A DNA stretch of 32,268 nucleotides from Burkholderiales bacterium (GTDB taxonomy: Bacteria > Pseudomonadota > Gammaproteobacteria > Burkholderiales > UBA11063). A program made the translations under genes and the position numbers. A model generated the notes under the pieces. That model was not told the DNA's origin. It saw nothing but the letters and a program-made list of their open reading frames with translations, and did no database searches. The stretch covers positions 1 to 32,268 of the forward strand of contig JAIEPY010000091.1 of assembly GCA_019748155.1 (NCBI GenBank), written 5' to 3'. The number at the start of each line of letters is the position of its first letter. The first letter of the stretch is position 1. This document shows positions 1 through 32,268 of the stretch, one piece after another.

Positions 1-2
1 AT

Positions 3-62
3 GAATTACAACTAATTAAACTGCAGCTCGCTGAATTTGAAAGTTTAGCTCATGCTGCGTAA
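3..62 (+). CDS. Possible C-terminal end of a gene cut by the window edge
   Basis: Frame 3 is open from the window edge to a TAA at 60-62. It would encode 19 residues ending in ...AEFESLAHAA. The composition is amphipathic and protein-like, and an AT-rich hairpin follows about 70 nt later, as expected after a gene end. Twenty codons open to an edge can occur by chance, so this is only a weak call and no function can be given. Confidence 0.2.
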   Translation, partial: ELQLIKLQLAEFESLAHAA

Positions 63-130
63 CATCAGATAATAATACTGCACCCTCATATTTTACCAAG
101 TACTTACAATAATTAAACAAATAGCGTCGC

Positions 131-162
131 TTAAAATAATAAACGGCGCTGTTTTTATTTTA
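131..162. terminator. AT-rich hairpin, possible bidirectional terminator
   Basis: TTAAAATAATAAAC and GTTTTTATTTTAA pair almost completely (one bulge) around the loop GGCGCT. T-rich arms lie on both strands, so the hairpin could end both a rightward gene at the window edge and the leftward gene stopping at 232. The rest of 63-231 shows nothing recognisable. Confidence 0.5.
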
Positions 163-231
163 ACTACCATATAGGTCTAGCTCTTTGTCTTTTGTATTTC
201 TTGGTAGAGAGGGATTACACTAGTGTCAGCA

Positions 232-1338
232 TTATTGGCAGCAACCACGAGCATCAATCATCCATATATCAACCACATAATCATTTTCAGTAATATAGAA
301 ATAGTCAAAGAGATTAATTGTTGGATCACAGTGGGCTACAATCAGTTCCAGAACTTCTCCAAGAGCTGGTAAATTTCCACTAGTGGCAGTAACTTTACCA
401 TGCTCATCCCCAAAACCATCCCAGTCGTAGCTAAGGTGCTCATGACTGATAATCTCGGGCTTGGTAGCAACCTTATAGAGTGATTTGGTTCCCGCATCAA
501 CTGTAACATGAGTTGAGTGATTAGTGCTAATTACGGTTGTGAGCATTGTCATTGCTGGTAAAAATCGCTGCTCTTTATATTCAATATCGCTATACTCTTG
601 ATCCATAACACAGTATGAACCGGGTTGGATTTCGCTAACAGTGGCTAATTCGGCGTCAAGGCTAAACGTTCCAGTGCCACTACCGGTTTGAATCTGACAA
701 TCAATTCCTTCTGCTAATAACTGTGCTTTAATTGCGCCTGCTGCTTGTAATATCTGATGTGAGAGCATGCGGCGTTTTGCTAACTCGTTGATATGCTGTA
801 AATGCCCAGCGTAGCATTGTATGCCTTTAAATTTTAAGTTGCTAAATTGGTTTATTTTATGTGCGTAATCAACCGCTTTATCCAAGGCGACCCCGGTGCG
901 CCCGATTCCAGCATCAATATCCAGTAAGACATTTAACATTAAGTTGTGCTCTTGGAAAACTTGATTAAGTTTTGCGGTATTATCAAGATTATCAACTACC
1001 AGCATTGTATCCGGAGCTTGTTTGATAAGATCAGGTAGTTGATTAATTTTATTATCAGCCACGACAGGAGATGTTATCAAAATACCTTTGATTCCTGCTT
1101 GTACCATTACCTGTGCTTCTGAAATTTTAGCAACACATATGCCAACCGCTCCATATTCTAGTTGTAGTTTGACAATCTTACTACACTTATGTGTTTTGGC
1201 ATGAGGGCGAACGTTAACACCCTTATCTTTGGCTAATTGTTGCATTAATGATAAATTGCTTGTCAGTTTATTTCGATCAATTACCAAGCATGGCGTAGGC
1301 AACTGATTTTTATGAAGTCCTAAGTTGCTGTGTGACAT
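232..1338 (-). CDS. D-threonine aldolase / D-serine dehydratase-family PLP enzyme
   Basis: 368-residue protein of the alanine-racemase-fold family that includes low-specificity D-threonine aldolase and metal-dependent D-serine dehydratase. The N-terminal barrel carries RPHAKTHK at residues 44-51, whose Lys48 is the expected Schiff-base lysine. The C-terminal domain has His336-Cys-Asp338. From family knowledge, D-threonine aldolases bind the metal with His-x-Asp and D-serine dehydratases with His-x-Cys, so the aldolase reading is favoured: cleavage of D-3-hydroxy-amino acids to glycine and an aldehyde. There is no signal peptide, so it is cytoplasmic. AAGGA lies 6 nt before the ATG. The gene stands alone downstream of the propeller gene, and its physiological substrate is not evident. 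Confidence 0.82.
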   Translation of the reverse strand: MSHSNLGLHKNQLPTPCLVIDRNKLTSNLSLMQQLAKDKGVNVRPHAKTHKCSKIVKLQLEYGAVGICVAKISEAQVMVQAGIKGILITSPVVADNKINQLPDLIKQAPDTMLVVDNLDNTAKLNQVFQEHNLMLNVLLDIDAGIGRTGVALDKAVDYAHKINQFSNLKFKGIQCYAGHLQHINELAKRRMLSHQILQAAGAIKAQLLAEGIDCQIQTGSGTGTFSLDAELATVSEIQPGSYCVMDQEYSDIEYKEQRFLPAMTMLTTVISTNHSTHVTVDAGTKSLYKVATKPEIISHEHLSYDWDGFGDEHGKVTATSGNLPALGEVLELIVAHCDPTINLFDYFYITENDYVVDIWMIDARGCCQ

Positions 1339-1378
1339 AAAATATCCTTATCAGTATTAATAATCTTTGAGTATCAGG

Positions 1379-1402
1379 CTTTTTATTTTGCCGTAAAAAG
1401 CG
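1379..1402. other. Perfect 8-bp hairpin upstream of the aldolase gene
   Basis: GCTTTTTA and TAAAAAGC pair perfectly around an 8-nt loop, 40 nt upstream of the aldolase start. No T-run follows in the minus direction, so it may be a weak terminator of the propeller gene or part of the aldolase leader. Confidence 0.3.
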
Positions 1403-1459
1403 TAATTATGTTCTTATGGCTCCATCTATGATTACGATGCATTATTTTTCAGTGGATAA

Positions 1460-1483
1460 TTAACCATATAAATAGATGGTTAA
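1460..1483 (-). terminator. Hairpin after the propeller gene
   Basis: TTAACCAT and ATGGTTAA form a perfect 8-bp stem with an 8-nt loop, 11 nt past the stop codon of the propeller gene. The position suits a terminator, but there is no clear U-tract. Confidence 0.4.
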
Positions 1484-1494
1484 GTCGTCATTTA

Positions 1495-2544
1495 TTAAAT
1501 ATTTGCATTAATCCTAATACCTGTTGAATGATTGAAATTTCCATTGTAGTTATTGCAGTTGGACAAAGTTCCATTTTGTTGATTTACCTGACAAACTGAA
1601 ACGCTATTGGCATTGCTAATATAAGCAAATTTGTGACTAGCGCTAAAAGTAAAATCAGAAGGCGCATTGAAGCCATTGCCAGTAGGGGTGCAGTTTTCAA
1701 AAAGACCATTAATCGGGCTAATCGTACATAAGCTGACACTATTGGCTATTTGATTGGTAATGTAAGCAAATAGCCCATTACTATCAACTGTCACCGATTG
1801 TGGTGAGGATAATGAGTTACCTGTGGTTTGGCAATCGGTAAATTTACCTAGTTTATGGCGAACTTTACAGATGGTGATTGAATCATTATTACTATTAGCA
1901 ATATAGACAACCGAATTACTGCCAAAATTAATATCTGCTGGTGCACTTAGATCATCTAGTATTTGCTGGCAATCGCTTAAGCTACCGTCATTAGAACTTA
2001 CTAAGCATCGGCTGACAGAGTTACTATCTTGATTACTAATATATGCATAATTAGCGATATTATCAATTATAACCCCTGATGGATTAGCAAATCCAGAGCC
2101 TGTTAGTTTACAATTTTCAAAAGCGCCTGTTTGAGTATTAATTGTACAAAGTGAAATGTTATTTGAACCGCCATTAGCCACATAGGCGATATTTTGTGAG
2201 AGAATTAAATTTATTCCATTAGGTGCAATAAAACCATTTCCGGTGGTAACGCAGTTCCCTAAAGCTCCGCTTCCTTGCAAAATTTGGCATTGTGATACGG
2301 TTGTGCTGTCTGAATTAGAAATATAGGCATAACCAGCAATGTTTGAGGCATTAATTGCTACTGAAGAAGTATTTTGCTTGTTTTTAGTTGTTGGTGTTGT
2401 TCCATCTTGCATATTAAACATGTTGGAGCTTAAATTTAGCCTATCATCTTGTGGCATGCTGAGTGTTGCCGGGGATGAACTAGTTAAATAATAAGCACCA
2501 ACAATAAGCAGCACAATTATTGCTGGAATTAAAAACTTCTTCAT
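1495..2544 (-). CDS. Membrane-anchored or secreted six-repeat beta-propeller protein
   Basis: I use the ATG at 2544 (349 residues): GGAAA sits at a normal distance from it, whereas the TTG six bases upstream is too close. In numbering that includes the two residues before this ATG, residues 4-21 form a hydrophobic signal peptide or anchor, and a polar linker runs to about residue 70. Six repeats of 45-47 residues follow. Each opens with YAYISN- or AYVAN-like text, then a Cys, then eleven residues and a second Cys, then a G-N-G-F/L-x-x-P segment. Cysteines fall at 88/100, 135/147, 182/194, 228/240, 275/287 and 320/332. The repeat text resembles YncE/lactonase-type propellers, so a six-bladed propeller outside the cytoplasm is likely. 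The Cys pairs may form one disulfide per blade. No catalytic motif or partner is visible, and the function is unknown. Confidence 0.75.
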   Translation of the reverse strand: MKKFLIPAIIVLLIVGAYYLTSSSPATLSMPQDDRLNLSSNMFNMQDGTTPTTKNKQNTSSVAINASNIAGYAYISNSDSTTVSQCQILQGSGALGNCVTTGNGFIAPNGINLILSQNIAYVANGGSNNISLCTINTQTGAFENCKLTGSGFANPSGVIIDNIANYAYISNQDSNSVSRCLVSSNDGSLSDCQQILDDLSAPADINFGSNSVVYIANSNNDSITICKVRHKLGKFTDCQTTGNSLSSPQSVTVDSNGLFAYITNQIANSVSLCTISPINGLFENCTPTGNGFNAPSDFTFSASHKFAYISNANSVSVCQVNQQNGTLSNCNNYNGNFNHSTGIRINANI

Positions 2545-2652
2545 TGGCAATATTTCCGTTTATTAATAAGTCTAATACTATATTGTAACGTATTAAATTT
2601 AAGGTAATATCTGATTAATCCAACAACTGCTATTCAAGAGCATTACTCACAT

Positions 2653-3870
2653 CTATTTCTGGGTTATTGGGTTTGACACAAACTCACGTAATGCGCGGGC
2701 AAAGCGAGTCATACCAAGCCTAATATCCTCTTCCGGGATTATGAGCGAAGGTGTAAAACGAATTACATTGGGTGATGCATTTAGTAACGCAATGCCATAC
2801 GTAAAACCCAGATTCATGATTTCACGTGCTCGTCCGTGATACTGTGGTTTAAGTACTGCGCCGATTAATAATCCCTGTCCGCGAATTTCCTCAAATAAAT
2901 TGAATTCCTGATTTAGTAAGTTGAGTTGTTTCCGAAAAAGCTGCTCGCGCTGGGTTACACCCATTAAAACTTCAGCGGTATTGATAATATTAAGTACACT
3001 TAGCGCGACAGCACATGCCAGAGGGTTGCCGCCAAAAGTTGTACCATGCGAACCAATGGCAAAACCTGAGCTGAATTGCTCTTTTACTAAAATTGCACCG
3101 ATGGGAAATCCGCCTCCAAGAGCTTTGGCAATGCTAATCAGATCCGGTTGAATTGGATAATGCTGATAAGCAAATAGTTTACCTGTTCGTCCGATTCCGG
3201 TTTGAACCTCATCAAACATTAGGATTGCGTGATGCTTATCGCATAGCTCACGAAGTTTGAGTAAGAACTCAGTTGATGCCTTAATAACGCCGCCCTCCGC
3301 CTGAATTACCTCGACAATTACTACCACCGTATTGCCATCAATTAATTCTTCTGCGCTAGCTAAATCATTAAATTTACCGTGAATGATTCCTGCTGGCAAT
3401 GGTGCAAAATCGGCACTATACTTGCTTTGTCCACCAGCCGATACCCCAAAGAGTGTGCGTCCATGAAAACTATTTTTGAAGGATACAACTTTGTGTTTAT
3501 GCGCACCAAAATTAACCAAGCCGTAACGTCTGGCAAGTTTTAATCCGGCTTCAACTGCTTCAGTGCCGCTATTGCAGATAAATACTTTATCAAAATCACT
3601 GGCATTGACTAATGCTTTGCCAAGTTCTACAGCGGGCTGATTCACCATGATGTTACTGACATGCCACAGTTTTTGGGCTTGGGTGGTTAATGATGCTATC
3701 ATTTGCGGATGAGCATGACCGAGTGCATTAACTGCAATTCCGCCAGCAAAATCGATAACCTCTTCATCATTCGCACCATAAAGACGTGAGCCAACGCCGC
3801 GCACTGGCACGAAATCAACTTGACCATAGATATCAAGGAAATAATTCGGGTATTCTTGACGTAAATTCAT
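2653..3870 (-). CDS. argD: Acetylornithine aminotransferase
   Basis: 405-residue class III PLP aminotransferase that converts N-acetylglutamate semialdehyde to N-acetylornithine with glutamate as amino donor. Motifs: NSGTEA at 100-105 (phosphate binding), FHGRT at 135-139, DEVQTGIGRTG from 220, and Lys249 in SIAKALGGGFP as the Schiff-base lysine. Length is normal for ArgD. It could also serve as a succinyldiaminopimelate aminotransferase, as ArgD does in some bacteria. It is the last gene of the cluster, starting 4 nt after carB stops. Its Shine-Dalgarno GGAG lies within the final carB codons, which suggests translational coupling. No strong terminator was seen in the 100 nt after the gene. 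Confidence 0.95.
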   Translation of the reverse strand: MNLRQEYPNYFLDIYGQVDFVPVRGVGSRLYGANDEEVIDFAGGIAVNALGHAHPQMIASLTTQAQKLWHVSNIMVNQPAVELGKALVNASDFDKVFICNSGTEAVEAGLKLARRYGLVNFGAHKHKVVSFKNSFHGRTLFGVSAGGQSKYSADFAPLPAGIIHGKFNDLASAEELIDGNTVVVIVEVIQAEGGVIKASTEFLLKLRELCDKHHAILMFDEVQTGIGRTGKLFAYQHYPIQPDLISIAKALGGGFPIGAILVKEQFSSGFAIGSHGTTFGGNPLACAVALSVLNIINTAEVLMGVTQREQLFRKQLNLLNQEFNLFEEIRGQGLLIGAVLKPQYHGRAREIMNLGFTYGIALLNASPNVIRFTPSLIIPEEDIRLGMTRFARALREFVSNPITQK

Positions 3871-3874
3871 AGTA

Positions 3875-6800
3875 TTACTCCAAAATTAAACATTGTAAAA
3901 TTAATTTAGTTAATTGCAAATTAGTTATCAAAGGGATATGATAATCAATTGCTAGGCGACGAATAGCAAATTGTTCTTGATTTTGATGTGACTCATAAAC
4001 ATTCTCAGGGATATTGATAACTAAATCAAATTGTTGCTGTTTGATTGTGCTTACTGTGTCAGCTATCAAATGTGTAAAATTCTTAGCTTCAGTATTTATC
4101 CCAGCACAAGTTGAATGATCCGCGTTGATTAACCAGCCTTCCTTGTCTAATTCAGCCAATAATGGTGCTAATTCTTGTAGTGCGCTTTGAGGTGCATGGA
4201 TTAGTAAACGTTTGCCATTAATCGTTTGTCCGGCTGCTTGCCATGAGCGATAAAAGGTAGTTAATAAATCTGTACCAATGCAGGCAACTTCACCGGTTGA
4301 GGACATTTCGACTTGTGCAACCGGATCGCAGCCTTTGAAACGATTGTAGGAAAACACTGGAGTTTTCACCCCCAGATGCTTGAGCAGTGGCGTCGCTATT
4401 GGTGCTATTGCTTGCGAGTTTAGAAAAACCTGAGTGACTAATTTAATTAAATTGCAGCCACTTACTTTAGAAATGAAAGGAAAAGAGCGTGATGCACGCA
4501 CATTACACTCGATAACCTTGAGCTGCTTGTCTTTAAGCAATAATTGCATATTGAACGGACCATGAATATTTAGACTGGCAACAATCTTGCTACTGATAAC
4601 ATTGATTTGTGCAATTATCTCTGGCGCTAAATTTTGCGCTGGGTAAACTAAAGTTGCATCGCCTGAATGAACACCGGCATTTTCTATATGTTCTGCAATC
4701 GCACTGAAGATGATTTTTCCATTTGCGGCTACACCATCAACTTCAATTTCTGCCGCATCGCTAATAAATTGGCAGACTACTACCGAATTGGCGGGGGAGA
4801 TTTTTAGTGCAGTGTGTAAATATTGCTCTAAATCTTCGTGGTTAGTTGCAACTTTCATGGCTGCACCGGATAACACATAAGACGGGCGCACGATTACCGG
4901 AAAGCCAACTTTGCTCACAAAATCAATAATCTGTTGACTAGTGGTAGCGTTAATCCAGCGAGGTTGATCAATTTTGGCATCATGGAGTAATTGCGAAAAT
5001 AATTGCCGATCTTCGGCTTGGTTAATATTTGTCGCACTGGTTCCCAGTAAATTATGACCAAGTTTACTAAGCGGTAGCACCAGATTATTGGCTGCTTGCC
5101 CGCCTACGCTAACTACGGTGGCCTGCGGGTTTTCAAATTCCAAAATATCAGTTACCCGTTCTAGTGACAAGGGTTCAAAATAGAGCCGCTCGGACTCATC
5201 ATAATCAGTTGACACTGTTTCGGGGTTGGAGTTAATGATGATTACTTTTTGTTGTGCTTTGCGTAATTCACGAGCTAAATTGACGGTGCACCAGTCAAAT
5301 TCAACTGATGAGCCAATTGCATACGGACCAGAACCCAAGATGCAGATATGCTCGGACGATGGAACTAAATCATGGTACGTGCCGTGATAGGTTAGATACA
5401 AATAATTACTCTGGGCTTGAAATTCGCCAGCAACCGTATCAATTTGCTTAACAACTGGCTGCACGCCATATTTAAGACGTAATGCGCGGATGGCAAATTC
5501 ATCTAGATTATGCATGCTAGCAATTACTTTGTCGCTAAGTCCCAATTGTTTCGCTGCAAGTAAATTAGCTGCGTTGATCTCTTGTTTGGCAAATGCATTA
5601 CCAAAAAGCGCAATTTGCTGGATTTGATTGAGAAACCATGGATCAATATGCGATAATTGCGCCGCTGCTGTCATACTATTACCTTGGGTAAACCATTGGT
5701 AGAGTGCAAAAATCCGTCTATCAGTGGCAAATTCGAGTTCATTGGCTAGATTCGGGATTTGCTGTGGATAATCCAGCAAACATGAAGCACCGATATTAAG
5801 CATCTGGACTGCTTTTTGTAATGCCTCTGGAAAACTTCTGCCAATTGCCATTACTTCCCCAACGCTTTTCATTTCACTACCGATCCTACGCTCGGCTTCA
5901 CGGAGTTTATGAGTATCCCACCGCGGGATTTTTACCACGATATAATCCAGTGCTGGTTCAAAAAATGCGCTGGTTGCTGTAGTCATATGATTGCGAATTT
6001 GGTAGAGTTGATAACCCAGACATAGTTTAGCTGCTACATAGGCAAGGGGGTAACCAGTCGCCTTGGAAGCTAGGGCTGAAGAACGTGACAGCCGCGGATT
6101 CATTTCAATTACCCGATAGTCGCCATTTGCCGGATTCACTGCAAATTGAATATTACATTCACCAATAATCGCGAAAATTTCGGCAGCCTGCAGAGCAATA
6201 TCTCGTAGTTGTTGATGCTCGCGGTCATTCAATGTTTGTGCTGGGGCAACCACTATGCTTTCTCCAGTATGGATTCCCATTGGGTCAAGATTTTCCATAT
6301 TGCAGATAGTTAGTGCATTGCCTGCTTTGTCACGAACGATTTCGTACTCAAACTCTTTCCAGCCAGTCAGATACTCTTCAAGTAAAACTTGTGGAGTAAC
6401 ACTGAGCGCCTGAGTTACTTTGGTAATTAATTCTTCCTCTGCACTTATTTTACCTGAGCCTAGTCCACCAAGTGAAAACCCTGAACGCATCATCAACGGG
6501 TAACCAATTTGTTGTGCCATAGCTATAGCTTGTTCGCAAGTAGTTGCTAATTTACTGACTGGGGTTTTGATTTGATGTGTCAAAAGTGTATCGCGAAAAA
6601 GTTCACGATCTTCGGTGGCTAAAATTGAAGCGATCGACGAACCTAACACCTCAATATTGTATTGTTGCAAGATTCCGCTGTTATGCAATTCCAAGCCCAG
6701 ATTAAGCGCAGTTTGCCCACCAAAGCCTAATGCTAGTAGCTCGATTTTTTCCGCAATCAAAATTTGCTCAAGTTCCTTAATTTGCAAAGGCACAAAATAG

Positions 6801-6973
6801 GTTTTATCCGCCATGTTTTTATCGGTTTGTACCGTAGCAATATTTGGATTTACCAAAACTACCTGATGTCCATCATCTTTGAAGGCTTTAATTGCTTGCG
6901 AACCGGAATAATCAAATTCACCAGCCTGCCCAACTCTTAGTCCACCCGAACCAATAACTAATATTTTGCTCAT
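3875..6973 (-). CDS. carB: Carbamoyl-phosphate synthase large subunit, eukaryote/Bacteroidetes-like type
   Basis: 1032 residues with the duplicated ATP-grasp architecture. The first carboxyphosphate half opens with GSGGLRVGQAGEFDYSGSQ (residues 8-26). The second carbamate half begins near 541 with ILGSGPYAIGSSVEFDW. An MGS-like regulatory domain covers about 925-1032. It makes carbamoyl phosphate from ammonia supplied by CarA, bicarbonate and two ATP. Many segments (NPNIATVQT, CNMENLDPMGIHTGES, EFDWCTVNLARELR, GPFNMQLLL, VINIPEN...IRRLAIDYHIPLITN) match what I recall of animal CPS I, fungal arginine-specific CPS and Bacteroidetes CarB. They do not match the E. coli GAGPIVIGQACEFDYSG type. The start overlaps the carA stop by 4 nt (ATGA). 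A second canonical CarAB for pyrimidines may exist elsewhere. Confidence 0.95.
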   Translation of the reverse strand: MSKILVIGSGGLRVGQAGEFDYSGSQAIKAFKDDGHQVVLVNPNIATVQTDKNMADKTYFVPLQIKELEQILIAEKIELLALGFGGQTALNLGLELHNSGILQQYNIEVLGSSIASILATEDRELFRDTLLTHQIKTPVSKLATTCEQAIAMAQQIGYPLMMRSGFSLGGLGSGKISAEEELITKVTQALSVTPQVLLEEYLTGWKEFEYEIVRDKAGNALTICNMENLDPMGIHTGESIVVAPAQTLNDREHQQLRDIALQAAEIFAIIGECNIQFAVNPANGDYRVIEMNPRLSRSSALASKATGYPLAYVAAKLCLGYQLYQIRNHMTTATSAFFEPALDYIVVKIPRWDTHKLREAERRIGSEMKSVGEVMAIGRSFPEALQKAVQMLNIGASCLLDYPQQIPNLANELEFATDRRIFALYQWFTQGNSMTAAAQLSHIDPWFLNQIQQIALFGNAFAKQEINAANLLAAKQLGLSDKVIASMHNLDEFAIRALRLKYGVQPVVKQIDTVAGEFQAQSNYLYLTYHGTYHDLVPSSEHICILGSGPYAIGSSVEFDWCTVNLARELRKAQQKVIIINSNPETVSTDYDESERLYFEPLSLERVTDILEFENPQATVVSVGGQAANNLVLPLSKLGHNLLGTSATNINQAEDRQLFSQLLHDAKIDQPRWINATTSQQIIDFVSKVGFPVIVRPSYVLSGAAMKVATNHEDLEQYLHTALKISPANSVVVCQFISDAAEIEVDGVAANGKIIFSAIAEHIENAGVHSGDATLVYPAQNLAPEIIAQINVISSKIVASLNIHGPFNMQLLLKDKQLKVIECNVRASRSFPFISKVSGCNLIKLVTQVFLNSQAIAPIATPLLKHLGVKTPVFSYNRFKGCDPVAQVEMSSTGEVACIGTDLLTTFYRSWQAAGQTINGKRLLIHAPQSALQELAPLLAELDKEGWLINADHSTCAGINTEAKNFTHLIADTVSTIKQQQFDLVINIPENVYESHQNQEQFAIRRLAIDYHIPLITNLQLTKLILQCLILE

Positions 6974-8037
6974 TTTTGTTGCGCTCCCATTATAACTTGC
7001 TGGATAAAATCATTAAATAAAAATGCGGTATCATGTGGCCCTGCTGCCGCTTCGGGGTGAAACTGAACTGCTGAAAAAGGTTTGTTTTTATGTTTGATAC
7101 CGGCGATACTGTTATCATGCAAATGGGTAAATGTAATTTGCCAATCATCGGGTAAGCTATTGTGGCACAGGGCATAACCATGATTTTGTGAACTGAGATA
7201 GCAACGTAAGTTTTGCGTATCCTGTACGGGCTGGTTTTGTCCACGATGACCGAATTTCAACTTGTAGGTATCTGCGCCAGCGGCTAAACCAAGTAATTGC
7301 GAACCCAGACAAATCCCAAAAATTGGGATATCATTCTCTAACGCTGCTTTGAGAATGGCGATACTTTGGCTACAGTCTTTGGGATCTCCCGGGCCATTGG
7401 AGAGTAAAATGCCATCATATTGTTCGTGGCTGTAATCATAGTCAAATGGCACTTGTTTAATCGTTACATCGAAATTTAGTAATGAGCGAATTATATTCTG
7501 TTTAGCCCCAAAATCGACCAGCAAAATTTGGTATTTGCCTGTGCCATGGTAGCTGATTTCTTTAGTTGAAACTTGCGCTACTAAACTTTCCGCTGGTGTG
7601 GGTTGCGGTGGAGTCGCTACAACTGTACTGGTTAATTTGATTTGCCCATTCATCGTACCGTTATCGCGTAATACTTTAGTCAGTTCACGGGTATCAATTC
7701 CACTTAAAATAGGAATATCTTGTTTATGTAGACAATCTAATAGGGAATGCTCACAGTCATGATGTGCTGTTTCATGAATCAAATTACAGCAGATGACTGC
7801 TTTAACCTGAATCTGTGCGGATTCCCAGCTCTGTGCAGTACTCACTCCATAATTTCCAAGTAATGGATAGGTAAAAACCAAAATTTGTCCGGCATAGGAT
7901 GGATCGGTCAAAGTTTCTTCGTAGCCAGTCATTCCGGTATTAAATACCACTTCGCCACTAATTAGCTCATGGGCTAAATTATGTGCAACGGCATTGAAAT
8001 GGCTGCCGTTATCTAAAATCAAAGTTGCGGAATTCAT
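6970..8037 (-). CDS. carA: Carbamoyl-phosphate synthase small (glutaminase) subunit
   Basis: Glutamine amidotransferase subunit that hydrolyses glutamine and channels ammonia to CarB. I choose the ATG at 8037 (355 residues), which has AGGA 6-7 nt upstream and begins at the family's usual N-terminus. A longer frame starts at 8076 without a good ribosome binding site. Numbered from that longer start, the class I triad is Cys256 in FGICLGSQ, His340 and Glu342 in FHPEA, and SGIDTREL lies near 125. HRGQNQPV (277-284) and the GPHDTAFLFNDF tail resemble the eukaryotic/Bacteroidetes type, matching its CarB partner. The stop overlaps the carB start by 4 nt. A 44-nt hairpin separates it from argG upstream. 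Confidence 0.94.
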   Translation of the reverse strand: MNSATLILDNGSHFNAVAHNLAHELISGEVVFNTGMTGYEETLTDPSYAGQILVFTYPLLGNYGVSTAQSWESAQIQVKAVICCNLIHETAHHDCEHSLLDCLHKQDIPILSGIDTRELTKVLRDNGTMNGQIKLTSTVVATPPQPTPAESLVAQVSTKEISYHGTGKYQILLVDFGAKQNIIRSLLNFDVTIKQVPFDYDYSHEQYDGILLSNGPGDPKDCSQSIAILKAALENDIPIFGICLGSQLLGLAAGADTYKLKFGHRGQNQPVQDTQNLRCYLSSQNHGYALCHNSLPDDWQITFTHLHDNSIAGIKHKNKPFSAVQFHPEAAAGPHDTAFLFNDFIQQVIMGAQQK

Positions 8038-8097
8038 CAAATTTCCTAACGTAATAGTATGTTCACTAGTTGCCATAATATAAAGTAAGAACTAGGA

Positions 8098-8141
8098 ATA
8101 AGACAACGACGTGTACTTTAATAGTACACGAGGCGTCTTAT
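8098..8141. promoter_or_regulatory. Interrupted hairpin between argG and carA
   Basis: The outer arms ATAAGAC and GTCTTAT and the inner arms GTGTACT and AGTACAC pair perfectly. The inner loop is TTAAT, and internal loops of 6 and 5 nt separate the two stems. No U-run follows in the direction of transcription, so it is not a classical terminator. It sits at one of only three loose junctions in the arginine cluster and may tune carAB expression or mRNA stability, or mark a processing site. Confidence 0.5.
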
Positions 8142-8148
8142 GACAACG

Positions 8149-9378
8149 TTATTGCTTTATATTCGGAGTAATTTTTTGTTTTTTGAGGCGAAGGGCGTTA
8201 AGTTTAATAAACCCTTTAGCATCAGTTTGATCATAATCACCCAAACGATCCATACTAGCAACATCATGATCATAGAGTGAGTTTGGCGAATTTCTGCCAA
8301 GAATAATCACATTGCCTTTATACAGCGCTAAATGAACTACACCATTGATTGCCGCTATGTTTACCTGATTGGCTGCCATTAACATTTTCATTTCCGGACT
8401 GAACCAGAAACCGTTATAAATTAGTTGTGCAATTTTGGGTGCGGCGCAAGATTTAAGCAGGATAACTTCACGATCCAAGACCAGAGTTTCTAAATCCTGA
8501 TAAGCTTTATGGAGGATTGTTCCACCGGGAGTTTCATAAACACCGCGTGATTTCATTCCGACAAAGCGGCTTTCAACGATGTCAATTCTGCCAATCGCAT
8601 TGTTACCACCAATTTTATTCAGATAAGTAAATATTTCCAGTTGTGTGCCGCTGATTACTTTTTGGCTGGCGTGCTCAATGATTTTTATAGGTAGCCCATT
8701 ACTAAACTCAATACTAATTTCAAAGCTTTGATCGGGTGCATCTTGTGGCGCAAGAGTCTTTTTGAACATCTCAGCAGGTGGTGCTAATTCCGGATCTTCC
8801 AAGATACCTGCCTCATAGCTGGTATGCATTAGATTTTCATCAACACTATACGGTTTTTGTAAAGTAGAGGTAACTGGGATTCCTTGTTCAGTGGCATAAT
8901 TAAGTAAGTCAGTCCGTCCTTTAAATTGTGCCAAAAACTCGGGTTCTTTCCACGGGGCAATCACTTTAACTTCCGGCATGAATTGCATAAACACTAATTC
9001 AAAGCGGATTTGATCATTCCCTTTACCCGTTGCGCCATGTGAAATATTCTTAATCCCGTGCGCTATAGCATATTCCACCAGTTTTTTGGCAATTAGCGGA
9101 CGGGCAAGAGAAGTACCGAGTAAATAACGGTTTTCGTATAATGCACCGCTTTGCAGTGATGGATAAATATAGTCATTAACAAACTCTTCTTTGCAGTCTT
9201 CAATCACCACGGTTTTAGCACCAATTGCCAAGGCTTTGGCTTTAGCTGCCGCAAAATCTTCTTCCTGTCCAACATCAGCAATAAATGCGGTAACCTCGTA
9301 TCCTTTATTGAGTAACCATTTTAAAATTACTGAAGTATCCAAACCGCCACTGTATGCCAAAATTACTTGTTGTTGCAT
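8149..9378 (-). CDS. argG: Argininosuccinate synthase
   Basis: 409 residues. It condenses citrulline and aspartate with ATP to argininosuccinate. AYSGGLDTS at residues 8-16 is the N-type ATP pyrophosphatase loop. YENRYLLGTSLARP, SHGATGKGNDQ and DENLMHTSYEAGILE are the aspartate/citrulline-binding signatures. GMKSRGVYETPGGTIL and the LRLKK tail near the C-terminus complete the family pattern. Length and text fit the ~400-residue form shared by humans and many bacteria. AGGAG lies 6 nt before the ATG. The junction to argH upstream holds palindromic repeat copy A, and the one to carA downstream holds the 44-nt hairpin. Confidence 0.96.
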   Translation of the reverse strand: MQQQVILAYSGGLDTSVILKWLLNKGYEVTAFIADVGQEEDFAAAKAKALAIGAKTVVIEDCKEEFVNDYIYPSLQSGALYENRYLLGTSLARPLIAKKLVEYAIAHGIKNISHGATGKGNDQIRFELVFMQFMPEVKVIAPWKEPEFLAQFKGRTDLLNYATEQGIPVTSTLQKPYSVDENLMHTSYEAGILEDPELAPPAEMFKKTLAPQDAPDQSFEISIEFSNGLPIKIIEHASQKVISGTQLEIFTYLNKIGGNNAIGRIDIVESRFVGMKSRGVYETPGGTILHKAYQDLETLVLDREVILLKSCAAPKIAQLIYNGFWFSPEMKMLMAANQVNIAAINGVVHLALYKGNVIILGRNSPNSLYDHDVASMDRLGDYDQTDAKGFIKLNALRLKKQKITPNIKQ

Positions 9379-9419
9379 GATAGTCTCCTAAAAATTTAAT
9401 TTAAATATTTGTGTCTTTG

Positions 9420-9600
9420 GTTTTAGGGCTTGAGTAAACTCTACCGCTCAAAAGTTACGAATTTAAGAGTTTGTATTTCCTGAGAACTATTTTGCGAAAA
9501 ACTCGCTAACGCTCAAACAATTCGCAAAATAACGTTCTTGGCGTCAACAAACTCTAAAATTCTCCACTATTCGCTTTAAAGTTTACTCAAACCCTAAAAC
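9420..9600. repeat. Long palindromic repeat, copy A (argG-argH junction)
   Basis: Arms 9420-9440 and 9580-9600 pair at 20 of 21 positions. 9459-9474 and 9547-9562 pair at 15 of 16. 9482-9498 pairs with 9521-9539 with a short bulge. The apical loop is 9499-9520. The central 120 nt (9451-9570) align without gaps to copy B (10991-11110) with 11 differences. The outermost arms are unrelated in sequence between the copies although each copy is palindromic. It fills almost the whole gap between argG and argH in the same orientation as copy B. Confidence 0.9.
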
Positions 9601-9627
9601 AATTAAACCATTTTATACGCTAAAAAA

Positions 9628-10929
9628 TTAAAATTTAAACTGCTTTAACTCCTCTATTCGATTTTTGATAGAATCTAAACCAAGATTGCCTGTTGCGCCG
9701 AGGTGGGTTTTTGCCAAAATATTTTGCAATGGATCATTTAATCCTGAATTTTGCAAATTCGCTGCAACTTGTCCATAAGCATCGCGGAACGGCACACCTT
9801 GCACCGCAAGCTGCAAGGCATAATCGGTTGCAAATACTTCCGGGGTAAATCCCGCCAAACATTTTTCTTGGTTGGCACTAACTTGCGCCATAATGATTGC
9901 GACTACTTCCAGAGTTTGCCCAACAATATCTAAGCTATCAAATAATGGACGCTTGGTTTCCTGTAAATCGCGGTTATAGCCAGAAGGTAGCGCGCGCGAA
10001 ATTTCCATGACTTGCCAGAGATTTGCCATTACCGTAGCACTTTTGGCACGAATCAGTTCAAACGGATCAGGGTTTTTCTTATTTGGCATTAAGCTGCTAC
10101 CCGGGCAAAACTCCTGCGGTAAATTGAGATAAGCCATCTCAGGTGCGCTAAACAAAATCACGTCAGTCGCGAGTTTGGATAAATCCAGCATAATCTGACT
10201 TAGTCCATGAATAATCACACTTTCAAATTTACCGCGGCTATTATTGGCATAGAGTACATTATTTTGCATTTTGGCAAAACCAAGTAAATCACTGCATAGC
10301 TGACGGTCAATCGGTAATGATACGCCATAACTAGCGGCAGAACCAAGCGGTGATTGATCGATGAGTTTATAACTGTCAATTACGAGTGTTGCATCATCAA
10401 GCAATGATTCAAGTAAAGCACCCATCCATAAGCCCATTGATGAAGGCATCGCTTTTTGATAATGTGTTCGTCCAACATAAGGAATATTTTGGTACTTAAC
10501 CGCAAAATCATGCAAAACTTCCATAGTTGCAATTAGCTTAGCCATAATTGTCCGTAGTTCATGCTTACTATATAAGCGCAGCGCAGTTAACACCTGATCA
10601 TTACGAGAGCGTGCAGTATGAATTTTCTTACCGATGTCACCCAGCGCATTTACCAGATAATTTTCAATTGCAGTATGGATGTCTTCCTGTGAGTTTTCGA
10701 TAGTGAATTGACCATTATCAACTAGTTCAAGAATCTCACCGAGCGTTGTAACCAGCTGTTCACATTCAACTGCGCTAAGTATGCCGATTGATGAGAGCAT
10801 CTTGGCATGAGCAATACTCGCAATGCAGTCATACCGCGCAATCCGCAAATCTAATAGGGGATCATCGCCAGTCATAAAATCTTCAACTATCTGATTTAAT
10901 TGATAGCCTTTAGCCCAAAGCTTAGTCAT
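9628..10929 (-). CDS. argH: Argininosuccinate lyase
   Basis: 433 residues of the fumarase/aspartase superfamily. It splits argininosuccinate into arginine and fumarate, the last step of the pathway. TARSRNDQ at 106-113, THYQKAMPSS from 155 and the signature GSSLMPNKKNPD at 277-288 identify it; the serine of GSS is the catalytic base in the family. The THYQKAMPSS segment differs from the usual THLQxAQP text, and the protein is slightly shorter than E. coli ArgH (about 457 residues as I recall). A strong Shine-Dalgarno (AGGTGGAG) precedes the ATG. It is the only gene here flanked on both sides by copies of the long palindromic repeat. Confidence 0.95.
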   Translation of the reverse strand: MTKLWAKGYQLNQIVEDFMTGDDPLLDLRIARYDCIASIAHAKMLSSIGILSAVECEQLVTTLGEILELVDNGQFTIENSQEDIHTAIENYLVNALGDIGKKIHTARSRNDQVLTALRLYSKHELRTIMAKLIATMEVLHDFAVKYQNIPYVGRTHYQKAMPSSMGLWMGALLESLLDDATLVIDSYKLIDQSPLGSAASYGVSLPIDRQLCSDLLGFAKMQNNVLYANNSRGKFESVIIHGLSQIMLDLSKLATDVILFSAPEMAYLNLPQEFCPGSSLMPNKKNPDPFELIRAKSATVMANLWQVMEISRALPSGYNRDLQETKRPLFDSLDIVGQTLEVVAIIMAQVSANQEKCLAGFTPEVFATDYALQLAVQGVPFRDAYGQVAANLQNSGLNDPLQNILAKTHLGATGNLGLDSIKNRIEELKQFKF

Positions 10930-10964
10930 AATTTTTCTCCACCTTTTATATATTTGAATCTTTC

Positions 10965-11135
10965 ATGCTACAAAATTAATTTACCACTCGAAAGTTACGA
11001 AGCTAAGAGTTTGTATTTCCTTAGAACTATTTTGCGAAAAACTCGCTAACGCTCAGACAGTTCGCAAAATTACGTTCTTAGCGTCAACAAATTCTAAGCT
11101 TCTCCACTACTCGTTAAAAATTAATTTTGTAGCAT
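10965..11135. repeat. Long palindromic repeat, copy B (argH-argC junction)
   Basis: Outer arms 10965-10982 and 11118-11135 pair perfectly over 18 bp. The inner stem 10999-11014 with 11087-11102 and the apical stem around 11022-11038 with 11061-11079 match copy A. In the inner stem copy A has GAATTT...AAATTC and copy B has GAAGCT...AGCTTC, a double compensatory change that keeps pairing. The loop text ACTCGCTAACGCTCA is identical in both copies. It occupies nearly all of the gap between argH and argC. Confidence 0.9.
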
Positions 11136-11143
11136 AAAATTGG

Positions 11144-12196
11144 TTAAGGATAAACTGCCAAAGCGGTTAAACCTGTGGCTTCGGGTAACTGATACATCAG
11201 GTTCATATTTTGCACCGCTTGCCCAGATGCGCCTTTGAGCAGATTATCAATCACACTAACCACAACCAAATAATTAGTTCTTGGATCAAGATGTAAACTA
11301 ATCTGGCAGAAATTAGTTCCAATTACCGCTTTAACACCGCTGCGTTCCTGATTATTGAGTACAACAAAATAACTATCCTGATAATACTCGGTGTAGAGCT
11401 GGCTAATTTGCTTCAAATCATGCCTTGCATTTAATGGGCAGTAGGCAGTCACCATCAAACCCCGTGGAATCGGAATTAAATGCGGTGTAAACTGAATCAT
11501 CAGTTCTTTTCTTGCCAGTTTGCCAAGCTCCTGCTCAATTTCGGGGGTATGGCGATGAATTCCACCCACTTGGTAAGCGGTGAAATTATTACTGGTTTCA
11601 CAAAAATGAGTAGCAAGACTCAAACTCCGCCCGGCACCTGATACCCCTGATTTGGCATCAATGATAATTGGTGCGGCAGATAAATTCAGCAATTTATTTT
11701 TAAGTAGTGGTGCTAGAGCCAATAACGTTGCAGTTGGATAACAACCCGGGTTTGCAATCAAATTCGCGCCAGCAATTTGCTCACGATAACCAATTTCAGC
11801 TAAGCCATAAACCGCTTGAGTCAACAATGCACTATTTGCTGCGGGGTGCTGATACCATTGTTCATAAGTTTTGCCATCATTTAAACGTAAATCAGCACTC
11901 AAATCAATTACTTTGCAACTATGTTGTAATAATTCAGCAGAGATAGCAGCCGCTTTCGTATGCGGGAGTGCTAAAAAAACAATATCACTTTGCTGTGCCA
12001 ATTGCGTAAGATTCAGGCTGACAAATTGGTGCATGAGATGAGCTAAATGTGGAAAAACCTGCGTTAATTCTTGCTGTTGATAAGTTTCAGAGACCAAATG
12101 CGCCAATTCTACCTGTGGGTGAGCACTAAGTAAACGAATTAACTCCACTCCGGTGTAACCAGATGCGCCAATAATCGAGGCTTTGATTTTCTTCAT
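11144..12196 (-). CDS. argC: N-acetyl-gamma-glutamyl-phosphate reductase
   Basis: 350 residues. It reduces N-acetylglutamyl phosphate to the semialdehyde with NADPH. GASGYTG at 10-16 is the Rossmann nucleotide-binding loop. Cys152 in NPGCYPTA is the catalytic cysteine. The later HxHxPE segment (GGIHRHTPEIE) is the expected second signature. The length is that of the type 1 (long) ArgC. Its ATG overlaps the argB TGA by 4 nt, indicating translational coupling. Repeat copy B lies immediately downstream. Confidence 0.95.
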   Translation of the reverse strand: MKKIKASIIGASGYTGVELIRLLSAHPQVELAHLVSETYQQQELTQVFPHLAHLMHQFVSLNLTQLAQQSDIVFLALPHTKAAAISAELLQHSCKVIDLSADLRLNDGKTYEQWYQHPAANSALLTQAVYGLAEIGYREQIAGANLIANPGCYPTATLLALAPLLKNKLLNLSAAPIIIDAKSGVSGAGRSLSLATHFCETSNNFTAYQVGGIHRHTPEIEQELGKLARKELMIQFTPHLIPIPRGLMVTAYCPLNARHDLKQISQLYTEYYQDSYFVVLNNQERSGVKAVIGTNFCQISLHLDPRTNYLVVVSVIDNLLKGASGQAVQNMNLMYQLPEATGLTALAVYP

Positions 12197-12996
12197 GATA
12201 ATTGTTCCTTAGAGACAGTCGTGCCAACGGCTTGATTATGTTGCAATAATTCAATTAATAAATGTGGCGTATTGCCATTAAGAATATGTGCTGTTTTTAC
12301 TCCCGCTTCAACTGCTTGAACGCAGGCGCTTAATTTGGGGCGCATTCCGCTATTAACGACACCTTCAGTTGCCAGTAATTGCATAGCATATGAACTATCC
12401 ATTTCAGCAAGCAAACTTGTTGGGTCAGGGTAATTGGTATAATAACCATCAATATCACTTAGTAAAATTAATTTTTCTGCTTGCAGGCTACTTGCAATTG
12501 CAGCAGCTGCCAGATCAGCATTCGTATTGAGGGTGATACTTTCTTTAACAGCTAACGGTGCAATTAATGGGGTTATTCCCAGCGCTAATAACTGAGTTAT
12601 AACTTTGTGATTTACCTGAGTAATTTCACCAACAAACCCCAGTTTGTTCTGATCAACAAATTTACCTTGCAACAGCTTGACATCATGCCCAGATAGTCCT
12701 AATGCCGAAATCCCAGCTTGATTAAACTGCTGTGCCAAGATAGCATTAGTTTTACCAAGCAATGCCATTTGCGTGACTGTCAAAATTTCTGCGCTGGTAA
12801 CCCGTAGGCCATTGACAAACTCAGAGCTAATATTTAATTTTTGGCATAATTGATTGATATCCGGACCGCCACCATGAACAACTACGATACTATAGCCACT
12901 CTTTTGTAGCTGCTGGATATCTTCAATCAAGCTATTTAACTCAACTTGATTGTTGACGATGGAATCACCACATTTTAGAACTAATAAGTTTTTCAT
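12193..12996 (-). CDS. argB: Acetylglutamate kinase
   Basis: 267 residues of the amino-acid kinase family. It phosphorylates N-acetylglutamate. LKCGDS at 8-13 replaces the more usual KxGG(S) nucleotide loop, HGGGP lies at 41-45, GLRVTS near 63 binds substrate, and NTNADLAAAAIA and LLSDIDGYY are family motifs. It lacks the extra N-terminal helix described for arginine-inhibited hexameric NAG kinases, so it looks closer to the E. coli-type short form and may not be the main feedback point; that is inference. It starts 3 nt after argJ and overlaps argC by 4 nt. Confidence 0.94.
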   Translation of the reverse strand: MKNLLVLKCGDSIVNNQVELNSLIEDIQQLQKSGYSIVVVHGGGPDINQLCQKLNISSEFVNGLRVTSAEILTVTQMALLGKTNAILAQQFNQAGISALGLSGHDVKLLQGKFVDQNKLGFVGEITQVNHKVITQLLALGITPLIAPLAVKESITLNTNADLAAAAIASSLQAEKLILLSDIDGYYTNYPDPTSLLAEMDSSYAMQLLATEGVVNSGMRPKLSACVQAVEAGVKTAHILNGNTPHLLIELLQHNQAVGTTVSKEQLS

Positions 12997-12999
12997 GAT

Positions 13000-14223
13000 T
13001 TACGTCCGATACGCTGCGTTGATTTTTACATAATCATAGGTTAAATCACAGCCCCACGCCGTAGCGCTATGTTCACCTAAACCTAAATCAAGGTTAATAT
13101 TCACTTCTTTATTTTGCAGAAGTTTTAACGCCTCATCTTCCGAGAACTCCAATGGCATACCATGTTTGAAGAGCATTAATTTTTCGAGTGAAATATTTAG
13201 TTTATTGGGATTAATTGCGGCATTGGCATAGCCTGCAGCACAGGCAATTCGCCCCCAATTGGCATCATTGCCAAAAACCGCGGCTTTAACCAATGAGGAT
13301 GAAACCACTGATTTGGCAACAAGTTTGGCTTGTTTATCACTTTTAGCGCCAGAAACATTTACCGCGATTAAGGTGGTAGCACCTTCACCATCGGTGGCAA
13401 TTTGTTTGGATAAACTAATGCATAAGCAAAGTAAACCTTCATAGAATAATTGCCAGTCCGGATGATTAATATCCTCAATTGCTGTGTTTGCGGCACATTT
13501 ATTTGCCATCACCAAAACCATGTCATTAGTTGAGGAGTCACCATCGACACTAATCATATTAAAAGAATTATTCACCGCTTTGCTTAGCGCTATTTGTAAT
13601 GCTGCCGCGCTAATATCGGCATCAGTGGTAATGAACCCAAGCATAGTTGCCATATTAGGGTGGATCATTCCCGAACCTTTTGCCATGCCGCCAATTTTGA
13701 TAATGCTCCCATCGCTTAGCGTCACTGCCAAAGCAGCTTGTTTGGCAAAAGTATCGGTAGTCATAATTGCTTTGGCTGCTTCTTGATCTTCCGCTGAGTC
13801 AAGCTTGGCGCTTAGTTTAGGGATTGAAGTCAGGATTTTTTCAATCGGTAGGGTAACGCCAATTACTCCGGTGCTAGCAACGCCAATTAATGTATTATCA
13901 ATTTTTAATTCTTTGGCTAAGGCAATAGCAGTTTGTTTGGCATGCTGTGTACCAAGCTTACCGGTACAGGCATTGGCATTGCCACTATTAGTAATAATCG
14001 CTTGCAAATATCCTGATTTAAGGTGTTTTTTAGTGAGTAATAATGGAGCGGCTTTAACCTGATTTCTGGTGAAGACTCCTGCTGCGATAGCTGGCACTTT
14101 GCTATAGATCAATGATAAATCCAGCTTATGTGATTTCTTGATTCCGGCTGAAACTCCTGCAGCTTTGAAACCTTGTGGCGCGCAGACATTTTGATCGGGA
14201 ATTAGTGTAATAAATTTACTCAT
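13000..14223 (-). CDS. argJ: Bifunctional ornithine acetyltransferase / N-acetylglutamate synthase
   Basis: 407 residues. It transfers acetyl from N-acetylornithine to glutamate and, in bifunctional forms, also from acetyl-CoA. This makes the pathway cyclic and explains why no argA or argE is present in the cluster. TNSGNANACTG (78-88), KGSGMIHPNMATML (183-196) and VDGDSSTNDM are diagnostic. Self-cleavage is expected between Ala192 and Thr193, with Thr193 as the nucleophile, giving alpha and beta chains. Whether it is mono- or bifunctional cannot be told from sequence. Its Shine-Dalgarno AGGAG lies in the last argF codons, 3 nt of gap separating the genes. Confidence 0.95.
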   Translation of the reverse strand: MSKFITLIPDQNVCAPQGFKAAGVSAGIKKSHKLDLSLIYSKVPAIAAGVFTRNQVKAAPLLLTKKHLKSGYLQAIITNSGNANACTGKLGTQHAKQTAIALAKELKIDNTLIGVASTGVIGVTLPIEKILTSIPKLSAKLDSAEDQEAAKAIMTTDTFAKQAALAVTLSDGSIIKIGGMAKGSGMIHPNMATMLGFITTDADISAAALQIALSKAVNNSFNMISVDGDSSTNDMVLVMANKCAANTAIEDINHPDWQLFYEGLLCLCISLSKQIATDGEGATTLIAVNVSGAKSDKQAKLVAKSVVSSSLVKAAVFGNDANWGRIACAAGYANAAINPNKLNISLEKLMLFKHGMPLEFSEDEALKLLQNKEVNINLDLGLGEHSATAWGCDLTYDYVKINAAYRT

Positions 14224-14226
14224 GAT

Positions 14227-15249
14227 TTATGCTCCTAGTTGATTGTGATTAGGGGTGCCCAAGGTTGCGACTAAAATTGCTTTAATGCTATGCAGGCGAT
14301 TTTCGGCTTCACTAAAGACGATGGAATGTTTGCTGCGAAAGACTTCATCACTAACTTCGCGAACATCCACGCCAAAATTTTGTGACGCATCACTAACAAA
14401 TTTAGTTTGACAATCATGAAAAGCTGGTAAACAATGCATAAATAAAACTTCTGGATTATTAGTTTGCTTAAGCATATCCATCGTGATTTGGTAATCTTTG
14501 AGTAAATTTGCCCGGTTCACAATCTGATCTTCTTCACCCATCGACACCCACACATCGGTATAAATTACATCTGCACTAGCCAAACAAGCAGGATCAGAAC
14601 TAACTTCGATGGTTGCTCCGTTTTCTTTAGCACAGGCGAGGGCTTTATTTAAACTTTCCGGTGCAGGATGAAGTTCTGAGGGGCCATAAGCCACGAAGTG
14701 CATCCCCATTTTGGCACAACCATACATCCAGGCATTTGCCATATTGTTTCTGGTATCCCCAACATAAACTACCTTAACTTGATTTAAGGGCTTGTGAGGT
14801 AATGCTTCTTCAATCGTCATTAGATCCGCCAATATTTGCGTCGGGTGATCTTCATCGGTTAAGCCATTGTATACTGGAATGCCAGAATATTTTGCCAAGT
14901 CTTCAACTGTTTTTTGACTATAACCACGAAATTCAATCCCATGGTAAAAACCCGCCAGAACTCGTGCGGAATCTTCTACCGATTCTTTTTTGCCAAACTG
15001 GGAACTTGAGATATCAATAAAACTTGGATGTCCGCCTTCTTCTATGACACCAATTTCAAAAGCACATCTGGTTCTGGTCGAAGTTTTTTCAAATAATAAC
15101 GCAATGTTCTTACCCCGGAGGCTACTGCCAATAATTCCCTGCTGGCGTTTTTGTTTTAGTTGATGGGATAAATCTAATAAATAACGAATTTCAGCTGGTG
15201 AAAAATCAAGCAAGGTTAAAAAACTTCTACAGTGTAGATCAATTGTCAT
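14227..15249 (-). CDS. argF: Ornithine carbamoyltransferase (anabolic)
   Basis: 340 residues. It joins ornithine and carbamoyl phosphate to citrulline. FEKTSTRTR (residues 53-61) binds carbamoyl phosphate, DEDHPTQ lies near the active site, and FMHCLPAFHD carries the catalytic cysteine. The text is close to E. coli ArgF/ArgI. The carbamate-kinase and arginine-deiminase genes that accompany catabolic versions are absent, so it is anabolic. It is the first structural gene of the cluster, preceded by a 420-nt hairpin-rich leader. AGGA lies about 10 nt upstream of the ATG. Confidence 0.95.
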   Translation of the reverse strand: MTIDLHCRSFLTLLDFSPAEIRYLLDLSHQLKQKRQQGIIGSSLRGKNIALLFEKTSTRTRCAFEIGVIEEGGHPSFIDISSSQFGKKESVEDSARVLAGFYHGIEFRGYSQKTVEDLAKYSGIPVYNGLTDEDHPTQILADLMTIEEALPHKPLNQVKVVYVGDTRNNMANAWMYGCAKMGMHFVAYGPSELHPAPESLNKALACAKENGATIEVSSDPACLASADVIYTDVWVSMGEEDQIVNRANLLKDYQITMDMLKQTNNPEVLFMHCLPAFHDCQTKFVSDASQNFGVDVREVSDEVFRSKHSIVFSEAENRLHSIKAILVATLGTPNHNQLGA

Positions 15250-15301
15250 GATAGTAACATCCTATGCAGATTAGGAATAATTACTTAGGTGCAACCGTGT
15301 T

Positions 15302-15427
15302 TATACTCATCGTCTTTGAATCTTGCCATTTGTCGTGCTTCAAAAAAGACTTGTCTTGTACATCTGTGTACATTTTTTCATCTTTTTTTCAGTACTCCGT
15401 ATCCAAGAATTAAATCCTGCGAGTATA
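15302..15427 (-). promoter_or_regulatory. Long leader hairpin upstream of argF
   Basis: Nested arms: TATACTC (15302-15308) with GAGTATA (15421-15427); TCTTG (15321-15325) with CAAGA (15404-15408); 15335-15349 with 15381-15395 (A/T-rich, two mismatches); and an apical TGTACA/TGTACA stem at 15357-15372 with loop TCTG. The layout (outer arm, internal loop, middle arm, internal loop, inner arm) resembles repeats A and B, although the sequence is not clearly homologous. On the plus strand the apical stem is followed by six T's. It covers most of the region just upstream of argF and would be the proximal mRNA leader if transcription starts near 15420. Confidence 0.5.
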
Positions 15428-15432
15428 TATAA

Positions 15433-15447
15433 CATAATGAAATTATG
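15433..15447. promoter_or_regulatory. Dyad operator candidate upstream of argF
   Basis: CATAATGAAATTATG is a perfect 6-bp inverted repeat with a 3-nt centre. It lies next to TATATA on the minus strand (15426-15431), a possible -10 element for argF. It only partly resembles the ArgR box (consensus TGAAT-4-ATTCA), so a repressor site is plausible but its owner is uncertain. Confidence 0.35.
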
Positions 15448-15500
15448 CTGAACTATGGATGTAGTAAATATTTTGCTTAAACAAAATCTACAACAGGGAG

Positions 15501-15653
15501 CCTAAAATTTCAGAATGTTTTAGGTTTAAATAGCTTGCATCAAAAAAATATAATTATGCTATCAAGCTAAGTAATTATTACTAAAACTTTAAATTTATAA
15601 ATTTGGAAAATAGTGTTTACTAACCCAGATGATAAAGGCTATCTCTGATTAGT
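15501..15653 (-). promoter_or_regulatory. Three hairpins in the distal argF leader
   Basis: 15619-15653 folds into about 14 bp (ACTAA..C/G..TTAGT, AGA/TCT, GATA/TATC) with small bulges, starting 17 nt after the stop of the 40-aa ORF. 15531-15569 has TAGCTTG/CAAGCTA arms with a T7 run in its loop. 15501-15524 has CCTAAAA/TTTTAGG arms. None has a canonical U-tract after it in the minus direction. They could act as attenuator or processing structures. Confidence 0.4.
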
Positions 15654-15669
15654 TATTGTGAAAATAAGA

Positions 15670-15792
15670 TTAGCGTCGTCGAGAAGAGGGGGTAGAAGGT
15701 TGAGCAATAGTATTGTTAAATAACGAAATTGTGTTTTGTACTTGCTGGACAAATTCCATTTGTAAAATCTGGAGTAATTGTGCTGACTTCAT
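15670..15792 (-). CDS. 40-aa ORF ending in three arginines; candidate arginine leader peptide
   Basis: ATG at 15792, TAA at 15670-15672. The peptide begins MKSAQLLQILQM and ends QPSTPSSRRR; the final codons are CGA CGA CGC TAA. AAAGG lies 8 nt before the ATG, and a near-consensus promoter lies about 55 nt upstream, so it is very likely expressed. Residues 1-30 could form an amphipathic helix with many Gln; 31-40 are a Pro/Ser/Arg tail. It is the first ORF upstream of argF on the same strand, and no clear terminator lies between. A run of Arg codons directly before the stop, followed 17 nt later by a hairpin, is what a ribosome-stalling arginine leader would look like. It could instead be an unrelated small protein. 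Confidence 0.6.
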   Translation of the reverse strand: MKSAQLLQILQMEFVQQVQNTISLFNNTIAQPSTPSSRRR

Positions 15793-15844
15793 GAATCAGA
15801 CCTTTCATTTAAAAAGAGGTTACTTTAAAAAGCTAAGTGGGGGA

Positions 15845-15874
15845 ATTGTAACAAGATAAATTTGTATTTGTCAA
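15845..15874 (-). promoter_or_regulatory. Near-consensus sigma70 promoter for the 40-aa ORF / arginine leader
   Basis: On the minus strand, TTGACA (15869-15874) and TACAAT (15845-15850) are separated by 18 nt. Transcription would start near 15838, giving a 5' UTR of about 46 nt before the small ORF. This UTR contains two direct copies of TTAAAAAG (read on the plus strand). Confidence 0.75.
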
Positions 15875-15926
15875 GTCATTTTTTACATTTATAGTAGATT
15901 AGGCACAATAAAGCCACAAATGCAAC

Positions 15927-15955
15927 TTGACAAGTTAGAATTATTTCATTACAAT
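15927..15955 (+). promoter_or_regulatory. Near-consensus sigma70 promoter with no nearby gene
   Basis: TTGACA (15927-15932), 17-nt spacer, TACAAT (15950-15955). Start would be near 15962, some 270 nt before the next plus-strand gene. It may make a small RNA ending near the T7 run at 16098-16104, or a long leader for the gene at 16234. Confidence 0.65.
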
Positions 15956-16156
15956 AACTTGCTTCATAGTATTGTGCTGCATTAAAATTTAATAGCATAT
16001 ATCATATGATATTTACATACTAGGGTCACTGAGCTTTGGACGTTGCTGTATTGTAAAAAAGCTGGAAATGTACTTCTGTTTTGTACAAATTATAATGTTT
16101 TTTTACCGATACGCGATGTTTGAAAATCAAATGTTTCGAGTATCGTTAATGGAAAT

Positions 16157-16186
16157 TTGAGTAGAGATTAATAAAGTTTATATGAT
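16157..16186 (+). promoter_or_regulatory. Probable promoter of the small secreted protein gene
   Basis: TTGAGT (16157-16162), 18-nt spacer, TATGAT (16181-16186). Transcription would start near 16193, about 40 nt before the ATG. Confidence 0.45.
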
Positions 16187-16233
16187 ATATTTCACATTAA
16201 CAATCACTTAATTTTTAGAAAGAACTTATTAAT

Positions 16234-16548
16234 ATGAAAAAAATTCTTCTTGCTATTATTGCATCAACAGCGGTTTCAGTTGCCTTTGCTGCTCCTGTCG
16301 CTTCTTCAGTATCAAGTCAATCTGCACCTCAGTCGACACCTCCGTTTGATAATACCAAAATGAAATGTGGTGAGCATACAGTTAAAGATGGTGATAATAT
16401 TGACACTTTAACGGGGATCTGTAAAGGATTTAAATTTGGTAAAGATAAGGCTGGTTTTTTAGATGAAAACTCTGGTAAAAAAGTAATGTGTCAAGAGAAA
16501 AAAGGACAACTAATCTTGTCTAGCTGCCAACAAGCACCAGCTAAATAA
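16234..16548 (+). CDS. Small secreted four-cysteine protein of unknown function
   Basis: 104 residues. MKK plus a hydrophobic core and AFA-AP near residue 19-20 is a clear Sec signal peptide. A Ser/Pro/Gln-rich linker follows to about residue 40, then a compact basic domain with Cys45, Cys63, Cys86 and Cys98, which could form two disulfides in the periplasm. I do not recognise the family. The gene is monocistronic: its own promoter lies upstream and a strong intrinsic terminator lies 77 nt after the stop. The next gene is convergent. Confidence 0.75.
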   Translation: MKKILLAIIASTAVSVAFAAPVASSVSSQSAPQSTPPFDNTKMKCGEHTVKDGDNIDTLTGICKGFKFGKDKAGFLDENSGKKVMCQEKKGQLILSSCQQAPAK

Positions 16549-16559
16549 TAAGTAAAGCA

Positions 16560-16618
16560 ATAAACAGCAGCCTTCAGAATGTAATGCTCTCTTTAAAATT
16601 CTCAAGTTTGCTGTTTAT
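16560..16618. other. Interrupted hairpin downstream of the small secreted protein
   Basis: ATAAACAGCA (16560-16569) pairs perfectly with TGCTGTTTAT (16609-16618). Inside, AGAAT and ATTCT, flanked by CTT/AAG, form a second stem. It lies between the gene and its terminator and could protect the 3' end or act on the convergent transcript. Confidence 0.5.
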
Positions 16619-16624
16619 GCTAGT

Positions 16625-16647
16625 GGGTTGATTTATCAACCCTTTTT
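16625..16647 (+). terminator. Intrinsic terminator
   Basis: GGGTTGA, loop TTTA, TCAACCC, then TTTTT. A textbook Rho-independent terminator for the 16234 gene. The stem may also limit read-through from the convergent porin gene, though without a U-tract on that side. Confidence 0.88.
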
Positions 16648-16663
16648 GCCTTGTTATGCTATG

Positions 16664-18061
16664 CTAGTACAAGTAGCTAAGCATAATCTGTCCTTCAAAG
16701 TTATTGCCGCCATTTCCTTCATTATCTAATGGCTGAACAATATAGCCATAGCCCGCAAAGATTGTAAATCCTTTAATTTGCGGCACATTATAGTTAAATG
16801 TAATATCATATTCATTGCTTGCGGGCATAGTTACTGTATTGTAGTGTGCTGCGCTGACGCCTATCTCAATCGCATCATCTAAAAATTTCACGGTTGGTGC
16901 AATCTTATATGCCTGACCTGCAGATTTATCAATTAAGCCAAGCATCCAGCTAGTTGTATAGAGTGGATCAGTTGCCAGTGAATAAGTATATGGAGATACA
17001 ATATTTCCGCCTTCAAATGAGCCATTTGGTCCCCAAATATTATTATAACCTAATTTTAGCTCTAACCAATCATAGTTCATAGTTAATTGTAAACCGAGCA
17101 TATTACTATTAATATTATTCGCAAGATCATTATCACTCAGTATATTTTGACTATTACCAAATTGCAGCGCACCTTGAACTCCAATTTCAAAACCTAATTT
17201 ATCGCTAGCTTTTAGTTTTAGATTACTATCGGCATAGATAAGGTTAGAGTAGTCATAAAATTTATAACCCCATAATCTAAAGTCTAACAATTCGGACGGT
17301 GTATTCCAGGAAATTCCTGCGGCAATAGTGCCTGGTGTTGAATTATTAGTGTTCGTAATGCTTGGATCAAGTAGATCATTGTAATAGGTTTGATTGTTAA
17401 AACCCGTTGCACCGAGTAACTGTGCATCATTAAATGCGAGCGCGGTAATTAACCAATGATTTCCCAGATCCACATTTGCCAATGCACCCTGATAAGTAAC
17501 TAAGTTTAAGGCATTATTTTGATAATAGGTAAGCCATGGACTATTGTTAATACCGATTCTACCACCATCAATTTGTAGCATGTCAGAATACTTATATTCT
17601 ACAAATAGCTCTTGCATCTCTAATTGTTCTTTAGTAGATAAACCAAGAGCTTGCTGATCTGGGGCACTTGGGTTTATTTGCGATGTATAGGGATTAACGC
17701 CAGTTAAAAATCCACCAATTGAAAATCCGGCTAGTTCACCAGTTTGCGCAAAAATATTTACTCCATAACCATAGTTATTGCCTCCATTTTGATCGTAATA
17801 GCTGGCAACGCCCATTACATTCCATGTTCCATTGTCAAAAATTCGTCTAGCAATGCTATTGCTGGCAATCTGGCTCTCACTGGGGTTTGCAGTACCACCT
17901 TGGCTCGGTAGCCCAAGATATGGATTTTGTAAATAATTGCCACGACTTAAATAACTACTGGCAACAGGTGTAGTTTGTTCTTGAGACTCTTCTTCGAGAG
18001 TTATTCCAAAAGCATTAGCGTAGATTAATCCAAAGCTGATCATTATAGTTTTTTTGAGCAT
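16664..18061 (-). CDS. Outer-membrane porin, OprD-like beta-barrel
   Basis: 465 residues with a signal peptide at about 1-19. The mature protein is rich in alternating polar/hydrophobic strands and Gly/Asn/Tyr, and it ends in aromatic IMLSYLY, as barrels recognised by the BAM complex do. Segments such as VEYKYSDMLQIDGGRIGINNSPW (positions ~154-176), the FRLWGYKF region and the LGYNNIWGPNGSF region recall OprD-family substrate-specific porins. The solute cannot be told; a Fur-like box inside its promoter suggests use under iron limitation. It is transcribed alone and divergent from the bacterioferritin-like gene. Confidence 0.75.
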   Translation of the reverse strand: MLKKTIMISFGLIYANAFGITLEEESQEQTTPVASSYLSRGNYLQNPYLGLPSQGGTANPSESQIASNSIARRIFDNGTWNVMGVASYYDQNGGNNYGYGVNIFAQTGELAGFSIGGFLTGVNPYTSQINPSAPDQQALGLSTKEQLEMQELFVEYKYSDMLQIDGGRIGINNSPWLTYYQNNALNLVTYQGALANVDLGNHWLITALAFNDAQLLGATGFNNQTYYNDLLDPSITNTNNSTPGTIAAGISWNTPSELLDFRLWGYKFYDYSNLIYADSNLKLKASDKLGFEIGVQGALQFGNSQNILSDNDLANNINSNMLGLQLTMNYDWLELKLGYNNIWGPNGSFEGGNIVSPYTYSLATDPLYTTSWMLGLIDKSAGQAYKIAPTVKFLDDAIEIGVSAAHYNTVTMPASNEYDITFNYNVPQIKGFTIFAGYGYIVQPLDNEGNGGNNFEGQIMLSYLY

Positions 18062-18113
18062 AATAGGTTAAATATCCTTAGGTATTAAAAGGTGTATTTT
18101 AATTAAGGGCATT

Positions 18114-18143
18114 AGTATACATGAGAATGATTCTTATTTGCAA
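18114..18143 (-). promoter_or_regulatory. Porin promoter with embedded Fur-like box
   Basis: On the minus strand, TTGCAA (18138-18143), 18-nt spacer, TATACT (18114-18119). Read on the plus strand, 18123-18141 (GAGAATGATTCTTATTTGC) matches the 19-bp Fur consensus at 13 positions by my count. It lies between the two promoter elements, where bound Fur would block RNA polymerase. Confidence 0.6.
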
Positions 18144-18230
18144 GGCTAATTGTTTGTGTACATTTAATGTTGTTTACTATTGTTATCATCGAGTATAAAT
18201 TATAGGTATTTGGTCATGATTAAAAAATTC

Positions 18231-18278
18231 TTGTACAAAGTTTAAATTAAGGTATATAATAGCGACGCTAATTAGCGT
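18231..18278 (+). promoter_or_regulatory. Bacterioferritin-like gene promoter with start-site palindrome
   Basis: TTGTAC (18231-18236), 18-nt spacer, perfect TATAAT (18255-18260). A perfect 14-bp palindrome ACGCTAATTAGCGT (18265-18278) covers the expected start of transcription and is a candidate operator or 5' hairpin. Confidence 0.65.
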
Positions 18279-18306
18279 TATTTATAACAAATAAGAGGAT
18301 ACACAA

Positions 18307-18738
18307 ATGTTAAATATTGATGAAAAAAAAGTCTGTGAAATTTTAGATCAAATTATTTCTCATGAATTAGCTGGAGTTAGTCGCTATACACACTATGCTT
18401 TAACAGTATATGGTTTAGAGCGTTTATCTTTGGTTGGCTATTTTAAAACGCATGCAACAGAGTCACTTGACCATGCGCTTAAAGCTGGAGAATTAATGAC
18501 TGGACTTAATGGGCATCCAACAATTAAAGTTGCGGATATTAAAGAAACTCACAAGCATGATTTAGTAAGTATTATTGCTGAGTCAATCGAACACGAAACT
18601 AAAGCAGCAGAAATGTATCACCAGTTGCTTAATGTGGTAAAAGATAAGTCGGTTTATCTTGAAGATTATGCGCGTACTATGATTGGTTCAGAAGAACAGC
18701 ACGTTTTAGAAATGCGTAAGATCGCTAAAAAAGCTTAA
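18307..18738 (+). CDS. Bacterioferritin-like iron-storage protein
   Basis: 143 residues with a four-helix ferritin fold. Candidate di-iron ligands are Glu20 (ISHELAG), Glu52 and His56 (ATESLDHA), a Glu in the AESIEHE helix (92-97), and Glu129 with His132 (SEEQH, the ExxH of helix D). It is shorter than E. coli Bfr (158 residues as I recall), and the Met that binds haem there is not obvious, so it may be a non-haem bacterioferritin-like or Dps-like protein. The expected role is iron oxidation and storage and protection from peroxide. AGAGGA lies 9 nt before the ATG. It is divergent from the Fur-box porin, forming a small iron-related pair. Confidence 0.8.
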   Translation: MLNIDEKKVCEILDQIISHELAGVSRYTHYALTVYGLERLSLVGYFKTHATESLDHALKAGELMTGLNGHPTIKVADIKETHKHDLVSIIAESIEHETKAAEMYHQLLNVVKDKSVYLEDYARTMIGSEEQHVLEMRKIAKKA

Positions 18739-18748
18739 TTGCTTATGT

Positions 18749-18781
18749 GAAACTACTGAATCGCTTTGATTTAGTAGTTTC
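18749..18781. terminator. 14-bp hairpin after the bacterioferritin-like gene
   Basis: GAAACTACT pairs perfectly with AGTAGTTTC, then a G-T wobble and AATC/GATT continue the stem around a short loop. It lies 10 nt after the stop codon between convergent genes. There is no U-run, but the position fits a terminator or 3' protective stem. Confidence 0.55.
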
Positions 18782-18790
18782 ATCTAAGGT

Positions 18791-18806
18791 GATAATGATT
18801 ATTATC
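18791..18806. promoter_or_regulatory. GATAAT inverted repeat (Fur-box-like) in a convergent 3' region
   Basis: GATAAT-GATT-ATTATC is a perfect inverted repeat made of Fur-type hexamers. It sits between two gene ends and overlaps the stop of the deacylase pseudogene by one base, so no promoter seems to be served. It may be fortuitous. Confidence 0.25.
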
Positions 18807-19909
18807 TAACAACCAAATTTACACTTAGGGTCTGAGTTTTGGAATAAGATTCTTACGAGTAAACCACCAGGCTCGCGAGTTGCACCTGTACCAATGGATA
18901 AAACTTTGCCACTCTTAGGCGTGGTATATTCTTTGATAACATCGCCAAATGGATTTCGCTGAACAGCGATTTTTTGTCCTTCCTGAACAGTATCACCGAT
19001 TTTAACGAACACATCAGCATAACCACCTACCACGGCTCTAACTGAAACCATATCGTTGGCAATATATGTTCCTGAACTAATTGCTGTTGCACCTAATGTA
19101 CCTTTAATCATTTTAGCATCAATCATTACATTATTAATACCTTGAACCGCTTTATTAATCAAGTCTTGCTGATAAATTCTTCCCTGACCAATTTCAAGCG
19201 TTATTGCCGGAATATTATTTTTATCTAATGCATTTTCCAGTGCACCAGCATCAGAGTCGCCAGTATCAATTTTTATTTAGTCGGCAGGGATTAATTCAGC
19301 CAAATGCTGGATAGCTGGCAAACGATAATCGGCATAGATAAATAGCGGATAAGCAGTATCCGTGGATTGAGTGTGTAAATCAATTGCCATATCTGCATTA
19401 CCAAGGTATAAGTTATTGAATAGTTTATATGCCTGAACTTGTGCCGCATTACCATTTTCTTTACCTGGGAATAAGCGATTCATATCTTCCGTATAGCCGC
19501 CATCATTTGCAATATGCCAAACGCGGGTAATATGCGATAAACTATTTGGACTTGCCTGCAACACTCCTACGACTGTTCCAGATAGTTGCTTAGGGTCTAA
19601 ATTTGACATTATAGTTTGTACTGCTTTAGAGCCATTAAGTTCGTCACCGTGAATTCCAGTATTTAGTAGTAGCTTAGGACCTTGATGTGCGCCCTTTACG
19701 ACAATAAGCGGAACATACCAGCTTTGTCCTATATTCATATCTGCACCTTTAAACATAAAGCGATAGGTTTTACCATTCGCCAAGTCGTTTACGTCTAATT
19801 TAGTAATCACGGGAACACTGTCAATTTTATCTCCGTTATAAATGGTTTTAGCTGATGCTCCCGAAATAAATAGCCCGCCAAGTACTGCAGTATAAAATAG
19901 TCTACGCAT
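18806..19909 (-). pseudogene. Secreted zinc deacylase (succinylglutamate desuccinylase/aspartoacylase family), interrupted by one in-frame TAA
   Basis: The reading frame runs from ATG 19909 (AAAGGA upstream) to TAG 18806 and would encode about 367 residues, but TAA at 19277-19279 interrupts codon 211. After it the frame stays open and coherent (38 codons, then 118 more), so a point change rather than decay is seen. Residues 1-20 are a signal peptide. GIHGDE gives zinc ligands His87 and Glu90, DMNRLFPG (142-149) binds substrate carboxylate, DLH gives His179, and ITLEIG beyond the stop holds the catalytic Glu. The C-terminal beta domain follows. A periplasmic M14-like amino-acid deacylase or peptidase is implied. 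A divergent secreted cyanophycinase gene lies next to it. It could be inactive, read through, or a sequencing error. Confidence 0.8.
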
Positions 19910-20226
19910 ATATTATCCTTTGTGAGTTAAAAGTTATATACAAATTGTTTTATTTAATCCAAAATTTTTTTATTATACCTCAGACTATAGTTATTAATAA
20001 CGACTATTTTATTTTAATTTCCAATTTAGTTCTTTGTTTTTTTAGAGGTGATTTTATCATAATAGACAAAACTCAAATCTCTGATAAATAGGATAATTTT
20101 AATTGGATTGATTTGTTACAATAATGACTTATCAATATTTCATGGTGTTGTTAGGATTATTTCAGCCTGTGCATGATAACATTAATCTACTGACTATATT
20201 TTAAGATAACTTACAAGGGTATATAT
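19910..20226. other. 317-nt divergent intergenic region between the deacylase and cyanophycinase genes
   Basis: Very AT-rich. On the plus strand TTACAAT near 20116 could be a -10 element, but no good -35 matches it. AAGGG lies 8 nt before the cyanophycinase ATG. No ORF, clear repeat or strong hairpin was seen. Confidence 0.5.
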
Positions 20227-21531
20227 ATGAGACTAAAATCAATTCTAAGTTTGGCTTTTTGTGGCGTTATTGCATCAAATATTGCGTTTGCAAGTGAGTT
20301 ATTTCTAATGGGGGGAGCGATTAGTGATACTAATAGCAATATCTATACAGCGCTAGCTAAGGCAACAGGTAAAGTTGCAACTCCAAATAAATGTTCTGGT
20401 AATTGGGTAGTTACGACTTGTCCTAAAATTGCGATTATTACATCTGCTGCGGCAAATCAAGCTGCGGGTGATGATGCTTATTCAAATGATGCTTCTGGTT
20501 CATTATCCTATCAGCATCTATATTCTGCTTATGGGTTTTCCGTAAAACATATTAGTGCACACATAGATAATTATCAGAGTGCTACTAATCTAAATACAGC
20601 AGAGGGAAGAACAAACCAAACTATTTTAGAGCAAGCTGATGTTGTATTTTTCAATGGTGGAGATCAGGCTCGTCATGCTCGAACTTGGCTAAATGACGAG
20701 GGTAGTGATAATGCTTTAATGAAGATTATCTATAACCGTTTTTCTCAAAATAAGTTGATTGTTGCTGGTACTTCAGCAGGAACTGCGATTCAAAGTAATC
20801 CAACCTATGGTGAAGGTTCATCTTTTGGTCAATTATATTTTGCTTCATCACAAGGTTTGGCGGTTAAATCTGTTAAAGATGGTGCGATAAATGGGACAGG
20901 CCTAAAAGATACTAGAGCCGCGAGTGGCAGTCTCCAATATTTAGATAATGGCGGTAAAATGCCTGGTTTCGGCTTATCTCCAAGTAATGTGCTAGTTGAT
21001 ACACACTTTGATGCGCGTGGACGCTTAGCTCGTTTGATCCCGGCATTGCATAATACCAGTAAACAAATTGGTGCTGGAGTAGATGAAGATACTGCTTTTT
21101 TTATTAAAGATGGAGTCGGGACTGTTTATGGTACACATGGTGTGTTTATAGTAGATAATCGTAACGCAAGTTATTCTTCAGCGAACTATTTTGCTGGAAA
21201 AAACTTTCGGGTTAGTTACTTGACAAAAGGAGATGAGTTTATTTTTGATAATAGTACGGTGGTTAGCACCAAAAAGCAAATTTCTAAACCATATTATAGT
21301 GGTCATAAAGATAGTAATAATATTACAGCTAGTTATGAAACTACTACACTAATTACGCGATTGGTAGATCAGTTAGATAATGATAATATTGGATATACTA
21401 AAGCTCCTAGTGATTATCCACGTACTACGCCGAAGTTTAAATTATATTTTTATAAAGACTCTCAGACAAAAGGTTATTATACTGATGATTTTTATACTGT
21501 TTCAAACGCTTTGTTAGATATTTCAAACTAG
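20227..21531 (+). CDS. Secreted cyanophycinase-family serine peptidase
   Basis: 434 residues with a signal peptide at 1-22 (IAFA-SE). Peptidase family S51 signatures: FLMGGAIS at 26-33, FNGGDQ at 142-147, nucleophile Ser183 in GTSAGT (181-186) and His260 in VDTHFDARGRLARL. Cyanophycinases cut multi-L-arginyl-poly-aspartate into beta-Asp-Arg dipeptides. Extracellular versions let non-producers use the polymer as N and C source. Cys56 and Cys65 may form a disulfide. A secreted amino-acid deacylase remnant lies divergently upstream. No cyanophycin synthetase is in the window, so scavenging is more likely than storage. Substrate is inferred from family only; other S51 peptidases cut different Asp-containing peptides. 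Confidence 0.82.
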   Translation: MRLKSILSLAFCGVIASNIAFASELFLMGGAISDTNSNIYTALAKATGKVATPNKCSGNWVVTTCPKIAIITSAAANQAAGDDAYSNDASGSLSYQHLYSAYGFSVKHISAHIDNYQSATNLNTAEGRTNQTILEQADVVFFNGGDQARHARTWLNDEGSDNALMKIIYNRFSQNKLIVAGTSAGTAIQSNPTYGEGSSFGQLYFASSQGLAVKSVKDGAINGTGLKDTRAASGSLQYLDNGGKMPGFGLSPSNVLVDTHFDARGRLARLIPALHNTSKQIGAGVDEDTAFFIKDGVGTVYGTHGVFIVDNRNASYSSANYFAGKNFRVSYLTKGDEFIFDNSTVVSTKKQISKPYYSGHKDSNNITASYETTTLITRLVDQLDNDNIGYTKAPSDYPRTTPKFKLYFYKDSQTKGYYTDDFYTVSNALLDISN

Positions 21532-21564
21532 CGTTAACAAAATATAATAACTAACTACTATTAG

Positions 21565-21731
21565 TCAGTCGAATTTGATGGCAAAGATTTAACTCAAGAA
21601 GAGCTTCATCAAATTAATCCGTTTTATGCGGAAATTATTTACCTGAAGATATCGATTTTGTTGGCAATGTTGTGATTAGCAACAACAAGATAAAATTATT
21701 GACCATTGATGGTGATGGTCGTTCATATTAA
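21565..21731 (+). pseudogene. Frameshifted gene remnant of unknown origin
   Basis: About 24 codons starting SVEFDGKDLTQEELHQINPF run in one frame. A +1 shift near 21640 then lets the reading continue as LPEDIDFVGNVV...LLTIDGDGRSY to TAA at 21729-21731. The two halves read like one soluble acidic protein. A TAG precedes the first half and there is no start or ribosome site, so this looks like the decayed C-terminal part of a gene. I do not recognise the family. Confidence 0.4.
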
Positions 21732-21801
21732 AACTTTTAAAAGTTGCCAATTCATTTTAATCTAGTGCCAGCGTCAATGTTAAAATAGCTGCTACTAGAT
21801 T
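21732..21801. other. Palindrome and interrupted hairpin upstream of ubiD
   Basis: 21732-21745 is a perfect 14-bp palindrome (AACTTTTAAAAGTT). 21759-21801 folds with AATCTAGT/ACTAGATT outer arms and CAGC/GCTG inner arms, followed by TTT, and ends 17 nt before the ubiD ATG. It could terminate upstream transcription or control ubiD translation. Confidence 0.45.
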
Positions 21802-21818
21802 TTAAAAGCAGATGGATC

Positions 21819-23282
21819 ATGAAATACCGCGATTTACGAGAATTTATAACTAATCTTGAAGCACTTGGTGAATTAAAACGCGTCCAACAACCGGTTTCGC
21901 CACATTTAGAAATGACTGCCTTTTGCGATAAGGTCTTGCGTGCCGGTGGTCCAGCAATTCTGTTTGAAAATCCAACAGGGTATCAAATGCCAGTGCTGGG
22001 TAACCTCTTTGGTACGACCAGACGCGTAGCACTGGGAATGGGCAAAGATAATATCAGCGAATTAAGAGCGGTTGGTGAATTTCTTGCTGAACTCAAAGAG
22101 CCACAACCGCCCAAAGGTCTACGTGATGCCTGGGATAAATTACCCTTATTAAAGCAGCTCTATAATATGTTGCCAAAAAGCATTAATAAAGCTCCGGTGC
22201 AACAAATTATAATTGAAAAAGATGAAGTTGATCTGGAAACTTTGCCGATTTGGTATTGCCATAGCGAAGATGTCGCACCTCTAATTACTTGGGGCTTAGT
22301 AGTTACCAAAGGACCATATAAAAAACGCCAAAATCTGGGTATTTATCGTCAGCAAGTTATCGGCAAAAACCGGGTAATTATGCGTTGGTTATCCCACCGT
22401 GGTGGAGCACTGGATTATCTTGAACATTGTCGCGAAAACCCAGATAAACCCTATCCGATTGCGGTAGTCCTAGGCTGTGATCCGGCGACTATTTTAGGAG
22501 CCGTTACACCTGTTCCGGATAGCTTGTCAGAGTATCAGTTTGCGGGTTTGTTGCGCGGTAGTCGTACCGAATTAACCAAATGTCTTTTATCTGATTTGCA
22601 AGTTCCTGCCTATGCCGAGATTGTGCTGGAAGGATTTATTTATCCGAATGATACTGCGGTGGAAGGTCCATATGGTGATCATACTGGTTATTATAATGAG
22701 CAGGATACTTTTCCAGTAATGACTATCGAAAAAATCACCATGCGCGAAAATCCGATTTACCATAGTACTTATACCGGCAAACCAATTGATGAACCGGCAA
22801 TATTGGGTGAGGCGCTCAATGAAGTCTTTGTACCGCTGTTACAAAAGCAGTTTCCGGAAATTATTGATTTTTATTTGCCTCCCGAAGGGTGTAGCTATCG
22901 TTTAGCAGTTGTTTCAATCAAAAAGCGTTATGCTGGACATTCTAAACGGGTAATGCTAGGTATTTGGAGTTATTTGCGCCAGTTTATGTATACCAAATTT
23001 ATCATTGTAGTTGATGATGATGTAAATATTCGTGACTGGAAAGATGTTATCTGGGCGTTAACAACCCGGGTTGATCCACTACGTGATACTACGATGATTG
23101 ACCGTACACCAATTGATTATCTGGATTTTGCATCTCCAATTTCTGGCTTAGGCAGTAAAATGGGGATTGATGCCACCAATAAAATTCATGGTGAAACGAG
23201 TCGTGAATGGGGGCGTGTTATTAATCAGGATCCATTGGTAAAGGCGAAAATAGATGAGTTATATAGTAATATTTTTAAATAA
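21819..23282 (+). CDS. ubiD: 3-octaprenyl-4-hydroxybenzoate carboxy-lyase
   Basis: 487 residues, close to E. coli UbiD in length and text. It decarboxylates polyprenyl-4-hydroxybenzoate in ubiquinone biosynthesis using prenylated FMN (made by UbiX) and a divalent metal. NLGIYR (172-177) and [11 protein letters not shown] (282-292) belong to the cofactor and metal site. [17 protein letters not shown] (231-247) is typical of the family. No signal peptide or membrane segment; it works at the cytoplasmic side. It starts a same-strand run ubiD-lysR-pdxY-murQ. The ribosome site is weak and lies just behind a hairpin, so translation may be structure-controlled. Confidence 0.95.
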
Positions 23283-23312
23283 CTGTAATTAATTCATACT
23301 TTGGAGCGTAAT

Positions 23313-24221
23313 ATGTTAGATGATATTTTGTTATTTGTGCAGTTAGTTAATATTGGTAATTATAGTCAAACTGCAAATAAATTTCACATTAGCCAACCTA
23401 CGCTCAGCCGTAAAATAGCCCAGTTGGAGCAAGAGCTTGGTGTGCAGTTAATCAAACGTAATACGCGTAATTTTGAGATAACTACAGCAGGAAATAAGCT
23501 GTACCACGGTTTTAGCGATCAGGTTGATCATTATAATAGAGTTATCAATAGCCTTAAACGTGAAGGCGAGTCAATTAATGGTAAATTAAATGTTTCTCTA
23601 CCAACGGCATTATCTGTTTATGCGATTGCGCCATATGTTGGGGAATTCATGCAAAAAAATCCTGGAATTGAGCTGAATATTGCATATCAAAATCGTGAGA
23701 TTGATTTAGTCCGCGAAAAATTTGATTTAGCAATAATTAGTGAGATCCCTAAACAACAAACTACTAAAATAAGGCTTCTTCACGCAGTTCCCTTATATAT
23801 TTATTGTACGCCAGAATATATAGAACGTTATGGGTTACCTAAGTCAATCCATGACTGCATTGCTACTCATTTAGCTGCTGGTTCACTTAAAGAGAGTCGT
23901 ACTCCTGAACGAGATTATTTTTTACATCATAAGAATGGTGAAGAACTGCATTTAGTTGGTAGTTCACGTCTTAATGTAAGTAATAGCATGCATGGTAAAT
24001 ATATGGCTTTAAGCGGTCATGTTATAGCTGGTGGTTGGGATGCGTTATATGCTGAAGAGCTTAAGTCAGGTCAGCTAATCAAAATTTACCCTGAATATAA
24101 TTGGGGGATGCTTTCATTTTATCTAGTGCGCTTGGCTAATAGCGAAAGTGCGTTAGTAAATTTATTTATTGAATTTATCGAAGAGTGTTTTGCGCGTCTA
24201 AAAACGCCAGTTACAGAATAA
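23313..24221 (+). CDS. LysR-family transcriptional regulator
   Basis: I choose ATG 23313 (302 residues) because GGAG lies 6 nt before it; an upstream TTG in frame at 23301 would overlap that site. Residues 1-60 form the winged helix-turn-helix (LFVQLVNIGNYSQTANKFHISQ then PTLSRKIAQLEQELG, the classic LysR pattern). The rest is the periplasmic-binding-protein-like effector domain, of the AaeR/DsdC-like CrgA type by general look. It begins 30 nt after ubiD and ends 9 nt before pdxY, so it is probably in an operon. LysR regulators usually control a divergent neighbour; none exists here, so its target is not evident. Confidence 0.88.
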   Translation: MLDDILLFVQLVNIGNYSQTANKFHISQPTLSRKIAQLEQELGVQLIKRNTRNFEITTAGNKLYHGFSDQVDHYNRVINSLKREGESINGKLNVSLPTALSVYAIAPYVGEFMQKNPGIELNIAYQNREIDLVREKFDLAIISEIPKQQTTKIRLLHAVPLYIYCTPEYIERYGLPKSIHDCIATHLAAGSLKESRTPERDYFLHHKNGEELHLVGSSRLNVSNSMHGKYMALSGHVIAGGWDALYAEELKSGQLIKIYPEYNWGMLSFYLVRLANSESALVNLFIEFIEECFARLKTPVTE

Positions 24222-24230
24222 AGGAAGAAA

Positions 24231-25091
24231 ATGGCAAATATATTATCCTTGCAATCACACGTAGCTTATGGTTATGTAGGTAATCGTGCGGCTGTATTTC
24301 CATTGCAGCGTTTAGGTCATGAAGTTATTGCGATTAATACTGTTCAGTTTTCAAATCATACTGGTTATGGTTCGTGGACAGGTGATATTATGACGGTGGA
24401 ACATATTGATAAAATTTTTGCGGGCTTAGAGCAACAAGGCATGCTTAATCATATTAATGGCGTGTTGACTGGATACTTAGGTGATAGTGCTTTAGGCGAG
24501 ATACTCCTAAAATGGTTGCAGAAATTGCGAACAATAAACCCACAATTAATTTACTGCTGTGATCCAGTAATCGGCGATATTGGTCGTGGTATTTTTGTTA
24601 AAGCTGGAGTGCCGGAGTTTTTTCGTGAGCAAGCATTACCACATGCAACTATTTTAACGCCTAATCAATTTGAATTAACTAATTTAACTGGAATTGAAGT
24701 TACAACTCTTGCTGATGCCAGAGAAGCATGTGCAGTACTTCATGATAAAGGTGCTAAACAAATTTTGGTAACCAGTTTAACTAGAAATGATGCAGACCCA
24801 ACGCAGATTGAAATGTTGTTATCTACCAAAGATGAGGCGTATTTGCTTGCAACACCAAGGCTTGAGATGCCAATTGCACCAAATGGATCAGGTGATATGA
24901 CAGCCGCAATTTATCTAGCTAAGTATATTCAAAGTAATAATCTGCTACTGAGCCTTGAACATACGGCGGCTGCATTATTTGCGACGTTTAAGCAAACGTT
25001 GAAGTTAGCACGGCGGGAATTAGCAATTATTCAAAGCCAAAACGAAATAGTACAACCTAGCCAATGGTTTAAGGCAAAAAAAGTAGTTTAA
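24231..25091 (+). CDS. pdxY: Pyridoxal kinase
   Basis: 286 residues, ribokinase superfamily. It phosphorylates pyridoxal (and possibly pyridoxine) in the vitamin B6 salvage route, supplying PLP. LSLQSHVAYGYVGN at the start, NTVQFSNHTGYGSWTG (residues 36-51) and the anion-hole/catalytic motif APNGSGDMTAA (GxGD) near 215-225 match PdxY. AAGGA lies 6 nt upstream of the ATG, and the gene follows the LysR stop by 9 nt. The window also holds PLP users (argD, the D-threonine aldolase), but nothing here shows co-regulation. Confidence 0.92.
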   Translation: MANILSLQSHVAYGYVGNRAAVFPLQRLGHEVIAINTVQFSNHTGYGSWTGDIMTVEHIDKIFAGLEQQGMLNHINGVLTGYLGDSALGEILLKWLQKLRTINPQLIYCCDPVIGDIGRGIFVKAGVPEFFREQALPHATILTPNQFELTNLTGIEVTTLADAREACAVLHDKGAKQILVTSLTRNDADPTQIEMLLSTKDEAYLLATPRLEMPIAPNGSGDMTAAIYLAKYIQSNNLLLSLEHTAAALFATFKQTLKLARRELAIIQSQNEIVQPSQWFKAKKVV

Positions 25092-25143
25092 AACTATTCT
25101 GGAATAACCAATTTAATAGTAATTAAATTTACAGCTTATCAGC

Positions 25144-25149
25144 TATAAT
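25144..25149 (+). promoter_or_regulatory. -10 element upstream of murQ
   Basis: A perfect TATAAT lies about 38 nt before the murQ GTG, with no good -35 match. The 95-nt gap after pdxY suggests murQ has its own start of transcription. Confidence 0.4.
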
Positions 25150-25186
25150 ATTGGCTGACAATTATTGAATTATCGAAGGAAGACTC

Positions 25187-26095
25187 GTGCAACAAGAGCA
25201 AATTTTAGCTCAGCTAAAAACATTGACTACTGAAAATATTAATCCTAATTCTTCTAATATTGATATCGTACCGACACTAGAAAAGTTGAAGATTATCAAT
25301 CAGGAAGATCAAAAAGTAGCTTTGGCAATTGAAGAGGAATTACCGTCAATTGCTACGGCGGTCGATGCAATCACGGCAGCAATGAAAAATGGCGGGCGTT
25401 TGGTTTATATTGGTGCTGGTACTAGTGGGCGTCTGGGGGTTTTGGATGCAGTTGAGTGTCCACCAACTTATGGTGTTGATTATAATACCGTAGTTGGACT
25501 TATTGCTGGTGGTGAGAAAGCATTTATTCAAGCTCAGGAAGGCGTCGAAGATAGGGCAGAACTTGGTGTTGAAGATCTCAAGCAGATTAACTTAACATCG
25601 TATGATATCGTGTGTGGAATTGCTGCTTCAGGTCGCACTCCCTACGTAATTGGTGGTCTGGATTATGCTCGATCGCTAGGTTGTAAAACAATTGCAGTTG
25701 CCTGTAACAAAAATAGTGTGATCGGAGATCATGCGGATATAAGGATCGAAGTTTCAGCTGGTGCAGAAGTTATTTCTGGTTCAACCCGCATGAAAGCTGG
25801 GACTACTCAAAAACTAATCCTAAATATGTTAAGCACGACGACTATGATTAATCTGGGAAAAGTTTATAAAAACTTAATGGTCGATGTAAAAACTTCTAAT
25901 GCTAAACTAGAAGCGCGGGCGAAAAAAATTATCATGGAAGCAACTGAGGTTGATTATGCTACGGCAGAGAAATTCTTAAAGCTTGCCAATAATCATGTCA
26001 AAACGGCGATTGTAATGATTATTAATAATTTATCTTTCGAACAAGCACGTGAGAAATTGTCTGCTAGCTCAGGGGTGATTCGCGATATTCAATAA
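25187..26095 (+). CDS. murQ: N-acetylmuramic acid 6-phosphate etherase
   Basis: 302 residues with a SIS (sugar isomerase) domain. It cleaves the lactyl ether of MurNAc-6-phosphate to GlcNAc-6-phosphate in peptidoglycan recycling. GAGTSGRLGVLDAVECPPTYG (76-96) holds Glu90 and QEGVEDR (117-123) holds Glu118, corresponding by pattern to the catalytic glutamates of E. coli MurQ. The C-terminal half has the family's ISGSTRMKAGTTQK text. The start is GTG, with AAGGA about 8 nt upstream. No anmK or murP neighbours, so the source of MurNAc-6-P is outside the window. It overlaps the next, convergent gene tail-to-tail by 7 nt. Confidence 0.94.
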   Translation: MQQEQILAQLKTLTTENINPNSSNIDIVPTLEKLKIINQEDQKVALAIEEELPSIATAVDAITAAMKNGGRLVYIGAGTSGRLGVLDAVECPPTYGVDYNTVVGLIAGGEKAFIQAQEGVEDRAELGVEDLKQINLTSYDIVCGIAASGRTPYVIGGLDYARSLGCKTIAVACNKNSVIGDHADIRIEVSAGAEVISGSTRMKAGTTQKLILNMLSTTTMINLGKVYKNLMVDVKTSNAKLEARAKKIIMEATEVDYATAEKFLKLANNHVKTAIVMIINNLSFEQAREKLSASSGVIRDIQ

Positions 26096-26526
26096 GTTTC
26101 TGGATGAATAATATCATGAACATCAGCACCATATTGCCAGACTCTGTCGACATATTCTTCGCCCCAGTCACTAATTAACATTTCCATTTGATAACTAATT
26201 ACTTCATCTGCAACTTTTCGCGCCAAAAATGGATTTTCCGGGTGGTGGTGGATGAATTCACAGCCAAACAAAGTCTGACTCATCTGCATATAATCTTTAG
26301 TATGTAAGATGTAAGCGTGCCAAACATCATCAAGATAATGCAGATTATCCATTGCAAAAAATTTATCATTTTCAAGTTCGCTGCGATTTGCGGTGTATAA
26401 CCAGCGCATAAAGTCATTAAACCATTGTGTGCTCAACTGTAGCGACCAGCGCTTTTCTACCATTAAACGGTAAATAGTCGGTAAGTGCTGCCAGTTCTCA
26501 AGTTGCTGCTTAGTCGGTAAATGCAT
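26089..26526 (-). CDS. Conserved 'LDxVWH' protein, possibly GRDP/DUF1399-like
   Basis: 145 residues, no signal peptide or membrane segment. The core LDDVWHAYILHTKDY (65-79) followed by FGCEFIHHHPE (87-97) matches the 'LD..WH.H.L...Y' block I recall from glycine-rich-domain-protein-like (DUF1399) sequences. The several conserved His could bind a metal. Function is unknown. It starts directly after the TAA of a 28-aa Cys-rich micro-ORF (no gap), so the two are almost certainly translated from one mRNA. Its 3' end overlaps murQ by 7 nt. Confidence 0.6.
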   Translation of the reverse strand: MHLPTKQQLENWQHLPTIYRLMVEKRWSLQLSTQWFNDFMRWLYTANRSELENDKFFAMDNLHYLDDVWHAYILHTKDYMQMSQTLFGCEFIHHHPENPFLARKVADEVISYQMEMLISDWGEEYVDRVWQYGADVHDIIHPETY

Positions 26527-26613
26527 TTATTTTTTGCAACAACTATGACATGATTCTTTGCCACATACTATGGCTAATTGTTTTAGTCTAAGGATTTTTT
26601 GGGCTGTTGTCAT
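26527..26613 (-). CDS. 28-aa cysteine-rich micro-ORF coupled to the LDxVWH gene
   Basis: ATG at 26613, TAA at 26527-26529. The peptide runs MTTAQKILRLKQLAIV and ends CGKESCHSCCKK. Four Cys (17, 22, 25, 26) and one His (23) sit in the last twelve residues after a basic amphipathic helix. AGAGG lies 9 nt before the ATG. The stop codon directly abuts the ATG of the LDxVWH gene. It may be a metal-binding peptide, a modified peptide precursor, or a leader that drives translation of the next gene. A plain AT-rich promoter (TACAAT near 26640-26650, minus strand) precedes it. I do not recognise a family. Confidence 0.6.
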   Translation of the reverse strand: MTTAQKILRLKQLAIVCGKESCHSCCKK

Positions 26614-26694
26614 AAAGTATACCTCTTTTGAATAATTAAAATTATTGTAATAGTGCGTAAATAATCCATGATTTTAGCATTTTTATACTCGTGT

Positions 26695-27897
26695 TTAGCT
26701 GACGATTTTACGATTAATTTGATATGCAGCTAAACAAATTCCAATAAAAAACCCTGAAGATAGTACAAAACTTAATAGTGGGTAGGTTGGCAGCATAGTA
26801 ACCATATAAGTTGCCAGACTGTTTACTGAAAATCCAATGCACATATTCAACCCTAAAGCCTGCGCGCTTTGGGTGTGAAAGTGACTCATTATTTTGATTT
26901 GGATTGGCGGGGTGATTAGGGCATTAGCTACGCGCATTAATAAGATAGCAATTGTAGCAAGCACAGCAATAATAGTCAAATTATCAACAAATAAGCTAAT
27001 AATCAGTATAACAACTCCGCTGGCGGTAGAATAGACTCCAATGCCAATAATATTTACTAATGGCTCTTTTTTGCGGTTTAGCAACTGCATAAGTTGATTG
27101 CCAACTAGATAGGCTGCGGATAAGCCAAGAAAAATATAGGAGTATTTAATTGGTGAAATATGTAAATAATCAATATATAAGTAGCTAGAAATACCAATAA
27201 ATGCAAAATAAGCAGCAACTCCACATGCATAAATAAGAGTTAGGGTTATAAAGACTTTATTTTTAAATAAACTTAAATAACCTTTTAAATAACGTCGCAA
27301 TGGTGGGATTTTGTTAGTGCGGTTGAGATTGGTTTCAGGTAGTATTTTTAAGGTAATTATAACCAGCAGTAAGCCAGCTATAGCGCTAAATAAAAAGCAA
27401 TAATTCCAGCTTAAGTATGTTGCGATGTATGCACCTAAAACAGGAGCAATTGCCGGAGAAATAATTAACCCAATTAATAAAACCCCATTAGCATGGACTT
27501 GCTCACGCTCATCCATAGAGTCTTTAAGAATCAAGCGCGGTACAATAAGAATTACTGAACAGCCGAAAGACTGAATTATACGCAAGATTATAATTCCCCA
27601 AATATAAGGGGTAAATGTGATGAGTCCAGCAGCAACGGAGAAACATCCCACACCATAGAGTAGAACTTTACGCCTACCAAAGCGGTTACTTAATTCACCG
27701 GTAAATAATACACCAAATGCAATACCTATGCTATAGCTTGAGAGCGTAAGGTTAACCATTTGGGGTGTTGAATGAAAATCAGCTACCATTTGTGGTAATG
27801 AAGCAATATAAATATCTGTAGCTGAAACCCCCAGAAAGAACATTGCGGTTAGCAGAAATAAAATTTGCCGCTTGGTAGCTTTATCTAATTTTTGCAC
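26695..27897 (-). CDS. Bcr/CflA-family multidrug efflux transporter (MFS)
   Basis: 400 residues with about twelve hydrophobic segments. Family marks are DIYIASLP in TM1 (28-35) and motif A GELSNRFGRRKVLL (67-80) between TM2 and TM3; IIQSFGCSVILIVPRLILKD follows in TM4-5. Bcr/CflA proteins are proton-coupled inner-membrane exporters of drugs such as bicyclomycin, chloramphenicol or sulfonamides; the substrate here is unknown. The start codon is GTG, with GAGAA a few bases upstream. It stands alone, 167 nt from the micro-ORF start region and 223 nt from glnS. Confidence 0.88.
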   Translation of the reverse strand: MQKLDKATKRQILFLLTAMFFLGVSATDIYIASLPQMVADFHSTPQMVNLTLSSYSIGIAFGVLFTGELSNRFGRRKVLLYGVGCFSVAAGLITFTPYIWGIIILRIIQSFGCSVILIVPRLILKDSMDEREQVHANGVLLIGLIISPAIAPVLGAYIATYLSWNYCFLFSAIAGLLLVIITLKILPETNLNRTNKIPPLRRYLKGYLSLFKNKVFITLTLIYACGVAAYFAFIGISSYLYIDYLHISPIKYSYIFLGLSAAYLVGNQLMQLLNRKKEPLVNIIGIGVYSTASGVVILIISLFVDNLTIIAVLATIAILLMRVANALITPPIQIKIMSHFHTQSAQALGLNMCIGFSVNSLATYMVTMLPTYPLLSFVLSSGFFIGICLAAYQINRKIVS

Positions 27898-27964
27898 GAA
27901 TTTCTCATTTAATAACTAATATATAGGTTGTTATTTTTTCAATTGATTTTTTCTAGTGAATTAT

Positions 27965-27999
27965 CTTTGCTTTCAGGAATAAATAACAAAAAAGCAAAG
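27965..27999. other. 9-bp hairpin between the exporter gene and glnS
   Basis: CTTTGCTTT (27965-27973) pairs perfectly with AAAGCAAAG (27991-27999) around a 17-nt loop. It may end glnS transcription or lie in the exporter leader. No U-run follows on the minus strand. Confidence 0.4.
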
Positions 28000-28078
28000 A
28001 AAGGCCAAAATCAAGAATAATTTTGCATAGCTGTTATGTATATAAATAATACTTCAGAATTCCTTCCAAGATTAAATG

Positions 28079-28102
28079 GCTCATTTTTATCCTATTATGA
28101 GC
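28079..28102 (-). terminator. Weak hairpin after glnS
   Basis: GCTCAT and ATGAGC form a 6-bp stem with a 12-nt loop, about 20 nt past the glnS stop. No U-tract, so only a weak terminator candidate. Confidence 0.3.
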
Positions 28103-28120
28103 TATACGGGACGAAGTATA

Positions 28121-29815
28121 TTACTTTTTCCAGTTGTCTTTTAGCCCCACGGTTTTATTAAAGACCAGTTTACCTTTTGCGGCATCACAATCATAACGAT
28201 CTGCAACAAAATAACCCACCCGTTCAAACTGAAAATGATCTTCAGGTTTAACGCTCAATATTGATGGCTCAATATATGCTGTACTAATGTCTAAAGAATG
28301 TGGATTAATAAACTCTTTAAAATCATGTCCTTCGACATTATCTGGATTTTCTACGCTAAATAAGCGATCATACAGGCGAACTTCAGCGGCAATTGATTTA
28401 GTTGCGCTAACCCAATGAATCACGCCTTTTACCTTGCGCCCTTCAGGATTTTTACCTAAAGTTAGTGGGTCGATGCTGCAGCGTAATTCGCTAATTGAAC
28501 CATCTGCATTTTTAATTACTTCTTCACATTTAATTACATAACTATGGCGTAAACGTACTTCACCCCCAAGAGTCAGGCGTTGAAAACCTTTTTCTGGTGT
28601 TTCTTGGAAGTCATCCTGATCAATATAGATTTCTTGGGTTAATTCGCATAAGCGACTACCAAACTCTGGGTGTTGCGGATGGAAATCCGCACTTCGCGAA
28701 CCAGTTTCACCAGCAACAAAATTAGTTAAAATGATTTTAAGTGGTTTTAAGACTGCCATTACCCGCGGCACACTATTTTCCAGTTCTTCACGAATTGCAG
28801 TTTCTAAAAAAGGAATATCAACAACATTTGGTGATTTGGAGATGCCACAACGTTTGGCAAATAGACGTACTCCTTGTGGAGTATAGCCACGGCGACGCAT
28901 TCCGGCAATGGTTGGCATTCGTGGATCATCCCAAGCGGATACTAAACCTTCACTGACTAATTGAGTTAATTTACGCTTGCTAGTAATGGTGTAGTTGAGT
29001 ACCAAACGTGAGAACTCTATCTGCCGTGGACGAGCAGGTAATAATCCAGCGGTGAATAATTTGTCAACTACCCAATCATAAAGCGGGCGATGATCTTCAA
29101 ACTCCAGTGAACAACATGAGTGAGTAATTGATTCCAGCGCATCTGAAATACAATGGGTATAATCATACATCGGGTAAATGCACCACTTATCACCGGTTCG
29201 AATATGATGGGAGCGCTTAATCCGATAAATTGCCGGATCACGCAAATTCATATTCGGTGAGCTCATATTGATTTTCAGGCGTAATACTTTTGCGCTATCG
29301 GCAAATTCACCATCTTTCATGCGCGTAAATAAATCATGATTTTCAGCAGCACTTCGGGTGCGATATGGACTGTCTTTACCTGAGGTGGTTAGTGTTCCAC
29401 GATATTCACGCATTTGCTCGGGAGTTAAATCATCAACATAAGCTAAATCATTGTCAATAAACCATAGTGCGAACTCGTAAAGTTTATCAAAGTAATCCGA
29501 AGCATATTTCACTTCACCATTCCATGTAAATCCCAACCAACGAATATTATCCTGAATTGCCTGTACAAATTCATCATTTTCTTTTTCTGGATTGGTATCA
29601 TCAAAGCGTAAGTTGCACAATCCATTGTAATCTTCAGCAAGTCCAAAATTATGGCATAATGCTTTAGCATGTCCAACATGTAGATAGCCATTTGGTTCTG
29701 GCGGAAAGCGGGTAATAATCTGGCTGTGTTTGCCAGTTTTCAAATCATCTTCAACAATTGCGCGAATAAAATTTCCAGCAGCTGGTGTGTCATTGTTCAT
29801 AATTTTTTCAGTCAT
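28121..29815 (-). CDS. glnS: Glutaminyl-tRNA synthetase
   Basis: 564 residues, class I synthetase. It charges tRNA-Gln with glutamine. [15 protein letters not shown] (38-52) contains the HIGH box as HVGH (46-49). ITSKRKL (277-283) is the KMSKS loop, with Ile-Thr in place of the usual first residues. The C-terminal half is the two-barrel anticodon-binding region. Presence of GlnRS rather than only the transamidation route fits a beta- or gamma-proteobacterium. The start at 29815 has AAGGA 11 nt upstream; an in-frame ATG five codons later is an alternative. Confidence 0.96.
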
Positions 29816-29854
29816 ATGTTATTTAGTCCTTAATAAATTCTTGTATTTTTATAA

Positions 29855-30514
29855 TTAACTCTCATTATCCGGTATCTCGTTGCTCTCAGCTTTATCAATC
29901 ACATCATCAACAATTTCAGTAACTAGTGATTCGTGCATATCGCTAATAGTAGTTTTGAGTTTTTTGACAATAAATTTTAGTTTTGCACTTTCTAAATCTT
30001 GTAAATCATCGCTTTTGATTTTAGCAACTTGATCTTTCAATTGGCTAACCTGATCAGTAATGTGTCCAATCTGGTTATTAAATTGCTGGACATCCATGCC
30101 ATTTTGATACTTAAGCAGACGTAGCTGTTGTATGATTAATTTACGTTGAGTTTTAAAATTTTGGCTGCTGCTACTATTAAGTAATGCAGTCAATTGAACC
30201 TTCACCACATCATTATAAGTAATCTGCTTAACCTGTTCCAGCGTTGCGGTTTTGTTTGTATCAATATTATCTTTAGTTAAAGATTTGATACTTTGAATTA
30301 TAGCTGTATTGGTGATTTTCTCCGTTTTAATCATTGTTGCGGACTCTTGTAGGCTATCCAACTGGCTATCAATTGAAAGTAATTGTTGATATATGCGGTT
30401 AGCGATACGGCGATCTTGTTCGTGAGCATAGAAGAAATATGCTGCAATTGCTCCAATTACTATGATTATTGACCATAATACATAATTTTGGGATTTGTTT
30501 TGTTTATTTGACAT
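29855..30514 (-). CDS. Membrane-anchored coiled-coil protein, function unknown
   Basis: 219 residues from the ATG at 30514, which overlaps the acyltransferase stop by 11 nt; a longer frame to 30550 would overlap it by 47 nt and is less likely. After a short basic cytoplasmic tail comes one transmembrane segment (about residues 11-29). The rest is polar, Gln/Lys/Asp-rich and predicted helical with coiled-coil character (QQFNNQIGHITDQVSQLKDQVAKI region), ending in an acidic tail. A single-pass inner-membrane protein with a periplasmic coiled coil is likely. It is the last gene of a def-acyltransferase-coil operon, so it may work with the acyltransferase, but this is only from context. Confidence 0.65.
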   Translation of the reverse strand: MSNKQNKSQNYVLWSIIIVIGAIAAYFFYAHEQDRRIANRIYQQLLSIDSQLDSLQESATMIKTEKITNTAIIQSIKSLTKDNIDTNKTATLEQVKQITYNDVVKVQLTALLNSSSSQNFKTQRKLIIQQLRLLKYQNGMDVQQFNNQIGHITDQVSQLKDQVAKIKSDDLQDLESAKLKFIVKKLKTTISDMHESLVTEIVDDVIDKAESNEIPDNES

Positions 30515-31583
30515 GTTTTTTAGCAAACTCAATAAAAAATTGTTCAACAAAAATATAGCTACCCCACGCAGTTAGAGTACTGATGGATAAAGTAAGTATC
30601 TTAACCATCAATAATGATCCATGCGGTAAATACAGATAACTCAAAGCGTACAACACTGGTAAATGGAATAGATACAATGAATATGAAATCTTGCCGTAAA
30701 AGCGAAATAATTTCATATCGAATAGCTGTTTTACTGGTCTAAAATGCAGACAATTAGCTATAATCAGAATACTACCAGCTGCGATAACTATCTCATGAAG
30801 CATTCTACTCGCTATTTTACCAAAAAGTAGGTAGTTGCTGAAATATAAAGCACAGCCAATTGCTAACCAAAGCCACGAAGCACTAAATTTAAAGCGTTGG
30901 TTATAGTGATATAAATACATCCCTGCAATAAAATACCAGCCATAATAGATAATACTTTGCCATTGATTATCCAAGAAATTACCAAAGCGCCAGAAATAAT
31001 AACTAATTATTGCTAACAGACAGAGCGTTATGAGTTTTATTGCCAAGCCGCGGCGAATACAGCAAATAATCAGAAATGGAAAGGCTAACGATAACCACAT
31101 TTCATAAAATAAGCTCCAGGTTGCTACATCAAGACTATTTCCCTGATGACTAACCAAGCTCAAAGAACCAATCCACATTGGAATATCAAAATTACTGCGT
31201 GACCAGATGTAAAACCATGATGTTAGCCCATATTGTGCTAAAGTTGCTGAATGGTAACGCTGGATATAGATTAATAACACGGCAGAGAAAGCTAGTGCGA
31301 GATAATATGCTGGGTAAATTCGCAAGATACGCCGTAATACAAATTGCGGAAATTGACTAAGTTTAAAATTTCTGAGCTGATGGCTTAATACAAACCCACT
31401 TAATACGAAAAATAAAATTACCGCTTCATGCCCAGCACAAAAAAATAGCCACGGTTTCAGTCGAGCATCTGATGGATTACTCATTTCCCAAAAATGCTGA
31501 AATACTACCATTAAAGCTGCAATTCCGCGCAATGAATCAAGTGCCTGATATTTATGTACTGATGGAGTAGTCCTATTGCTCAT
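30504..31583 (-). CDS. Membrane acyltransferase 3 family protein (OafA/YrhL type)
   Basis: 359 residues with about ten membrane segments. LDSLRGIAALMVVFQHFW (15-32) contains the catalytic His30 with Arg19. FFVLSGFVL (58-66), RRILRIYPAYY (84-94), the SLFYEMW segment with its Glu, and GKISYSLYLFHLPV near the C-terminus complete the family pattern. These enzymes move acetyl or other acyl groups onto extracytoplasmic sugars such as O-antigen, capsule or peptidoglycan. No SGNH domain is fused. It starts 3 nt after def and overlaps the coiled-coil gene by 11 nt. The acceptor is unknown. Confidence 0.9.
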   Translation of the reverse strand: MSNRTTPSVHKYQALDSLRGIAALMVVFQHFWEMSNPSDARLKPWLFFCAGHEAVILFFVLSGFVLSHQLRNFKLSQFPQFVLRRILRIYPAYYLALAFSAVLLIYIQRYHSATLAQYGLTSWFYIWSRSNFDIPMWIGSLSLVSHQGNSLDVATWSLFYEMWLSLAFPFLIICCIRRGLAIKLITLCLLAIISYYFWRFGNFLDNQWQSIIYYGWYFIAGMYLYHYNQRFKFSASWLWLAIGCALYFSNYLLFGKIASRMLHEIVIAAGSILIIANCLHFRPVKQLFDMKLFRFYGKISYSLYLFHLPVLYALSYLYLPHGSLLMVKILTLSISTLTAWGSYIFVEQFFIEFAKKHVK

Positions 31584-31586
31584 TAA

Positions 31587-32105
31587 TCAGGTTTCAACAT
31601 CCACGAATGCTAGTTTGCTAATATCTTGCATGCGCATTGGGTATAAAATTCCATCCAGATGATCACACTCATGCTGCATAACCCGAGCAAAAAATCCATT
31701 ATCTTCGCCTTGGTGCAAATTACCAAATTGATCATAGTATTTATAGCTAATTGCTTGTGGGCGACTTACTTCACCACGTAAACCTGGTACGGATAAGCAT
31801 CCCTCATTAAAAATGGCTTGTTCGCCGTCTAATAATATAATTTCAGGATTGATGATTACTTTTAACGGACAGTCACCAACATCACTATAACGAGTTATTT
31901 CAGCTTGATAGTACTCAATCACTACCAGACGTTTATTAATACCAATTTGTGGTGCTGCAATTCCCACACCTCCTAGGTGTTTTTGGGTATCCTGCAAATC
32001 TTCAATTAATTGTAGTAATGCAGGGCTATTAAATTCTTCTGCTGTAATTTCAGACGAGCGCATGAGTAAACATGGGTCGCCCATTTTACGAATTGGATAT
32101 ATCAT
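31587..32105 (-). CDS. def: Peptide deformylase
   Basis: 172 residues. It removes the formyl group from the initiator Met of nascent proteins. Motif 1 GVGIAAPQIG (46-55), motif 2 EGCLSVPG with metal ligand Cys103, and motif 3 QHECDHLDG with His145, Glu146 and His149 are all intact, so it should be an active metallo-enzyme. It is not next to fmt, its usual partner, but leads an operon with a membrane acyltransferase and may be a second copy. AAGGA lies 7 nt before the ATG. Confidence 0.93.
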   Translation of the reverse strand: MIYPIRKMGDPCLLMRSSEITAEEFNSPALLQLIEDLQDTQKHLGGVGIAAPQIGINKRLVVIEYYQAEITRYSDVGDCPLKVIINPEIILLDGEQAIFNEGCLSVPGLRGEVSRPQAISYKYYDQFGNLHQGEDNGFFARVMQHECDHLDGILYPMRMQDISKLAFVDVET

Positions 32106-32268
32106 AGCTAATTCCTTCGTATTTTATTTAGATTATTATAGGTAAATAGTGTACACAATTCTGCTTCTAGAGGCACTGCTTTTTTAATTTGTAAGAACCT
32201 GTTTGGAATTAATTGCCAAAAAGTATTAAACTAATGCATGTTGAAATTTTTGATAGAGTTAAGCATGC
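32106..32268. other. Upstream region of def at the window end
   Basis: AT-rich, no ORF. TTTGG...CCAAA (about 32200-32222, inner AATT/AATT) could form a short hairpin. The upstream promoter could not be assigned with confidence. Confidence 0.3.

What the first reader, a model, noticed from the sequence alone, without database searches (positions are those of the whole stretch)
9420..11135. Two long covarying palindromes flank argH; outer arms differ yet both pair
The 120-nt cores (9451-9570 and 10991-11110) align without gaps with 11 differences. Some differences are compensatory: GAATTT/AAATTC becomes GAAGCT/AGCTTC. Homology stops at the outer arms, which are unrelated between copies, yet each forms a perfect or near-perfect stem (18/18 and 20/21). 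This suggests a structured mobile repeat that either enters existing palindromes or creates inverted copies of its flanks, or an RNA element under selection for full-length pairing inside an operon.
Basis: seen in the sequence. Interest (0 to 1): 0.75.

Follow-up and report, generated by a model that had tools for sequence, protein, structure and literature searches.

The report
Two hairpins of a widespread repeat
The two long palindromes beside argH belong to a family of hairpin repeats, found in distantly related bacteria, whose tip sequence is conserved while the stem only has to pair, which suggests elements recognised as folded single strands.

Summary
The palindromes at 9420-9600 and 10965-11135 share a 139-nt core at 88%; their outer arms are unrelated, yet each pair matches. 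The hairpin tip, GTTTGAGCG-n(1-3)-AGCGAGTTTT, recurs in at least 116 stretches of genomes from several phyla. There, inner stem arms differ in sequence but pair: 108 of 152 at 8 or more of 9 positions, against 3.2% with arms exchanged. In Ralstonia it is a high-copy repeat with strong covariation. Stem mispairs favour G.U over A.C on the tip-bearing strand (233 to 105). Copy 2 is an insertion: four relatives have at most 18 nt between argC and argH and no palindrome, so neither a palindrome nor flanks seen there supplied its arms. Not found: an Rfam family, the tip in print, a Y1 transposase in the host. A lead: filamentous phages carry the tip sequence in an intergenic hairpin that may be their replication origin. 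Most likely a dispersed element recognised at its tip as a folded single strand, DNA or RNA.

The parts
9420..9600 (-). Hairpin copy 1, in the argH-argG gap, arg-sense strand
   Evidence: also in G022 at the same site
9498..9518 (-). Tip motif of copy 1, GTTTGAGCGTTAGCGAGTTTT
9420..9440 (.). Outer arm of copy 1, left
   Evidence: pairs 20 of 21 with 9580-9600
9580..9600 (.). Outer arm of copy 1, right
10965..11135 (-). Hairpin copy 2, in the argC-argH gap; absent from G022, G007, G016, G005
11038..11058 (-). Tip motif of copy 2, GTCTGAGCGTTAGCGAGTTTT
10965..10982 (.). Outer arm of copy 2, left
   Evidence: pairs 18 of 18 with 11118-11135; no other homologue in the genome beyond short AT-rich matches
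11118..11135 (.). Outer arm of copy 2, right
9442..9580 (-). Core shared with copy 2 (10982-11120), 88%

Best explanation
The two palindromes are low-copy members of a widely dispersed, non-coding hairpin element. Shown: the tip is conserved in sequence (GTTTGAGCG-n(1-3)-AGCGAGTTTT), the stem is conserved in pairing rather than sequence, mispairs point to the tip-bearing strand as the one whose folding is kept, and copy 2 is an insertion of this lineage into the arg operon with arms not seen in the gap of four relatives. Inferred: a trans-acting factor reads the tip on the folded single strand, the long stem presents it, and the element spread by that recognition. Not explained: how two copies with an 88% core came to have unrelated outer arms; joint replacement of both arms, or fast paired substitution, are possibilities only. 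Not settled: whether the working strand is DNA (nicking or replication protein, which I favour slightly) or RNA.
For: Tip at the apex of long palindromes: 71 of 114 scorable hits have 35 or more symmetric spanning pairs against 29 of 845 random places in the same loci. Arm exchange test: 108 of 152 against 3.2%. Loop stretch ends in A in 115 of 123 hits. G.U 233 to A.C 105 in 125 elements, 73 against 19 by elements. Ralstonia alignment of 48 copies: 274 double-changed cells against 91.5 shuffled and 1-26 slid. Insertion: argC-argH; occupied and unoccupied states at one Ralstonia site. Second genus with shared core and unrelated, paired outermost arms.
Against: No trans factor was found: no recurrent neighbour gene that I could link to it, no Y1 transposase in 8 of 20 genomes searched, no filamentous-phage Rep homologue among 745 neighbouring ORFs. 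29 of 114 hits have fewer than 25 spanning pairs, and a first, stricter pairing score put only 34 of 115 above the 99th percentile of controls. In the window's class the strict tip is rare: 4 of 274 genomes. Movement was inferred from presence and absence, never observed. G.T is also better than A.C in DNA, and copies are not phylogenetically independent.
Confidence: 0.6

Rival explanations
1. A transcribed RNA element: the hairpins act in the arg mRNA, for example as a processing or stability site, and the tip binds an RNA-binding protein. It may spread by another route.
For: Both window copies are in the sense of the arg operon and fold better in that sense. G.U exceeds A.C. Of 72 hits with an upstream ORF, 52 have it in the same sense.
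Against: The sense bias is partly avoidance of divergent gaps: between tandem genes it is only 21 to 11, about p = 0.1 by my estimate. Four-base loops are GNNA with a pyrimidine third base in 25 of 26 (from the list), not the RNA GNRA type. Inverted pairs put copies in both senses. No Rfam family.
Confidence: 0.25
2. One reading: a core enters an existing palindrome, or its insertion makes inverted copies of the flanks.
For: Outer arms differ between copies while pairing, also in a second genus; at a Ralstonia site a short palindrome of the outer ends alternates with the long form.
Against: At argC-argH neither arm nor palindrome is in the gap of four relatives, and no other copy of the arm is in the host genome beyond short matches.
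Confidence: 0.08
3. A REP/BIME-type repeat moved by a Y1 (RAYT) transposase.
For: Intergenic, palindromic, multi-copy, often in inverted pairs.
Against: REPs are 20-40 bp with a GTAG or CGTC tag and stems of 5-13 bp (PMC3733652, abstract in the listing and passages); here about 170-200 nt with a median of 48 pairs in the 55 best-paired elements. No Y1 transposase in G000, G022, G012, G015 or copy-rich G070 and G074.
Confidence: 0.04

Closest known systems
REP / BIME repeats (GTAG and CGTC families)
   Same: Intergenic palindromes, many copies, inverted pairs, stems with paired changes
   Different: 20-40 bp with a tag at one end (PMC3733652); here five or more times longer, conserved at the tip, and present without a Y1 transposase
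Miniature inverted-repeat elements (MITEs)
   Same: Short, non-coding, insertion differs between relatives, can fold
   Different: Defined by terminal repeats of a transposase family (recalled; passages of PMC10969869 describe the parent elements); here the conserved part is the tip, and no target duplication was identified
Rolling-circle (+) origin of filamentous phages, CTXphi type
   Same: Hairpin; shares GTTTGAGCG-n-AGCGAG with a conserved intergenic block of filamentous phages; the CTXphi initiator nicks in an apical loop of its origin (PMC4439123, passages)
   Different: In the phage contigs the motif pairs in another way and lacks long arms; no Rep next to the chromosomal copies; that the block is the nick hairpin is inferred
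Stem-loop origins of geminiviruses and circoviruses
   Same: Conserved nick loop on a stem whose sequence varies (recalled, from no call)
   Different: Likeness of design only; no sequence relation was tested

Membership tests
REP (GTAG/CGTC) | 20-40 bp, stem of 5-13 bp | tested here: not met
   Hairpins of about 170-180 nt in the window; median 48 WC pairs in the 55 best-paired elements; definition from PMC3733652
REP (GTAG/CGTC) | GTAG or CGTC tag at one end | not tested
   No search for the tag was made
REP (GTAG/CGTC) | Y1 (RAYT) transposase in the host | tested here: not met
   PF01797 absent in G000, G022, G012, G015 and in G070 and G074; present in 12 of 20 genomes searched
MITE | Terminal inverted repeats of a known transposase and target-site duplication | tested here: inconclusive
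   Occupied and unoccupied sites compared at argC-argH and one Ralstonia site; I did not identify a duplication and did not compare the ends with transposon libraries
Rfam RNA family | Match at gathering score | tested here: not met
   Window stretch 9380-11160 at E <= 5: three weak matches far below gathering score; 16 family loci: only one unrelated match
Intrinsic terminator | GC stem followed by a T run | tested here: not met
   Scan of 9300-11300: one site, inside argH, not at the palindromes; shuffles give 1.8
Integron attC site | R-box pair at the base and an integron integrase | not tested
   No search was made
Rolling-circle (HUH) origin | Nick by an HUH initiator in the hairpin loop | not testable with these tools
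   Sequence likeness only
Rolling-circle (HUH) origin | Initiator gene in the host | not tested

The most novel reading that the evidence does not exclude
The hairpins are chromosomal origin-like sites of a rolling-circle (HUH) nickase: the tip is a nick site related to the (+) origin of filamentous phages, the freely varying but paired stem presents it as in other stem-loop origins, and the elements spread across phyla as single-stranded DNA.
Probability: 0.2. Interest if true: 0.9.

Novelty: new variant of a known kind. Interest (0 to 1): 0.7.

Why it matters
If right, a hairpin repeat with one conserved tip occurs in records labelled Bacteroidales, Flavobacterium, Desulfuromonadales, Aquificaceae, Clostridium, Selenomonas and Ralstonia, with dozens of matches per Ralstonia genome, without an Rfam 15 match in what I searched and without its tip in print in the library searched. 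It would be a natural data set for how palindromes keep both arms in step, and it sets a concrete search for the protein that reads the tip.

Tried and rejected
Rfam on the window stretch and on 16 family loci: nothing relevant. Blastn of the core in plasmids: no match; in phages: one 22-base match, later recognised as a filamentous phage. A first arm-pairing score was little use because the stem has an asymmetric bulge: 34 of 115 above the control's 99th percentile; I replaced it by spanning pairs and arm exchange. Y1 transposase as trans factor: rejected. Recurrent neighbour gene: the three largest ORF clusters (12, 12 and 10 loci) are, by my reading, an ABC-transporter type, a sensor/regulator type and translations of the element itself. 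Source of the copy 2 arm elsewhere in the genome: an 18-base AT-rich match at C109, not in a palindrome. Extra stability of the tip as a DNA minihairpin (recalled idea): energies neither support nor exclude it. Block exchange within the Ralstonia stem: I first read two middle types and several inner types as reassorting; the recount shows 6 inner types with one middle type, 8 with the other and none shared (the type label was faulty), so exchange is not shown and was taken out. Viral scan with 15 fixed bases: 80 of 94 scored hits in 97 further loci lack a long symmetric stem and none is filamentous-phage by my queries, so such matches do arise by chance and the phage link rests on position and shared loop variation. 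The mirror control of the genome search is not valid for tips with an AA loop, as the tip is mirror-symmetric.

Full report
Observation. On the minus strand the window holds ORFs that match, in G022, the order argF-argJ-argB-argC-argH-argG-carA-carB-argD (gene names are my reading of the ORFs). The argC-argH and argH-argG gaps (10930-11143 and 9379-9627) each contain a long palindrome. Both fold far better than shuffles on both strands. The outer arms pair 20 of 21 and 18 of 18 and are not detectably similar between copies.

Distribution in the genus. Blastn finds the core twice in the host genome and once, at 96%, in G022. The G022 copy lies at the argH-argG site with homologous outer arms. 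Between the aligned ends of argH and argG, G007 has about 61 nt, G005 about 27 and G016 about 177; the first two are too short for the element and the G016 stretch folds weakly (-30 kcal/mol for 201 nt) without a long central hairpin. Between argC and argH the aligned ends are 18, 14, 18 and 16 nt apart in G022, G007, G016 and G005, against 217 in the host, with neither core nor arms. Copy 2 is therefore most simply an insertion in the host lineage; loss in all four relatives is the alternative. Weak matches in G012 and G015 turned out to be hairpins with unrelated arms and the same tip. With three mismatches allowed, the tip is found in 6 of 23 genomes of the genus; of the 3-mismatch hits, G000 C116 and G009 C160 are not at a long hairpin. 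The G012 copy lies in a type I restriction-modification operon.

The family. Of 123 hits in the fetched loci, 115 have a loop stretch ending in A. Folds show many of them at the apex of a long stem with an asymmetric bulge about ten pairs out (the output was cut). Of 114 scorable hits, 71 have 35 or more symmetric spanning pairs, against 29 of 845 random places in the same loci; 29 of 114 have fewer than 25. A stricter first score separated less well, 34 of 115 above the control's 99th percentile. Among 152 distinct hits, 108 inner arms pair at 8 or more of 9 positions against 3.2% when arms are exchanged between hits; tip columns beside the stem carry up to 2 bits (partly because the pattern fixed them) and the first free arm column 0.09. 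In 125 elements the stems hold 233 G.U and 105 A.C mispairs on the tip-bearing strand (p = 2.7e-12 by sites, 1.2e-8 by elements), with similar results without the inner 10 or 24 positions; copies are not independent. So the fold of that strand is what seems to be kept.

Gene context. With an ORF-based rule, 52 of 72 hits with an upstream ORF have it in the sense of the tip. This is partly avoidance of divergent gaps (17 convergent, 5 divergent); between tandem genes it is 21 to 11. It does not settle RNA against DNA.

Copy number. In 15 genomes chosen because they had a hit, the tip occurs 1 to 24 times. In the Bacteroides genome G070, 12 of 18 copies form inverted pairs about 200-310 nt apart. 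In Ralstonia a 1500-base query that contains two copies gives 57-79 matches in each of 16 genomes; flank matches are included and only some candidates were scored. On 48 Ralstonia copies (49 found; one of odd length left out) a structure of basal stem, long hairpin and two further hairpins has 96.1% paired cells against 88.8% shuffled, 274 double-changed cells against 91.5 shuffled and 1-26 slid, and a covariation score of 0.229 against 0.099 shuffled and at most 0.073 slid being the window's own test; for Ralstonia the slid maximum is 0.069. The measure 'further pair types' did not exceed shuffles there (232 of 500). The eight inner pairs all form in 46 of 48 copies and nine middle pairs in 44 of 48. 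Two middle types carry 6 and 8 inner types, none shared, so paired divergence is shown and block exchange is not.

Insertion states in Ralstonia. At one site the tip is present in 4 of 15 loci. In four others (G081, G088, G082, G083) a short palindrome made of the outer ends stands there; in three more distant genomes printed (G085, G068, G084) there is neither; four further loci without the tip were not printed. Whether the short form is precursor or remnant is open. In a second genus of the window's class two copies share the core and have unrelated, paired outermost arms, the pattern seen in the window. In the class as a whole the strict 20-mer is rare, 4 of 274 genomes with 0 in the mirror control; three of the four fold as long apices and L266 does not in the stretch folded.

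What it is not. Not an intrinsic terminator by the scan, not an Rfam family, not a REP by size or transposase. Searches for the printed tip found nothing relevant: one search gave three papers on unrelated matters, none; a search for the downstream hairpin gave three virus papers that I take as chance. Topic searches gave REP, MITE and stem-loop surveys. I saw passages of PMC3733652 and PMC10969869 and the abstract and outline of PMC2267715, whose 67 new families I did not check. The library lacks most subscription papers, so novelty is provisional.

A lead on mechanism. The 21-base tip of copy 1 occurs in two IMG/VR contigs, both filamentous phages by their ORFs; a Vibrio Tubulavirales record carries it too. 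A phage-centred pattern finds 52 stretches, 49 with Rep-like or morphogenesis-like homologues, counting the two that supplied the queries. There the motif lies in a conserved block after which the sequences part, and its loop varies in the same way (GTTA, GCTA, GTA, GAA). Records named CTXphi match the block region (not opened). [quoted passage not shown] That the block is this hairpin is my inference. Against it: matches to 15 fixed bases are common by chance, the motif pairs differently in the phage, and no Rep homologue was among 745 ORFs near family hits.

Conclusion. Best reading: dispersed hairpin elements recognised at a conserved tip on a folded single strand, with a stem held to pairing; copy 2 is a lineage-specific insertion. 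I lean to DNA because of insertion differences, inverted pairs, loops that are not of the GNRA type (25 of 26 four-base GNNA loops have a pyrimidine third base, list) and the phage likeness; all of these are indirect. The recount lowered nothing in the odds except that paired block exchange is no longer part of the explanation.

Noticed in passing
L304:281-301, L305:6203-6223, L188:3001-3022, and the loci: Filamentous phages, many from Vibrio by the record names, share a conserved intergenic block with the tip sequence; homology parts right after GCGAG(T).
   Followed up: partly
L025:4942 (G012): The G012 copy sits inside a type I restriction-modification operon, between hsdS-like and hsdR-like genes (Pfam), with two small ORFs in between.
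   Followed up: partly
L284-L298 (Ralstonia site): A short palindrome of the element's outer ends alternates with the long composite at the same site in related species.
   Followed up: partly
L229-L233: The downstream hairpin (CTTTCTTTGCTTACTTTCTTTGG type) occurs in plasmids of Burkholderia, Caballeronia, Paraburkholderia, Chitinibacter and Variovorax; of the five stretches folded, only the Variovorax one shows the tip beside it.
   Followed up: partly
L363, L366, L381, L386, L404: Five IMG/VR contigs carry nearly the same long hairpin with this tip and an AT-rich stem; host and neighbours not examined.
   Followed up: no
window 9498-9515 and 11038-11055: The tip is close to mirror-symmetric (GAGCG..GCGAG), which spoils the backwards-pattern control of the genome search for AA loops.
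   Followed up: no
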